Assembly: GCA_017512175.1 (NCBI GenBank)
Contig: JAFWHA010000005.1
Span: 1 to 57,802 of the forward strand
Source of the DNA: Candidatus Saccharimonadota bacterium
Lineage (GTDB): Bacteria; Patescibacteriota; Saccharimonadia; Saccharimonadales; Saccharimonadaceae
Direction of reading: 5' to 3'
DNA length: 57,802 nt
Shown in pieces: positions 1-57,802 of this stretch. Made by a program: the position numbers and the translations under genes. The notes below the pieces were generated by a model, which had not been told where the DNA came from, made no database searches, and worked only from the letters and a program-made list of their open reading frames with translations. The first letter of the stretch is position 1. Every line of letters begins with the position of its first letter.

Positions 1-954
1 TAGTGCATAAGCTGTTCCTGTACCATCTGGTTTAGTGTTCCATTCTTTTATAACCATATTAGTCTTAATTGGCATATTACTAATTCCACTAGGGATAGTA
101 AAAGTATATGTAGATGCTAATGAAGAAGCAGTAAGATCTTCCGGCATATCAGCTAGTCCTGCACTAGATGCGCCTTCTTCCCCACCTGCTCCATCTAGAT
201 TAGCGTTGAACGTTAGCTTATAATCTATCGGCACGTCATTAGCTATAGCCGTGAACTCTAATGTATTCTTGTAAGTGCCAGAAGTAAGTCCTGAAGTAGC
301 ATTCACACCAATAGTAACTGGTGTTAAGCCCTTATCTACAGCAGTCTCTTTCTCGTCAATTTGTCTTTGTTCAGTTTGTTCTGGAACACCAGCATAGGTA
401 ATACTAGTAGTATCCGTAACATCAAGAGGAGTAAGACTATATCCCCACCTATTCCTATAAAGAGAATTCCTAACCCTAAAGTCAGCTTCAGTGATAGTAG
501 GAATGTCAGTGCCGCTACTAGCTAAATCTAATGTAGGGATAGTACCAACACTAGACTCTACGGCAGGATCTGTGTTAACTAGTGCAGTAGTATAAGCTGG
601 CTCAGAGCTACCTGTGCCATGGTCTTTACCAATACTAGTCATATATAATTTATACCCAGTTACATTAGACGTGGAGCCTTCCACCATTAGACTATTCTTA
701 GCAAAAGAGCCATTAGGAGTAGGGGTAACATTAATCACTAGGTTAGTTATTTCTGTGCTAGCAGTACTATCTAAGATGCGTAATGCAACCATGTCTTTAA
801 GGGTAACAGCTACTTCTGATGGGCCGGTGGAGGTAGCGGCGGAAACAGAAGTAATGTCACTGATAGATATAGCCATGAAAGAAAAGACACCGATTAAGAA
901 TACTATTACTGCAATCGGTTTTTTGTACTTGCTTTTATTTTGCCTTATTGACAT
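1..954 (-). CDS. Putative secreted or surface protein, 3' end cut by window edge
   Basis: An open frame runs from an ATG at 954-952 to the window edge with no stop, so the C-terminus is missing. A strong Shine-Dalgarno (AAGGAGG at 958-964) fixes the start. The N-terminus is basic (KSKYKKP), followed by a hydrophobic stretch of about 20 residues and a small-residue region, as in a signal peptide or N-terminal anchor. The remainder (about 290 residues) is rich in Thr, Ser, Asn and Ala and nearly free of Cys, typical of an exported adhesin or pilin-like protein. I recognise no family. The long structured leader upstream suggests regulated expression. Being exported is likely; the function is unknown. 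Confidence 0.75.
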   Translation of the reverse strand, partial: MSIRQNKSKYKKPIAVIVFLIGVFSFMAISISDITSVSAATSTGPSEVAVTLKDMVALRILDSTASTEITNLVINVTPTPNGSFAKNSLMVEGSTSNVTGYKLYMTSIGKDHGTGSSEPAYTTALVNTDPAVESSVGTIPTLDLASSGTDIPTITEADFRVRNSLYRNRWGYSLTPLDVTDTTSITYAGVPEQTEQRQIDEKETAVDKGLTPVTIGVNATSGLTSGTYKNTLEFTAIANDVPIDYKLTFNANLDGAGGEEGASSAGLADMPEDLTASSLASTYTFTIPSGISNMPIKTNMVIKEWNTKPDGTGTAYAL

Positions 955-966
955 ATACCTCCTTAT

Positions 967-1150
967 GTCGCATTAGGCGCTTCCCTACCCTTGATAAGTC
1001 TTAAACTAACTCCCAAAGAAAAATGCGACCATTTACTAGTCGCTAGACAATCAGTTCTTACTCACTCAAGTGAAAACTGCGTAAATGGCCGCATTCAACA
1101 CTTGAACGAGTAAGATACTATTCCAAAAAACGAACTGATTATTGTCTAGC
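967..1150 (-). promoter_or_regulatory. Pseudoknotted 5' leader of the surface-protein gene
   Basis: Read on the minus strand, three long complementary pairs lie in the order A-B-C-B'-A'-C'. A is 1132-1150 with A' 1042-1057 (16 bp with a 3-nt bulge). B is 1099-1112 with B' 1059-1072 (14 bp including two G-U pairs). C is 1081-1095 with C' 1022-1036 (15 bp, one G-U). C lies in the loop closed by B/B' and C' lies after A', so C/C' forms a pseudoknot. An 8-nt copy of the C sequence (967-974) sits three bases before the Shine-Dalgarno and could compete for C'. C' is followed by a short U run. The folding is inferred from complementarity only. Confidence 0.6.
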
Positions 1151-1156
1151 ACTCTT

Positions 1157-1165
1157 ATTATAGCA
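1157..1165 (-). promoter_or_regulatory. Extended -10 promoter of the surface-protein gene
   Basis: TGC-TATAAT reads on the minus strand at 1165-1157. The predicted start, about 7 nt downstream near 1150, is the first base of leader stem A. No good -35 box is seen 17 bp upstream, which fits an extended -10 promoter. Confidence 0.5.
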
Positions 1166-1195
1166 TGCCACTATTCAAAGTGCTAGACCTTTTTG

Positions 1196-3793
1196 TTATT
1201 TTTTTACAGCTTTTTCCACTGGAGTTTCTTCTTCAGTTTCCTCTTCTGGAAGGACAATGCCGATAGAGGCTACGGTGTCACCCTCGCTCATGCGCATGAT
1301 GCGCACGCCCTGAGTAGCACGTCCGAGAGTCGGAATCTCTTTCATGGATACACGGATAGCTTGGCCTTTAGTGGACATCATGATTACTTCTTTGGCAGCA
1401 GGGTCGAGCGTATGTACCGCAACGATTGGGCCAGTTTTAGTGGTAACAGAGGCAACTTTAATACCTACACCACCACGTTTGTGTACTGGGAAGTTGGAAA
1501 CTGCGGTAGCTTTACCGTAACCATTAGCAGAGATAGCTAAGAGTTTCTGAGATGGATCAGTGACAACGTCCATACCTACGATTTCATCTTTCGGACGAAG
1601 CCTCATACCTCTTACACCTCTAGCAGAACGTCCCATAGCGCGTACCTGATCTTCATTAAATCTAACCGCTTGACCAGCAGAAGTAGAGATAATGATATCA
1701 TTAGAGCCGGTAGTACCTTTAACCCATTTCAATTCATCGCCTTCATCTAGCTTGATGGTGATAAGTCCGTTAGTACGGATATTCTCGTAGTCTTTGATAG
1801 AAGTCTTCTTGATAGTTCCCTTCTTAGTAGCCATGAATAAGAATCCATCTGGGCCAAGTTCATCTCCTTGCTTAATGATAGCGGTAATCTTTTCATCTGG
1901 ATGCATGTTTAGCATATTAACGGCGGCAGTACCCTTTGCGGCAAGAGAAGCTTGTGGTACTTCGTAGGCTTTCAAACGGAAGACTCTACCTTGAGAAGTA
2001 AAGAATAATAAGAAATCGTGAGAATTGGCTGTGATAATCTGGGAAATGACGTCTTCTTCCTTAGTGGTCATACCACGTTTGCCTTTGCCTCCCCTGTTCT
2101 GCTTATGGAAATCGCTTTGAGATACGCGCTTCATGTAGTTCTCAGCAGTAAGCAAGATAACGCTTTCTTCTTCTGGGATTAGTTCTTCCTCAGAGAATTT
2201 ACCGACTTCGTGGTTAATAATCTTCGAACGACGCTCATCGCCATATTTTTCTTTCATAGCGAGGAGCTCTTCTTTAATAACACGCAAGATTTCTTTCTCG
2301 TCTGCCAAGATTGCTTCGAGTTTAGCGATTAGCTCGTGGAGCTCTTTTAGTTCTTGCTCAATTTTGTCGCGCTCCAAACCTTGAAGACGTCTTAGTTGCA
2401 TTGCAAGGATTGCGGCTGCTTGGATTTCTGAAAGCCCAAACTTGCTCATCAATCTCTTGTCGGCATCATCATAGCTTTCGCGAATAGTCTGAATAACTTC
2501 ATCAATATTATCTAAGGCAATTTTTAAGCCTTCCAAGATATGCGCGCGCTCTTTAGCTTTACGAAGGTCATACTCTGTTCTACGGCGTACGACTACTTGA
2601 CGGTGTTTGATAAATTCGCCAAGAATCTCTTTAAGCCCTAAGATACGCGGCTGGATACCATCTACTAACGCCAGCATGTTGTAGTGGAAAGTAGTCTGGA
2701 GGCTAGTCATCTTATAGAGCTGGTTTAAGATTTTCTTAGGAAAAGCATCCTTCTTGAGCTCTACTACTACCCGAACTTTGCCTCGAGCAGACTCATTTCT
2801 AGCGTCAGCGATGTGATCAAGTTTTTTGTTCATTGCAAGTTCGCGAACTTTATCAATAAACGCTTCTTTACTCACCCCATAAGGCATCTCTGTAATAACG
2901 ATATTGTAGCGTCCGTTTTTACGTTCCTCGATATTGGTGACCGCTCTGATAGTAACCGAGCCTTTACCGGTAGCGTAAGCCTGTTTCATAGGAGTACCGC
3001 CATAGACTTCTGCACCAGTTGGGAAATCTGGGCCTTTGACATATTTCATGAGCTCATCTAGGGTAATCTCTGGATTATCAATCTGGGCTACGGTAGCATC
3101 GACAAGTTCAGAAAGATTGTGTGGCGGAATATTAGTAGCCATACCCACAGCAATACCCATCTGACCATTCAAAAGAATATTCGGCAGGGCTGCTGGAAGT
3201 ACTACTGGCTCTTGCTCGGAGCCATCAAAGTTGTCTCTAAAATCAACAGTTTCTTTTTCAATATCAGAGAGCAGTTCTGCCCCAACTTTGTCCATTCTAG
3301 CCTCAGTATAACGTGAAGCAGCTGGCTCATCACCATCGGCCGAGCCGAAGTTACCTTGCCCTTCTACGAGGGTGTATCTCATCTTCCAAGGTTGAGCCAA
3401 ATTGACCATAGCATCATAAATAGAAGAATCGCCATGCGGATGGTATTTACCCATAACTTCACCAACGATACGTGCAGACTTGACCGTAGCGTGCGGAGCT
3501 TTCCAACCGTTTTTGTTCATAGCATAAAGGATACGGCGGTTGACAGGTTTAAGTCCATCTCTTACGTCTGGGAGCGCACGATCGATAATTACCGACATGG
3601 AGTACTTGAGGAAGTACTCTTCCATAGTATTTTCTACTTGTCGTTTCTCAATACCATTTATAATTTCTCCTGTTACAACTTCTGGCTCATCAACATCTGG
3701 AACGTTCTCAGTATCTGCAGTTTTTGCGCTTTCGTCACCTGATATTTTCATGTTTTTAATATCTTCTGGTAAGTTATTTTCATCTTTACTCAT
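1196..3793 (-). CDS. gyrA: DNA gyrase subunit A
   Basis: Breakage-reunion subunit of the A2B2 gyrase that introduces negative supercoils; cytoplasmic. It is 865 residues, about normal length, after an acidic N-terminal extension of about 45 residues. The catalytic Tyr is in AASRYTEAR (about Y162). The quinolone-pocket motif [14 protein letters not shown] carries Ser and Asp at the E. coli 83 and 87 positions (about S123 and D127), the drug-sensitive state. A GyrA box (QNRGGKG, one change from QRRGGKG) near residue 560 starts the beta-pinwheel domain and argues for GyrA over ParC. It follows gyrB by 24 nt in one operon and has a good Shine-Dalgarno (AAAGGAG). Confidence 0.97.
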
Positions 3794-3817
3794 ATTTCCT
3801 ATCTCCTTTCGCAGATA

Positions 3818-5800
3818 TTAGAAGTCGAGATCATCAAGTTTAACACTTGCTGCTCCGGCTTGGATAAAGTTCTTACGAAGGTCGACCTGGTCACCCATTA
3901 ACTTCGTAAATACAGCATCAGCTTTTTCTGCATCATCAATATGGACTTGGACTAGGACGCGGTTTGCTGGGTCCATAGTAGTTTCCCAAAGCTGTTTAGC
4001 ATCCATTTCGCCAAGACCTTTAAACCTCTGTTGTGCGGTATAACCAGCCTGCTTGAAACGTTCTTGAGTTTCATCAACTTTCACGCCAAATTTCTTACGC
4101 TCTTCAATCTTCTCTGTGAGCTTCTTCTCTAGTGCTACTTCATCATAGAGATAGTCAATCTTACGGGTGTTGCCAGTTCCTTTGATGAGACCGAATAGTG
4201 GTGGTTTAGCTAGATAGACATGTCCCGTCTCAATGACCTGTGGCATATAACGGAAGAAGAAAGTCATAAGAAGTGTTGCAATATGTAGCCCATCGACATC
4301 GGCATCAGTCATGAATACAATCTTGTCGTATCTGAGTCCGTCGAGATTAAATTGTTCTCCAATGCCCACTCCTAGACCTTTAATAAGAGAGACCAACTCT
4401 TGGTTAGCAAGCATCTTATCTAGTCTTGCCCTCTCGGTATTAAGTACTTTACCACGAAGCGGTAAAATTGCTTGAATCTGAGGGTTTCTACCTTCCTTAG
4501 CGGAGCCGGCTGCCGAGTTACCCTCTACAATGAAGAGCTCACATTCTTCACGAGATTTAGAGCTACAATCTGCTAACTTAGATGGAAGATTCAACCCTTC
4601 AAAGGCACCTTTCCTGATGACATTATCACGAGCAGCGCGAGCAGCTTTTCTAGCTCTAGCGGCCAAAGTGGCTTTAGAGACAATTTTCTTCGCAATTTGC
4701 GGATTTTCTTCTAGATAGTATCCGAAGTACTCGCTCATCACTTTGTCAACATAACCTCTCACCTCTGGGTTACCGAGTTTGTTCTTAGTCTGACCTTCAA
4801 ACTGTGGATCTGGGAGTTTGACAAGAATTACCGCGGTAAGACCTTCCTTAATGTCATCGCCTGTAAGATTATCTTCTTTCTCCTTCAAAAGACCGTTTTT
4901 GCGGGCGTAGTCGTTGATAGTACGGTTGAGTGCAGTACGAAAACCGACAACGTGCATACCACCATCAGGAGTAAGGACGTTGTTAGCAAATGGCTTCATG
5001 GTTTCAGCAAAGGTATCATTGTACTGTACGGCAATTTCTACTTCAGAATCTTCTATCTGTTTCTCTACATAGAATATATCATCAGATAGAACTTCCTTGC
5101 CGTTATTGAGGCGCTTAACATAAGATTTGATGCCACCTTCAAAATAGAAGGATTCCTTTTCACCTGTGCGTTCGTCGTTAACAGAGATAAGAATACCTTT
5201 AGTCAAATAGGCTTGGTGTCTGGCATAGCTTGCCACCCACTTGTAATCAAAAGTTGTGGTTTCTTTGAAGATTGTAGGATCAGGATAGAAGATGATAGAG
5301 GTGCCCTGTTTGTCGGTCTTGCCTACGACCTCTAGTGGCTTGACGGTTTTGCCAAGATCAAATTCGATGTGGTTAATCTTGCCATCTCTAAAAACTTCTG
5401 CGGTCATATGAGTAGAAAGTGCGTTCACTACTGATGAGCCAACACCGTGAAGACCAGATGACACCTTATAGCCACCGTCACCGAACTTGCCACCCGCGTG
5501 GAGCACTGTAAGTACTGTTTCCAGAGTGGAAAGATGTGTCTTCGGATGTAAATCTACTGGGATACCACGTCCGTTATCTTCTACTTTTACGCCACCATCC
5601 GCCAAAATGGTAATCACTATCTTAGTAGCATATCCTGCAATTGCCTCGTCGATAGAATTATCGGCAATCTCCTTGATAAGATGATGTAATCCGTCATATC
5701 CGGTAGAGCCGATATACATGCCAGGTCGTTTACGCACTGGCTCTAGCCCTTCTAGAACTTGAATCTGAGAGCTATCATAACTATTAGCTTTGTCAGCCAT
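3818..5800 (-). CDS. gyrB: DNA gyrase subunit B
   Basis: ATPase and Toprim subunit of DNA gyrase, 660 residues. The N-terminal GHKL ATPase begins with LEGLEPVRKRPGMYIGST and contains the EIADNSIDEA motif. The Toprim domain has EGNSAAGSAK and DADVDG, which bind the metal for strand cleavage. The C-terminal Toprim tail (QRFKGLGEMD) is present. The length is the short Gram-positive type without the E. coli insertion. It is first in the gyrB-gyrA operon, and a near-consensus promoter lies about 35 bp upstream. Confidence 0.97.
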   Translation of the reverse strand: MADKANSYDSSQIQVLEGLEPVRKRPGMYIGSTGYDGLHHLIKEIADNSIDEAIAGYATKIVITILADGGVKVEDNGRGIPVDLHPKTHLSTLETVLTVLHAGGKFGDGGYKVSSGLHGVGSSVVNALSTHMTAEVFRDGKINHIEFDLGKTVKPLEVVGKTDKQGTSIIFYPDPTIFKETTTFDYKWVASYARHQAYLTKGILISVNDERTGEKESFYFEGGIKSYVKRLNNGKEVLSDDIFYVEKQIEDSEVEIAVQYNDTFAETMKPFANNVLTPDGGMHVVGFRTALNRTINDYARKNGLLKEKEDNLTGDDIKEGLTAVILVKLPDPQFEGQTKNKLGNPEVRGYVDKVMSEYFGYYLEENPQIAKKIVSKATLAARARKAARAARDNVIRKGAFEGLNLPSKLADCSSKSREECELFIVEGNSAAGSAKEGRNPQIQAILPLRGKVLNTERARLDKMLANQELVSLIKGLGVGIGEQFNLDGLRYDKIVFMTDADVDGLHIATLLMTFFFRYMPQVIETGHVYLAKPPLFGLIKGTGNTRKIDYLYDEVALEKKLTEKIEERKKFGVKVDETQERFKQAGYTAQQRFKGLGEMDAKQLWETTMDPANRVLVQVHIDDAEKADAVFTKLMGDQVDLRKNFIQAGAASVKLDDLDF

Positions 5801-5833
5801 CCTTTACCTCAACTTTAATTAATACTTATAATT

Positions 5834-5862
5834 ATCATACACCTTGAGCGACTTTTTTTCAA
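5834..5862 (-). promoter_or_regulatory. Sigma-70 promoter of gyrB-gyrA
   Basis: TTGAAA (5857-5862) and TATGAT (5834-5839) are separated by exactly 17 bp on the minus strand. Transcription should start near 5827, giving a leader of about 27 nt. A TTACCCCTGT element at 5881-5890, just upstream, recurs in two other intergenic regions. The rest of 5863-6089 holds nothing I can identify. Confidence 0.75.
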
Positions 5863-6089
5863 GGGATGTGGATTTGGTTTTTACCCCTGTTATTCTAACT
5901 TTTAGTGAATTTTCTTTTTTATAATAAGCACTTTTAAGCCATTCTCGTGCGTTTCTAGGCGGATTTAATTTAAAAACGTAACGGAATGCATGTTTATGCA
6001 ATAAACCGCCTCATTGAGCCTGCTAGTGCGTAAAAATCGTATAAATTTTTTAAGCATAAGCGTATTATTGAACTTGTTGATACTAAGTA

Positions 6090-8909
6090 TCATCTGACCT
6101 TAAACACTTCCCCTTCGGAAGCGTTATCCTGGTCTGGCATTGCCATCTGTTCGGCTTTTTTGCCGCCTTTTTGTTCGACATCCTCATCTGGTACTACGTT
6201 CTGAAATACTGGATTGGCGTCGATAGTAGGAGTTGGAATCTCTTTTGGCATGTCTTTGTCCAAGTTCTGAGATGTTGCACTAGGAGAAACGCCGGTTTCC
6301 GTTGTCCTCTTTTTCATCCATTTATCGAGGAACGCCTCTGGTTTATCAGTGCTTAAATCTTCCTCTTTTTCCGTATCAGTATCTTTGCTAGAGGTTGCAT
6401 TACCACTTCCTAATCGCTCATTAATCTCGGCATCTACCTCTGCGCGAGTTCTACCATATTTAGTAGCAGAATATAGCTTCATAGAGTCTAATACACTTGG
6501 ATTACCTTCAGAAAGTGGTGGAATTAGACTCATTGTAAATGGTTTTGATGGCATATCGAACATCATCACTGTAGAAATTGCGTGAAAATTCGGCTGGTTA
6601 TGAAGATCCTCTGCATTAAAAGTTGGAGTGAACACTTTTTCCATGATTTCCGCATCAGTTACACCAATGCGCCCACAGATCACTGTACCAACGTTGCCGA
6701 GTAAACCTTCACGTATTTTGTCTGTGAGCTGAGTCATGAACTGATTAGCTACGATGAGGTTGAGGCGGAACTTACGGGCTTCAGATAGAATCGACTCAAA
6801 ACTCTCTGTCGCGAAATTCTGGAACTCATCTACGAATAAGCAAAAATCATTACGCATGTCTTCTGGGGTATCTACGCGCGACATGGCTGCCGTCTGAAAT
6901 TTCATGACGAAAATCATACCTAACAACTTGGAATTGATTTCTCCCATTTTACCTTTCGAAAGGTTAACGAGGAGAATCTTCTTGTTGTCCATGATGTCTC
7001 GAATATCAAAACCGGAGTGAGTCTGGCCTAAGATATTTTTCATCATTGTATTAGAGATGAATGGTCCCCACTTAGAGGCAAACCAAGTAATCACTTCGCC
7101 GGCGTCATTAGATTTTTGCGAGGCTGGGAACTCTTTAGTCCAATAATCATACACACTTTTGTCTGTTACATATTTTAATTTTGATTTTACAAATTCTGGG
7201 TCAATGAAACAGCGTGGAATATCAATAAAGGTAGCGCCCGCTGGGTCACTCATTAGGAGTAAAGCTGCGTTTCTGAACATGTGCTGACCACGAGGTCCGA
7301 AGAAGCCTTGATTGCCTGGATCATATAGAGATTGAAGCATGTTTATCCCCTCTTGAACGATGAAATCTTTCTGATCTTCGGTTTCCCATTCAAACATGTT
7401 CATGCCAATTGGATGTTCAATATCTCCAGGGTCAAAGTAGGTAACATCATCTATTCTATCTTCTGGTACCATCGAAAGAAGTTCTTCGGTAACATCACCA
7501 TGAGGATCAATAAAAGCAAAGCCACGCCCCGACATCATATCTTGATAGGCGATATTTTTGAGGAGTACTGACTTACCCATACCAGTAGCACCGATAATAT
7601 AAGTGTGGCGACGACGATCTTTCTCTGATAGTTTAATCTCTTTTCGTTGTCCTCGAAATTCGTTAACACCTAGCAGTACGCCATCCGTAACTAGTTTTGC
7701 TGGACCATCCACTTGTTTAGTCAATTGCCTTTCGACCTGTGAATTCGGAATCGAACTCTGAGATGGTAGGTGGAAAATCGTTGCAAGCTCCATAGAATTT
7801 AAAATCAATGAGCTATTTCTCTGAGGGAACATTCTAAAGATGAAATCTTTAGCTAGTTTCTTTTCGTCATTCAACATATTATACTCAAAGCTGTTATAGA
7901 GCTGAGAGTTAAACAGAGAAAATGCAGAAATCATACCTCCTACAAGCGCATCGGAACGAGCTTTAGATTTAGTACTAGCAATTACCCTGATTAAGACTTC
8001 AAACCCTGGATAACGCGCTTTATCATCAATGGCGGTCATTTCTTCTTGCTGAACATTCGTAATTGGCTCTGATTCGGTAGGATCTTTGGCGTGTTCTTTC
8101 ATCGGTTCCACTGGCAGTCTAACGATATCCGTGAATTTATCAATTACCCAAATTCCTGTACCACTTTTTTTGTTCCCTTCGCGTATTTTTTTTATTCGCT
8201 CAGATGATTTTTTTGTCCAAGACTGATCAGTAGGTCTGAACATTAGTTGGAGTGCCATTCCCTCACCATCTTTTACGGCAGACATTGCATTAAGCAATGC
8301 ACCCGAAGCATCACGTTTCATTTCTTCGTAAGTTGCTATCGGGTAAACGAATTCTTTTTTTAGACTAAATTCCCCTCCAGAAACTCCAGATATTCTCCCT
8401 TCTTTAGAGAAAATATTATCCTCATAGGTTTCTTCTAATCTAGCTGTAGGATACGCTGATACAATAGCCTGCTTCACTGTTTCAGTGATTACTGCTGGGA
8501 CTACCGCATAATACTTAATTAGGCCGCCAGATGCGATCATTTCAAACGAGATGTGTTTTTGACCGTAGATTTTTGATTTGATGCCCTTCTGCAGGGTAGA
8601 GGCGATGATTGAATACATAATTTGTGCCTGAGAAAGTGCCTCGTTCGTAACATCACGTTCGTCTCTGCCACCACCTTGAATATCGTCAGTTTGTGGAGGT
8701 AAATGAATGAGCATCGGCACCATCTTAACGCCTCGCTCCAAGTTCTTGGCTTCGCGCTTCTTACTGATACTCCTGGCTATGACTAAGGCAACAGCCACCA
8801 AAACCCCAGCTATTAAGAGTACTATAATAATCCAGCCTAACGCCCCAGTACCAGTCTTAGCCACTTCGCTCGCTACTCCTGTTTCAGTATTTTCTACAAC
8901 ATTTTCCAC
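6090..8909 (-). CDS. VirD4/TraD-like type IV secretion or DNA-translocation ATPase
   Basis: 939 residues. A single membrane helix near residues 25-45 (LGWIIIVLLIAGVLVAVALV) precedes a large cytoplasmic region. Walker A GATGMGKS lies near residue 437, then FIDPHGDVTEELL, and Walker B LFVDEFQNF near 690. This order matches the coupling-protein/DUF87 ATPases common in Patescibacteria, proposed to pump DNA or protein. The C-terminal 150 residues are acidic and probably disordered. The start is GTG at 8909, preceded by AGGG. It lies 20 nt behind an unknown gene in the same operon. No other secretion subunits are in the window, so the substrate is unknown. Confidence 0.8.
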   Translation of the reverse strand: MENVVENTETGVASEVAKTGTGALGWIIIVLLIAGVLVAVALVIARSISKKREAKNLERGVKMVPMLIHLPPQTDDIQGGGRDERDVTNEALSQAQIMYSIIASTLQKGIKSKIYGQKHISFEMIASGGLIKYYAVVPAVITETVKQAIVSAYPTARLEETYEDNIFSKEGRISGVSGGEFSLKKEFVYPIATYEEMKRDASGALLNAMSAVKDGEGMALQLMFRPTDQSWTKKSSERIKKIREGNKKSGTGIWVIDKFTDIVRLPVEPMKEHAKDPTESEPITNVQQEEMTAIDDKARYPGFEVLIRVIASTKSKARSDALVGGMISAFSLFNSQLYNSFEYNMLNDEKKLAKDFIFRMFPQRNSSLILNSMELATIFHLPSQSSIPNSQVERQLTKQVDGPAKLVTDGVLLGVNEFRGQRKEIKLSEKDRRRHTYIIGATGMGKSVLLKNIAYQDMMSGRGFAFIDPHGDVTEELLSMVPEDRIDDVTYFDPGDIEHPIGMNMFEWETEDQKDFIVQEGINMLQSLYDPGNQGFFGPRGQHMFRNAALLLMSDPAGATFIDIPRCFIDPEFVKSKLKYVTDKSVYDYWTKEFPASQKSNDAGEVITWFASKWGPFISNTMMKNILGQTHSGFDIRDIMDNKKILLVNLSKGKMGEINSKLLGMIFVMKFQTAAMSRVDTPEDMRNDFCLFVDEFQNFATESFESILSEARKFRLNLIVANQFMTQLTDKIREGLLGNVGTVICGRIGVTDAEIMEKVFTPTFNAEDLHNQPNFHAISTVMMFDMPSKPFTMSLIPPLSEGNPSVLDSMKLYSATKYGRTRAEVDAEINERLGSGNATSSKDTDTEKEEDLSTDKPEAFLDKWMKKRTTETGVSPSATSQNLDKDMPKEIPTPTIDANPVFQNVVPDEDVEQKGGKKAEQMAMPDQDNASEGEVFKVR

Positions 8910-8929
8910 CGTACTGCCCTGCCCTTTTT

Positions 8930-9487
8930 CTATTTAATTACCCCTAAATCTTCTTGACTCGTATCTTCTTTGTAGTTATCATTTCCAAAGATTCTACCAT
9001 AGTTGTCTCTTAGTCCATCTGCCATCATTTGATTCCTGAGGTTATCTAGCTCGTATGGGTCATCGCTATGTTCTCTGATTATTTTTTCAACTTGTTTTTG
9101 AGATTCTCGGTCGATAAGATCACCATCGAAAGCGAGTATCTTCTTCTTGTCGATTTTTCCTTCGGTAGAGCCATCTTCGGCGAGGGATTTCGTCTCTGTT
9201 ACACCTGGAAAATCTGCGATTGCTTCTCCGAATATCTCTGAAGATTCTATTTCGTTTGGACTCGGTAGGTCTGGGTTGGCTGGGAAATTGTTCGGCGACA
9301 TATTCTCTGGAAGACTGGTTGCGTTAAAGCTTTCTGCGGCCGAAGATACGCCACCAAGATTAGATTTAGTGTCTGAGCTAACTCTATTTGGAGATGCTGT
9401 CTCTCGAGAGTAGATGCCGTTTTCTCCATTAGAAACTGAAGGCATTGCGACACTCTCCCCTATACCTCCGTCTCTTAGATTATCCAT
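8930..9487 (-). CDS. Hypothetical acidic protein upstream of the VirD4-like ATPase
   Basis: 185 residues with no membrane segment and no family I recognise. The first 100 residues are rich in Ser, Asn, Pro and Glu and look disordered. The C-terminal part (ESQKQVEKIIREHSDD... LRNQMMADGLRDNYGR) looks helical and is the likely folded region. It sits 20 nt upstream of the ATPase gene, so it may be an accessory or substrate-presenting partner; that is inference from position. There is no Shine-Dalgarno, and a TAATAT box lies 6 nt before the ATG, suggesting a leaderless message. Confidence 0.65.
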   Translation of the reverse strand: MDNLRDGGIGESVAMPSVSNGENGIYSRETASPNRVSSDTKSNLGGVSSAAESFNATSLPENMSPNNFPANPDLPSPNEIESSEIFGEAIADFPGVTETKSLAEDGSTEGKIDKKKILAFDGDLIDRESQKQVEKIIREHSDDPYELDNLRNQMMADGLRDNYGRIFGNDNYKEDTSQEDLGVIK

Positions 9488-9493
9488 ACCTTC

Positions 9494-9522
9494 ATATTAG
9501 CAAAATAAGCATAAAAAGTAAA
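9494..9522 (-). promoter_or_regulatory. Promoter of the ATPase operon, leaderless type
   Basis: TTTACT (9517-9522), 17 bp, then TAATAT (9494-9499) on the minus strand. The -10 box ends 6 nt before the ATG at 9487, so transcription should begin at or next to the start codon. Confidence 0.6.
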
Positions 9523-9569
9523 GCAAAAAGGATTGATTTTGCTACTTTGATGCGAATATTTTTTTGAAG

Positions 9570-9917
9570 TTATAATCTTTTATTTATGACGAAACAACCT
9601 AATAAAATGAATATCACTGTCATGGTTGCAGTAGCGATATTGAGTACTCCGAAAGACTGGATAAGAAGCATCATTACCGGCCCAAAAGCAATGACTGCAG
9701 CATAATAGTGTTCTTTCCTAGTTCTATCTCTTTTTCCCATCATCTTTCTGAAGCCTATCACCATCAAATTCACAATTCCGAAAACTACTAAATAAACCAT
9801 TGTAAAAAATACTAAAACCCCTAACGGACCAATCTCCGTAGGGGTTGTTAGATTTATCATCGCGAGAATAATAATCACGGCTATCAGACTTACTAGAAAC
9901 ATCAGACGATTAAACAT
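9570..9917 (-). CDS. Small integral membrane protein, unknown function
   Basis: 115 residues with four predicted membrane helices: near residues 5-23, 30-53, 68-88 and 93-111. A basic cytoplasmic loop (RKMMGKRDRTRKEH) separates the second and third helices. I do not recognise the family. It stands alone between the ATPase operon and the large RNA, with its own extended -10 box ending 6 nt before the ATG and no Shine-Dalgarno. A small channel, holin-like protein or envelope subunit would all fit equally well. Confidence 0.65.
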   Translation of the reverse strand: MFNRLMFLVSLIAVIIILAMINLTTPTEIGPLGVLVFFTMVYLVVFGIVNLMVIGFRKMMGKRDRTRKEHYYAAVIAFGPVMMLLIQSFGVLNIATATMTVIFILLGCFVINKRL

Positions 9918-9923
9918 GAGCTT

Positions 9924-9932
9924 ATTATATCA
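9924..9932 (-). promoter_or_regulatory. Extended -10 promoter, leaderless
   Basis: TGA-TATAAT on the minus strand ends 6 nt before the ATG at 9917, so the transcript would start at the initiation codon. It also separates this small gene from the large RNA upstream. Confidence 0.6.
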
Positions 9933-9939
9933 CACTTTT

Positions 9940-10561
9940 GACAAGTTGTACCAGCCACTCGATGATATGCCATCGGTATAACAACTGGTGTTTTCACAAG
10001 ACTGCGAAACTTGTGAAATTTTACTACTGATTATTTATTCTCCCAAAGATAAGTTTTGTTGTTCCCCGCCTTAAAGTGTTACCTTAAGTTAGGTATATTG
10101 CTTTCATCCCGAAAGCTTCGTTCCCCCGAATTTTGACCCTTTTACAAGGGCCAAAGAGTGGAAGTTATCCGGCACCTTAAAAACACTATCGGCCGCAACT
10201 TTTAATCCACTCTCTAGCTTTTTGACCGCCTCGCTGACGCGAGACATTGTCCTTACCGAAAACTTGATCATTCTGCTATTCTAAGGTACTAATGGTCAAA
10301 GTTTCAGTGCGCTCTACGCTATTTCGCGGAGCTATAGGTAATTCCTATTTGGATTATCTCTTTGAGATTTTACCCCAACTGAATGATAATCCGATGTAAT
10401 TTATGGCTAGAAATTACCTATTCGCCCGCCAAATAAAAGCTTCGTTCTTTCCCTAGTTTTGGACGCTAAAGAAAGGTCTGAGCTGAGTCAGCTCATTTTA
10501 AGCTATTTGTACTTCATGTTTTCCTTTTTAATTTGCGATTTTTGTTTTGGTCTTTCGACTT
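9940..10561 (-). ncRNA. Large structured non-coding RNA, unknown class
   Basis: No reading frame of note is present, but the minus strand is full of paired segments. 10412-10421 pairs with 10334-10343 (10 bp), enclosing 10385-10392 with 10351-10358 (8 bp). 10206-10213 pairs with 10155-10162 (8 bp). 10135-10152 forms a 7-bp hairpin with a GUAA loop, and CUCGC-GUCA-GCGAG and GCUUUC-GGGAU-GAAAGC are local hairpins. A possible pseudoknot joins 10182-10187 to 10075-10080. GNRA-type loops and A-rich linkers occur on the minus strand, which sets the direction. A TTGAAA-17-TATGCT promoter lies upstream. The 3' end is uncertain: hairpins at about 9996-10020 and 9945-9985 lack a U tract. It does not match tmRNA, RNase P, SRP or rRNA, and I see no intron core. 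Confidence 0.6.
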
Positions 10562-10567
10562 GTTCTT

Positions 10568-10596
10568 AGCATAGCACAAGCTTTTTAATATTTCAA
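10568..10596 (-). promoter_or_regulatory. Sigma-70 promoter of the large RNA
   Basis: TTGAAA (10591-10596) and TATGCT (10568-10573) with a 17-bp spacer on the minus strand. Predicted start near 10561, just before a small GUC-GAAA-GAC hairpin. Confidence 0.7.
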
Positions 10597-10616
10597 GGGT
10601 TTTGAGCAACTTTTTT

Positions 10617-10701
10617 ATTGTATTTTTTACAACATTCACTATTTTTATGCATTTTTACCCCTGTTTTTGTGCCATTTATTTGGTGTTGTATTTTTCACAA
10701 C
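10617..10701. promoter_or_regulatory. Cluster of repeated palindromic and TTACCCCTGT motifs
   Basis: Upstream of the large-RNA promoter lie two copies of a palindrome-like site (10617-10635 and 10685-10701, form GTTGTA-TTTTT-ACAAC) with a TTACCCCTGT element between them (10655-10664). The palindrome recurs perfectly at 53737-53757 and in part at 11775-11788. The decamer recurs at 5881-5890 and 53664-53673. They may be operators of one regulator; the protein is unknown. Confidence 0.35.
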
Positions 10702-10715
10702 GTTTGCACTATTTT

Positions 10716-10856
10716 CTAATGTTTTTCTTGAATAAATTGTTTAATTTTTAACTTTTTTGTTTCCGTATTTTCCAGGATCGAATGTAGCTTAGTTTTTGAA
10801 AATTCATGATTCTTGATTCTTCTAAAATAATCGCAGGCGGACATGGAGGCGGACAT
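10716..10856 (-). CDS. Possible 46-residue small protein
   Basis: A minus-strand frame starts MSASMSACDYF and continues as a basic, helix-prone peptide rich in Lys, Ile and His. The first residues come from two copies of a 12-bp direct repeat. No clear Shine-Dalgarno or promoter is seen, and it may be chance or a gene remnant. It lies upstream of the large RNA on the same strand. Function unknown. Confidence 0.2.
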   Translation of the reverse strand: MSASMSACDYFRRIKNHEFSKTKLHSILENTETKKLKIKQFIQEKH

Positions 10857-10880
10857 GGCACTGTAAACCTAATTGCCTAG
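10806..10880 (+). CDS. Possible 24-residue Gly/His-rich peptide
   Basis: The plus-strand frame ATG 10806 to TAG 10880 encodes MILDSSKIIA then a GGHGGGHG core and a short hydrophobic tail. The Gly/His core comes from a perfect tandem 12-bp repeat (10835-10846, 10847-10858), GC-rich within AT-rich DNA. The stop codon lies in a predicted hairpin (about 10866-10920). No Shine-Dalgarno is present and no good promoter was found, so translation is speculative. Confidence 0.15.
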   Translation: MILDSSKIIAGGHGGGHGTVNLIA

Positions 10881-11104
10881 TTCTCTGCTGCTTTATAGTT
10901 TGAACTTAGGCTAGGTTGCGACTTTTTAATTTTGACTTTGACACTAAATTCAGCTCGGATCATGCAACAAAACACATTTTTAGTTAGCTAGTTGAGCCAT
11001 TTAACGTTTCTGGCTAAAAGCATGTCACTTAAGACTTAGGAAAGCAGTTATTTTGCCTTGTGGAAAACTTTGCAAAAATTGTAAATTTTTTATGCAAAAA
11101 GTTA

Positions 11105-11133
11105 TTGACATAAGCATTTTTTCGCGATATTAT
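11105..11133 (+). promoter_or_regulatory. Sigma-70 promoter of a small RNA
   Basis: A consensus TTGACA (11105-11110), 17 bp, then TATTAT (11128-11133). Transcription should start near 11140. No gene follows on this strand before the terminator at 11211-11246. Confidence 0.75.
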
Positions 11134-11139
11134 AGAGAT

Positions 11140-11246
11140 AGCTTTTGAATAAAAAAATTATTCAAAGCCAAAAACAAACAATCATAGCCAAAAAACTCCA
11201 CACTCTACGTAAAAGTCCGGTATCCTCGCAGTTCCGGACTTTTTCT
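11140..11246 (+). ncRNA. Predicted small RNA of about 105 nt
   Basis: It is bounded by a consensus promoter and a strong intrinsic terminator. A 5' hairpin pairs 11141-11152 with 11158-11168 around an A-rich loop. An unpaired linker rich in C and A follows (about 11169-11210), suited to base-pairing with targets. The terminator stem is 11211-11220 with 11234-11243, followed by a T run. No open reading frame is present. It converges on the tmRNA gene. I recognise no family; a trans-acting regulatory RNA is the simplest reading. Confidence 0.55.
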
Positions 11247-11261
11247 TATGTGTGCATGCGT

Positions 11262-11286
11262 AAAAAAGCGCCCTAATTGGGCGTTT
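11262..11286 (-). terminator. Intrinsic terminator of tmRNA
   Basis: On the minus strand AACGCCC-aatta-GGGCGC is followed by six Ts, about 35 nt beyond the tmRNA 3' end. Confidence 0.8.
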
Positions 11287-11319
11287 TAGCGTGTTTTAAG
11301 GGCATATTTTAAGAATATT

Positions 11320-11678
11320 TGGTGGAGCTGCCGGATACTGCCTCCGGGTCCGAATTATCTCCTGGATACCATTCTACGCACATAGTCTATCTGTTTATCT
11401 TGGCATATCCTAGTAGTACAGATAGGCAAAGGCTACTTAGGTGCCATGACTAGATTTCGACTCCCTGTTAGTCAGACAAGGAATCTATTCCCATAAGTTA
11501 TGATAACTTTACCTCTTATGGAAACTCAGAGGTGAAAGCCAGCCTAAGTTAAACTAGGCAAAAGCAGGCATGTAAGCTACATGCTTGCTGGAAGATTTTT
11601 CTTCACTTATTCAATACTTACGGTATCAATCGATGCGCTTGGTATCTGTTAATAATCCGTCTAAGCTTTGTCAGCCCC
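11320..11678 (-). ncRNA. ssrA: Transfer-messenger RNA
   Basis: tmRNA rescues stalled ribosomes by adding a degradation tag. The 5' end GGGGCUG (11678-11672) pairs with CAGCUCC at the 3' end, followed by an encoded ACCA (3' end at 11320). The tag frame ends at UAG 11554-11556 inside a hairpin and reads EEKSSSKHVAYMPAFA, with the usual small hydrophobic tail; the exact resume codon (near 11604) is inferred. Length is 359 nt. The T-stem CCGGA/UCCGG is intact, but its 7-nt loop (11336-11342) reads GGCAGUA where UUCRANY is expected. A TTGCCA-17-TATAAT promoter precedes it. Confidence 0.93.
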
Positions 11679-11688
11679 AACTATAACC

Positions 11689-11717
11689 ATTATAACAAAC
11701 TTGCTCTCTCTTGGCAA
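11689..11717 (-). promoter_or_regulatory. Promoter of ssrA
   Basis: TTGCCA (11712-11717), 17 bp, TATAAT (11689-11694) on the minus strand. The mature 5' end is about 11 nt downstream. Confidence 0.8.
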
Positions 11718-11852
11718 CCCCTATACTTTCTGTGCCTTGCAGTATCCAGAAATTGCTTATTTTTATCTTTTTATGTATTTTTTACAACGATACATTTAAA
11801 AAATATCGGGCTTGTGCTTGCGTAGGTTTTTGCCTTTTGTTAATCTAGCGGC

Positions 11853-13367
11853 ATGACTCCAAAAACTATATCTTTCATGCCGCTTGGATTTTCGGCTGAA
11901 CGCATTGAAATAGAAGGCTCCACCATGAGTGGTTTGCCAAATTTTAATATTGTAGGCATGGGGGCCCGCACCGTGTCTGAATCGAGAGATCGAGTGCGAG
12001 CTGCGATAAAAAATTCTGGCTTCTTATTCCCTGATCAAAAGATGACCCTTAATTTGGCGCCAGCAGACTTAGAAAAGGATGGGACATTTCTAGATTTGCC
12101 TATTGCAATTAATATCTTGATTTTATCAGGACAACTTGTGGAATCTGATATTAAAGGAGCGTCTTTCGTGGGTGAGCTCTCTCTTAATGGTGATCTTCGG
12201 CCAGTGCGTGGCATCATTAATGTAATAGAAGCGGCAAAGAGACAAGGCATATCTACTCTATACCTACCGTATAAAAATTTTGTGCAAGGGCAGGCTGTAT
12301 CTGGAATAACTCTAGTTCCAGTACACACTTTGCGAGAACTCTATTTGCACCTTATAGGTGAAAAAACTATCACGGCAAAAAAGCTCAAAATTAAAACTCC
12401 CTCTACTCATCAGAGTGAAGTTGCACCATCTTTAAGCCAGATTCATGGTCAAACACTCGCTAAACGTGCCTTAGCCATAGCGATTGCCGGACATCACAAC
12501 ATTCTTCTCTCTGGTCCGCCAGGTACTGGCAAGACTATGCTCGCTCGCGCCGGTCTTGGCTTACTTCCAGAGCTAACTGCAGAAGAAAGTATATCTGTCA
12601 CCAAACTATACTCTATCGCAGGATATACTGATAGTATCATTAGCCAGAGACCGTTTCGACATCCACATCATACTAGCAGTCTTACTTCTCTAATCGGAGG
12701 TGGATCAAAGGCCATACCAGGAGAAATTTCACTTGCGCACCTTGGTGTATTATTTCTAGATGAGCTACCCGAATACCCTAGAAGTCATCTCGAGGCTTTA
12801 AGGCAACCCCTAGAGGACCGTACGATTACGATTTCTAGAGCTAAGTATAAAACTTCTTATCCTGCTGATTTTATGTTGATTGCGACAATGAATCCTTGCC
12901 CTTGTGGGCACCTCGGAGATCCAGTGCACGTTTGCACTTGTAGTGAAGTCCAGATTAGGAACTACCAGAAAAAGCTTTCTGGGCCATTACTAGACCGCAT
13001 CGATCTGTTTACTGAGGTCAAACGTCCGAAAATTTCCGAGCTTCTGCCTAGCGTAGAGAGACAAAACGTTTCAGAGGATAGTGTTGTAAAAAATACCATA
13101 ACAGAGGCTATTAGGCTTCAGCAAGAGCGCTACCAAGATTGCACGTCTTGCAACGCATCTGTTAGTTCAGCTCAGATTGAAGAAAAATCAGCCCTCTCGC
13201 TAGCCGCTAAAAATTTACTCAATTCTGCAGCTAGCAAACTTAGTCTTTCCGCTAGAAGTTATTTTAAGGTTATTAGGGTGGCGCGGACGATTGCAGACTT
13301 GGCGCTTTCTTCAGAGATTAAAAGTGAGCACATTGCGGAAGCGTTGACCTTCCGGTTGAGAATCTAG
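11853..13367 (+). CDS. comM: YifB/ComM family Mg-chelatase-like AAA+ ATPase
   Basis: 504 residues, normal length. The N-terminal Lon-protease-like domain (1-165) leads to a AAA+ ATPase with Walker A GPPGTGKT at 221-228 and Walker B LGVLFLDELPEY near 295. A Cys cluster (MNPCPCGHLGD...CTCS) and LSGPLLDRIDL follow, as in ComM. ComM is a helicase that promotes branch migration when transformed DNA is integrated. With the type IV pilus genes downstream, natural competence is plausible. There is no Shine-Dalgarno; TTGCGT-17-TAATCT ends 6 nt before the ATG, suggesting leaderless initiation. Confidence 0.92.
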   Translation: MTPKTISFMPLGFSAERIEIEGSTMSGLPNFNIVGMGARTVSESRDRVRAAIKNSGFLFPDQKMTLNLAPADLEKDGTFLDLPIAINILILSGQLVESDIKGASFVGELSLNGDLRPVRGIINVIEAAKRQGISTLYLPYKNFVQGQAVSGITLVPVHTLRELYLHLIGEKTITAKKLKIKTPSTHQSEVAPSLSQIHGQTLAKRALAIAIAGHHNILLSGPPGTGKTMLARAGLGLLPELTAEESISVTKLYSIAGYTDSIISQRPFRHPHHTSSLTSLIGGGSKAIPGEISLAHLGVLFLDELPEYPRSHLEALRQPLEDRTITISRAKYKTSYPADFMLIATMNPCPCGHLGDPVHVCTCSEVQIRNYQKKLSGPLLDRIDLFTEVKRPKISELLPSVERQNVSEDSVVKNTITEAIRLQQERYQDCTSCNASVSSAQIEEKSALSLAAKNLLNSAASKLSLSARSYFKVIRVARTIADLALSSEIKSEHIAEALTFRLRI

Positions 13368-13455
13368 CTAGAAACAGTTCACATAATTAAGTTGAAAATC
13401 TAGCTGGAAATAGTCCACGCAATTCGATTAAGAATCTAGCTGGAAAACCCTTGTA
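13357..13455 (+). repeat. Degenerate tandem repeat, unit about 36 bp
   Basis: Three imperfect copies start GAATCTAGCTGGAAA (about 13358, 13395 and 13432). The first copy contains the comM stop codon; the third runs into the infC promoter. The first two share a CAGTTCAC/TAGTCCAC block. The function is unknown and expansion by slippage is likely. Confidence 0.6.
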
Positions 13456-13479
13456 ATCTTGCTTAAACTTTGGTATAAT
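13451..13479 (+). promoter_or_regulatory. Promoter of the infC operon
   Basis: TTGTAA (13451-13456), 17 bp, TATAAT (13474-13479) with an extended TGG. The predicted start is near 13486, about 26 nt before the AUA codon. Confidence 0.75.
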
Positions 13480-13511
13480 AGAACAGATTAAGGTTAAGAG
13501 AAAGGATCCCC

Positions 13512-14033
13512 ATAGCAAACAATAATTTACGTACTCGCATTAACGGCGAAATTCGCCACGCAAAAGTTCGTGTAATTGGAGCAAACGGGGAGCAACTTGG
13601 CATCATGAGTAGCCGAGAAGCTCAGGTCCTAGCTCGGGATCAAGGTGTAGATCTAGTCGAGATTGCACCGAATGCTGATCCACCTGTTGTCAAAACTATC
13701 GACTGGGGCAAATATCAGTACCAGAAGATGAAAGAACAGGCCAAAAATCGTAAGAAAGCTCGAGAAAAACAATCTGAGCTGAAGACGATGAAAATTGGTC
13801 TCAAGATATCAGATAACGACCTTAACATTAAAATCCGTAAGATAAAAGGTTTTCTTGATGACGGTGATAGAGTCAAGATTATGATTATCTTTCGTGGGCG
13901 TGAAATGGCTCACAAAGAAATCGGTCAAGAGCTCCTAGATAGAGTTCTGGCTGAGATTGGCGATCTTGCCGTATCTGATAGTAAACCGCAGTTCTCCGGA
14001 CGTAATCTGTCAATCGGGATTCGGAAGAAGTAA
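13512..14033 (+). CDS. infC: Translation initiation factor IF-3, AUA start
   Basis: IF-3 prevents 50S joining and proofreads start codons. The conserved N-terminal domain (RTRINGEIRHAKVRVIGANGEQLGIMS) begins well before the first ATG at 13605, so the real start must be upstream and non-standard. An AUA at 13512-13514 lies 5 nt after AAAGGA, and an in-frame TAG at 13479-13481 limits any extension. This gives 173 residues, the usual IF-3 length, with the linker helix rich in Lys and the C-terminal domain (FRGREMAHKEIG). Rare start codons on infC are known to allow autoregulation by IF-3 itself. It is followed by rpmI and rplT, the classic order. Confidence 0.9.
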   Translation: MANNNLRTRINGEIRHAKVRVIGANGEQLGIMSSREAQVLARDQGVDLVEIAPNADPPVVKTIDWGKYQYQKMKEQAKNRKKAREKQSELKTMKIGLKISDNDLNIKIRKIKGFLDDGDRVKIMIIFRGREMAHKEIGQELLDRVLAEIGDLAVSDSKPQFSGRNLSIGIRKK

Positions 14034-14098
14034 CTTTAGACTTCCACGGTCCTAGAACAGCGCACTTTTATTAATATTAACTAACTAAAGGAGCTAAA

Positions 14099-14293
14099 AT
14101 GCCAAAGCTAAAAACGCATAAAGGTACCGCTAAGCGTATCAAAATTACTGGTTCTGGTAAGCTAGTCAGAGAACGCGCCTATAAGAACCATATCCTAGCT
14201 AAAAAGTCGAAGGCTAGAAAACGCAATATGAAAACTGCCGCTACTATAAACGGCAAGATTGCTAAAAATATTAAGACTGCACTAGGAGTATAA
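14099..14293 (+). CDS. rpmI: 50S ribosomal protein L35
   Basis: 64 residues, basic, beginning [21 protein letters not shown], the L35 signature. It lies between infC and rplT, the conserved IF3-L35-L20 order, with AAAGGAG before the ATG. L35 sits on the large subunit and assembles late. Confidence 0.97.
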
Positions 14294-14295
14294 TC

Positions 14296-14643
14296 ATGAG
14301 AGTAAAAAGAGGCGTACCTGCACACGCAAAGCATAAGAAAATTTTGAATAAAGCTAAAGGGATGCAACACTATCGTACCCGTAGCTATCGCATGGCTAAA
14401 CAGGGTGTGATAAAATCTCTTCGCTATAGCTATCGTGATCGTAGAAATAAGAAACGCGATCTTCGTTCCCTTTGGATTACCCGCATCAATAATGCAGCTC
14501 GCGAATTAGGAATTTCTTATTCGCAGCTTATTGCTGGGATGAAAGCTAAGAATATCAATATCGATCGCAAGATTCTGTCAGACCTTGCTGTAAGTCAGCC
14601 AGAGGCTTTCAAGGCAATCGTAAATAGTGTGAAGGAGAAATAA
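14296..14643 (+). CDS. rplT: 50S ribosomal protein L20
   Basis: 115 residues with the L20 pattern: MRVKRGVPAHAKHKKILNKA, then a long basic helix (YRDRRNKKRDLRSLWITRINNAAR) and a globular C-terminal part. L20 binds 23S rRNA early in assembly. It starts 2 nt after rpmI and is 1 nt from rpmB, so translation is probably coupled. Confidence 0.97.
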   Translation: MRVKRGVPAHAKHKKILNKAKGMQHYRTRSYRMAKQGVIKSLRYSYRDRRNKKRDLRSLWITRINNAARELGISYSQLIAGMKAKNINIDRKILSDLAVSQPEAFKAIVNSVKEK

Positions 14644-14644
14644 G

Positions 14645-14836
14645 ATGGCGGTTTGTGAAATTTCCGGAAAAGGTAAAATGTATGGCCATAACGTTTCTTT
14701 CTCTCAGAGGAAGACTCGTAAGGTGTTCAAGCCAAACGTCCAGAAAAGGACTTTGGTCGTTGATGGTAAAAAAGTAAAAGTTAATGTAGCTACTTCTACC
14801 TTGAGAACTCTCAAGAAGAAAGGTTTAGTTAAATAA
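14645..14836 (+). CDS. rpmB: 50S ribosomal protein L28
   Basis: 63 residues, starting MAVCEISGKGKMYGHNVSFSQ, typical L28, with the VxVxTSTLRTLKKKGL ending. It has GGAG before the ATG and ends the ribosomal cluster. Joining rpmB to infC-rpmI-rplT is not the common arrangement in Firmicutes or Proteobacteria. One Cys (residue 4) is present without a full zinc ribbon. Confidence 0.95.
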   Translation: MAVCEISGKGKMYGHNVSFSQRKTRKVFKPNVQKRTLVVDGKKVKVNVATSTLRTLKKKGLVK

Positions 14837-14878
14837 ACCCCTAGTAGCACTGCAAGATATCCGAGAGATATTTTGTGC

Positions 14879-14884
14879 TATAAT
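14879..14884 (+). promoter_or_regulatory. Extended -10 promoter of rnpB
   Basis: TGC-TATAAT with the -10 hexamer at 14879-14884, 5-7 nt before the RNase P RNA. No clear -35 box is seen. Confidence 0.6.
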
Positions 14885-14888
14885 GGTA

Positions 14889-15221
14889 GTAGGCTTAAGA
14901 AGGTAACCGCTGGATTATATCCAGAGGAAAGTCCGGGCAGCACAGGATATGGTAGTCGCTAACAGCGACCGCACGTAAGTGTAGGGAAAGTACCACAGAA
15001 ACTAGACTACCCTTTTAGGGCAAAGGTGAAAAGAGTGAGGTAAGAGCTCACAGTGATGTATAGTGATATACATCAGAGGCAAACCCTATCAGCTGCAAGG
15101 AGTACTATTCACTTCTATTCGAAGATGTACGCTTACCGCTTGAACATTGGAGCAATTCAATGTCTAGATAGATGGTTACCCCATGTTAGCATGGACAAAA
15201 CCCGGCTTATCTTAAGCCTAC
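14889..15221 (+). ncRNA. rnpB: RNase P RNA (bacterial type)
   Basis: The catalytic RNA that trims tRNA 5' leaders. The ends pair: GUAGGCUUAAG (14889-14899) with CUUAAGCCUAC (15211-15221). The conserved core GAGGAAAGUCCGGGC follows helix P3, CACAGAAA and the AAACCC region are present, and the 3' core has GGUUACCCC...GACAAAACCCGGCUUA. The length of about 333 nt is normal to short. The gene has its own promoter and an intrinsic terminator. Confidence 0.95.
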
Positions 15222-15226
15222 TAGAG

Positions 15227-15258
15227 AAAAATAGTTTCGTGACTGCGAAACTATTTTT
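15227..15258. terminator. Bidirectional intrinsic terminator
   Basis: A 13-bp stem (AAAAATAGTTTCG with CGAAACTATTTTT) and a 6-nt loop. It has T runs in both directions, ending rnpB on the plus strand and the Nudix/RNase H gene on the minus strand. Confidence 0.85.
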
Positions 15259-15263
15259 AATGG

Positions 15264-16169
15264 TTAAAATGTTTCTTTAAGATTGTTAGATTTTCTAGAA
15301 AAATGTCCTATTAAAGCTCGGTTAGCTTCGGCATCAGCTTGTTGATTTTGTTCCCTCTTCACGTGAACAAAGGCAATCGCCTCGAATTGCGTTAACAAAT
15401 CCTGGATACTTTGATAAATTGGTAGAAGATCAATATTTTTAACAGGGTAGATTCCCTTCATCTGATTGATCATCATTAAGCTGTCGCCTACAAAACGCAC
15501 ACGCTTTAGACCTAGCTCAATTGCTTGTTCAATGCCTTCTTTCAATGCGTAATATTCTGCAACTCTAGAGGTGGCAAAACCGATAAACTCTCCCCCTCTC
15601 TTAATTTCTCGGCCATCTTCACCTACGATATAATAACCAACAGCAGCTGGACCAGGATTACCTTTGCTACCACCGTCAACGTAAATTGTTGCGCCATTTA
15701 CTGCGCTTCTATCGGACACCACAGATATGCTTGAAGCCATAGGTACGCGTGCATTTGGATCGGTAACCTTACTGCCGAGAACTTCCATCACTGAGATCGT
15801 GCTGTCACTCATCTTGACGGATGCCAGCTCTTCGTTCTTGAGATATTTATACGCACTATAGGTGTCCATCGGATTGAGTTTATCCGAGGAAAGCTTAATG
15901 CTGTAGACGATGAAAAGGTTGCCAAGCTGCGAGGAGCCTGCGATTCCCACAAAAGTTATTGCATCTAACAACTTAACTTCGGCAACATTCACTCCCAGAT
16001 ATTCATAGAAAGTACGGGCCATTGCTTCTTCTGGTTGTTCTCCGAATCTAATTTTACCAGTTGGAAGCTCCCAAGTTGGACCCTCTTCCGCTCTGCCTTT
16101 CGTCTTTTTGAGAAGCAAAATGCCGCTATCCGTTTTAACGATACCGACTACTCTAATTCTCTGTTTCAT
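15264..16169 (-). CDS. Nudix-like domain fused to RNase HI-like domain
   Basis: 301 residues from ATG 16169; a GTG at 16178 is the alternative, but AAGGGTGG spaces better with the ATG. The N-terminal half has a Nudix fold, but its box reads GKIRFGE...RTFYEYLGV: the Glu of RE and the second Glu of EE are replaced, so hydrolysis is doubtful. The C-terminal half is RNase HI-like with DGGSKGNPGP, AEYYALKEG, GDSLMMINQ and QQADAEAN, giving an intact DEDD metal site. The likely role is removal of RNA from hybrids, with the Nudix part as a sensor; that part is inference. A structured leader lies upstream. Confidence 0.85.
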   Translation of the reverse strand: MKQRIRVVGIVKTDSGILLLKKTKGRAEEGPTWELPTGKIRFGEQPEEAMARTFYEYLGVNVAEVKLLDAITFVGIAGSSQLGNLFIVYSIKLSSDKLNPMDTYSAYKYLKNEELASVKMSDSTISVMEVLGSKVTDPNARVPMASSISVVSDRSAVNGATIYVDGGSKGNPGPAAVGYYIVGEDGREIKRGGEFIGFATSRVAEYYALKEGIEQAIELGLKRVRFVGDSLMMINQMKGIYPVKNIDLLPIYQSIQDLLTQFEAIAFVHVKREQNQQADAEANRALIGHFSRKSNNLKETF

Positions 16170-16197
16170 CTCTGCCACCCTTCATACTGACTTCAAA

Positions 16198-16331
16198 GTA
16201 CCCCATTAACCGTCTTTTCCCCGTTATAAAAACAAGGTGGGTAAAATCTTATGCGTGTCTCCACGGAGACAGCGCCACGAAATCCCTTTATTACGATTAT
16301 TCAGGAAAATATCGTATGCTAATGGGGATAC
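16198..16331 (-). promoter_or_regulatory. Structured leader or small RNA before the Nudix/RNase H gene
   Basis: A transcript from TATAAT at 16336-16341 would start at the base of a helix that pairs the two ends of a 134-nt segment (16320-16331 with 16198-16208, 11 bp and one bulge). Inside are hairpins TACGAT/ATCGTA and GCG-TGTCTC-CGTG-GAGACA-CGC. It ends about 20 nt before the Shine-Dalgarno, the geometry of a riboswitch or a processed small RNA. I recognise no known class. Confidence 0.45.
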
Positions 16332-16335
16332 TTTT

Positions 16336-16344
16336 ATTATACCA
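16336..16344 (-). promoter_or_regulatory. Extended -10 promoter
   Basis: TGG-TATAAT on the minus strand with the hexamer at 16336-16341. The -35 region is weak. It serves the structured leader and the Nudix/RNase H gene. Confidence 0.55.
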
Positions 16345-16978
16345 CACCAACTATCATATAGAAAAAGCGCAAAATTCCATTTATCATTGTGCCCATTAGA
16401 TTAGGAAGTAATGAGCCCGCTACGATTACTAAGAATAAAATTAGCCACACTCCTAATGTTCTTTCTATTCGCTCCATTACTTCTCTAGCGCCATCTGGGG
16501 CAATCGCGTATAAGATTCTTGAGCCATCAAGCGGTGGTATCGGTAAGATGTTAAAGACGAAAAAGCCTAAATTTATCATTATCATCTGAGACATTATCAT
16601 CGTGATTAGACCACTATCTGTGTAAATTACTCCTGTAAAATGTCCTATCAGAAATGATGCGAATGCTAATATGAAATTAGTAAGTGGTCCAGCGATAGCT
16701 ACTAATGCCATTCCCCATGCTCCACCTTTTAGGTTACGAGAATTAACTGGCACTGGTTTTGCACCTCCGAATACTGGGCCACCACTGAGATACATAATCA
16801 ATGGAACAGCAATAGAGAAAACTGGATCTAGATGTTTGATTGGGTTTAGGGTTAATCTTCCTTCCTCTTTAGCTGTCCTATCTCCTAAGGCAAAAGCAAC
16901 GAGGCCATGTGCAAGTTCATGCAAAATCATGGAGAATAACGTCACTACTACTACGATAACTATTCCCCAAATACTCAC
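16337..16978 (-). CDS. Site-2 protease family (M50) membrane metalloprotease
   Basis: 213 residues with about five membrane helices. The zinc site is HELAH (HExxH) near residue 21 in the first helix, and the third ligand is in ILPIPPLDGSRIL near 145. This is the short, PDZ-less M50B form. Such enzymes cut membrane-embedded substrates such as anti-sigma factors or signal-peptide remnants; the target here is unknown. The start is GTG with GGAGGG 8 nt upstream. Its stop lies at the promoter of the next leader. Confidence 0.88.
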   Translation of the reverse strand: MSIWGIVIVVVVTLFSMILHELAHGLVAFALGDRTAKEEGRLTLNPIKHLDPVFSIAVPLIMYLSGGPVFGGAKPVPVNSRNLKGGAWGMALVAIAGPLTNFILAFASFLIGHFTGVIYTDSGLITMIMSQMIMINLGFFVFNILPIPPLDGSRILYAIAPDGAREVMERIERTLGVWLILFLVIVAGSLLPNLMGTMINGILRFFYMIVGVV

Positions 16979-17001
16979 GATACTCCCTCCACTTAGATAT
17001 T

Positions 17002-17514
17002 TTAATTTAGAGCAACTACTTCTAACGTCGCTGGCAAGGAATCGGCCTTCTTAATCTTCAGTTTCTTTTCTGTCCTAGCCGTAAGTTTAAGATCGGTTAC
17101 CATACCATCAATATTGCCCATCGCAATAACAAGCTTTGGCTCAATTTCACGAACTGCCCTAACAGAAGATGTACAGAGAATATCTGCCATGCCAAGATCG
17201 TCTAGTCCCTGCTCAATATCGCCTATGATTCCAATATGGATACCACCGACTTCGGCGTCATAGATAGTTTTACCTGAGAGTTTCGGCTTCACACCATCTG
17301 CTTCCCCATCAGCAATGTCTTCTGCAGAAGAGCCTTTGAGTGGGACAGGTAAGGCTCGGATTGTAACGTCTCCAATCTCAAATTCGCCTGGTCCATGAAT
17401 AGGACCAACTTCAAGATTAGCATCAATAGTGTATTTTAGCGTATTAAATGTTACTGTCGTCTTCTTAGTGATAATCGTAATTTCTTCTGGTTTTTTGCTC
17501 TCTAGGTCAAACAT
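17002..17514 (-). CDS. Degenerate metallo-beta-lactamase-fold-like protein
   Basis: 170 residues. The GPIHGPGEFEIGDVTIRALPVP segment and a later GIHIGIIGDIEQGLDDLGMADIL segment resemble the Patescibacterial MBL-fold family (UlaG-like), but the HxHxDH zinc motif is absent. It is therefore probably non-catalytic or a divergent fold. It has GGAGG before the ATG, sits between the M50 protease and a winged-helix gene, and is likely co-transcribed. The assignment rests on pattern only. Confidence 0.5.
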   Translation of the reverse strand: MFDLESKKPEEITIITKKTTVTFNTLKYTIDANLEVGPIHGPGEFEIGDVTIRALPVPLKGSSAEDIADGEADGVKPKLSGKTIYDAEVGGIHIGIIGDIEQGLDDLGMADILCTSSVRAVREIEPKLVIAMGNIDGMVTDLKLTARTEKKLKIKKADSLPATLEVVALN

Positions 17515-17544
17515 CTTTTTCCTCCTTATCTATCAACCTTAGAC

Positions 17545-18168
17545 TTAATGAATTTTGCTCTTAGGGATATCTAGAATTTTTTCTGGATCGTACACTTCAG
17601 AAATTTCCATCTCTAAAAGTTCTAAAATGAATCTGTCTCGCACACTCCTACGGTAGGAGTAGTCATCTTCAGATAAAATCATATAGACTAATGGCTTGCC
17701 CATTTTCTTTTCGATTACCTCCGCCCAATGAGTTAGTTTCTTAGTTTTGTCGTCGCCGATAATCAGTAAGTCGATTCCATCTTGGCCTGGCACGCGGTTA
17801 GTAACGATTAGTCCACGCAGATAATTTTTGACTGGTTTGACGTATTCTTCCCATGGATTCTGTCTAATATCTTTATCTTTGCTGCTCAAAACTTTTGCAG
17901 AGAACATCTCGGAAAGTGCATGAGAAAGAGGATGTTTCATATTAGCTGAATAATAAACTTTATTATCATAAGTTTCGTTTTTGATAATACCGATGCTATC
18001 AAGATTAAGTAATTCTCTTCTTACAGAGTTAATCTGTTCATCAATTACTCTAGTAATCTCTCTTACATAAAAAGATTGGCTCGGATTTCCAAAAAAGAGT
18101 CCAAGCAACTTAGTTCTAGTCTTAGAGCCGAATAATTTTTCTAGTGGTGATGCATCAGATTTTACCAT
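17545..18168 (-). CDS. Winged-helix protein with a nucleotidyltransferase-like domain
   Basis: 207 residues. Residues 8-75 form an ArsR-like winged helix (SKTRTKLLGLFFGNPSQSFYVREITRVI... RRELLNLDSIGII). The C-terminal half (GLIVTNRVPGQDGIDLLIIGDD) resembles a minimal nucleotidyltransferase fold with a partly altered GSx10DxD motif. Such fusions act as transcription regulators in many genomes; the target is unknown. Its start overlaps the miaA stop by 14 bp, so it is translationally coupled to miaA. Confidence 0.7.
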   Translation of the reverse strand: MVKSDASPLEKLFGSKTRTKLLGLFFGNPSQSFYVREITRVIDEQINSVRRELLNLDSIGIIKNETYDNKVYYSANMKHPLSHALSEMFSAKVLSSKDKDIRQNPWEEYVKPVKNYLRGLIVTNRVPGQDGIDLLIIGDDKTKKLTHWAEVIEKKMGKPLVYMILSEDDYSYRRSVRDRFILELLEMEISEVYDPEKILDIPKSKIH

Positions 18169-19012
18169 CTTGTATACATTTTAGCACAGCTGGCTTAATT
18201 TTTTCAAGTGGAAGCCAAGTAATTTTATTGTTCCTTTTAAACCATGTCATCTGTCTTTTAGCTAGATGCCAATCGTCATAGAAATTCAGCTCTTTGGCAG
18301 ATTCCAAACTACAGTCCCCCGACACATACTTCCATGCGAACTGGTAGATATTGCTTTTCATAGCTTGAGAATCCCATCCGTAATTTGCTGCCAGATAAGC
18401 AGTCTCGTCATATAGCTCTTGAACAAATAATTTGTTCACTCTTTGAAGAAGTCGTTTTCGTAATTGTGCTGTTGGCCATTTGATGCCAAAAATTTTGTAT
18501 TCGGATACCATTTTTTGTCTGTCTGAACAATTTATTTGTTCGGTAGTTGAAGATTCCGTATAACTTTTTTTATTGGCTTTGATTACTTTTTGACCTGTTG
18601 GGCCACGAAACTGATAGTCAAAAATTAGAGCGTCAACATATAGCCCAGTGCCGCCAGCTACAATTGGGACATGTCCTCGTGCACGAATCTCGATAATTTT
18701 TTGCTTAGCATAGTCTTTCCAGTCTGCTACAGTGAATCTTTCACCTGGCTCGACGAGGTCTAGACCAAAATGAGGAACTCTTTTTCTTTCATCTTCGTTT
18801 GGCTTCGCAGTACCGATATCCATATGTTTATAAATCGCCCTGGAGTCGGCAGAAATAATCTCTCCGCCGATTTCTCCTATCGGAAGATTCAGTATCTTCC
18901 CTACTTCTTCTGCGATTTCTATGGCTACACTAGTTTTTCCGGAGCCGGTAGGTCCTACAATTACGATTGTTGGGCCTACATATTCCTTGTGTTGTGTATT
19001 TTTAGTATTCAT
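18155..19012 (-). CDS. miaA: tRNA dimethylallyltransferase
   Basis: Adds an isopentenyl group to A37 of tRNAs reading UNN codons. 285 residues, slightly shorter than typical. The P-loop GPTGSGKT is near residue 19. ISADSRAIYKHMDIGTAKP and VAGGTGLYVDALIFDYQF are the family signatures, and the insertion domain is partly reduced. The start ATG follows a short AT-rich leader after thrS. The N-terminus carries about 10 extra residues. Confidence 0.95.
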   Translation of the reverse strand: MNTKNTQHKEYVGPTIVIVGPTGSGKTSVAIEIAEEVGKILNLPIGEIGGEIISADSRAIYKHMDIGTAKPNEDERKRVPHFGLDLVEPGERFTVADWKDYAKQKIIEIRARGHVPIVAGGTGLYVDALIFDYQFRGPTGQKVIKANKKSYTESSTTEQINCSDRQKMVSEYKIFGIKWPTAQLRKRLLQRVNKLFVQELYDETAYLAANYGWDSQAMKSNIYQFAWKYVSGDCSLESAKELNFYDDWHLAKRQMTWFKRNNKITWLPLEKIKPAVLKCIQDGKI

Positions 19013-19053
19013 TAATAAAATAAGTCATCCTGTGTTGCCATCTGATAATCTAG

Positions 19054-20928
19054 CTAGAGTTTTTCTAAATACTCTTTAAGCTTGGCAATTTTTACTTTCT
19101 CTTCTCTTGTGCCACCATCCGCACTCTCATCGTGGATACGGATGCTGACCTCTTTTGCCTCAGCATCTTTTGGACCGACAATCAAAACACAAGGAATCTT
19201 CATCTCTGTGGCACGTCTAATCTTCTTGCCAAGAGAATCAGCGGACATATCAGCGGAAAATCTAAGTTCATTATATTTTAGAGGCTTGTTTAATACTATT
19301 TTCTGCAAAATATCCGTAACTTCACTTACGTAGTCTGTGATTTGGTCATTGACCGTCAAAATCCTGACCTGTTCTGGAGCAGCCCAAAATGGAAACCAGC
19401 CGGCAGTATGTTCAATAAATACAGATAAAAATCTTTCAATAGAGCCTAACGTAGCGTGGTGAATCATGACTGGACGTTCTTTTTCGCCTTTTTCGTTAGT
19501 AAACTCTAGGCCAAATCTTTCTGGTTGGACAAAGTCTAGTTGCACCGTAGCAACTTGGTGTTCTCTACCAATAGCATCTTCAGCCATAAAGTCAATCTTT
19601 GGGCCATAAAATGCAGCTTCGCCTTCTGCTTCGAAGAAGTCTAGGTTGTTTTCGATAGCTGCTTCTTTGATTTGACCCTGAGCCATTTTCCATAGCTCCG
19701 GATCGCCAAGATACTTATCTTCATTAGAACGGTAAGAAAGTCGAGCACGTAATTTACTCATGCCTACTGTTTCGTAAAGTTCTCGAATAATGGAGACTAA
19801 CTGCTGAATCTCACCTTTGATTTGGGTAGATCTACAGAAGACATGGCTATCATCTTGAGTCAATGAACGCACGCGAGACAATCCACCTAGCTCGCCAGTC
19901 TTTTCATCGCGATAGTCGGTGGTAGCTTCCATATATCTAACTGGCATTTCCTTGTAGGTACGTGGACGAGAAGCAAAGATTTGAGCGTGATGAGGACAGT
20001 TCATTGGCTTCATAGCAAATTCTTCACCGTTAACTTGCGAATGCACCATGAAAAGTTCGTCGCCGAATTTAGCATAATGTCCAGAGGCCTTGTAAAGATC
20101 CACTTTCGTGATATGTGGAGTCCAAACGCGAGAGAAACCTGCTCTGGCACGAAGCGACAAGGAATAGTTTGCCATGACATCTCTTAAGACCGTACCACGT
20201 GGGGTGAATAATGGTAGTCCTGCGCCGACTAAGTCGGAGAAAGTAAATAAGTCGAGCTCTTTGCCAAGTTTCCTATGATCTCGAGCTTTGGCTTCTTCTT
20301 GGCGTTTGAGATATTCAGCTAGTTCCTCCTCAGACTGGAATGCGACACCATAAAGCCTTGTTAACATTTCTCTTTTTTCGTCGCCACGCCAGTAAGCACC
20401 TGCTACTCTGATAAGTTTGAAGTGCTCTAGCTCATCAGAAGATTCTACGTGTGGGCCTTTACAAAGATCTAGGAAAATAACATTCTGGTCACTCTCAAGC
20501 TTATCCACATTTTTGCCCGCAATATCAGTATCTTTCCCTGCCACCATAGCGTAGAAAGATATAGTCTCAGATTCTGGAAGCTCTTCAATTAGCTCTTTTT
20601 TTAGAGTCTGCCCAGTAGAAATGGCCCAATTCAAAGCATCTTGTCTATCCGCCTCGATACGTACCATTTTGAACTTGCGCTGGATGATTCCACGCATTTT
20701 CTTTTCTATTTTCGAGAGATCAGTATCGGAAATTTTAGTGTCGCCAAAATCGATATCATAGTAGAAGCCATTTTCTATTGCTGGACCAATTCCAAATTTA
20801 ACATCTTGGTATATCTGTTTTACGGCTGCAGCCATTACGTGCGACAAAGTATGGCGCATGCGCTCTACAAAATCAAGATCTGGCTCAGCATTATCTATTT
20901 GCTTCTTTTTTGCTATTTTTTTCGACAT
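19054..20928 (-). CDS. thrS: Threonyl-tRNA synthetase, without TGS domain
   Basis: Charges tRNA-Thr and edits Ser-tRNA-Thr. 624 residues from ATG 20928, chosen because TTGGAGA precedes it; an upstream ATG at 20955 lacks a Shine-Dalgarno. The editing site is kept (HTLSH near residue 30 and CKGPH near 160). Class II motifs are present with the zinc Cys in MKPMNCPHH, and the anticodon-binding domain is at the C-terminus. The usual 60-residue N-terminal TGS domain is replaced by a short Lys-rich tail. tRNA-Val lies just upstream, divergently transcribed. Confidence 0.95.
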   Translation of the reverse strand: MSKKIAKKKQIDNAEPDLDFVERMRHTLSHVMAAAVKQIYQDVKFGIGPAIENGFYYDIDFGDTKISDTDLSKIEKKMRGIIQRKFKMVRIEADRQDALNWAISTGQTLKKELIEELPESETISFYAMVAGKDTDIAGKNVDKLESDQNVIFLDLCKGPHVESSDELEHFKLIRVAGAYWRGDEKREMLTRLYGVAFQSEEELAEYLKRQEEAKARDHRKLGKELDLFTFSDLVGAGLPLFTPRGTVLRDVMANYSLSLRARAGFSRVWTPHITKVDLYKASGHYAKFGDELFMVHSQVNGEEFAMKPMNCPHHAQIFASRPRTYKEMPVRYMEATTDYRDEKTGELGGLSRVRSLTQDDSHVFCRSTQIKGEIQQLVSIIRELYETVGMSKLRARLSYRSNEDKYLGDPELWKMAQGQIKEAAIENNLDFFEAEGEAAFYGPKIDFMAEDAIGREHQVATVQLDFVQPERFGLEFTNEKGEKERPVMIHHATLGSIERFLSVFIEHTAGWFPFWAAPEQVRILTVNDQITDYVSEVTDILQKIVLNKPLKYNELRFSADMSADSLGKKIRRATEMKIPCVLIVGPKDAEAKEVSIRIHDESADGGTREEKVKIAKLKEYLEKL

Positions 20929-20996
20929 TTTACTCTCCAATAAATTTACTTCCATTTTATCATATTTTATGATAAAATTATAGATAGGAATTAGTT

Positions 20997-21073
20997 GGGT
21001 CGCTAGCTCAGTTGGCTAGAGCGTCTCGTTTACACCGAGAAGGTCGGGGGTTCGAGCCCCTCGCGACCCACCA
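20997..21073 (+). tRNA. tRNA-Val (UAC), CCA encoded
   Basis: GGGTCGC (20997-21003) pairs with GCGACCC (21063-21069). The D arm is GCTC-AGTTGGCTA-GAGC, the anticodon loop TTTACAC gives UAC for Val, and the T arm has GGGGG-TTCGAGC-CCCTC. Discriminator A and CCA are encoded. Confidence 0.97.
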
Positions 21074-21082
21074 GAATCGTTT

Positions 21083-21105
21083 GAGCCTTTAAGGCTCGTT
21101 TTTTT
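21083..21105 (+). terminator. Intrinsic terminator of tRNA-Val
   Basis: GAGCC-tttaa-GGCTC is followed by a G and seven Ts, about 10 nt after the CCA. Confidence 0.8.
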
Positions 21106-21147
21106 AATTGATTTCTTATTAGTAAAAGAGTATGTTACAATAAGGTT

Positions 21148-21945
21148 ATGGCTAAACTTAAACAAAGAGCGAAAGCAACCTCAGTGTTTGCGGAAGGCCT
21201 TTGTTTTGAGAAACTTTTTTTCGTTTTTATCATTGGTAGTGTCTTTGGAGATTATTATGAACGAGTTATTAATCTCGTATCATATTCTTGGGGTGGGGTG
21301 ACATGGTTTTGGGAAAGAAGAAGTGGCGTCATATACGGTCCTTTTAGTGTAATTTATGGGCTTGGCGCGGTAGTTATGATTTTGACATTCATTTGGCTGC
21401 CAAATAAAATTGTCTCGAGGAAAAAATTAGCTTCAGATTCTATGAAGTCGGCTAAAAGTAGCGCGGCTAAAGATAGTCAGCCTGCTGTCGCGATAAAAAC
21501 ATCCGAAACGCCACTTAAATGGTGGCAAATTCTAATTATGGGAGGACTTTTGGGAGGAATGCTGGAATATTTTCTAGGCGTACTTCAGGAAATCTTTACC
21601 GGCACTAGTTCTTGGAATTATAGCGATCATTGGATGAATATCGGCGCTAAAACTTCTCCTTTTGTTATGTTAGTTTGGGGGGTAATATGCGTGCTTCTAG
21701 TCAAATTTGCTTATCCATTTTTGAGTAAATGTATAGAAAAAATTCCACGACAAATCGGCGAGGTCTTGTTTTGGATACTGCTAATATTCATATGCTTAGA
21801 TATTTTAATTTCTTTCTCTGCCGTATTGAAAATGAACTTAAGGCATCATAATGTTCCGAGTTTTACACCGTACGGACAATTCTTAGACTCGACTTATCCA
21901 GACGAAAAGATACATAAAGCTTACCCAAACATGGTCAACGTCTAG
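21148..21945 (+). CDS. CmpB-type putative ABC-transporter membrane protein
   Basis: 265 residues with about six membrane helices. It carries the family pattern GVIYGPFSVIYGLGAVV in the first half and GGMLEYFLGVLQEIFTGTSSWNYSDHWMNIG in the second, as in ABC_trans_CmpB (DUF1113) proteins. No ATPase partner is next to it and the substrate is unknown. There is no Shine-Dalgarno; TGT-TACAAT ends 6 nt before the ATG, so the message is probably leaderless. Its stop codon directly abuts the stop of the convergent gene. Confidence 0.75.
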   Translation: MAKLKQRAKATSVFAEGLCFEKLFFVFIIGSVFGDYYERVINLVSYSWGGVTWFWERRSGVIYGPFSVIYGLGAVVMILTFIWLPNKIVSRKKLASDSMKSAKSSAAKDSQPAVAIKTSETPLKWWQILIMGGLLGGMLEYFLGVLQEIFTGTSSWNYSDHWMNIGAKTSPFVMLVWGVICVLLVKFAYPFLSKCIEKIPRQIGEVLFWILLIFICLDILISFSAVLKMNLRHHNVPSFTPYGQFLDSTYPDEKIHKAYPNMVNV

Positions 21946-23112
21946 CTAGGATGCTGACCACCCAAAAACATGTAGTAAACGTTGCCATAGGTTTGGCTGT
22001 TTTGGAAAATCTGGGACTACCGTTTCGATATCGTATGTTTTTCCATTGATTGTGACCTGGAATTGATCTGGAGAAAGATTATAGTTATTAGTATCTTCTT
22101 GCCAACCTAAGACTTTTACGTCCTCCTTTGCCAATACGTTTTGAGGGCTAATCCACCAGGCTTCGTATTTTCCTAGAATTTTACCTTCATTAACTAGTGT
22201 CGTATCCTGGAGATGAGACTGGAGATAGTCTGTTAAAGCTAACGTATCATCAAAAGAAGCTTGCCTCGTGGAAGCACCTAGAAGAGCCGTGCTAATCAGA
22301 TTTCTATCCTGGGTGTAACCGCTCATTAGACAATAGCCCGAATTTTTGCCGTTATATCCAGTTTTAATGCCTGCGATTCCCTTTTCTCCTAAAATTTTGT
22401 TAGTATTCTCTATCTCACCCGCTACTGGGATGGTATAGCTTTTAAGACTGACAATTTGCGCTAAAACTGGATTTTCTAAAACTTTTTCGCTGAGAATCGC
22501 CATATCAGAGGCCGTACTGATTGTGTCTTCGCTATATCCGCTAGCATCACTACCTACTTCGGTATTAGTTATTCCCCACTCGACTAATTTGCTGTTTGCT
22601 GCTTCTCTATACTGATCAAGTGATGAAAAAGCCCAAGTCGCGAGAGTGTCTGCCATATTATTCGAGGAGGCAATAAGCATAGCTACTAGCGCATCGTATT
22701 CGCTTATCACTTCTTGAACTTCTACTTTTGTTGTCGAGCCATTGTGTGAAATGTACCAAGTGTATCTGTCGTAATCTGCCTGAGAGATAGTTATATTTTC
22801 TCCTTGCTCTCCTAAGTTGAATGGCTTTTCTTCCATTACAACTAGCGCAGTTATAATTTTGGCGGTACTTGCAATTGATTTTTTGGCGCTGCTGGTAGAG
22901 CCAATGACTTTGCCATTGACCGCTGCGGCAGTTTCGACAGTAGGAAAAGAAGGCAACGCGATAGCTGGGAACTCCGGCAATGTGTATTCTAGAGTAAATG
23001 ATAATGTTGTTTCTACGGTCATCATCTTATAGATAATGACGGCGAAGCCTAATATAGCTAGAGAGGCTAAAATCAATACTGGTATTTTAACTTTACGCTT
23101 TCTTGCTGCCAT
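21946..23112 (-). CDS. D-alanyl-D-alanine carboxypeptidase (S11 family)
   Basis: Trims peptidoglycan stem peptides outside the membrane. 388 residues. An N-terminal helix (VLILASLAILGFAVIIY, residues 12-30) anchors or exports it. The penicillin-binding motifs are in order: STAK (SxxK) near residue 82, SSN (SxN) near 143 and KTG near 247. A C-terminal beta-rich domain follows. It starts 14 nt after the MscS gene. No Shine-Dalgarno is evident, and a TAATAT box 6 nt before the ATG raises the possibility of a leaderless message. Confidence 0.92.
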   Translation of the reverse strand: MAARKRKVKIPVLILASLAILGFAVIIYKMMTVETTLSFTLEYTLPEFPAIALPSFPTVETAAAVNGKVIGSTSSAKKSIASTAKIITALVVMEEKPFNLGEQGENITISQADYDRYTWYISHNGSTTKVEVQEVISEYDALVAMLIASSNNMADTLATWAFSSLDQYREAANSKLVEWGITNTEVGSDASGYSEDTISTASDMAILSEKVLENPVLAQIVSLKSYTIPVAGEIENTNKILGEKGIAGIKTGYNGKNSGYCLMSGYTQDRNLISTALLGASTRQASFDDTLALTDYLQSHLQDTTLVNEGKILGKYEAWWISPQNVLAKEDVKVLGWQEDTNNYNLSPDQFQVTINGKTYDIETVVPDFPKQPNLWQRLLHVFGWSAS

Positions 23113-23126
23113 AGTTAAATATTACG

Positions 23127-23945
23127 CTATTTTCGGTCAAAATTGTAGATGTGCGCTGGGATAATATGATCTTTTTTGAGTTCGTCTAATAATATCTTTC
23201 GCATTTCTGGCTCTACGATTAAATCTTGTCCTGCTTGGCAAGCGCAAGTCACCTGATAGCTGGCACCCAAATCGCCTATATCTATCAAAGGCGTAATCAC
23301 AGCTTTACCTGTAATGTATTCAATCGAGGACATATCTATGCGCTTTTTTGCTTCTTTCAAGGTGTTAATTACTTTTTCGGTGTCATATTCGTATGGAATT
23401 TGGATTGTCACTGTAGCAACAGTGTCGGCCTTGCTGTCGTTAATTAAATCGCCCATGTTTCGGTTGGAAACAATTTTGATTCGACCAAGATAATCTTTGA
23501 TTTGAGTGCTCTTTAAGCCTACATTTATTACCGTACCCCTAAAGCCGCCAACTTCTATAATATCGCCGACCTCGTAGAGGCCTTGCGAAATAATAGAGGC
23601 GCCAGCGATAATATCTTTAATCATGTCTTGAAGCGCTAGACCTATAATAGCAGTGACAATACCAAGTCCTGCAATAAGAGAGGTAACATTAACTCCGAAG
23701 TTAGCCAAAATAGCTAGAAAAGTTGCAATAGCGATGACATATCTTACCATGCCCATAATCATTGAGTAGGTAGTTTTAAGATGGTTTACTTGTTGTTCGG
23801 TTGGATTTTTACTATGGGAATGGCGAAACAATATCTTCAGTATCCTGCCAATAATTATGTAGAATACTAAGGCGATGCCAATATAAATCAGTGGGTTAAT
23901 TAGCTTATTTAAGCCAATTTCGATACCGAAGATATTGAGTTCCAC
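23127..23945 (-). CDS. MscS-family mechanosensitive channel
   Basis: 272 residues with an N-terminal helix (16-38), two further helices (60-105) and the pore-lining helix with Gly/Ala packing (GLGIVTAIIGLALQDMIKDIIAGASII). The soluble beta domain has YEVGDIIEVGGFRGTVINVGLKSTQIKD, the family signature. It releases solutes under hypo-osmotic shock. The start is GTG, and it is upstream of the carboxypeptidase in one operon, 14 nt apart. Confidence 0.93.
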   Translation of the reverse strand: MELNIFGIEIGLNKLINPLIYIGIALVFYIIIGRILKILFRHSHSKNPTEQQVNHLKTTYSMIMGMVRYVIAIATFLAILANFGVNVTSLIAGLGIVTAIIGLALQDMIKDIIAGASIISQGLYEVGDIIEVGGFRGTVINVGLKSTQIKDYLGRIKIVSNRNMGDLINDSKADTVATVTIQIPYEYDTEKVINTLKEAKKRIDMSSIEYITGKAVITPLIDIGDLGASYQVTCACQAGQDLIVEPEMRKILLDELKKDHIIPAHIYNFDRK

Positions 23946-23963
23946 TTGCTATCCTATCTCTTT

Positions 23964-24911
23964 CTAAGCTTGTACTAGTTCGCTACTGTTTGCATCGTAA
24001 TCAGAAAGGCAAACTTTCTTGATTTCATAGTCTTCATAGGTGTTGTAATAGTAAGTCTTTGTAGCTGCAGAGTATCCACCAGTGTAGACTGTTTTTTCAA
24101 AATTTCCATCTGCCATAGCTGCGGCGCCATCAATCATCGACACTCCAGCTAATGTGTGGAACATTCTTGCAACGTTCTCTTCTTCTGAAGATTTAGTTGG
24201 GTAATGTGTATTTAGATAAGCTAGTCTTACGAATCTTGATGGTGAATAATAATCACCTGGAATACCGCGCATCAAAGAGCCGGAGCCAAATGGTTTGAAT
24301 TCGGCTTTTGCCCAGTTAATCTTTTCCGGCTGAGTGCTAAATAGGTTCATGTAGTTCCTGAGATTTTCTTGATGCCAGCCATAGCCTGGTTGGTTAGTCA
24401 GAACGTCAACATCGTTGTGGAAGATTTGCATACCTTCTGCGGTATACTCTACTACGATGCTACGCTTACCGTCGCCAATAATCCAGTGAAGAAGCGATAC
24501 TGGGAATTTGTCGCTGACTGGTTTAGCAACGATTGCTACGTCTTTAAGGGCGGCTTCAGCTTCATCGACAGTGGTAAAGTTCATCACTACCCAAAGTGGG
24601 AATTCGTAAGCCGCAACGTTAGTTTTACCATCTACTGCATCTTTAGCATATTCTGCGTAGCCTGGGAAATTTAGCCCTGCGATTGCTAAGCCTGCTTCAT
24701 TTGCGCAGTCGAAATATAAAGGAATGTTCTCTTCGACGATTGCCATACCGATAATCGCGTGTTTTGGTTTCATTTCTCCAAGAAAAGCAGATTTATAGTT
24801 GTACCCTTTTGGAGTAATAACTACTTTTTGACCATAGCCTACAGACCAGTCAAGATTCCTGCCCAAAAACATATTACCGTTGTTATCACTAAATCGTATA
24901 GAAGAGCACAT
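23964..24911 (-). CDS. bsh: Bile salt hydrolase (choloylglycine hydrolase), bifidobacterial type
   Basis: Ntn-hydrolase that cleaves glycine or taurine from conjugated bile acids. 315 residues, full family length. The nucleophile Cys2 follows Met1 directly, and R18, D21, N81, N173 and R226 match the catalytic set. FDCANEAGLAIAGLNFPGYA and HNDVDVLTNQPGYGWHQEN closely resemble Bifidobacterium enzymes as I recall them; Asn at position 81 favours BSH over penicillin V acylase. There is no signal peptide, so it is cytoplasmic. It has its own promoter (TTTTCA-17-TAATAA, 24937-24965) and GGAAG before the ATG. Horizontal acquisition is likely. Confidence 0.92.
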   Translation of the reverse strand: MCSSIRFSDNNGNMFLGRNLDWSVGYGQKVVITPKGYNYKSAFLGEMKPKHAIIGMAIVEENIPLYFDCANEAGLAIAGLNFPGYAEYAKDAVDGKTNVAAYEFPLWVVMNFTTVDEAEAALKDVAIVAKPVSDKFPVSLLHWIIGDGKRSIVVEYTAEGMQIFHNDVDVLTNQPGYGWHQENLRNYMNLFSTQPEKINWAKAEFKPFGSGSLMRGIPGDYYSPSRFVRLAYLNTHYPTKSSEEENVARMFHTLAGVSMIDGAAAMADGNFEKTVYTGGYSAATKTYYYNTYEDYEIKKVCLSDYDANSSELVQA

Positions 24912-24936
24912 GCTTTCTTCCTTTTTAAATTATCTT

Positions 24937-24965
24937 TTATTATTTTACTATAATAATCGTGAAAA
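24937..24965 (-). promoter_or_regulatory. Promoter of the bile salt hydrolase gene
   Basis: TTTTCA (24960-24965), 17 bp, TAATAA (24937-24942) on the minus strand. The predicted start gives a leader of about 20 nt. A small palindrome just upstream (about 24962-24978) may end the preceding GT2 gene. Confidence 0.5.
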
Positions 24966-25006
24966 CGCTAGTGTTTTTATAGTAAAAGATTTTCATACTT
25001 CTGGAT

Positions 25007-26668
25007 TTATTTTTTGACGACTTTTTTGGTGACGTCGAATTTTTCCATGTAGTTACCAGTAAGGAGTCTAGTTTGGGCGTAGAACGCGGCTGCAGATTGA
25101 TACAAGATAGCCACTAGCGGAGATAGTATCCATTGCAGCACCATACCTATTGATTTGATTTTATTATATTTCTTTGGTCTTGGTGGTAGCATTTTAAGAG
25201 AGATAAAGACGGTAATCATCAAGCCAATAGATGCAAAAAGCTGAATCCATGACACTGTAGCCGGTAAATTGTAAGTGAGCAGTTCCCTACTTTGGAAGTT
25301 TAAAAGTCTTGGCACCCAACCACCAAATGCTACAATTGGGCTCATTGCAGCAAGCGTAACGTGCCCATCAAGAAGTCTCCAGAATTTTGGGAAAAGTAGC
25401 CAAAGTGGCATTTTGCGACGTTTTTTGTCTACCATTCTAACGCCTACGTAAGCGACATCTGAGGCGCCGTAGTCCCAGCGCCGGAGCTGTACGAATTGAG
25501 CCTTAACTGTGCGCCAAAAACTTTCTTCTATCACAGCGTCTTGATAAATTGGTACCTTGATAGACAGAACTTCGTACTTCCCTCTAAAATGGAAGAGGCT
25601 GCGCCAATATTGATGTCCGTCTTCTACTATAGTTCTCTTGCTCCAAAAATCCATTTCGTAGAGTGCATCAAGTGGTTGCGAATGAGAAGCAAAATTGCGC
25701 AGTAAATGTGGGCGCTTGACGTTAATAACGTTGAAGAACGAATTCGACACTGCAATTACTCGCATTGGAGCGCTAGCATCCCAAATGTTATTCATGAATA
25801 AAGATACTGGCTGAAATGCCATGCGCTTACGTTCTGGGTTGACTACATATTCGTATGCTACATAGTCTAGGTATTTTTCGCTCATTCTATTATCCGCATC
25901 AAGAGACGTGACGATAACTCGCTCCATCGGAATTCTTTTCTTCGTAACGTATTCTGCTAGATAATGACCTGCATAGGTAAGATTCGGGCCTTTGCCTTTA
26001 ATCTCTCTTGGCAAATTGTCTGGATGCTTGACTAGGATAAAATCGTAGAATGTGTCTTTGAACATACTTTTAAGCTTCTTCGCACTTTGCTCTATCTCTG
26101 GTCCGCCGCGCTCTTCGTATCCCATGATGAAAATTATACGTTCATTTGGAAATTCGGTGTCTCTAACTGCCTCCACTGTCGGAATAAGGGTATCTAAGCC
26201 CTCGTTATAAGCTACCATTATAACTGCATGGTAAATTGAATCTGGATTTGGATAATCTTTTGGCGCAACCGATAACATCCGCAAATTTTCTACATGCTCA
26301 TCAAAATCAAAGGCGTTTGAGGAGCTACCTCTTAGAATTTCAAATTTTTCGTGTGGAATTTTTAAATCTGCGTACCTCTGGTGCCAATCTACACGCATGG
26401 CACGTTTAATTTCATTATATCCTTGTACTGTACGTACAGCTACGCCTATGGCTTTGACGAGCGTGATTGTAATAATTATTAAGAGATAAATTGCACCAAG
26501 TGTCGGAGAAATAAGCGAAAAAATAAACAAAGCGATAATCATAGAATAAGACAGCAGCCCAGGGAGAATTTCGAAGAAACGATAGAGTTTCGTACGTTTT
26601 CCAAGTGGAAGTTCTAGATCGTCCGTTAAAATTCTTCTGCCCTCTAATCCATCGATATCTTTGGTCAT
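25007..26668 (-). CDS. Membrane glycosyltransferase family 2 (cellulose-synthase-like)
   Basis: 553 residues. Two membrane helices (33-75) precede a GT2 catalytic domain, and three to four helices follow. Catalytic features are VTSLDADNRM (DxD), VEDGHQYWRS (ED) and QLRRWDYG (QxxRW), as in processive enzymes. It probably polymerises or transfers a sugar during envelope glycan synthesis; sugar and product are unknown. It is 17 nt downstream of a small membrane protein gene and has AAGGAAG before the ATG. It is outside the capsule operon proper. Confidence 0.85.
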   Translation of the reverse strand: MTKDIDGLEGRRILTDDLELPLGKRTKLYRFFEILPGLLSYSMIIALFIFSLISPTLGAIYLLIIITITLVKAIGVAVRTVQGYNEIKRAMRVDWHQRYADLKIPHEKFEILRGSSSNAFDFDEHVENLRMLSVAPKDYPNPDSIYHAVIMVAYNEGLDTLIPTVEAVRDTEFPNERIIFIMGYEERGGPEIEQSAKKLKSMFKDTFYDFILVKHPDNLPREIKGKGPNLTYAGHYLAEYVTKKRIPMERVIVTSLDADNRMSEKYLDYVAYEYVVNPERKRMAFQPVSLFMNNIWDASAPMRVIAVSNSFFNVINVKRPHLLRNFASHSQPLDALYEMDFWSKRTIVEDGHQYWRSLFHFRGKYEVLSIKVPIYQDAVIEESFWRTVKAQFVQLRRWDYGASDVAYVGVRMVDKKRRKMPLWLLFPKFWRLLDGHVTLAAMSPIVAFGGWVPRLLNFQSRELLTYNLPATVSWIQLFASIGLMITVFISLKMLPPRPKKYNKIKSIGMVLQWILSPLVAILYQSAAAFYAQTRLLTGNYMEKFDVTKKVVKK

Positions 26669-26685
26669 TTATGCTTCCTTCTAAA

Positions 26686-27090
26686 CTATCCTTCCCCAAG
26701 TAGTCTGAAAAGCACCAAAAATGCGCCAATTACTATCAAAAAAGATATTGCTATGAATGCCTTTGCGGTGTTATCGCCACGCCTGACAAATAATCTAACC
26801 GCGATTAGATTATGAATCACGCCAATGATAACTGCTAAGATTGGAAAAGCAACCATATCTACCCAGCTTCCATCCCTATAACCGCCAGCTGTGCGCATCT
26901 CTGCTAAGTCTTCGCCAGCAAAACTGCCGATGTCTCCATATCCGACTTTGACAACGGCGGAAGACGGACTGAGTGTGACAAGAGATGTAATTAATAGTGC
27001 TAATGAGGCTAGTGCGAGCAAAATCATTAAGGCAAACAACATCCGATGTTCACTAATAATTTTCCTAAAATTCTGCCCAAAATCTTTCAT
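26686..27090 (-). CDS. Small membrane protein upstream of GT2, unknown
   Basis: 134 residues with three helices (19-40, 78-98, 110-130) and an extracytoplasmic loop of about 35 residues between the first two (GYGDIGSFAGEDLAEM). I recognise no family. Co-transcription with the GT2 gene suggests an accessory role in glycan export or assembly. A TATAAT lies 13 nt before the ATG and there is no Shine-Dalgarno. Confidence 0.65.
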   Translation of the reverse strand: MKDFGQNFRKIISEHRMLFALMILLALASLALLITSLVTLSPSSAVVKVGYGDIGSFAGEDLAEMRTAGGYRDGSWVDMVAFPILAVIIGVIHNLIAVRLFVRRGDNTAKAFIAISFLIVIGAFLVLFRLLGEG

Positions 27091-27199
27091 AGTTTCTTAG
27101 TATATTATAGCATATCCAGTGCTTATTCCTAAATTACTTTAATACTTGAAATATAATACGTTTATGCATTTAGTAGTTGCAAAAAATTATATTTTTTGG

Positions 27200-27205
27200 T
27201 ATAAT
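27200..27205 (+). promoter_or_regulatory. Leaderless -10 promoter of the sugar transferase gene
   Basis: TGG-TATAAT ends 6 nt before ATG 27212. This decides the start over an in-frame ATG at 27146, which lies upstream of the promoter. Confidence 0.65.
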
Positions 27206-27211
27206 ATAAGT

Positions 27212-27826
27212 ATGTACTCGGGAGTTAAGAGGTTGCTCGATATTGTTTTTGGTGTGTTCGGCTTGATTTTGTTGGTGCCGCTCTCTATAGCTGTAAAAAT
27301 AGCCTATATTGCTAATGGTGATTTTGATGGTATTTTTTATAATCAAATACGAATTGGTAAAGATGGCAAGAAATTTCGAATGTTTAAGTTTCGTACTATG
27401 TCTAAAAACGCAGACAAAAAGCTCGCCGAAGTAGTTAATGCCAATGCAAAAACTAAAGCTGAATACAAGAAAAATCATAAGCTTAGCGATGACCCTCGCA
27501 TTACGAAAGTTGGCAAAGTAATTCGCCGACTTTCTCTCGATGAAATACCTCAAAGTATCAATGTTCTTATCGGACAAATGTCACTAGTTGGGAATAGGCC
27601 TTACCTATTACGAGAAAAAACTGAAATGGGGAGCTATTATAAACCAATTACCTCTGTCAAGCCTGGCATTACGGGTTATTGGCAAATTTCTGGACGCAAT
27701 AACTTGTCATTTAAGAAACGTCTTGAGCTAGAAAAATATTATTCTGAATATGCCTCTTTTAAATTGGACTGCAAAATCCTATTTAGGACCTTGTCAGTGG
27801 TCATTATCGGACGAGGCGCAAAATAA
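27212..27826 (+). CDS. Undecaprenyl-phosphate sugar-1-phosphate transferase (capsule initiation)
   Basis: 204 residues, the small monotopic phosphoglycosyl transferase type. A single re-entrant hydrophobic segment (13-35) precedes the catalytic domain with KFRTMSKNAD, LSDDPRITKVGKVIRRLSLDEIPQ (the catalytic Asp-Glu is in LDEIPQ), NVLIGQMSLVGNRPY and PGITGYWQISGR. It loads the first sugar-phosphate on undecaprenyl phosphate to start capsule repeat-unit synthesis. It is convergent with the phosphatase gene of the capsule operon. Confidence 0.92.
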   Translation: MYSGVKRLLDIVFGVFGLILLVPLSIAVKIAYIANGDFDGIFYNQIRIGKDGKKFRMFKFRTMSKNADKKLAEVVNANAKTKAEYKKNHKLSDDPRITKVGKVIRRLSLDEIPQSINVLIGQMSLVGNRPYLLREKTEMGSYYKPITSVKPGITGYWQISGRNNLSFKKRLELEKYYSEYASFKLDCKILFRTLSVVIIGRGAK

Positions 27827-27901
27827 AGCACTAGACTATTTTAAGTCTTCACATAGCCGTGTGGGAGATATGCAGGGTAGTGGAGGTGTAAGGGCTAAAG
27901 A

Positions 27902-28642
27902 TTATTCCCCTTTTAATATCTTTAGGGGGTTATCTTTTACTAATTCTCTGACTTTTTGTGGAGTTTTTACTACTCGCAAAAGTTTTTTTGCTGATAAACT
28001 CATCTGATAATCATCAGTCGGCTTATGCACATCTGATGCTAAACAGAAGATTTTGTCTTCTAGAAGGAGCTGTGCTAACGTCCTTTCTGCGCGTTTGCCA
28101 TACCTTCCGACAATTGACAAATAATCGCCCTGTAGAACGCAGCCCATACCGATTAAGTCATCGACATAATTAGGATCGTCTTGGACATAGCTGTATCTTT
28201 CTGGATGCGCAATTACTGGGACAAGACCTTTTTGCACGAGTGAAAAAAGTGTGGTTTTTGCAGATTTGTCTTCAATCTTGACTGGAAATTCTACTAAGAC
28301 ATATTTCGTGGAATTGAGTGTTGCCACCTCGTACATTTCTTTTGATTTTTCGCCAACGTATCCAGCTAATAGTTCTGGCAGATGAGAATCGATGTAAATC
28401 TCATTCCCAAGATATAAATTAACTTTGATACCAGCTTTTGATGCGGCATCTTTTAGCTCCTTGAAAATTTGCCATTTTTTAGCGTTGTTAGCATTATAAA
28501 TACTTCCTTTTACGTAATGTGGAGTCAAAATTACATCAGAAATTCTAGCTTTTTCTGCATTTTTTAGCATCTCTAGACTATCCTTGATGTTCTTCGCACC
28601 ATCGTCGATGCCTGGCAAAATATGGCAATGAATGTCAATCAT
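27902..28642 (-). CDS. CpsB/YwqE-type tyrosine-protein phosphatase (PHP family)
   Basis: 246 residues. MIDIHCHILPGIDDG gives the HxH metal ligands; further ligands lie in VILTPHY, EIYIDSHL, PVIAHPERY and ASDVHKP. This manganese-dependent enzyme dephosphorylates the BY-kinase encoded just upstream and sets capsule chain length and amount. Its start overlaps the kinase stop by 8 bp. Confidence 0.92.
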   Translation of the reverse strand: MIDIHCHILPGIDDGAKNIKDSLEMLKNAEKARISDVILTPHYVKGSIYNANNAKKWQIFKELKDAASKAGIKVNLYLGNEIYIDSHLPELLAGYVGEKSKEMYEVATLNSTKYVLVEFPVKIEDKSAKTTLFSLVQKGLVPVIAHPERYSYVQDDPNYVDDLIGMGCVLQGDYLSIVGRYGKRAERTLAQLLLEDKIFCLASDVHKPTDDYQMSLSAKKLLRVVKTPQKVRELVKDNPLKILKGE

Positions 28643-29405
28643 TGTTTAGATCTGAATAGTATTCATCAGCATAGTAAGATGAATAATATCCACCTCCTAC
28701 CTTAGCTTTGTTGATTACTACACCAGAAATCTTGGAGTTAACTTTTTCGAAGTTCTTTTTGACTTCTTCAAGTTGGTCAATTTTAGTCTTAGCATTAGTG
28801 ACAGTAACAATGTTAACATCGGTATATTTAGACATTACTAAAGCATCTGAAAGTCCGAGTGCAGGTGGACAGTCAATAATAACGATATCATACTGCTCAC
28901 GAAAACTATTTAGTAACTTGCGGTTGTTTTCCGAAGAAATTAGCTCTAGAGGATTTGGTGGAGTAGGACCTGCTGGCAATAGATAAACGTTAGCTATCTG
29001 AGTAGGTTTTACATAGATTTCCGGCTTGATAAAGGCCATCATACCCATATCGCCAGTGTCTTTAAAACGCAAAATGTAGTTAGAATATCCGGCCATTTTG
29101 TCATTTTCCATGCCAAATATCTCGTGCTGACGACCTTTTCTCATATCGCCATCTACGATAAGGACGCGTTTACCATCCTGTGCGAAAGCTGTAGCAAGAT
29201 TGGCAGCTAGGAAGCTCTTACCATCACCGGACTCTGGAGAAGTGATTAAGATAGTTTTTAAATCTTTTTCTACAGATGAGAATGTGACATTAGTTTTGAT
29301 AGACTTAACTGATTCGGCGAAAGAAGATTTTGGATTAGTTGCAACGACTAAATCTTCTGGGCCGCCACGGCGGGTACCGTCTTTTCTAAGTTTGTGCTTG
29401 CTCAT
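28635..29405 (-). CDS. Bacterial tyrosine kinase of capsule synthesis (CpsD/CapB)
   Basis: 256 residues from ATG 29405, which has GGAGG 5 nt upstream; an earlier ATG at 29423 lies within that site. Walker A SPESGDGKS is at about 56-64, Walker A' VLIVDGDMRKGRQ follows, and Walker B is VIIDCPPALG. The C-terminus has a Tyr cluster (GGGYYSSYYADEYYSD) for autophosphorylation. It works with the adjacent chain-length regulator, whose stop codon ends 1 nt before the start. Confidence 0.94.
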   Translation of the reverse strand: MSKHKLRKDGTRRGGPEDLVVATNPKSSFAESVKSIKTNVTFSSVEKDLKTILITSPESGDGKSFLAANLATAFAQDGKRVLIVDGDMRKGRQHEIFGMENDKMAGYSNYILRFKDTGDMGMMAFIKPEIYVKPTQIANVYLLPAGPTPPNPLELISSENNRKLLNSFREQYDIVIIDCPPALGLSDALVMSKYTDVNIVTVTNAKTKIDQLEEVKKNFEKVNSKISGVVINKAKVGGGYYSSYYADEYYSDLNND

Positions 29406-29406
29406 A

Positions 29407-30075
29407 TTATTTCCTCCCCGCACTTGGAACTACGCCAAGTACTACTAATCCGACTTTATCCTCAACGGTTTTGCTACTTTTGATAGTGTTGTCAAGATAG
29501 AACATGACTAGAACTACGCCGATACCGGCAGCTAAGCCAATTAATAGAAATTCTAGAGTTTGTTTGGCGATATTAACGTTATAAGGAGAATCTGCAATCG
29601 TGGCTTTGTCAACAATTTGGACGTTATCGATTTTATAAAGTGAAGCAATTTCTGCTTTAAACACTTTTGCTATGTCGCTAGCAATTCTCTGTGCCATTTC
29701 GGCATTTTCATCGGAAACGGTGATATTGATTAGCTGAGTATTAGCGACAGAGTTTACTGAAAGTCTACCAGCTAATTGGTCGACGGTAAGATTAAGTTTC
29801 AAATCGTCAATTACCTTTGACAAAACATCGCGGCTCTTGATAATTTCCGAATAGGTTTTAACGAGATTATTAGAAAGAGTAACGTCATTTGTAGTAAGGG
29901 TAGTGTTTTGTTTCTGTTCGGTTAAGACTATTTTTGTAGTGGAATTGTACATCGGTGTTTTGATGTATATAGAATAGATCTCACCCATAGAAACTACTGC
30001 TACGAGCACCAAAAGTACTACGTAGAACTTGGAAAGAATGTATCTGAACATTTCTTTTAGATTAATTTCATCCAT
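29407..30075 (-). CDS. Capsule chain-length regulator (Wzz/CpsC-type)
   Basis: 222 residues from ATG 30075; a TTG at 30090 is an alternative start. Two membrane helices (near 16-38 and 172-195) flank an extracytoplasmic alpha/beta domain, the polysaccharide co-polymerase layout of Gram-positive CpsC. The short C-terminal tail is cytoplasmic and should activate the kinase encoded downstream. It is first in a three-gene operon with its own promoter and a hairpin leader. Confidence 0.92.
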   Translation of the reverse strand: MDEINLKEMFRYILSKFYVVLLVLVAVVSMGEIYSIYIKTPMYNSTTKIVLTEQKQNTTLTTNDVTLSNNLVKTYSEIIKSRDVLSKVIDDLKLNLTVDQLAGRLSVNSVANTQLINITVSDENAEMAQRIASDIAKVFKAEIASLYKIDNVQIVDKATIADSPYNVNIAKQTLEFLLIGLAAGIGVVLVMFYLDNTIKSSKTVEDKVGLVVLGVVPSAGRK

Positions 30076-30103
30076 CTTATATTTTCCCAATTAACTTAAT
30101 TTG

Positions 30104-30141
30104 CCTCTGTTTCTTCCCTGTTTCGGTTTTTGCAACAGAGG
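30104..30141 (-). promoter_or_regulatory. Hairpin in the leader of the Wzz-kinase-phosphatase operon
   Basis: CCTCTGTT (minus strand 30141-30134) pairs perfectly with AACAGAGG (30111-30104) around a 22-nt loop. It lies in a leader of about 100 nt, 30 nt before the start codon. No U tract follows, so a regulatory rather than a terminator hairpin is likelier. Confidence 0.45.
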
Positions 30142-30181
30142 TATAATTAATTTATAGCACCGACTTTACGGCATTACAATA

Positions 30182-30210
30182 ATTGTAGCATACTTTTGGG
30201 AAAAAGTCAA
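30182..30210 (-). promoter_or_regulatory. Promoter of the Wzz-kinase-phosphatase operon
   Basis: TTGACT (30205-30210), 17 bp, TACAAT (30182-30187) with an extended TGC, minus strand. It makes this operon independent of the glycosyltransferase operon upstream. Confidence 0.7.
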
Positions 30211-30228
30211 TGATTATGTGGGTGCAGA

Positions 30229-31179
30229 TTATGGCTTAATCAGAATCCAGTCAGGCTCATAAATATCATCGTTTTGATAATAGTTTTTCCAGATTGATGG
30301 TGCAATAACTTTCTTCTCATTATTTCTCGACAAATACTGCGCCCACCATGAAAACGTACTATTAGATATGATAAAATGCTTACAGCTATACATCAACCTG
30401 ATTTTTTCCCATACAGGATCAGTGCCATCTTCAAAAACTGTTCCTTTTGGGAAAAACATATTTTGCCTCACCCACTCAATATCATCTGAGAAAATAATAA
30501 ATTGAGGATGTTTTATTATGGAGTTCATTTTGTCTATCGCCTTGTAGAAGTAATCTGGCGTACATACATAATGATTGCCTACATTCTTTGCATCATCTAC
30601 AAAATCTCCTCTTCGTATAGTTACGCACACTGAATTAGTTTTTTCTATCAAATCATATAATTTTAAATTTTTAAACATTTTCTTATTTTTAGGAGTAAAT
30701 TCTCTCATTAGTTGCTTTTTGATATTGCAAAAATATTTAGGAGACTCAAAGAAACCGTAAAAATATTTATTGTTCTTTTTTGTCCCTTTTAGTTCGATAT
30801 ATCCCTGATTTACAAAATATAATCCAAATTTTTCCATTAATTTTTTTGATTTTTTAAATTCATACTTCCGTAAAATGCTATCTTCATTATGTGTTTTCCT
30901 GCCTCTTATAGCTATGATTTTTCTCATAGCTATCATTTTCTTAAATGCTATTTTCTGCATCAAATCCATCTGGCATTCTCTTTTGAACTTTTCATGATCG
31001 ACATATTTTTTATATGGTATAACTTTAAAATTGCACAGCTCATCTTTGAAACTTTTATCTTCAAGCATGCCAAAATCTAATACTAATTTTTCATTACCAT
31101 ATTTTTCCATATATGCTCTAAGCGTGGCGTATTGGAACATCTGATTTCCAAGCCGGCCCTGCATTGTTTTACATATCAT
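30229..31179 (-). CDS. Alpha-1,2-fucosyltransferase (GT11)
   Basis: 316 residues. GRLGNQMFQYATLRAY near the start, CVTIRRGDF (the HxRRxD-type GDP-fucose motif) in the middle and FIISNSTFSWWAQYLS near the C-terminus are the GT11 signatures. It transfers fucose from GDP-fucose to galactose in an alpha-1,2 link, probably on the capsule repeat unit. GDP-fucose synthesis genes are not in the window. It is last in the capsule sugar operon and overlaps the flippase by 11 bp. It is AT-rich, with an AGGAG site. Confidence 0.9.
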   Translation of the reverse strand: MICKTMQGRLGNQMFQYATLRAYMEKYGNEKLVLDFGMLEDKSFKDELCNFKVIPYKKYVDHEKFKRECQMDLMQKIAFKKMIAMRKIIAIRGRKTHNEDSILRKYEFKKSKKLMEKFGLYFVNQGYIELKGTKKNNKYFYGFFESPKYFCNIKKQLMREFTPKNKKMFKNLKLYDLIEKTNSVCVTIRRGDFVDDAKNVGNHYVCTPDYFYKAIDKMNSIIKHPQFIIFSDDIEWVRQNMFFPKGTVFEDGTDPVWEKIRLMYSCKHFIISNSTFSWWAQYLSRNNEKKVIAPSIWKNYYQNDDIYEPDWILIKP

Positions 31180-32686
31180 TTTTTTCTCCTTTAATTTTTT
31201 TAGCTATATAACAGAAAGTTGCCTTTGCCTCTTTCGGCCAAGCTAGTATATTAAATATACAGACTACAAAAGTAGCTATTATTGTGCAACATATAGCGCC
31301 GATAATCCAATTATGTGCAACCATCGGAATCACATTAGTCAATAATGTAAATAGTACAAAAACAATTGCGATTTGTATAATACTGAACACGATATGCAGT
31401 ATCGTATTTTTAGTGTCTCTTAGTAGAATATGTTTTGCCGTATATATGATGAAATCAAACGTTCTAAATGCCATAGCACAAAGTGTTCCAATGGCTACGC
31501 CCACTATTCCAAGTGGGACTACGAGCGCAATGGAAATGACAGCGTTTAGGACAGCCTCGATAATCGCTCCATTCTTTGTCTCTTTAAAATGGCCTACTGA
31601 TGCTACTAAGGCACCGTACGGCTGCCTAACAGCCCACATGAATTCCGCAAGTATCATTATATAACCAAATAGTTGCCTGTCGTAATTAGCATCATGTATG
31701 CCAGCTGTATACATGACAACAAATGGAGTAATTAAAGAGAACGCACAGGCAAATATAATTGTGATGATTGTAAAATATGTCATCTCGTAATATAGCAATT
31801 TCTCTTTTAAATTTTTGCGCTCATCTTTTGCAAACATTTCTCCAAAAATTGAGTCTAAGCCGTTACTAAATGACTGTATGACCCCCTTGATTCCCACTAT
31901 TACAATTTGATAAACTGAATATACCGAAATTTCTTTCGCGTTACTAAAGAAAGTTAGCACGACAACATCTGTATTATCATGTATAACAAACGCGGTATGC
32001 TGCATCAACCCTGACCACCTATCACGTAGCTTATAGTCAGATTTTCCTTCTTTTATATTCAAATTAAATTTCTTTTTTGCATATATGCAGATAGTAATTG
32101 ACTTTAATAAATACAAAAATGCAGTCGAGAGCTTCACTATTTGAATGTTCGCACCTAGATTAATTAATGTAACGGATATTATGGTATTTAAAATAATGAC
32201 TGCCATCTGAATTACAGAAATAATATAAAATCTTTGTTTGGCTTCTATAAATAGTCTATACACCATCCCGAATAAGTATTCAGATATCGAGCTGATTGAC
32301 AATACAATAATTAAGATAATTGTAAAAACTCGATCAAAATCTTTGCTAAAAATTTGAGGGTAAAATACACACAGACCTATGAGGTAAATTAGAAAAACTA
32401 ATACAATCCTCCTAATAAATTTCTGCGATGAATACAATATTTTATTTATTTCTTTTTGATTGTTAGCGGCAATGGGCTTATACAATGCAGCTTTGATAAT
32501 CAATCCTATTCCGCCATCTAGTAAAGATATAAATGATAGAAATTGAACAATAGATGCAACTAAGCCATTAACTTCCGATCCGTAGCTTTGAATAATTACG
32601 CGAGGCAAAATTAATCCACAAATAATAGACACTACCTGTAACGACATGGATGCTAAAACATTTTTAAATATATTCTTGCTTCTCAT
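31169..32686 (-). CDS. wzx: Polysaccharide flippase (Wzx/MATE-like)
   Basis: 505 residues with about 12-14 hydrophobic helices and a basic C-terminus, typical of the oligosaccharide flippase family. It would move lipid-linked capsule repeat units across the membrane. It sits between a GT2 gene (2-nt gap) and the fucosyltransferase. Codon use is strongly AT-rich compared with housekeeping neighbours, which suggests transfer. Confidence 0.9.
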   Translation of the reverse strand: MRSKNIFKNVLASMSLQVVSIICGLILPRVIIQSYGSEVNGLVASIVQFLSFISLLDGGIGLIIKAALYKPIAANNQKEINKILYSSQKFIRRIVLVFLIYLIGLCVFYPQIFSKDFDRVFTIILIIVLSISSISEYLFGMVYRLFIEAKQRFYIISVIQMAVIILNTIISVTLINLGANIQIVKLSTAFLYLLKSITICIYAKKKFNLNIKEGKSDYKLRDRWSGLMQHTAFVIHDNTDVVVLTFFSNAKEISVYSVYQIVIVGIKGVIQSFSNGLDSIFGEMFAKDERKNLKEKLLYYEMTYFTIITIIFACAFSLITPFVVMYTAGIHDANYDRQLFGYIMILAEFMWAVRQPYGALVASVGHFKETKNGAIIEAVLNAVISIALVVPLGIVGVAIGTLCAMAFRTFDFIIYTAKHILLRDTKNTILHIVFSIIQIAIVFVLFTLLTNVIPMVAHNWIIGAICCTIIATFVVCIFNILAWPKEAKATFCYIAKKIKGEKNDM

Positions 32687-32688
32687 TA

Positions 32689-33741
32689 TTACCTCTTTGT
32701 GTAAAATGTTTTACCTTTGTTTTCAAAGTGTTGTTTCCGGTAAGCAATGAGAAGAATACATAGAAACCATTTTCTTTTCATCAAGAATAATTTTGCCTTT
32801 TCATTTCTTGTTGCAAAATCTCGATAGTTAATCTGTCTAATTTTATAATCTATATTAAAGTTCTTATACATATCAAAAAACTTTTTTCTTCTCTTGCTAT
32901 ACTTAAGGCCAGCATTCATGTGGCAAACGGTCAAAAGTATTAGCTCCCAAAATATACTATATTCCAAAAATTTAGACACTTCGCGAGAAATTGCATTTTT
33001 AGTACAAAATGAGTCAAAACTTTTCTTTAGTAAAAAATAATATTCCTCCATATTCCAGTTAAGTTTGTGAGATATAGAATTAATATTAATATTATAACAA
33101 TACGCACAAACTGGAGAATACTTTATTGTTCTTGCGGACATAATGGCATCCACCATAAATCTTCTATCTTCCGCTTTCCTTAAGTTGTTTTCAAAAACAA
33201 TTTTATTATTATCAAGAAATGGTTTAGAGAAGCACTTAGCCCATACGGAGCCAAACATATAATTACCTAACTTACCCGGATAAAACATAATATTTGCAAG
33301 TATCTCTTGCTTTTCTTCGCTTAGATTCACGTTCTTAGGCATGCGTATTATTCTTTTATTTTTTGGCTCAACTAAGCAGTAACTAAATAGCAGTATATCA
33401 AATTTTTCCTGTAAAACGTTTCTTGCTTTTTGATAAAAATTTTCTGGTACCTCATCATCAGCATCGATGAATATTATATTCTCGCCGGTTGCATATTCTA
33501 AACCTAAATTTCGTGCTTTTGACACGCCAGAATTTTTCTGTCGATAATATTTCACATCTTCGTGCAATGCGCTAATAGTTTCTAGCTCGTATTCCTTATT
33601 GCTACCATCATCAATAACAATTATCTCGTAATTTGGTATTCCCTGTCTTTCTATAGATGAAATACACACATCTAATTTTTTTACTGGTATGTTGTATACC
33701 GGTATGATAAATGTAATCTTTTTTTCTACGTGTTTACCCAT
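32689..33741 (-). CDS. Glycosyltransferase family 2
   Basis: 350 residues. The GT-A fold begins ITFIIPVYNIPVKKLDVCISSI with IDDGSNKEYE and IFIDADDEVP (DxD). The C-terminal 100 residues are basic and helical, typical of capsule GT2 enzymes. The donor and acceptor cannot be told. Member of the capsule operon; very AT-rich. Confidence 0.9.
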   Translation of the reverse strand: MGKHVEKKITFIIPVYNIPVKKLDVCISSIERQGIPNYEIIVIDDGSNKEYELETISALHEDVKYYRQKNSGVSKARNLGLEYATGENIIFIDADDEVPENFYQKARNVLQEKFDILLFSYCLVEPKNKRIIRMPKNVNLSEEKQEILANIMFYPGKLGNYMFGSVWAKCFSKPFLDNNKIVFENNLRKAEDRRFMVDAIMSARTIKYSPVCAYCYNININSISHKLNWNMEEYYFLLKKSFDSFCTKNAISREVSKFLEYSIFWELILLTVCHMNAGLKYSKRRKKFFDMYKNFNIDYKIRQINYRDFATRNEKAKLFLMKRKWFLCILLIAYRKQHFENKGKTFYTKR

Positions 33742-33743
33742 AC

Positions 33744-34652
33744 TTATATCTTCCCTAATAATGCTGCTAGAATGAATACTACATTTTGTTCTGCTTTTTC
33801 TGTCCTAAATCTCTTATCCCTAGCCAATGAAAGTCTTTGCGAAAAGTTCATTCTATAGTTAGCGACCTGTTTGGCCATGCTATAATATTCCGGAGTAATT
33901 ACTTTTTTATAACCTTTCAGCATTTCTTTTGCGGTTAGTTCTCTTGAATGGTCACATCGGAAAAATGATTTAATTCTACGGAGTACGCGAGAAATAAATC
34001 CACCTTCTGCGCCGATTGATTGTCCGCTGTGTTGTCTGTACTTTATAAATGCATCTTCGTCAAAATATACTTTTCCCGCTGTAGCTAAGCATAATCTATA
34101 CATCCACGCATCGTGCATAGATACGTATTTTGGGCTATAGCTATTGACTAATTCTAGCAAGGCTCTGTTAAAAACCATTGTGCAACCAGTAGCAATGTTT
34201 CTCACCATACTTGCACCAAAGGATAAGTCATACTTTTTCCCAGATTCATCGGCTAATAGCTTTAGATTATGATCGACGATTTTCTTATTGCTAAAATATA
34301 GCTGAGGAGTTGTCGCGTCAGCAGCGCTAAAATACTTTAGCGCATTCTTAATCTTTTCAGGCTCCCAAAAATCATCTTGGTCGGCAAAAGCATAATAATC
34401 GCTTTTTCCCGCATGTTTCATTAGGTCCAGAAAGCTTTTAGCTGGTTTTAAATTTGGCCCGTCATACCACTCTAATAAATTTTTATTCCTATATTCTTCA
34501 AGTATTTTTTTCGTGCCATCACTTGACCCATCATCTCTAACTATTATTCGTATAGATACTCCTGTTTGCGATATAATCGAGTCTATTTGCTCTTTTAAAT
34601 ATTTTTCTCCGTTATATGTAGAGAGCAGGACTGTTACAATTTTAGCTGACAT
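33744..34652 (-). CDS. Glycosyltransferase family 2 (rhamnosyltransferase-like)
   Basis: 302 residues. TVLLSTYNGEKYLKEQIDSIISQT, VRDDGSSDGT and FADQDDFWEPEKI are the pattern of rhamnosyl- and related transferases of O-antigen and capsule loci. A membrane-associated C-terminal helix is possible. It overlaps the polymerase gene by 11 bp. Confidence 0.9.
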   Translation of the reverse strand: MSAKIVTVLLSTYNGEKYLKEQIDSIISQTGVSIRIIVRDDGSSDGTKKILEEYRNKNLLEWYDGPNLKPAKSFLDLMKHAGKSDYYAFADQDDFWEPEKIKNALKYFSAADATTPQLYFSNKKIVDHNLKLLADESGKKYDLSFGASMVRNIATGCTMVFNRALLELVNSYSPKYVSMHDAWMYRLCLATAGKVYFDEDAFIKYRQHSGQSIGAEGGFISRVLRRIKSFFRCDHSRELTAKEMLKGYKKVITPEYYSMAKQVANYRMNFSQRLSLARDKRFRTEKAEQNVVFILAALLGKI

Positions 34653-35997
34653 TTTCCCCCTTTGCGCTGTTACTTATAGTTAGCACTTTACTGCTAAAGA
34701 AAAATCTACAAAGTATGTATAATAGCAGTACGTAAAATACAGTGGTTGGATTGGCAAACCAGTTTGAGAAAAATGAGAAGATAATCGCATACATGAATAT
34801 GGCTCTAATAAGTATAGTTATCGGACGTTTTCTTAGTCTGTCTATATCCATATCTAAATACCCACAAATCATTCCAATCAGTAGCATATAGACGGCTACG
34901 CCTACTATTCCAAAATCAGCATAAGGTGCCATAATTATCGGATACGTGTTAAAGACTGGGATAAATCGACTCAAATTTGGCATTTCACCTAAACTAGGCG
35001 TAGCGTACTTTAGGCCAGTCAATGCAATAACGGGAAAGAATGTTCGTTTTCCAAATGTGTATTCATCGATATTACCAATATTCTCATTTAGATTGTCGTA
35101 ATTACATGCTAAATACATGTATACTTGCATCAGCCTTGTGTTTGTCAAAATAGCTTTATCGTCGTCAGTAAATTCGTCGCCATAAATGGCTAGTGCGCTT
35201 TGTAGATATTCGTCAGTTTGATTCCTTTGGGTGGTAATAAATATCCACCCTGCAGACATAGCCGCTGTAACAATTATTATCGTCGCAACTGTATACTTTG
35301 GAAATAGTGTTAAAAATACAATGCTAGAAATAATCACTGTGGCTATAAGCAACTGACGAGAAACAATAGCAATAGGTATTGCCAACATTATAATGTTGGC
35401 AATGATAATGATTAAATAGTCTATTTTTCTCATTTCTTTGTGAAAAAACTTCAAATAGATAATTGAAGCTGGCAAAAATAGACATGATGAAACCGTAAAA
35501 TAATGAATGCCAGTGACGCCAAAATCTGCATAACTTGCCATATCGCTAGAAAATAAAGGTATGCCTCCTCTTATGACTGATTCAACTATAAACCCCCCAA
35601 GGCTTAATGTGAAAATCGTAGCCAAAAAAGCAACAAAGTTTTTCTTTGTTATAAATTTTTTGTTGTGACTATCCCTATTCTTTGAAGGTTTTATAGCATA
35701 TCCTAAACAAAACATAATATATGCCATGACTAGACATAGCCAAGTCTGAATATTCCAGATTGTTTGGCTACTATGCAACATGAAGCAAGAGAGTCCGATA
35801 GTAAAAAACCAAACTAAACTAAAAACTCCCAAAAAGTTTAAAATATTTCCTTTGATTCTTTTTGCGAGCATAAATAGTGCAAGGCTCATGCATATAAAAA
35901 TACAGCCACCTACGTAATTATTAAGGTAATAGCACATTATTCCAATTGCTGATCCTACCCCTGCAATAGCAGCTAAAGACAGGTAATTCTTTCTCAT
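34642..35997 (-). CDS. wzy: Capsule repeat-unit polymerase (Wzy-like)
   Basis: 451 residues with 10-12 membrane helices and one large loop (about residues 255-330) after the sixth or seventh helix, the Wzy layout. Sequence similarity in this family is always low; the assignment rests on topology and on its place among glycosyltransferases and a flippase. It would link undecaprenyl-bound units outside the membrane. It overlaps both neighbours by a few bases. Confidence 0.75.
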   Translation of the reverse strand: MRKNYLSLAAIAGVGSAIGIMCYYLNNYVGGCIFICMSLALFMLAKRIKGNILNFLGVFSLVWFFTIGLSCFMLHSSQTIWNIQTWLCLVMAYIMFCLGYAIKPSKNRDSHNKKFITKKNFVAFLATIFTLSLGGFIVESVIRGGIPLFSSDMASYADFGVTGIHYFTVSSCLFLPASIIYLKFFHKEMRKIDYLIIIIANIIMLAIPIAIVSRQLLIATVIISSIVFLTLFPKYTVATIIIVTAAMSAGWIFITTQRNQTDEYLQSALAIYGDEFTDDDKAILTNTRLMQVYMYLACNYDNLNENIGNIDEYTFGKRTFFPVIALTGLKYATPSLGEMPNLSRFIPVFNTYPIIMAPYADFGIVGVAVYMLLIGMICGYLDMDIDRLRKRPITILIRAIFMYAIIFSFFSNWFANPTTVFYVLLLYILCRFFFSSKVLTISNSAKGENVS

Positions 35998-36902
35998 CTC
36001 TCCCCCTTCCTCATCATGACATAGTTCTTTCTTGGTTTTGACATTCTGCCTCTGGTCATACCCATGAATCTTGCAGCCATGTTCGGTATGTACCCGGACA
36101 AGACTCGGAAATTTCTGTCTTTTACTGCGTTACGTAAAATTGATTTTGCCATTCCGCCACCAGCTGACGTTACGCCATATTCTGCAATATCTGGATTTTG
36201 TTTCATGAATTCACCAGTGAGTTTGTACCTGTTATATAACTGTCCTAACTTAAAATTATGAGAATGATAGCAAATTGCGTCGGCTGCATACTTAATACTT
36301 CCGCCGTGCATAATTATTTTGTGTGCTAGATACATGTCTTCTGATATCGGCAAATCTTTGCCGTCGTACCCAGATAGGTCCCTAAATGTTTTTGCATCTA
36401 CTGCGCCTGCAGCATCGGAAAAGAAAAAGGTCTTGAGTCCAAGTTTAGGCAAATCTTTTTTTGTGACTACGAAAGATTCCTGAGGATAATTGTGTGCTCT
36501 GGTGTATTTTTCTATATTGTTATATTTGGTTTTCTGTCTAGCATAAGATGCACTAGCTTCGCCATTAAATATCGGCGCAACTAATTTAGCTAAAAAATGA
36601 TCGTCGCGAATCTCTACGTCTTGTGTTAGAAAAACAATAATTTTGCCTTTGACTTTCATTGCGGCTTCTTCTCTGACAATACTATGAGAAAAAGCTTCCT
36701 TTTTAATCTTAAGATATGGCGCGTCCAGAGCGTTGAGTAGATCTTCAGTGTGATCACTGCTCTCAGTCAGGGTATATTTGATTTCTAAGAGATTGACACC
36801 TTTTTGATTTCGAAGACTCCTATCGAAGTCCAAAATAGAGTCCTCTGCATTATACAATGGACATATAACAGATACGGTAGGTAATTTTTTCTGCCTTCCC
36901 AT
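35994..36902 (-). CDS. Glycosyltransferase family 2, first gene of the capsule operon
   Basis: 302 residues. TVSVICPLYNAEDSILDFDRSLRNQ and VFLTQDVEIRDDHFL (DxD-like position QDVEI), then PISEDMYLAHKI (ED motif). It resembles rhamnosyltransferases that add early sugars of a repeat unit. A TGA-TATAAT promoter ends 10 nt before the ATG, giving almost no leader. Confidence 0.88.
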   Translation of the reverse strand: MGRQKKLPTVSVICPLYNAEDSILDFDRSLRNQKGVNLLEIKYTLTESSDHTEDLLNALDAPYLKIKKEAFSHSIVREEAAMKVKGKIIVFLTQDVEIRDDHFLAKLVAPIFNGEASASYARQKTKYNNIEKYTRAHNYPQESFVVTKKDLPKLGLKTFFFSDAAGAVDAKTFRDLSGYDGKDLPISEDMYLAHKIIMHGGSIKYAADAICYHSHNFKLGQLYNRYKLTGEFMKQNPDIAEYGVTSAGGGMAKSILRNAVKDRNFRVLSGYIPNMAARFMGMTRGRMSKPRKNYVMMRKGER

Positions 36903-37002
36903 GATTAGTTCTATTATATCACATTTCTCAAAAAATTAAAGTGTTTAAGCTCCCCTATGCGCAATTTATATGTTATAATAAATTAAATAAGTTGGAGATT
37001 AC

Positions 37003-38763
37003 ATGGCGAGAAAAACAATTGATAACCGAGAGAGCGAAGACCTAGAAATTAGGAATCAAGAGATTGAGGACCAAGAAGTTGGAGACCAAGAGATTGAAGA
37101 TCTTTTGAACGATATAGCTAGTGAAGAGATTGATGATTCTGAAGATGGTAAAAATATCGAAAATGTAGTAATCGAAGATGAAGAAATTGCATCCGCCATT
37201 GAGGAAACTAAGAAAGAAGAGCGTGCGCTAAGTAGCATCAAGCGTGCCGACAAAAAAGCTGAAAAATCAACTCGTAAAAAGCCTCTTGTCAAAAGTAGAC
37301 CATACCGTATAATTTCCCGCATGCTTGCGATAGCCTCCACTCTGATTCTCGGAGCTTTTCTCACGTACGTTGTTTTGACTAATGCAATTCCCTTTAAATA
37401 TATCGTGGCACTAATTGGGATTTCTGCTATCTTTGCAGTTTTCTATTTGTTTAAATCTTTTCGAAATAAAACTTCCCTACCAGTCCTGACAATTCTAAAT
37501 ATACTAGGTGTAGTACTGTCCGCAATCAGCATACTAGGTTTCTTAAAATTCAATCAACTGTTTAATTTCCTTGATGATAACTTAGGCACATCAGATGAAT
37601 CATATGATATTTACAATATAATTGTTAGCAAAAGCTCTAGCTATGAAAATATAGACAGCGTAAAAGGTAAGGAATTCCATAGCATATCGGATTTTATTGA
37701 TACCAGTAATCTAGAGACTGCTGTCAAAGAACAGGTGAATGGCACTATAGTATACGTGGATGGTATTACTTCTATGCTTAAAAGTTCCATCCAAAATCCA
37801 ACTTATATTTCCCTGCTTAGTGCTGGGACATGGGATGCGACTGTCGATATGAGCGGCGGAGAGGTTTATTCTGAAAACCTTAAAATCATTGGCGAGATTA
37901 AAGTAAAATTTTCTGAGAAGAAAGAATTAGTTAGTGGTACCGACGTAACTAATAAAAGTTGGATTATGTATATTTCGGGTATAGACACCCGTTCTGGACA
38001 GATGCTTGATAAAAGTCTTTCTGACGTCAACATCCTTATGACTGTAAACCCAAAAACAAAGGACATTCTCATGGTGGCGATTCCTCGTGATTACTATGTA
38101 CAGTTACATGGTACTAGTGGTTTGCCAGACAAATTAACTCATGCCGGCTCTCTTGGTGGGCTTGAACTATCTATGGATACGATTGAAGATTTGATGGGTA
38201 TTGAAATTAATCAATATTTGCGAGTTAATTTCAATGCGGTAACAAATCTAGTGAACGCAATTGGTGGTATAACGGTCAATTCTGATGTAGATTATTCATT
38301 CAAATGTCATACTAACCCGAGCTGTGTTATCAATCCTGGCCCGAATAATCTCAACGGGGATTGTGCTTTGGCTTTTTCTCGCGAACGTTATGCCTATAGC
38401 TCTGGAGACCGCCATCGCGGTGAAAACCAAGAACAAGTCATCGAGAAAGTTTTTGACAAAATTACTAGCAATGCCACACTGATCAGTAAATATTCTGATA
38501 TACTGAATGCTCTGTCTGGCTCTTTTGAAACTAGCCTTACTACTTCTGACATTACTAGTCTTGTAAATATGCAGCTAGACGATATGAGCAAATGGACAAT
38601 TGAAACTTATAATTTGAATGGTAATACTGGTGGAGCCTACACTTATAGTTATCCTGGTCAAATTCTTTCTGTGATGTATCCAGATCAATCGACAGTTAAT
38701 ATTGCAAAGGCTAAGATTAATGCAGTACTAAATGGAGAGAAAGCAAGTAGCGTCGCCTTGTAA
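37003..38763 (+). CDS. LytR-CpsA-Psr (LCP) family capsule ligase
   Basis: 586 residues. The first 95 residues are acidic, with an imperfect EIEDQEVGDQ repeat, then Lys-rich. Three helices (about 105-175) anchor the protein. The extracytoplasmic LCP domain (about 320-480) has the Arg/Asp set in MVAIPRDYYV, INQYLRVNFNA, FSRERYAY and DRHRGENQEQVIEKVF. It attaches lipid-linked glycans to peptidoglycan, the last capsule step. It is divergent from the capsule operon, with TGT-TATAAT and TTGGAGA upstream. The three-helix anchor instead of one is unusual. Confidence 0.92.
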   Translation: MARKTIDNRESEDLEIRNQEIEDQEVGDQEIEDLLNDIASEEIDDSEDGKNIENVVIEDEEIASAIEETKKEERALSSIKRADKKAEKSTRKKPLVKSRPYRIISRMLAIASTLILGAFLTYVVLTNAIPFKYIVALIGISAIFAVFYLFKSFRNKTSLPVLTILNILGVVLSAISILGFLKFNQLFNFLDDNLGTSDESYDIYNIIVSKSSSYENIDSVKGKEFHSISDFIDTSNLETAVKEQVNGTIVYVDGITSMLKSSIQNPTYISLLSAGTWDATVDMSGGEVYSENLKIIGEIKVKFSEKKELVSGTDVTNKSWIMYISGIDTRSGQMLDKSLSDVNILMTVNPKTKDILMVAIPRDYYVQLHGTSGLPDKLTHAGSLGGLELSMDTIEDLMGIEINQYLRVNFNAVTNLVNAIGGITVNSDVDYSFKCHTNPSCVINPGPNNLNGDCALAFSRERYAYSSGDRHRGENQEQVIEKVFDKITSNATLISKYSDILNALSGSFETSLTTSDITSLVNMQLDDMSKWTIETYNLNGNTGGAYTYSYPGQILSVMYPDQSTVNIAKAKINAVLNGEKASSVAL

Positions 38764-38808
38764 TGTAGGCCGCTGAATAAAACTGGCTGATGTGGTAAAA
38801 TTTATATT

Positions 38809-39327
38809 ATGAATATCGTATTAAGTTGCATAATTACTTTCTTGGTTTCTATGATACCGATTATTGAACTCCGTGGAGCAATTCCTATTGGAGTTGGATT
38901 AGGCGTGCCAGAGCTACTTGCTTTGCTCATTGCCGTCATCGGAAATATGGTCCCGGTACCATTTATCTATAAGTTTTCTAGGAGGATTCTTGAATGGGGA
39001 GCGAATAAGTCCAAAAAAGATGCGGATGGTAAATCGCCGAAGAAAGTTTGGAAACCGTTTTCTAAATTCTGTAATCTTTGTTTGAAAAAAGGCGAAAAGG
39101 CTGGTAAAAAACTAGAAAAAAAGGCAGGCGACAGCATATTCTTAGCACTGCTTCTTTTTGTTGGTATTCCTTTGCCTGGCACTGGAGCTTGGACTGGAAC
39201 ACTAGCTGCTTCCTTGCTTGATCTTGACTATAAGAAAACTGTCATCGGCGTGATGTGTGGCGTGCTTTTAGCTGGCGCTATTATGCTTGCTATCTCATTT
39301 GGCCTTTTCAATATTATACTAGGGTAA
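38809..39327 (+). CDS. Small multidrug export family membrane protein
   Basis: 172 residues with four membrane helices and a Lys-rich cytoplasmic loop (65-105). IIELRGAIPIGVGLGV and GIPLPGTGAWTGTLAA are the COG2426 (Sm_multidrug_ex) signatures. The substrate is unknown despite the family name. No Shine-Dalgarno is present; TGG-TAAAAT ends 7 nt before the ATG, so a leaderless message is likely. Confidence 0.82.
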   Translation: MNIVLSCIITFLVSMIPIIELRGAIPIGVGLGVPELLALLIAVIGNMVPVPFIYKFSRRILEWGANKSKKDADGKSPKKVWKPFSKFCNLCLKKGEKAGKKLEKKAGDSIFLALLLFVGIPLPGTGAWTGTLAASLLDLDYKKTVIGVMCGVLLAGAIMLAISFGLFNIILG

Positions 39328-39336
39328 GATTCGTGA

Positions 39337-39342
39337 TATAAT
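39337..39342 (+). promoter_or_regulatory. -10 box of tRNA-Thr
   Basis: TGA-TATAAT lies 9 nt before the tRNA 5' end. Confidence 0.55.
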
Positions 39343-39351
39343 GGGTGTAGT

Positions 39352-39427
39352 GCCGCTGTAGCTCAGTTGGTAGAGCAGCTCATTCGTAACGAGCAGGTCA
39401 CAGGTTCGATCCCTGCCAGCGGCTCCA
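39352..39427 (+). tRNA. tRNA-Thr (CGU), CCA encoded
   Basis: GCCGCTG (39352-39358) pairs with CAGCGGC (39417-39423); the discriminator is U and CCA is encoded. The anticodon loop TTCGTAA gives CGU. The closing anticodon-stem pair is an A-C mismatch. The T loop TTCGATC is normal. Confidence 0.95.
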
Positions 39428-39431
39428 TTTT

Positions 39432-40073
39432 TTATAGTAAGTAAATATACACACACCAGAAATGAAAGAACGTTCCGGCGATGCAAAATAGATGAAATAC
39501 TGAATGCATATATTTGATATTTTTACCTAGCATGTATAGCAACGCACCAATTGAATACATCGCACCACCTAAAATTAGGAACACGACTCCGCCTAGACCC
39601 ATATGTTCTAATAGGACTGGCAAAACTAGCAAGCTAGCCCAACCAGAAGTGAGATGGCAGATTACTTCTAGTTTTTGGAATTTATCTACACTAATTGCGG
39701 AAAAGACCACTCCTACAGTTACGATTGCACCGACTGCCCCAAACATTACCCAACCTAATGCCCCGCCCACTCCTAGCCAAGCAACAGGAATGTACGTGGC
39801 AAATACTAACAAATAGACGTTGCAATGGTCTATAACCCGAAGGACTTTTTTACCTTTGAGATTACGCGAGAGCGCATGATAGACGCAAGATATAGTGTAT
39901 AGGATAATCATCATTGCTCCGAATAATGATACGGCTACTTCTGCCATGCCAGTACTTGCTTTTATTACCATGAGCACTAAGGCTGCTACTGATAAGCCCG
40001 CAGCAATTCCGTGAGAAATAGAATTAAAAATCTCCTCTCCCAATGTGTATTTTGGAATACTGACTTTACTCAT
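39432..40073 (-). CDS. trhA: Hemolysin III / TrhA (PAQR) family membrane protein
   Basis: 213 residues with seven membrane helices. EIFNSISHGIAAGLS, SCVYHALSR, DHCNVYLLVFATY and HSVFHLFCIAGTFFHF hold the conserved Ser, His and Asp residues of the metal site in this family. Members influence membrane fluidity. There is no Shine-Dalgarno, and TATAAT (40081-40086) ends 7 nt before the ATG. Its stop is 5 nt from the tRNA-Thr 3' end, convergent. Confidence 0.9.
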   Translation of the reverse strand: MSKVSIPKYTLGEEIFNSISHGIAAGLSVAALVLMVIKASTGMAEVAVSLFGAMMIILYTISCVYHALSRNLKGKKVLRVIDHCNVYLLVFATYIPVAWLGVGGALGWVMFGAVGAIVTVGVVFSAISVDKFQKLEVICHLTSGWASLLVLPVLLEHMGLGGVVFLILGGAMYSIGALLYMLGKNIKYMHSVFHLFCIAGTFFHFWCVYIYLL

Positions 40074-40193
40074 GATATTTATTATATATCAAAAATCGAC
40101 TTAGAGCATGAACTCTTAAGTCGAAGTAAAATACTATAGTGGCGGATTCGTTATCCTTAGGATTCGAGGAGCCGCATTTTTGCGAAGCAAAAC

Positions 40194-40220
40194 AAAAAAA
40201 TCTCTGAAAGAGATTTTTTA
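40194..40220 (-). terminator. Intrinsic terminator of tRNA-Asp
   Basis: On the minus strand AAAATCTCT-ttc-AGAGATTTT runs into a T tract, 20 nt after the tRNA. A second hairpin (AAAATGCC/GGCATTTT) lies between them. Confidence 0.8.
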
Positions 40221-40239
40221 CAAAATGCCTTTGGCATTT

Positions 40240-40316
40240 TGGCGGATCCGACGAGACTCGAACTCGCGACCTCCGCCGTGACAGGGCGGCGCTCTAACCA
40301 ACTGAGCTACGAATCC
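40240..40316 (-). tRNA. tRNA-Asp (GUC), CCA encoded
   Basis: GGATTCG pairs with CGGATCC (one G-U); discriminator G and CCA are encoded. The anticodon loop CTGTCAC gives GUC, and the T loop is TTCGAGT. An 11-bp copy of its 3' end (one mismatch) lies at 40140-40150. Confidence 0.97.
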
Positions 40317-40335
40317 ACTCTAGTGAAATTATACA

Positions 40336-40782
40336 CTACTCTGTTGTATTTTTCAATATCTTTTTCAAAATCTTGGAGAGCTCATATGCTTCTTTTGGAC
40401 TCAAATTTAGGCACTTGCCAATTTCTTTTGGGATTTTTCTAGATTTTACCTTAAGACCTATTCCCTTATCTGTAGCCGTTATTTCCATTATCCTCTCGTC
40501 GGTTTTGCTCCTCTCTCTAACGAGCAAACCTTTCTTCTCTAACTTAACTAGAAGTGGAGTAAGAGTACCAGAGTCGAGATAGAGTCTTTCTCCTAGCTCT
40601 CGCATTGAAATTCGTTCTTGCTCCCATAAAACAAGCATTACTATGTACTGCGTATAAGTTAAATCTATTTCCTTGAGATATGGAGTATATTTTCTAATAA
40701 TTTCCTTTGATGCGGCATACATCGGAAAACAGAGCTGATGGTCGAGCCTCAAACACCTGTCCATCCTCTTAATACTTGGCAC
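40336..40782 (-). CDS. ohrR: OhrR-type organic peroxide sensor (MarR family)
   Basis: 148 residues from GTG 40782 (AGGAG 8 nt upstream). LDHQLCFPMYAASKEIIRKY holds the redox Cys (C18) with the two Tyr (22, 32) that hydrogen-bond it in OhrR. The winged helix (EQERISMRELGERLYLDSGTLTPLLVKLEKKGLL) follows. Peroxide oxidises C18 and releases the DNA. It is the last gene of gpx-trxB-trxA-ohrR, and an OhrR-like operator lies at the operon promoter, so it probably controls its own operon. Confidence 0.92.
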   Translation of the reverse strand: MPSIKRMDRCLRLDHQLCFPMYAASKEIIRKYTPYLKEIDLTYTQYIVMLVLWEQERISMRELGERLYLDSGTLTPLLVKLEKKGLLVRERSKTDERIMEITATDKGIGLKVKSRKIPKEIGKCLNLSPKEAYELSKILKKILKNTTE

Positions 40783-41094
40783 TTATTCTTCTCCTATTAT
40801 GATTTTTCTTAGCTCGTTTTTTGATTTCAGCCCAACTAGGGTTTGTTTTAGCTCTCCATCTTCAAAAAATAGCAGAGTTGGAATTGACATGACTTCATAT
40901 TGCTCAGCGATTTCTGGCTCATCATCAATATTTAATTTAGCGAATTTGCAATCTGTTATATCTTCAGAAAGTTCATCGATGATCGGTGACAAAATTTGGC
41001 ATGGTCCGCACCAATCTGCATAACAATCTACTAGGACTTTACCTTCTGAAATTTCTGTTTCAAAATTTTCTTTAGTTAATACTTTAACACTCAT
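40783..41094 (-). CDS. trxA: Thioredoxin
   Basis: 103 residues with the active site W28-C29-G-P-C32, a cis-Pro in SIPTLLFF and the usual fold length. It donates electrons to the peroxidase and other targets. It overlaps trxB by 4 bp and adjoins ohrR with no gap, so it is translationally coupled. Confidence 0.96.
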   Translation of the reverse strand: MSVKVLTKENFETEISEGKVLVDCYADWCGPCQILSPIIDELSEDITDCKFAKLNIDDEPEIAEQYEVMSIPTLLFFEDGELKQTLVGLKSKNELRKIIIGEE

Positions 41095-41990
41095 TTTATC
41101 TCCTTCACTGCAGTATCGGCTGCGATGGAGCCGTCACTTACTGCGGTAGTTAATTGTTTTAATTCTTTTGCTCTAGCATCTCCTGCTACGTAAATTCCAG
41201 GAATACTAGTATGTACACCATCGGAAGTTGCTATATAGCCTGCCTCATCCAAATCTATAACTTTGGCAAAATCTTGATTCTGTGGGACATAACCTACCGC
41301 TATGAAAATACCATCAGCTGGAATTTCTCGCTCAGTTCCAGCATCGTTCGCTACAATTACTGCGGTCAGCTTCGGCTCTCCTAAAAGTTTTACGACATTT
41401 GATTTTAATACGAGTTCGACATTAGTTTTCTTCTTGATCTCTTCAACATAGGCATGTTCTCCTCTAAATTCATCTCTCCTATGCACTAGATAGACTTTGT
41501 TCGCTAAATTGGAAAGATACAATGCATCTTGCAGGGCAGTGCTTCCACCACCTACAACTACTACATCCTTGTCTTTATAGAAGTGCCCATCGCAAGTAGC
41601 ACAATATGATACACCTTTACCGATTAGTTCATCTTCTCTCGGGATGCCGAGTTTCCTGTTCTCTGCACCGGTAGCTAGAATTATCGCTTTTGTTTGATAT
41701 TCGCCTTCGTCCGTTTTAACAATCTTAGTCTCATTGTTTTGCTCAATGCCAATAGCCTTTTCAAATTTAATATCGCCACCGAGCTCTTTTACTTGATTAT
41801 ACATATTCGTAGCGAGCTGCGCACCAGATATTTCTGCTATTCCAGGGTAGTTTTCTACTTTCTCTGCATTGATAATTTGCCCACCAAAGGCTTTGCTTTC
41901 TAATACCAATACATTCTTCCCTGCTCTAAGTCCGTAGATAGCAGCGGTTAGTCCTGCTGGGCCTGCGCCTATTATGATAATATCGTACAT
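41091..41990 (-). CDS. trxB: Thioredoxin reductase
   Basis: 299 residues, normal for the low-molecular-weight type. FAD motif GAGPAGLTAAIYGLRAG, redox C130-A-T-C133 and NADPH motif GGGSTALQDALYLS; the C-terminal FAD motif is VAGDAR. It passes electrons from NADPH to thioredoxin. Six nt separate it from gpx. Confidence 0.96.
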   Translation of the reverse strand: MYDIIIIGAGPAGLTAAIYGLRAGKNVLVLESKAFGGQIINAEKVENYPGIAEISGAQLATNMYNQVKELGGDIKFEKAIGIEQNNETKIVKTDEGEYQTKAIILATGAENRKLGIPREDELIGKGVSYCATCDGHFYKDKDVVVVGGGSTALQDALYLSNLANKVYLVHRRDEFRGEHAYVEEIKKKTNVELVLKSNVVKLLGEPKLTAVIVANDAGTEREIPADGIFIAVGYVPQNQDFAKVIDLDEAGYIATSDGVHTSIPGIYVAGDARAKELKQLTTAVSDGSIAADTAVKEIK

Positions 41991-41996
41991 GTCGTC

Positions 41997-42548
41997 CTAC
42001 TTTTCTGAAATTAATTTTGCAACTTCGTCTTCAAATTCTTTTGGTGTAGTAGTTGGTGAGAATCTTTCTACTACGTTGCCGTTTCTATCCACTAAGAATT
42101 TAGTGAAGTTCCATTTGATAAAACCTTTTTCTTTTGTAGCGCCACCAATTTTTGCTATGGCTTTCATGGCCATTTTATTTTTAATACCATGCACCTCTTC
42201 ATCTTGAATTTGCTCTTTTAAATAATTCCAAAGTGGATCGGCTTGATCACCATTTACTTCAACTTTCTTAAATTGATCAAAAGAAGTCTGATACTTTGCA
42301 GTGCAAAATTCATGAATTTCTGAATCTGTACCTGGTGCTTGATGTCCAAATTGGTTGCAAGGAAAATCTAAAATCTCTAGACCTTTTGCATGGTATTTTT
42401 TATAAAGATCTTCTAGGCCTTCGTACTGTGGGGTGAAACCGCAGCCAGTAGCAGTGTTCACAATTAAGAGCACCTTTCCCTTAAAATCGCTCAAGGAGAT
42501 GTCTTTTCCCTCTCTGTTTTTAACTTTAAAATCATAAATTGTTTTCAT
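41997..42548 (-). CDS. gpx: Thioredoxin-dependent (glutathione) peroxidase
   Basis: 183 residues from ATG 42548, chosen for the GGAG 7 nt before it; an in-frame ATG at 42560 lacks a Shine-Dalgarno. NTATGCGFTPQYEGL holds peroxidatic C36 (Cys, not selenocysteine), LDFPCNQFG and KWNFTKFLVDRNG supply the rest of the catalytic tetrad. Reduces peroxides with thioredoxin from the next genes. Its promoter overlaps an OhrR-type operator, which is unusual because OhrR normally controls ohr. Confidence 0.93.
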   Translation of the reverse strand: MKTIYDFKVKNREGKDISLSDFKGKVLLIVNTATGCGFTPQYEGLEDLYKKYHAKGLEILDFPCNQFGHQAPGTDSEIHEFCTAKYQTSFDQFKKVEVNGDQADPLWNYLKEQIQDEEVHGIKNKMAMKAIAKIGGATKEKGFIKWNFTKFLVDRNGNVVERFSPTTTPKEFEDEVAKLISEK

Positions 42549-42570
42549 GTCATTCTCCATTAATTTATAA

Positions 42571-42603
42571 TTTAATTGTATACAATTGAATTTTTATTGT
42601 CAA
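42571..42603 (-). promoter_or_regulatory. Promoter with overlapping OhrR operator
   Basis: TTGACA (42598-42603), 17 bp, TACAAT (42575-42580) on the minus strand. A palindrome centred on GTATAC (42571-42590, AATTGTATACAATT core) covers the -10 box and downstream spacer. The core matches the Bacillus ohrA operator as I remember it. Confidence 0.8.
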
Positions 42604-42707
42604 GCGCTAAATCATTTTTTATTAAAATGATATCTAAAAGTTGCAAAAAAATACTTAACAAATCACCCGATTCTGTTTTACGAAATAGCTAGCAAATTAT
42701 GCTAATT

Positions 42708-43913
42708 CTACCCTACCGAGTTAACGAGGCTATAGATTGGGAAGAGGACGGCAAGAACGATACCACCAATGAGGAGTGCCATAATCACCATCAAGATTGG
42801 CTCAATCATAGTAGAAATTGCGGCGATTTGCTCGTCTAGCTCGTCTTCATACACCTGAGCTGCCTTACCAAGCATTTCGTCGATTTTACCTGATTCTTCA
42901 CCGATGGAAGACATTTGTGGTACGAGTGGCATCATGTATTTTTTGTCTTTTAAGGCATCTGACAATGGCTTACCAGCTTGGACTTTTTCCTGTGCCATAG
43001 TAATTTGTTCTTCGTACACTACGTTATTGGTCGCATCACCAGACATCCGCATAGAATCAAGCAATGCCACACCAGTAGACAAGAGCATCTGCATCGTTCT
43101 AGCAAACCTAGCATTATAAAGGCGCAAGAATAGATTTTTGAAGATTGGGACGTTTAGCTTGAATAAATCAAGCCACCTTCTTCCGGTGTCAGTCTTTCTG
43201 AATTGGATGAACAACCAAATCATAAGTGCTAAGGCGATTAATACTACATACCACTGATTAACTACGAAATTAGAAATTGCTACTAGAATTTGCGTTGCAA
43301 CTGGGAGCTCTTGACCAAGATCGGCGTATAAGTTTTCCACCTGTGGGACGACCATTACCATCATGAATACAACTACAGCGACAATTACGAAAAGCACAAT
43401 TGCTGGATAAGTCATAGCTCCACGAATTTTGGAAATCATGTTCTCATCTTTTTCCTTCTGATCGGCTAGGCGTTTGAGGGCTAAGTCCAGCGTACCAGAT
43501 GCCTCACCAGCTTGAATAAGCGAAAGGTAGACTTGGTCAAAAACATCAGGGTGCTTTGAACAAGCTTCCATCAAAGTTTTACCAGCTTCTACCTGGGAGA
43601 GAATATCCTCAATTACTCTGCGCATCGGCTTACTTTCGGTCTGTTCAACTAAAGTTCTTAAAGCGTTTGATAGTGGCAAGCCTGCACCGACTAAAGTTGC
43701 AAACTGTCTTGTGAAGATGATTTTGTCTTTACCAGAAACCTTAGATGAAAGTTTTGCGAAGATGCTGCTAGTATCCTCTTCTTCAATAGTGTCTGGTATA
43801 TAGCCCTGATCTAGTAATAGCTTACCAGCAGAACGTTCGTTTTCAGCCTGAATAACACCCTTAACGGATTTGCCAGTCTTGCTATCTTTTGCCCTGTAGT
43901 TGAATCTTCGCAT
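42708..43913 (-). CDS. pilC: Type IV pilus inner-membrane platform protein PilC
   Basis: 401 residues, normal. Two T2SSF cytoplasmic domains, each followed by membrane helices (about 170-190, 215-235 and 370-395). ARQFATLVGAGLPLSNALRTL and FARTMQMLLSTGVALLDSM are the family motifs. It couples the PilB/PilT motors to pilin assembly. Last in the operon, with GAAGG before the ATG. Confidence 0.95.
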   Translation of the reverse strand: MRRFNYRAKDSKTGKSVKGVIQAENERSAGKLLLDQGYIPDTIEEEDTSSIFAKLSSKVSGKDKIIFTRQFATLVGAGLPLSNALRTLVEQTESKPMRRVIEDILSQVEAGKTLMEACSKHPDVFDQVYLSLIQAGEASGTLDLALKRLADQKEKDENMISKIRGAMTYPAIVLFVIVAVVVFMMVMVVPQVENLYADLGQELPVATQILVAISNFVVNQWYVVLIALALMIWLFIQFRKTDTGRRWLDLFKLNVPIFKNLFLRLYNARFARTMQMLLSTGVALLDSMRMSGDATNNVVYEEQITMAQEKVQAGKPLSDALKDKKYMMPLVPQMSSIGEESGKIDEMLGKAAQVYEDELDEQIAAISTMIEPILMVIMALLIGGIVLAVLFPIYSLVNSVG

Positions 43914-43938
43914 TGCTTTTTAGCACCTTCTTTAAAGA

Positions 43939-45261
43939 TTAACCTTGTGCTAACCTCTTGAATTCAGTTGGATCTACTGCGTATTCTAGGGCGTTGTCGA
44001 AAGTGACAGTTCCCTGTTGGACTAATTTTGCTAGAGTTCTGTCCATCGTCTGCATACCTTCGTTAACTCCAGTCTGAATAGCAGTATCAAGCTGGTGGGT
44101 TTTGCCTTCACGGATGATTGAACGGACTGCCGTGTTTGCGACTAGGATTTCACATGCAGCAATACGTCCGCCGCCAATGGCAGGAACTAGACGCTGCGAA
44201 CAAATCGCCATTAGAATTGAAGCGAGTTGTGTACGAATTCTTGGCTGTTGCTCTGCTGGGAAGACGTCGACGATACGATCGACTGATTGAGCTGCAGAGT
44301 TGGTGTGGAGCGTTGCGAATACTAAGTGGCCAGTTTCTGCAGTAGTGATTGCACTTTGCATAGATTCTAGATCACGCATCTCGCCTAGAAGAACGACATC
44401 TGGATCCTGGCGAAGTACAGATTTAAGTGCTCTAGCGAAAGAATAAGTATCGTAATGAACTTCCCTCTGTACGACAACAGATTTCTTCGACTTATGGGTA
44501 AACTCGATTGGGTCTTCAATTGTAATGATGTGCTCCGCGCGTTCTTGGTTAATTTTGTCAATAAGAGCTGCTAACGTGGTAGATTTACCAGAGCCTGTTG
44601 GCCCAGTAACTAGTACTAGCCCTTGCGAATAGTTTGCGAACGTAGATACAACTTGCGGTAAACCTAAATCTGCTAGTGTAGGCATTTTGTTAGGAATAAG
44701 ACGGAAGGCTGCGGCCAAATTACCACGTTCTTGAAATGCATTAACACGAAATCTTGCAACTTCGCCAAAGGCAAATGAGTAGTCAAATTCTTTGTCTTTA
44801 GAAAGCACTTCTCTTTGTTCGGAATCTAGGGTAGAAAAGATTAATTTCTGGATAACTTCTTCAGTCAATACAGAAATTCCGGCAATAGGTACGAGTGCCC
44901 CGTCCACGCGTAGAATCGGTGGTAGGCCCACTTGGATATGAAGATCTGAGGCATTACGCTTGACACATTCTTCTAGCAGCGTCTCTATTCTGACGTTTTT
45001 TGCCGGAGTAGCTGCGCCGTTAGTAGCAGCTAGTCCTTCTCCAACCTGTGCCGATTTTGCAGCTGGGGAATTCTCCACTGGAGTTGGGGTCGGCATAGCA
45101 ATTGGTGCCGACGTAGGAGGCATTACTGGTTGGGCACCCATCGCTGGCTGTCCACTTACTGGCTGCGCGCCCATAGATGGCATCACTGGCTGTGCAGCTG
45201 GCATCGGTTGTGCTCCCATTAAAGGTTGTGTTTGTGTATTTACCTGCCCACTATTGTCCAT
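43939..45261 (-). CDS. pilT: Pilus retraction ATPase PilT
   Basis: 440 residues. The first 75 are a low-complexity tail of repeated MGAQP/AQPVMP units, absent from typical PilT. The rest is a normal PilT: Walker A GPTGSGKST, Asp box (TIEDPIEF), Walker B VLLGEMRD, His box (TGHLVFATLHT) and the AIRxL-like retraction region. It drives pilus retraction, hence twitching and DNA uptake. A TGG-TAAAAT box (45268-45273) ends 6 nt before the ATG, so it may also be made from a leaderless internal transcript. Confidence 0.95.
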   Translation of the reverse strand: MDNSGQVNTQTQPLMGAQPMPAAQPVMPSMGAQPVSGQPAMGAQPVMPPTSAPIAMPTPTPVENSPAAKSAQVGEGLAATNGAATPAKNVRIETLLEECVKRNASDLHIQVGLPPILRVDGALVPIAGISVLTEEVIQKLIFSTLDSEQREVLSKDKEFDYSFAFGEVARFRVNAFQERGNLAAAFRLIPNKMPTLADLGLPQVVSTFANYSQGLVLVTGPTGSGKSTTLAALIDKINQERAEHIITIEDPIEFTHKSKKSVVVQREVHYDTYSFARALKSVLRQDPDVVLLGEMRDLESMQSAITTAETGHLVFATLHTNSAAQSVDRIVDVFPAEQQPRIRTQLASILMAICSQRLVPAIGGGRIAACEILVANTAVRSIIREGKTHQLDTAIQTGVNEGMQTMDRTLAKLVQQGTVTFDNALEYAVDPTEFKRLAQG

Positions 45262-45267
45262 AGGTAT

Positions 45268-45273
45268 ATTTTA
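45268..45273 (-). promoter_or_regulatory. Internal leaderless promoter before pilT
   Basis: TGG-TAAAAT on the minus strand, 6 nt before ATG 45261, in the 42-nt gap between pilB and pilT. The -35 is weak. Confidence 0.45.
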
Positions 45274-45303
45274 CCATAAGAATTATTTTTTGTATACAAG
45301 ATT

Positions 45304-47064
45304 CTAGGCTAAATCTGAAGCAACGCGATTAACTTCTGTCATAGTGGTAATTCCAGATAGAGCTTTAAGCATCCCGTCCTGTCTCATTGTCACTGTGCCT
45401 TTCATCTTGGCTACTTTCATAATGTCGGCAGAAGTGGCGTGTGCTACAATCAGCTTTTGGATGTCGTCATCAACTGTAATAGTTTCATAAAGACCAGCGC
45501 GCCCTTTATATCCACCTGGTGAGTCTTTGTCATCAAAACCTTTTACAAGAGTATAGCCTTTGTTATTCATTACTGGTAAACCTGGATATCCTAAGCTCTC
45601 TGATACGGCTGCTACCTGCGATTGGTCTTTTGGTAAAATGCCGCCGACAACCTCATTCAATTCCCTAGTTTCTAGTTCAGATGATGTATAGGCTGTCCTT
45701 TTTTCGGTGACACGGCGCACAAGCCTCTGACCAATAACAGTATTGAGGGTGGAAGCAATTAAGAATGGCTCGATTTCCATCTCTAGGAGCCTCGGCAAAA
45801 TACCCGCTGCAGAGTTGGTATGGAGCGTGGAAAATACTAGATGTCCAGTAAGCGCTGCTTGCACTGCTAGATTGGCCGTTTCTGAATCACGAATCTCGCC
45901 GACCATAATAACATCTGGGTCCTGACGTAAAATTGAACGTAGACCAGAAGCGAATGTTAAGCCTGCATCCACGTTTACTTGTATCTGATTTACGCCGTCC
46001 ATCTTGTACTCTACCGGGTCCTCAAGGGTTACGATATTGATTTTTACATCTTTAATCTTTTTAATTAAAGCATAGAGAGTGGTGGATTTACCCGAGCCAG
46101 TAGGTCCAGAAGTCAAAATCATACCGTTTGGCTTAGAAATCCCTTCTAGAACCATGCGAAGCGCTCTACCTGTCATGCCCATCTGCTCGATATCCATTGT
46201 GGTGCCAGTTTTGTCAAGAAGCCTAATTACTACTTGCTCGCCCCAAACAACTGGTGCAATTGCGATACGAAGGTCCACTTCCTTGTCGCCAATTTTTACG
46301 GCGAACTGACCATCTTGTGGAACACGGTGCTCATCGATTTTAAGATCGGATAAAATTTTTATACGGCTAACTAAAGCTGGCTCAATCGATTTCGGAAGCT
46401 CCATTACCTGTCTTAAAACACCATCAATTCTACATCTAATTACCAAAGAATTTTCTAGCGGCTCAATGTGGATATCAGATGCTTTTGATTTGATAGCAAA
46501 ATCTAAAATAGAAGTTAGAGCCTTTGAAATTGGAGAATCCTGAGTGATAGTTTTGACATCGGAGGCCTGTTGTCTTATCTCTTCATTCGTAGATTTAACG
46601 GCTTGTTTTACAGAGGAGAAATCGCCAACGTATTGCGCTAATACTTGTTTGATTCCCTCTTCTGAAGACATAACTGCTTTAATTGGTCTACCAGTAAGCG
46701 TAGAAAGATAGTCGGTAGCTTGAACGTTAGTGACGTCAATCATGGCAACGATTAGCTGCCCGTTCACTTCTCCAACTGGCACCACCATACTACGCGTGGC
46801 TACGTCCTGCGGAAGGTTGAGGAGCATCTCCCTATCCATGGTGACGTTTTTAAGGTCAATGTATTGCACGCCAATTACCGCTGCGGTAGCGTGGGCTACC
46901 ATTTCGGTATTAATTATCCCTTTGGAAGTAAGATATGCTATTAGAGGCTGCTTATTCCTGGCAGCTTCTTCTGTGGCAGTTTTTACAGTATTAGCATCAG
47001 CTAGCCCCTCGTCGATGAGAAGCTTGATAACCTTATCTTGTGTTTCACGAGTGAGGAGTGCCAC
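45304..47064 (-). CDS. pilB: Pilus extension ATPase PilB (GspE family)
   Basis: 586 residues. Two N-terminal T2SSE domains (1-150) with the MGMTGRA linker, then Walker A GPTGSGKST, TLEDPVEY, Walker B VIMVGEIRD and TGHLVFSTLHTN. Hydrolyses ATP to polymerise pilin. The tetracysteine zinc site usual in PilB is absent: the matching segment (FDDKDSPGGYKGRAGLYE) has no Cys. It starts 2 nt after the preceding gene. Confidence 0.95.
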   Translation of the reverse strand: MALLTRETQDKVIKLLIDEGLADANTVKTATEEAARNKQPLIAYLTSKGIINTEMVAHATAAVIGVQYIDLKNVTMDREMLLNLPQDVATRSMVVPVGEVNGQLIVAMIDVTNVQATDYLSTLTGRPIKAVMSSEEGIKQVLAQYVGDFSSVKQAVKSTNEEIRQQASDVKTITQDSPISKALTSILDFAIKSKASDIHIEPLENSLVIRCRIDGVLRQVMELPKSIEPALVSRIKILSDLKIDEHRVPQDGQFAVKIGDKEVDLRIAIAPVVWGEQVVIRLLDKTGTTMDIEQMGMTGRALRMVLEGISKPNGMILTSGPTGSGKSTTLYALIKKIKDVKINIVTLEDPVEYKMDGVNQIQVNVDAGLTFASGLRSILRQDPDVIMVGEIRDSETANLAVQAALTGHLVFSTLHTNSAAGILPRLLEMEIEPFLIASTLNTVIGQRLVRRVTEKRTAYTSSELETRELNEVVGGILPKDQSQVAAVSESLGYPGLPVMNNKGYTLVKGFDDKDSPGGYKGRAGLYETITVDDDIQKLIVAHATSADIMKVAKMKGTVTMRQDGMLKALSGITTMTEVNRVASDLA

Positions 47065-47066
47065 TT

Positions 47067-47405
47067 TTACTCTCCCTCGTTGCCAGCGTTATCGCTGTCC
47101 CCTCCACTTGGAGTTTTTGTCACAGCATCTGAACGCCCGCAAGCGATTAATTCTGCTTCGTTCAAATTACCGTCTTGATCTACGTCCTCACATTCGCCGA
47201 CGTAGACCTCTACTGTTGGGTTAATAGCTTCCACGTTAAATACTTCTGGATCTGGTTGTGCTAGAGTAGCTTCTACTACTTCTACGGTCTTGAACGATAC
47301 GGTTTTTTCGTTTGGATCGCCAAGAATTAAATTACATAGAACTGCCGCCGCTATTGTGCCAATAGTTGCAACGATGATTACCGTAAAAATGTCTGATTGT
47401 CTCAT
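47067..47405 (-). CDS. Pilus-operon membrane protein with a Cys-flanked EF-hand loop
   Basis: 112 residues: one N-terminal helix (7-28), an extracytoplasmic linker, a canonical EF-hand loop (DVDQDGNLNEAE) between two Cys, and a Ser/Gly/Asp-rich tail. It takes the place where PilP would lie (after PilO, before PilB). The Cys pair and loop match those of the preceding protein. Calcium binding is predicted from the loop; the role in the pilus is inferred from position. Confidence 0.8.
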   Translation of the reverse strand: MRQSDIFTVIIVATIGTIAAAVLCNLILGDPNEKTVSFKTVEVVEATLAQPDPEVFNVEAINPTVEVYVGECEDVDQDGNLNEAELIACGRSDAVTKTPSGGDSDNAGNEGE

Positions 47406-48320
47406 TTATTTACTCCCCGAAGAGCTTGTTTGGCTCGTTTTTTTCTTTGCGTCATTGGTTGCGTATACTGTTTTGGTGGTTTCGACTACGTCCGCATCTT
47501 CAGTGTAATATGCCACTCCTTGCGACTGTAACGACAATGAATCATTACCACTCCAAGAAACAGTTGCAGTCTGAAGATCGAAAGTTCTGATAGAACGTTC
47601 AATGTTATTTAGCACAGTAGTAGTAACATCACTTTTAGATTCTACGGAGAGCGATACAGGAATCGTAGATAAGCCTTCTGTACTGCTCACGACATTTCCT
47701 GACGGAGAGAGAGCTTCTGGGTCCCAAGCGGAAATATTAAAGATTTGGTTTAGAGATGACATCAAAGCTTCCTCATTAGCCTGAGCTGGCAAAGCATCTG
47801 GAACTACACGAAGAGCAGAACACATTTTCAGCATAGAAAGATATCTCGCTTTTTCTTCGTCATTTTCAGTATCGTCAAATTTTTCTTGCCAATCGATTTT
47901 ATCGCCAGCTGAATCGTAACAATCTTTCTGGCTATCCCTTGCAACGCTTTCGAGGTCAGTATTATTTGCCATATTAACCATCACGTTATACCTAAGTGAG
48001 CCTGGCATGCTATTACTGTCCAATGTGTCTGGATTACACTTTCTAATTTCTTCGTCAGAGAATTTACCATCTCTATCGGAGTCTTTACATAAACCGATAT
48101 TCTGAATAGTCTTTTCGTAATCAGCAATAGCACTATCTTTTGCCTCTATTACCTTGGAATTAAAACCAATATATTTTCCAAAGTAAACTGCTAGCACTCC
48201 GCAAATACCAAGTACTACCGCAGCAATTAGTACGATAAGCAGCGTCTCCTGTTGAGTCTTAGAGATTTTAATACGCTTTGAAATTGCTGGTCCATTTGGA
48301 TTATTATCTGAATCTGCCAT
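47406..48320 (-). CDS. pilO: PilO-like pilus alignment protein with an EF-hand loop
   Basis: 304 residues: one membrane helix (24-46), a short coiled region, then a canonical EF-hand loop (DSDRDGKFSDEE) flanked by Cys, and a beta/alpha periplasmic-type domain. The position after PilN and the topology indicate PilO. The Cys-closed EF-hand is not a normal PilO feature. It overlaps PilN by 1 nt. Confidence 0.7.
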   Translation of the reverse strand: MADSDNNPNGPAISKRIKISKTQQETLLIVLIAAVVLGICGVLAVYFGKYIGFNSKVIEAKDSAIADYEKTIQNIGLCKDSDRDGKFSDEEIRKCNPDTLDSNSMPGSLRYNVMVNMANNTDLESVARDSQKDCYDSAGDKIDWQEKFDDTENDEEKARYLSMLKMCSALRVVPDALPAQANEEALMSSLNQIFNISAWDPEALSPSGNVVSSTEGLSTIPVSLSVESKSDVTTTVLNNIERSIRTFDLQTATVSWSGNDSLSLQSQGVAYYTEDADVVETTKTVYATNDAKKKTSQTSSSGSK

Positions 48321-49810
48321 TATTCATTACTCCCTTCTGTATTTAAGTCCGTCGTAGCTGTCGTGCAGACCACATCGCCATCAGAACAGTCTGCTGCTCT
48401 TTCTGCAAACATACTTTGAATTTGTACGTATGAGTCAGTAACGTTTTGTCCAGTAGGAGAAATTGCCATAACATGCTTATTGATAAACTTGAATACATTT
48501 TCATCAAGAGTAATAGTAGCTGAAAATCTTAACACTAAATCGCCGTCAGAGTTACGTCCGTTTGACGAATCTCTGATAGATACAGCCTCAGTGGAGAGCA
48601 TGCAATCATTATTAGAGGTCCAACGCATACCTGTGCCTACATCTGCGCCACTGTAAACAATACATTCGCTATTGAAGTGTGGGATTCCCGTAATGGTACC
48701 TGATTCATCCATATGTCCTTCCTTGTACCATTCGGAGAATTTTGGACTACGATAGATTTTGATGACTTCTACATCATTCATATGAACGCCGCTGTTGAGC
48801 TGATCTCTGGCGAGTTCTTTGCCGTAGTCATCAAGTTTATCTAATTTTGCGTTATATGCATCTTCAATCATTTTAGCCATTTCTTCCGCAGTCATTTCCT
48901 CATCTTCTGTGGAAGTTTCCGTATTGGCATCTTGGCCGGTAACAGCAAAATCTGAGAGCATATTATTTACTGGATTACTTGCGCTATTATTTGTGATACT
49001 GCTATTTTGCAAGACGACGGCACCTTGTTCTTCTTCATCTTCTCCAAGCTCTTCTTTAGCAGGATCACACCCACGTTTGCCTTTTAGCCAATACGCATAG
49101 ACATATTTATCGACAACCCCTCCGACTTTTTCTTCCTCTGTCAAAATGTTGCCATCAGCGCCAGTTTCGACAATGCAACGAGTCGGAATGTCGTTGTCCT
49201 CAGCATCGACATAACGACCATAGTCGTATTTCATAAGGCTTACGCCTTTTTTGAATGACTCTAGCACGCGATAATCAATGTATGGAGAAACTTTTGCATC
49301 AGCTTGCGCATCAAATCTAATTTGGTTAGTAGCAAGGTCAACTGATAACTCGGAAATAGAAATTACATCTGGACCAGATGGTAAGATGGTGCCAAGAATT
49401 GAGAAAACTCTAGATAGAACTTTTTTATTGGAATTAATTTCATCGATGTTATTAAGCTGATTTTGGATAGTTAAGAATTCACCCAAGCTATCATACGAAT
49501 TCAACTTGTCTGACATATTTTTCAGTCTTGTGTCTTGGCTGCTCATGGCAATATTCTGGCCTTCCCAGATGGTAGCCATAATCATAACTGTACCACCTGC
49601 AGCGGCTGTCAAAATGATTGAGACGAAAAGTGCTAAGTTGCGGAATCTCATGGCTTTAATCATTCGGCGTTTGACTTCTGGAACGAGATTAATTTCATAG
49701 GTCTTAGCCTGTTCCGTCATCATGTTCGGCTGTTCTTTTGGCTTAATGCCAAAGGCTTTAAGCGTAGATTTCCATTCTTTTTTAGCCCATTCTGCTATAT
49801 TCTGGAACAT
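48320..49810 (-). CDS. pilN: PilN-like pilus alignment protein, enlarged
   Basis: 496 residues, more than twice a typical PilN. The cytoplasmic N-terminus contains YEINLVPEVKRR, the INLLP-type motif that binds PilM, followed by one membrane helix (about 55-78) and a coiled coil. The long outer region carries an acidic, low-complexity insert (TEDEEMTAEEMAKMIEDAYNA) and several Cys. It overlaps both pilM and pilO by 1 nt, so translation is coupled. Confidence 0.85.
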   Translation of the reverse strand: MFQNIAEWAKKEWKSTLKAFGIKPKEQPNMMTEQAKTYEINLVPEVKRRMIKAMRFRNLALFVSIILTAAAGGTVMIMATIWEGQNIAMSSQDTRLKNMSDKLNSYDSLGEFLTIQNQLNNIDEINSNKKVLSRVFSILGTILPSGPDVISISELSVDLATNQIRFDAQADAKVSPYIDYRVLESFKKGVSLMKYDYGRYVDAEDNDIPTRCIVETGADGNILTEEEKVGGVVDKYVYAYWLKGKRGCDPAKEELGEDEEEQGAVVLQNSSITNNSASNPVNNMLSDFAVTGQDANTETSTEDEEMTAEEMAKMIEDAYNAKLDKLDDYGKELARDQLNSGVHMNDVEVIKIYRSPKFSEWYKEGHMDESGTITGIPHFNSECIVYSGADVGTGMRWTSNNDCMLSTEAVSIRDSSNGRNSDGDLVLRFSATITLDENVFKFINKHVMAISPTGQNVTDSYVQIQSMFAERAADCSDGDVVCTTATTDLNTEGSNE

Positions 49811-50856
49811 TAGCTGTTACTCCTTTCTGCGAGTCCTAACGCAACAGCGAACTCGCTTGCTACTCCTACAAGCGCCTGTTGTTGGTCGGGAGTAACTTGC
49901 ACTAATTGCCATGGATTGCCCTGAATGGTTTGCACGTTTGTTTTGACTTCTATATACTCTGCAATAAATGGAATAACACCAGCAAAACCGGAAAGAACAA
50001 TTCCAAGCACTGGAGCACCAACATACTTATTCTGGAAGAATCTGACAGACTTAGTAAGCTCTTGAGCAAAACTTTCTAGATTGCCATCTAGCGCTTTGAA
50101 CACTTGACCTTCGAGCTTGTCTTGGGCTAAACCAAATTTCAGGATAAACCTTCTGGCTTGGTCTTCTCTTACATTCAAGGTAGTAGATACGGTCTTGACT
50201 AGTGCAGAAAGTCCACCTGGAATTGAGCGCACTAATCGTGGTGCACCCTTATATACTACAACCAAATCAGTAGATGTCTCACCGAGGTCGACAATAATTC
50301 TAGCATCTTGAGAGCCTACTGGAGCTAGCGATCTAGTCATAGCAATCGGCTCTGGCTCCTGAGCAATAACATTCAGACCTAATCGTTCAATCATTTCCAT
50401 CCTACTCTCTGCGTAGTCTATAGCCGTAGACGATAATAAGACTTCTGCTTTTGTAGGATCGTTTGGGCTAGGGCCAAGTACTGCGTAGTCAACTTCTGCC
50501 TCATCTACAGCCATCGGAATGTATTGGTCGAGCTCATATTTAATCGTCTTTTTAAGTTCTTTTTCGGTTTGATTAGGGACTTCGATAACGGCGGTATAGG
50601 TCTTTCCTGCTGGAAGACCTATTGCTACGTTCTTTGTCTTAATACCAGCTTGCTTCATGGCACCCAAAATTATTTCCCCCATCCTTCTTTGACCAGATTC
50701 ACTTGTATCTTGAGCAGTTCTCGGATCGATTGGCACATAAGCGTATCTAATCAATTGAAACCCGTGCTGGGCGTCCCCGTCGAGTTGCACTAAACGCATC
50801 GCGCTCGTCCCAATGTCCAGTGCGAAGAATTCGCCCACTCCATGCAATAAGCTCAT
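49810..50856 (-). CDS. pilM: Pilus assembly ATPase-fold protein PilM
   Basis: 348 residues, FtsA/actin-like fold: FFALDIGTSAMRLVQL (phosphate 1), RIIVDLGETSTDLVVV (phosphate 2) and GIVLSGFAGVIPFIAEYI (adenosine motif). It forms the cytoplasmic ring that binds the N-terminus of PilN. First gene of pilM-N-O-x-B-T-C, with a perfect promoter and no leader. Confidence 0.94.
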   Translation of the reverse strand: MSLLHGVGEFFALDIGTSAMRLVQLDGDAQHGFQLIRYAYVPIDPRTAQDTSESGQRRMGEIILGAMKQAGIKTKNVAIGLPAGKTYTAVIEVPNQTEKELKKTIKYELDQYIPMAVDEAEVDYAVLGPSPNDPTKAEVLLSSTAIDYAESRMEMIERLGLNVIAQEPEPIAMTRSLAPVGSQDARIIVDLGETSTDLVVVYKGAPRLVRSIPGGLSALVKTVSTTLNVREDQARRFILKFGLAQDKLEGQVFKALDGNLESFAQELTKSVRFFQNKYVGAPVLGIVLSGFAGVIPFIAEYIEVKTNVQTIQGNPWQLVQVTPDQQQALVGVASEFAVALGLAERSNS

Positions 50857-50862
50857 AGTATT

Positions 50863-50891
50863 ATTATAAGCTTGAGCGTTTCAAGTGTCAA
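50863..50891 (-). promoter_or_regulatory. Consensus leaderless promoter of the pilus operon
   Basis: TTGACA (50886-50891), 17 bp, TATAAT (50863-50868); six nt follow before ATG 50856. The spacer contains CTTGA-aacgc-TCAAG, a possible operator. Confidence 0.8.
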
Positions 50892-50908
50892 GAGAATCAA
50901 CTTGAGAA

Positions 50909-51550
50909 TTAAGACTTCAAAATTCTACTTTTTGCTAATTTTAGCAAATAGAATCTTTCCCTGTTACCGTTTTTACCAGCAAGCTCATTATCGTGTTTTT
51001 TAAGAATTATAAAGTCATTTTGTTTCAGATAGAATTCAAAGTCTTTGATGATGTTTCGTCTTATTTTTTCGTTTTTGACTATACCGTTCAATAACTCTTT
51101 AGAATTTGCTTCGAATTGCGGTTTTAGCATTACTAGAAACTCTGTTTCTTTTGCAGCAATAAACTTTTTGACGTAAGATAAAACTTTCTTAAGACTAATG
51201 AAACTTACGTCTGCTAGGATAACGTCTGGAGACTCTATGATTAACTTTGGTACTTCCGTGTTAGGCTCAGTAGCGCTAGAGCTGTCGGAGACGCCATCTT
51301 CTAGTGCTCTTTTCGAGACGACACCAAAAATGTTGGTCTTTTCATGAAGTTCTACCCTAGAGTCATTTTTTAGTGGCTCCATCATTTGATTCGTACCTTT
51401 TTCAATGGCGATGACTTTACTGGCGCCTCTTTCTAGCGCATACTCGGTAAAGCCTCCTGTCGAGGAGCCGATATCTAGTACTGTTTTGCCACGAAAATCA
51501 AAACTAAACGCTTCAGTTGCTTGTTTTAGCTTGATTCTGCCCCTGACCAT
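50909..51550 (-). CDS. tlyA: TlyA-type rRNA 2'-O-methyltransferase lacking the S4 domain
   Basis: 213 residues. VLDIGSSTGGFTEYALERGASKVIAIEKG is the SAM-binding motif, with DVILADVSFISL and VMLKPQFE following, as in TlyA/FtsJ-like enzymes. Known TlyA modifies 16S and 23S rRNA. The N-terminal S4 RNA-binding domain of about 60 residues is missing; the frame starts just before the methyltransferase. It is 9 nt after efp. Confidence 0.85.
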   Translation of the reverse strand: MVRGRIKLKQATEAFSFDFRGKTVLDIGSSTGGFTEYALERGASKVIAIEKGTNQMMEPLKNDSRVELHEKTNIFGVVSKRALEDGVSDSSSATEPNTEVPKLIIESPDVILADVSFISLKKVLSYVKKFIAAKETEFLVMLKPQFEANSKELLNGIVKNEKIRRNIIKDFEFYLKQNDFIILKKHDNELAGKNGNRERFYLLKLAKSRILKS

Positions 51551-51559
51551 ATGGCCTAC

Positions 51560-52123
51560 TTATTTGCTTTGACGTTCACGATATTCGCGCGTTTCAGTAT
51601 CAATACTTACTATATCACCTTCTTTGATGAAAGCTGGGACTTTGACTACGACACCAGTTTCCAAAGTAGCATCCTTAGTAATAGATGTAGAAGTATCGCC
51701 TTTTACAGCGTTCTCGGTGTAAGTTACTTTGAGCCATAAATTCTTAGGTAGCACTAAGTTGATTGGTGTACCATTGTAGAATTGAATTTCCATCTCATCA
51801 CCATCACGCATAAAATCAGCCATATCGCCTACCATTTCAGATGAAAGCTCGTATTGTTCGAAACTTTCTGGATCCATGAAATAGAATTTTTCATCATCCT
51901 TGTATAGATATTGAACTTTATGAGTAGTTACTTCTGCTGGCTCAATTTTCTCTTGGCCTTTGAAAGTTTTAGGCAAAAGTGCTCCAGTAATTAAATTTTT
52001 AACTTTAACATTGACAATAGAGCCACCCCTTCCCATAACTTTTTGAGAATACTCTACTACTTTGTATGGTTGGCCATCCAAAGTAATCAACACGTTCTTT
52101 TTTAGATCTGTTGGTCCGTACAT
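51560..52123 (-). CDS. efp: Elongation factor P, arginine-tip variant
   Basis: Relieves ribosome stalling at polyproline. 187 residues with three beta domains. The loop that enters the peptidyl centre reads VMGRGGSIVNVKVKNL; Arg takes the place of the Lys modified by EpmA in E. coli. No modification gene is seen here. It has GGGAAA before the ATG and lies between rpsR and tlyA. Confidence 0.95.
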   Translation of the reverse strand: MYGPTDLKKNVLITLDGQPYKVVEYSQKVMGRGGSIVNVKVKNLITGALLPKTFKGQEKIEPAEVTTHKVQYLYKDDEKFYFMDPESFEQYELSSEMVGDMADFMRDGDEMEIQFYNGTPINLVLPKNLWLKVTYTENAVKGDTSTSITKDATLETGVVVKVPAFIKEGDIVSIDTETREYRERQSK

Positions 52124-52144
52124 ATTTTCCCTTTCAAGATATTT

Positions 52145-52336
52145 TTATGCTACAAATGGCAAAAGTGCTAGATGACGAGCACGTTTAACAGCTACTGCTA
52201 GCTGTCTTTGTTGCTTTTGAGTAAGGCCAGTTTTAGAAATTGGCTCTAGTCTGCCATAAGCATCAACATATCTCTGCAAAGTCTTTACGTCGCGATAGTC
52301 GAAGTAAAGAGTTGGGTCGTTTTTAGTCTTGCGCAT
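52145..52336 (-). CDS. rpsR: 30S ribosomal protein S18
   Basis: 63 residues. [50 protein letters not shown] is cut here to its core: DYRDV, then [10 protein letters not shown] and [11 protein letters not shown], the S18 signature. Binds S6 on the platform. Third gene of rpsF-ssb-rpsR. Confidence 0.96.
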
Positions 52337-52365
52337 ATTTTCCTTTCTACTATTTCTTCCTTAAA

Positions 52366-52830
52366 TTAAAATGGAATCTCGTCCAGTGATACTTCTCCGC
52401 CATCATCTGGGATGTCGTCTGGAGCGATATCATCTGAAGTATTATTATTTCCATCATCCGAGGCGTTAACTGCAGAATTCCTGCTACTACCATCAGCTCC
52501 ACCAATGAAATTGAAGTCTTCTACTACAATTTCTACACGAGAACGCTTCTGTCCAGTATTCTTGTCATCCCAACTTCTCTGATCGAGACGGCCACATACT
52601 AGCACTCCGCTTCCTTTCTTACCGTATTGCTGAATCACTTCAGCAAGCCTATTCCAAGCAGAACAATCGATAAATGATACTGATTCTTGGTTTGCACCAT
52701 TTGCATCCTTGTAAGTACGATTGACAGCTACGGTGAAAGAACACACTTTAGCACCACTAGGTGTGCTTCTGAGTTCTGGATCACGTGTTAAGTTACCGCT
52801 GATAATAGCTTTTGAAAAGCCTCTTGCCAT
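52366..52830 (-). CDS. ssb: Single-stranded DNA-binding protein
   Basis: 154 residues. The OB fold (1-110) has ISGNLTRDPELRSTPSGAKVCSFTVAVNR and VSFIDCSAWN; a Gly/Asp/Asn-rich linker leads to the acidic tip DEIPF, which recruits repair and replication partners. It lies 3 nt after rpsF, the conserved place. Confidence 0.96.
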   Translation of the reverse strand: MARGFSKAIISGNLTRDPELRSTPSGAKVCSFTVAVNRTYKDANGANQESVSFIDCSAWNRLAEVIQQYGKKGSGVLVCGRLDQRSWDDKNTGQKRSRVEIVVEDFNFIGGADGSSRNSAVNASDDGNNNTSDDIAPDDIPDDGGEVSLDEIPF

Positions 52831-52833
52831 AAT

Positions 52834-53211
52834 TTATTCCTCCTCATTATTTGCGGATTCTTCACTGTCAGTGTCCGCAGCACCTTTGCGCTCTTTGCGC
52901 TTTGCTTCCATCTTTAGGCGATTTTCATCAACCTTTACTAGAAGATACCTGATGATTTCATCGGCAATATCTAAGTTGCTTGCAACCTTTTTTGCCATTT
53001 TATTATCGTCAGGCAAGTCGAGCTCGAAGTAATAATAGACTGCAAACTCTTGCTTGGCAATCTTATACGCTAAGCGCTTTTTTCCTTCGTTAGCTTCTTT
53101 AGTAATTTTGCCACCAGCATCGTCGACAATTTTCTTGACTTTGTCGAGTGCAGGCTGCAAATTCATCTCGAGATCCGGATGAATTAGTACAGTAAGTTCA
53201 TACTGTCGCAT
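52834..53211 (-). CDS. rpsF: 30S ribosomal protein S6
   Basis: 125 residues with YELTVLIHPDLE at the start, the KRLAYKI and YYFELDLP strands, and an acidic C-terminal tail. First gene of rpsF-ssb-rpsR, with AAAGGAG and a good promoter. Confidence 0.96.
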   Translation of the reverse strand: MRQYELTVLIHPDLEMNLQPALDKVKKIVDDAGGKITKEANEGKKRLAYKIAKQEFAVYYYFELDLPDDNKMAKKVASNLDIADEIIRYLLVKVDENRLKMEAKRKERKGAADTDSEESANNEEE

Positions 53212-53280
53212 AAATTGTTACTCCTTTGGTTAAAGCAAATGCAGCTCTAGACTCACTTGCTGAGTTTTTATATCTGTATT

Positions 53281-53309
53281 ATTATACATCAGTTCTCTTA
53301 TTTTTGCAA
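53281..53309 (-). promoter_or_regulatory. Promoter of rpsF-ssb-rpsR
   Basis: TTGCAA (53304-53309), 17 bp, TATAAT (53281-53286) with an extended TG, minus strand. The leader is about 65 nt and holds a small ACTCA/TGAGT hairpin. Confidence 0.75.
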
Positions 53310-53379
53310 GAACTTCTTAGGGCTCTCTTTACTATCTTATTTTATTCCCTAGGTCCTTTGCAAAATTAAGTTAAGAGAA

Positions 53380-53680
53380 TCTATGGCTGCATGCTTTTTG
53401 CTTCACTGTAAGAGGTTTTTATCTAGAATTAACCCTTGTCATAGTGTATTTTTGCTAAATGGGCTACTGCACAAGACTGGCACCCAACCCAAAGTGCCGT
53501 ACAAGGCTTGCCGTATAGCATTTTCCGAAAAGTACGCCCACCTGCTCCAAGTATGCGTGAAATCAAAAATCTATCCAAGCATTAGCTCGTTATTTTTGTA
53601 ATTTAACAGGCTAATGCTTTATCAGAATTTGAATTTGTGGTATGGGTAAAAAATTTTAGATTATTACCCCTGTGTTTTAT
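53380..53680. other. Intergenic region, possible RNA gene
   Basis: Between rpsF and ftsK lies about 540 bp without a convincing protein gene. A 10-bp perfect inverted repeat (53577-53586 with 53611-53620) and a GGCAC/GTGCC hairpin (about 53479-53498) occur in a locally GC-richer block. A TTACCCCTGT element is at 53664-53673. The strand and any promoter are unclear. It does not show the SRP core loop. Confidence 0.3.
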
Positions 53681-53736
53681 ATGCTGATATTATCTCTTCG
53701 TCTTTGAATATACTAAAATTTATTCCGAAAATCATA

Positions 53737-53757
53737 ATGTTGTAATTTTTACAACAT
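53737..53757. promoter_or_regulatory. Perfect 21-bp palindrome after ftsK
   Basis: ATGTTGTAA-TTT-TTACAACAT abuts the ftsK stop codon. It could be a weak ftsK terminator, but related copies upstream of other transcripts favour a protein-binding site. Confidence 0.4.
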
Positions 53758-55988
53758 TAGGCCCCAGCTAGCTCATCAAACTCTTCCATCGAGGAGATTA
53801 GGACATCGCGAGGTTTATTGCCGTTTGGCTCGCCAATTACCCCAATTTGCTCTAGCCAAATCGCTAACCCAGCTACGAAACCATGCCCTTTTCCAAGATA
53901 CGCCTGCAAGGACGCAGTAGAAAACTTACCTTTTGAAAGCGTGATTTCTACGGCTTTTCTGACAATTGGGTCGTTAGGATCAAATTTTCTACCGAGATCG
54001 CCGATACTACCGCCGTCAGCTGGTCCAAGCCCTTTAATCTGTACGGCCTGAGAGACAACATCATCATTATAATCTGGTGGTCTTTGCTCGCGGAGAAAAT
54101 TAGTAAGATTATTAATGTCTTCGTCTGAAGTCCAAGCGCCTTGAATCCTACGAGGTTTACCCATCATGGCAGTGGTCAACATCAGCATGTCGCCTTTGCC
54201 CAGTAATTTCTCTGCCCCACCCATATCGAGCATGATACGAGAGTCCATCTGTGAGCCGACTGCGAAAGCGATGCGGCTTGGGATGTTAGCCTTAATTAGA
54301 CCGGTAATAACTTTAACCTCTGGCCTCTGAGTAGCAAGAACAAGATGGATGCCGGCGGCACGTCCTTTCTGAGCAATACGCACGATGAGCATCTCTAGAT
54401 CTTTTCCAGCCATCATCATGAGATCGGCCATCTCATCAATAACAATGACAATGTATGGCATTTTACCACCGTCATGTTTCTGATCGTTGCCATCTTCATC
54501 TTTAACAGTAACTTTTCCGCCTTTTTTGGCCATCTTCTTGTTGTAATCTTGGATGTTTTTAACTTTTTCTTCTGCCATTAAGGTATAGCGCCTCTCCATC
54601 TCATTGACAGACCATTTCATGGCGGAAAGGGCTTTGTCAACGGAATTGATAATCGGGGTGAGAAGATGTGGTATGTCGTTATACTGCACCATTTCTACTT
54701 GCTTTGGATCGACGATGATTAACTTCATGTCGCTTGGAGCATTACGATAAAGAAGCGAAGAAATTAGAGTGTTAGTCATTACAGACTTACCAGAGCCGGT
54801 AGTACCGGCGATTAGTAAGTGTCTCATGTCAGCAAGGTCTGCAACTACGCTCTTACCAGAAATATCCTTCCCTACCGCGAAGGTTAGTGGGCCATCTGCA
54901 GTTTTCCATTCATCACTTTCGAGAATGCCCCGTAGTCTAACGTCTGCAGACTTAACGTTCGGAATTTCTACACCTACAGACCTAGTGCCTGGAATCGGTG
55001 CTTCGATACGAATTTTATCTACAGCGAGATTTAGGGCTAACTCCTTGTCGCGAGCGAGAATCTTTGACAGATTAACACCGGAAGGTGGTTTCATGGTATA
55101 TTGAGTAACACGCGGACCAACATTAGCCCCTTCCATTTCGACATCAATACCGAACTCTGCAAGGGTTGATTTAATAATGAAGGCGTTCTGCTGATGATTG
55201 CCTGGATCGGCTGGGGATTGCTTCTTCTCTAGAAGGTCTAGACTTGGCATCTTCCAATCTGGATCAGAGATAGCGACAAGGGCTTTTTCTTCTACTGGCT
55301 TAGAGGCTTCAGCCTTTGGCTTAGTAACTTTCATCTTGGAAACGTCTGTAGTATCTACAGTAGCAACGCCAGAATTAACCTTGATTTCTAAGTCGCCACC
55401 TTTGCCGGCTTTTTCTGCTGCACGAGCAACTTTAGCGTTCGCTACATCTTCTTCGCGCTTCCCTGGTCTAAGTAGGTTAACTAGACCTTTAAACACAGCC
55501 TTTGGCGATACTTGAAGGATGAAAAGTGCAGTGATAAAAATTAAAACTATGTAGATGAATACTACAACTCCTGGATCGAGAATCTTAGTGGCAAGGATGT
55601 TTAAACCTTCTCCGAGCACGCCACCAGTTGGATTCTCCTTACCGATAGTAGGAATACCGGTTACACCAGCCGCCCAGACAATCATTAGAATAGAAGCCAC
55701 CCACATGGCTACGGATAACCTATTATCTTCACTTCTAAAGATATTAATTGCGAGATAGACCAACAAAATAGGCATGAGAAATTTAGCGTAGCCGATCAGA
55801 AAGAAAATAGCGGAATCGACGTTGTTTAATAACTCACCTCCACTACCAAACCAAGTCATTACGAAAAATACTGCTAGCGCTAGCATGAGTACTGCTAAAA
55901 CTTGTCGCCAAAAACCTCCCGGAAGTTCATGTTCTGGGGCTGGATCTCTGTCTACCTTTCTCCTTGACTTTGCTTTTTTCTTTGCCAT
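53757..55988 (-). CDS. ftsK: DNA translocase FtsK/SpoIIIE
   Basis: 743 residues. Four membrane helices in the first 170 residues, a Lys/Ala-rich linker, then the motor: Walker A GTTGSGKSV, KLIIVDPKQVEM, Walker B IVIVIDEMADLMM, and LATQRPEVKVITGLIKANIPSRIAF. The C-terminal winged-helix gamma domain that reads KOPS is present in reduced form (LSKGKFSTASLQAYLGKGHGFVAGLAIWLE). Pumps chromosome termini through the division septum. An extended -10 promoter lies at 56075-56083. Confidence 0.96.
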   Translation of the reverse strand: MAKKKAKSRRKVDRDPAPEHELPGGFWRQVLAVLMLALAVFFVMTWFGSGGELLNNVDSAIFFLIGYAKFLMPILLVYLAINIFRSEDNRLSVAMWVASILMIVWAAGVTGIPTIGKENPTGGVLGEGLNILATKILDPGVVVFIYIVLIFITALFILQVSPKAVFKGLVNLLRPGKREEDVANAKVARAAEKAGKGGDLEIKVNSGVATVDTTDVSKMKVTKPKAEASKPVEEKALVAISDPDWKMPSLDLLEKKQSPADPGNHQQNAFIIKSTLAEFGIDVEMEGANVGPRVTQYTMKPPSGVNLSKILARDKELALNLAVDKIRIEAPIPGTRSVGVEIPNVKSADVRLRGILESDEWKTADGPLTFAVGKDISGKSVVADLADMRHLLIAGTTGSGKSVMTNTLISSLLYRNAPSDMKLIIVDPKQVEMVQYNDIPHLLTPIINSVDKALSAMKWSVNEMERRYTLMAEEKVKNIQDYNKKMAKKGGKVTVKDEDGNDQKHDGGKMPYIVIVIDEMADLMMMAGKDLEMLIVRIAQKGRAAGIHLVLATQRPEVKVITGLIKANIPSRIAFAVGSQMDSRIMLDMGGAEKLLGKGDMLMLTTAMMGKPRRIQGAWTSDEDINNLTNFLREQRPPDYNDDVVSQAVQIKGLGPADGGSIGDLGRKFDPNDPIVRKAVEITLSKGKFSTASLQAYLGKGHGFVAGLAIWLEQIGVIGEPNGNKPRDVLISSMEEFDELAGA

Positions 55989-56074
55989 TTTGTCTAAATA
56001 AACCTTTTCTGCCCACCTGATATATTTCTATCTCTGGCGAAATCAGAAATTAGTGTTCCTCCAGTTGTATTTAT

Positions 56075-56083
56075 ATTATAACA
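56075..56083 (-). promoter_or_regulatory. Extended -10 promoter of ftsK
   Basis: TGT-TATAAT on the minus strand, giving a leader of about 80 nt that contains a GGAGG sequence not followed by a start codon and a CTGG/CCAG hairpin. Confidence 0.45.
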
Positions 56084-56124
56084 TAAGAAGTATCTGGTGG
56101 GGCAAAAAATGTGATGGTAATGGG

Positions 56125-57802
56125 TTAGATAGAGACACAACGGACATTAAACCCGAAGTACTTGACGTAGCCGTGCTGCGGGTTGACGCCCGTCGTGTAG
56201 AAGTCCAGGTAGTAAGCGTTGGTAGCAGTACTATCAGCAGTAGAAGACCACCAGTGACCGCCGCCGACATTCTGGAAGGCACCCGAGCGGAAGTAGCCGG
56301 CACGCGGAAGGTTGAATGGAAATGCTTCTAATGTTTTATACTCAGTATCAGAAGCGTGGTTTTCTGGAGAAATCCCATAAGCTTTTACTAAAGTCCCCCA
56401 AGATTTATTTGCTCCACCATCTGGATATTGTTTATTGGTATAATTAGTCGGTAACCTCCAATGAGCTGGACAGATAGAGTTTGTAGCATCTCCGTCGTTG
56501 GTAGTCATGCTAGATGTTCCACTACCAGCCGTAGCAGCATACCAAGAATAGTACCAAGAATCATAAGTACTATTGTAAGCAGTGTTGCCATTCATGATAC
56601 AAGCACCATTATTACTGCAAGCATTTCCAGTAGAAAACGTAATAGTATTTCCAGTAGTATTATCAACGCCAGTATATGTCTTATTAGCTTCTAGCTGGAA
56701 TTTTAGATTAGAACTCATCCAACAGTTACCATCTGCTAGTTTTCTAACTACGTAGGAGGTATTGTTTCTAGTGTCTTTTAGAGTTCTTTGTGGGTAATAG
56801 GCGGTGTTTCCACCTTGGTTACCACTAGTATCGGCAGTGGTAGCAGTCTTAGCTGGAGTAGTGGCAGAATTACAAATAGCAGTAGTCATTTGCTGCATGT
56901 TAGAGATAGTGAAGAAAGCTGAGGTTTGGGTAATAGTAATGGTACCGCCTGATGTAGTGCTATTGTTCTTAACGGTTACTGTATACTGAGCTGTGGCTGA
57001 AGTACCAGTAGAATATCCTGAACAAGTATAGCCTTCTGGACAGGAGAAGCTATTTATGTAATAGCCAGAAGCTGCTTTAATAGTGAAGGTCTTAGAGCCG
57101 CCATAAGGAACGACTACAGATGAAGCAGACTTAGTAATATTACCAGCAGAGATATTTACAGTATAGTTTATAGCAGTCCTACCAAACGTAACAGTTCCAC
57201 CTGCATCAGTATTATTGTTCTTAACGGTCATGGTCTGCTCACCTGTAGCAGTTTCTCCAGTAGAGACTCCAGTACAAGTATAACCTTCTGGACAAGTAGC
57301 AGTACTTAAGTAATGTCCTGTACCTGGAGAGACTGTTACTGTCTTAGAGCCACCATAAGGAATAGATAAGCTAGTTGCACCCACAGTAGTACCATTTGCA
57401 GTAATGTTTACAGTGTAGTTATTTAGTGTCCACTTCGCATAAAGAGTAGTAGCGGCAGTCTTGTCCCAGTTTCTAACGCTAGCACCGTTAGCATTGTAGT
57501 ATTGGGTGCCGCTACCGCCGGTACCAGTATAATATCCACCAAAAGTATATCCTGTTCTACTAGGCTTAGTAATTCCCGGCATATCGCTACCATAAGTAGC
57601 AGTAACACTGCCAGTGCCACCAGAGCCACTTTGCTGGTTAAGAGTGACGGTAAATGTTCTACCTTTTCTTGCCATAGTTACTGTACCACCAGCAGTTTTG
57701 GCATTGTTTTTTACGGTCACAGTATACGAGCCAGTAGCGGAAGTACCTGGAGTAAAGCCAGAACAAGTATAGCCGGAAGGACAACTCATAGAGCTAATGT
57801 AA
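56125..57802 (-). CDS. Surface protein with InlB-like repeats and a FISUMP C-terminus, 5' end cut
   Basis: The frame continues past the window edge with no stop, so the N-terminus is missing; at least 558 residues are visible. Repeats of about 70 residues (YINSFSCPEGYTCSGYSTG, TVKNN-type ends) each hold a Cys pair, and one Listeria-Bacteroides repeat (YGSDMPGITKPSRTGYTFGGYYTG) follows the first. The C-terminal 220 residues form a FISUMP domain (LADGNCWMSSNLKF, CPAHWRLPT, GFNVRCVSI), a C-type-lectin-like fold. An adhesin for a host cell is likely. The last 65 codons differ sharply in base composition from the rest. Confidence 0.88.
   Translation of the reverse strand, partial: YISSMSCPSGYTCSGFTPGTSATGSYTVTVKNNAKTAGGTVTMARKGRTFTVTLNQQSGSGGTGSVTATYGSDMPGITKPSRTGYTFGGYYTGTGGSGTQYYNANGASVRNWDKTAATTLYAKWTLNNYTVNITANGTTVGATSLSIPYGGSKTVTVSPGTGHYLSTATCPEGYTCTGVSTGETATGEQTMTVKNNNTDAGGTVTFGRTAINYTVNISAGNITKSASSVVVPYGGSKTFTIKAASGYYINSFSCPEGYTCSGYSTGTSATAQYTVTVKNNSTTSGGTITITQTSAFFTISNMQQMTTAICNSATTPAKTATTADTSGNQGGNTAYYPQRTLKDTRNNTSYVVRKLADGNCWMSSNLKFQLEANKTYTGVDNTTGNTITFSTGNACSNNGACIMNGNTAYNSTYDSWYYSWYAATAGSGTSSMTTNDGDATNSICPAHWRLPTNYTNKQYPDGGANKSWGTLVKAYGISPENHASDTEYKTLEAFPFNLPRAGYFRSGAFQNVGGGHWWSSTADSTATNAYYLDFYTTGVNPQHGYVKYFGFNVRCVSI
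56131..56325 (-). other. Candidate DGR variable region
   Basis: This end of the surface-protein gene is GC-rich in an otherwise AT-rich gene and is full of NNC codons: CGC, GCC, TTC, GGC, GGC, CAC, TAC, GAC, TAC, GGC, then CAC-GGC-TAC-GTC in a row and TTC. All can arise from AAC by changing only adenines. This is the mark of retroelement mutagenic homing. No reverse transcriptase or template is in the window. Confidence 0.55.

Follow-up and report, generated by a model that had tools for sequence, protein, structure and literature searches.

A single DGR with at least 14 predicted adhesin targets in a Saccharibacteria genome, and dif-like sites at which the mutated cassettes may be shuffled

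The adhesin gene at the right end of this contig finishes in codons that are markedly different from those of the rest of the gene, which raises the question of whether its tip is rewritten, and if so from where. The window (the whole stretch of DNA that was analysed, 57,802 nucleotides) is the entire contig C16 of an assembly of 17 contigs and 611,729 bases, estimated to be 72% complete. The gene is an ORF of 558 codons (56125..57801, minus strand), truncated on its 5′ side where the contig stops. Its FISUMP (Fib_succ_major) domain covers residues 340–556 (56134..56784, minus strand); the C-terminal part of the ORF matches TIGR02145 with 46.4 bits (cut-off 41.65), and the entire ORF scores 41.1 bits, slightly below that cut-off. 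A weak Listeria-Bacteroides repeat-like domain at residues 50–123 (57433..57654, minus strand) matches PF09479 at E 9.8e-5, which falls below the curated cut-off. A PDB sequence search with the FISUMP domain gave no match, and its predicted model (pLDDT 34) is too poor for comparison with the C-type-lectin fold. A preliminary description, made from the letters of the window, had reported a shift to GC-rich NNC codons at the end of the gene, and this is borne out by GC3 (0.70 in the final 60 codons versus 0.29 in the remainder) and by the NNC fraction (0.50 versus 0.20). The GC content of the variable region (VR) is 0.57 against 0.40 for the window.

We find that this gene is almost certainly one of at least 14 targets of a single DGR in the same genome. 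Searching the genome with the window VR returned 14 other strong copies, one of which is the template (TR) and 13 of which are VRs, so that with the window 14 VRs, on nine contigs, match the TR. The preliminary description had called for a near-copy with mismatches at adenines beside a DGR-type reverse transcriptase (RT), and both are present on another contig: the TR, an AAC-rich near-copy of the VR, at C12:34929-35110, and the RT, with IGNLSSQ and YVDD motifs, at C12:35216-36388 (minus strand). Its proposal that the adhesin is diversified in trans by a retroelement outside the window is thereby upheld, and extends from the one adhesin to at least 14 targets. The VR, which it had placed at 56131–56325, has a TR-matching core of 172 bp that is narrower and lies within those bounds (56135..56306, minus strand), at the C-terminal end of the adhesin. 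The number of VRs is a lower bound, as many contig ends lie inside the adhesin family, and the breaks themselves mark a variable family: contigs C3, C4, C10, C11, C12 and C17 and the left end of the window all break within its members. At that left end (1..954, minus strand) is an ORF cut by the contig end, the N-terminal head of another adhesin of the window gene's class, and a comparison of contig ends showed its final 141 bp to recur without change at the right end of contig C11.

The gene order on C12 is a target adhesin, an accessory protein of 321 aa, the RT, and then the non-coding TR on the opposite strand, which begins ~105 bp past the stop codon of the RT and over which no sense ORF reaches 60 aa. 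The best solved match of the RT is bRT of Bordetella phage BPP-1 (8ub7, E 2.5e-22), and from this match and the GxxxSQ-type motif (IGNLSSQ) we assign it, on sequence grounds, to the DGR clade. Its nearest named relatives (50–63% identical) come from Saccharibacteria MAGs of goat, roe deer and cattle gut. The accessory protein resembles Avd weakly by sequence (NF033474 in 3 of 20 members), and the predicted structure (pLDDT 86) gives its C-terminal domain an Avd fold, with a four-helix domain (model residues 148–262) that superimposes on Avd 4dwl with Z 15.9 and rmsd 1.5 over 109 aligned residues, and a Z of 16.1 for the model against 8ub8. Ahead of the Avd-like domain lies an extra N-terminal domain of ~140 residues. 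MutS domain I was considered for it and rejected, one member reaching E 0.04 and hhalign against an approximate sequence of E. coli MutS domain I giving a probability of 0.5%. Upstream of the accessory and RT genes (L001:3515-3693) stand about six imperfect palindromic repeats of ~27 bp, CTATGAAACGTAG-like and in tandem, which are possible operators.

The differences between TR and VRs are concentrated at adenines. Over the 172-bp core, 267 of 672 TR adenine cells are changed across the 14 VRs, against 71 of 1726 cells at other bases (C 38/752, G 8/487, T 25/487), that is 40% at A versus 4% elsewhere (Fisher p 1e-100). The window VR alone differs from the TR at 20 of 48 adenines and 6 of 124 other bases (Fisher p = 1.8e-8), and in the VR adjacent to the RT all mismatches (21/21) fall at A. 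Fourteen AAC codons are replaced, each in at least 11 of the 14 VRs, and as AAC becomes NNC upon mutation no stop codons can arise. The framework residues WWSST and NVRC, described earlier as kept, are indeed common to VR and template, and the 3′ end is conserved in both. Among the 338 mismatches, the 71 at non-A bases often involve TR positions 63 and 72. These core thymines change in correlated groups of VRs (T63 to A/G, T72 to C/G; L011), which suggests either older versions of the TR or another TR, located in the 28% of the genome that is missing.

With the exception of a conserved block (0.96), third-codon identity among the aligned targets is ~0.42–0.75 over most of the FISUMP domain, and it rises to 0.89–0.96 from the VR start until just short of the stop. 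Identity at codon positions 1 and 2 drops to 0.60–0.65 in the hypervariable part of the VR. In keeping with this, pS is ~0.5 outside the VR versus 0.08–0.17 inside, and pN/pS 0.21–0.28 outside versus 1.1–2.5 inside. The jump in third-codon identity at the VR boundary, from ~0.55 to 0.95 overall, thus indicates that long-diverged genes were later overwritten from a single source. We consider that this homogenisation of silent sites, more than the A bias alone, shows from the aligned sequences that the element acted in trans at dispersed loci, and it is evidence of past copying. Some long identical runs also occur outside the VR, where the conserved block may account for part of them, and we do not claim gene conversion there.

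The same layout is found in relatives. An RT of the DGR type is present in 23 of 35 same-genus relatives. Twenty loci of the genus were examined for the accessory protein, and each has a relative of it upstream of the RT. Wherever a TR was identified in the genus, at 18 loci (this genome and 17 others), it shows the same TR–VR relation and is inverted with respect to the RT. So it is in 7/7 named Saccharibacteria loci, a set that overlaps the former by at least one contig; a further locus gave an ambiguous result, and no TR was obtained for two more. In three Bacteroidetes relatives TR and RT are on the same strand. With the inverted TR fixed in the lineage, the template RNA and the RT would have to come from separate transcripts; two consensus matches that might have marked a promoter on the TR strand were rejected, being not above chance. 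Three relatives have one clear VR per TR, in addition to a 29-bp edge match to a headless cassette (see below) in relative G032 and a weak match in relative G019, so that the expansion to 14 VRs looks peculiar to the present lineage.

Mutagenic reverse transcription and retrohoming are established in BPP-1-type DGRs. By analogy, TR RNA in the VR-coding sense would be reverse transcribed with random bases placed at adenines, and the cDNA would overwrite, in trans, the 3′-terminal VRs of FISUMP adhesin genes genome-wide, such that the 14 AAC codons would vary as NNC while the framework stays. The products would probably be secreted adhesins with changing ligand-binding tips that contact host bacteria or gut surfaces, in line with the earlier suggestion that the tip may form a host-binding surface. 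We regard hypermutation by the DGR, as a first tier of diversification, as near certain.

The targets fall into three classes, namely four complete adhesins of 670–718 aa (class A), the window gene and two more with heads cut at contig ends (class B), and seven headless ORFs of 213–232 aa (class C), in which we found neither a signal peptide nor a convincing start. At the boundary between head and tail, the headless cassettes and several class-B genes carry a junction site of 30 bp (12-bp arms and a 6-bp spacer), which reads AATGTCGCACAA-N6-TTGTACGACATT in G032 and in slight variants in this genome. The arms are inverted repeats of each other, agreeing at 8–10 positions in this genome and at as many as 11 of 12 in G032. 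We read the junction sites as dif-like sites for an Xer-type tyrosine recombinase, and there is an even chance that such an enzyme inverts or swaps FISUMP C-termini at them. The DGR-mutated headless cassettes could then, just as plausibly, be attached to heads with a signal peptide or stored apart from them, and we give the same weight to mutated C-terminal cassettes changing places between silent and expressed loci. The full scheme, in which lectin-like C-terminal cassettes form a genome-wide library that is hypermutated by the DGR and shuffled by the recombinase onto a few expressed heads, falls just short of an even chance. If it is true, a cassette could acquire mutations during a silent phase and be displayed afterwards.

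Several observations point to such shuffling. Across all 14 sites of this genome 17 bp are invariant, silent positions included, even though the contexts upstream are unrelated (a 75-bp leader, two head types, the ends of other genes) and different FISUMP families lie downstream. Inverted sites surround tail-to-tail C-termini in L042, L049, L157 and L158, a geometry that occurs in two species and that in L042 takes the form of an 80-bp perfect inverted repeat around the two C-termini. The spacer varies from locus to locus and is the same within the pair in 5/5 loci (these four and the head-to-head L043), although gene conversion within a locus could also equalise paired spacers. In G032 two contigs, of which one carries a head and the other an unrelated flank, share their terminal 141 bp just beyond the site. 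The three tyrosine recombinases of the genome (C9, C14, C11) include one of Xer type (C9:47099); none of the three lies beside a headless cassette, which counts against shuffling, and no serine recombinase was found in the genome. It also counts against it that no inversion is seen in the assembled contigs and that the window gene's own copy of the site is degenerate (56766..56799, minus strand; 21/34 bases like the paralogues' site). The window holds no intact site, and with its junction degenerate the window gene is a DGR target that is probably not, or no longer, shuffled.

The arms of the site occur in IMG/VR contigs as well, which is again consistent with shuffling by recombination. There, 12 contigs (L164–L175) carry one ATGTCGCACAA-N6-TTNTACGACAT copy each, several near contig ends, and these copies may serve as attachment sites for phages integrating at the Saccharibacteria dif. 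In G027 (C1, L112:3320-3349) a copy lies at a distance from adhesins, in ~700 bp of intergenic DNA that separates two convergent frames, and is a candidate chromosomal dif.

Alternatively, the headless cassettes could be debris of duplication, and the shared 30 bp could reflect codon conservation or a regulator's operator. The missing starts and signal peptides would fit this explanation, as would the diverged VRs of two cassettes, yet we think it unlikely, for the seven ORFs are intact and their domains are under the same constraint as the full-length ones (pN/pS 0.28), which itself agrees with shuffling. The silent VR sites are homogenised in the headless cassettes too, the silent positions of the site are invariant whereas pS is near 0.5 in the neighbouring domain, and another species shows the same geometry. 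A programmed frameshift or an alternative start behind the headless ORFs was also considered and rejected, no conserved start or signal being found. The two cassettes with diverged 3′ ends (L070:774-1475 and L049:2228-3007) bear the leader, do not match the TR, and have apparently been retired from, or were never in, the DGR target set. The 75-bp leader precedes the headless cassettes and is missing in G032, and is thus not essential; as an RNA family it was rejected, with no Rfam match in the loci scanned. In G019 (L129:1501-1600) the leader stands between inverted TTTTGCGACATT / AATGTCGCAAAA and has no cassette, so that it resembles a small mobile or recombining element.

It is improbable that the DGR was formerly active and is now silent, with a frozen repertoire. 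Most VRs have 3–9 non-A differences and have thus not been rewritten lately, but three have 0–1 non-A mismatches and so were rewritten recently, the RT and accessory ORFs are intact, and the same type of RT persists in the genus as noted above. That the VR differences arose with no DGR at all, by ordinary divergence of duplicates or by recombination between paralogues, would suit the fact that the targets are paralogues and that some changes are at non-A bases, but is already contradicted by the A-specificity, by silent divergence that is low only within the VR, and by the presence of RT and TR in the same genome and across the genus.

The closest model, the DGR of Bordetella phage BPP-1 (brt, avd, TR, mtd), shares with the present system the RT family (8ub7), the Avd fold (4dwl), A-specific TR–VR differences and a VR at the 3′ end of the target gene. 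Unlike BPP-1, the present system has the TR on the strand opposite the RT, an extra N-terminal domain in the accessory protein, and at least 14 dispersed cellular targets instead of one phage fibre gene. DGRs with RT and TR on opposite strands, as here, are known from Shewanella, Vibrio and Photobacterium (DiGReF group 4, three cases; PMC3521204), and inverted G5 cassettes are >20 times rarer than the standard layout (PMC6642488); in contrast to these rare one-off cases, every Saccharibacteria locus that yielded a TR has it inverted. One or few RTs serving many dispersed targets in trans are likewise known, with 18 loci of TR/VR homology for two DGRs in Trichodesmium erythraeum (PMC8867640) and remote variable proteins in cyanobacteria (PMC7517822), but here 14 targets are packed into ~0.6 Mb and half of them are headless cassettes with a dif-like site. 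The system is also like the CPR/Patescibacteria DGRs of clade 2 in the survey of Roux et al. 2021 (PMC8144416), a likeness that rests on their being cellular and of the same radiation; most clade-2 targets lack recognisable domains, unlike the FISUMP adhesins described here.

The proposed second tier invites comparison with site-specific inversion systems. The R64 shufflon and the phage Mu G segment have a constant head and alternative C-termini placed tail-to-tail between inverted recombination sites. The tail-to-tail C-termini between inverted sites are common to those systems and ours; the differences are a dif-like site, possibly an Xer recombinase, many dispersed loci, and C-termini that are additionally mutated by the DGR. 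Moreover, the geometry here is read from contigs, with no inversion observed, and the dedicated recombinase that lies beside the segment in a shufflon was not found beside the cassettes of this genome. Inverted TRs, several targets and remote targets are thus each already known in kind among DGRs. What we found undescribed in the literature searched, which was mostly without subscription papers and is not proof of absence, is above all the coupling of dif-like cassettes with a DGR, and likewise the inversion throughout the lineage, the additional domain of the Avd-like protein and the density of targets.

Cultured Saccharibacteria live on other bacteria. How they recognise their hosts is largely an open question, and it becomes testable whether VR variants track the host bacterium. 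A genome of ~0.6 Mb with at least 14 adenine-mutated tips and one retroelement devotes much of a small coding capacity to variable binding. If cassette shuffling is true, random point mutation and combinatorial joining would act on the same bacterial domain, loosely like vertebrate antibody genes. We point out that surveys of RT neighbourhoods miss remote targets, which Roux et al. state were not detectable in theirs (PMC8144416).

The genome encodes two RTs, the DGR-type on C12 and one on C11 (C11:143477; L002:871-2397), which we rejected as a component of the DGR. The latter is AbiP2-like (PADLOC PDLC03744, E 8e-140), adjoins a Clp-type ATPase gene and is a putative anti-phage defence gene.
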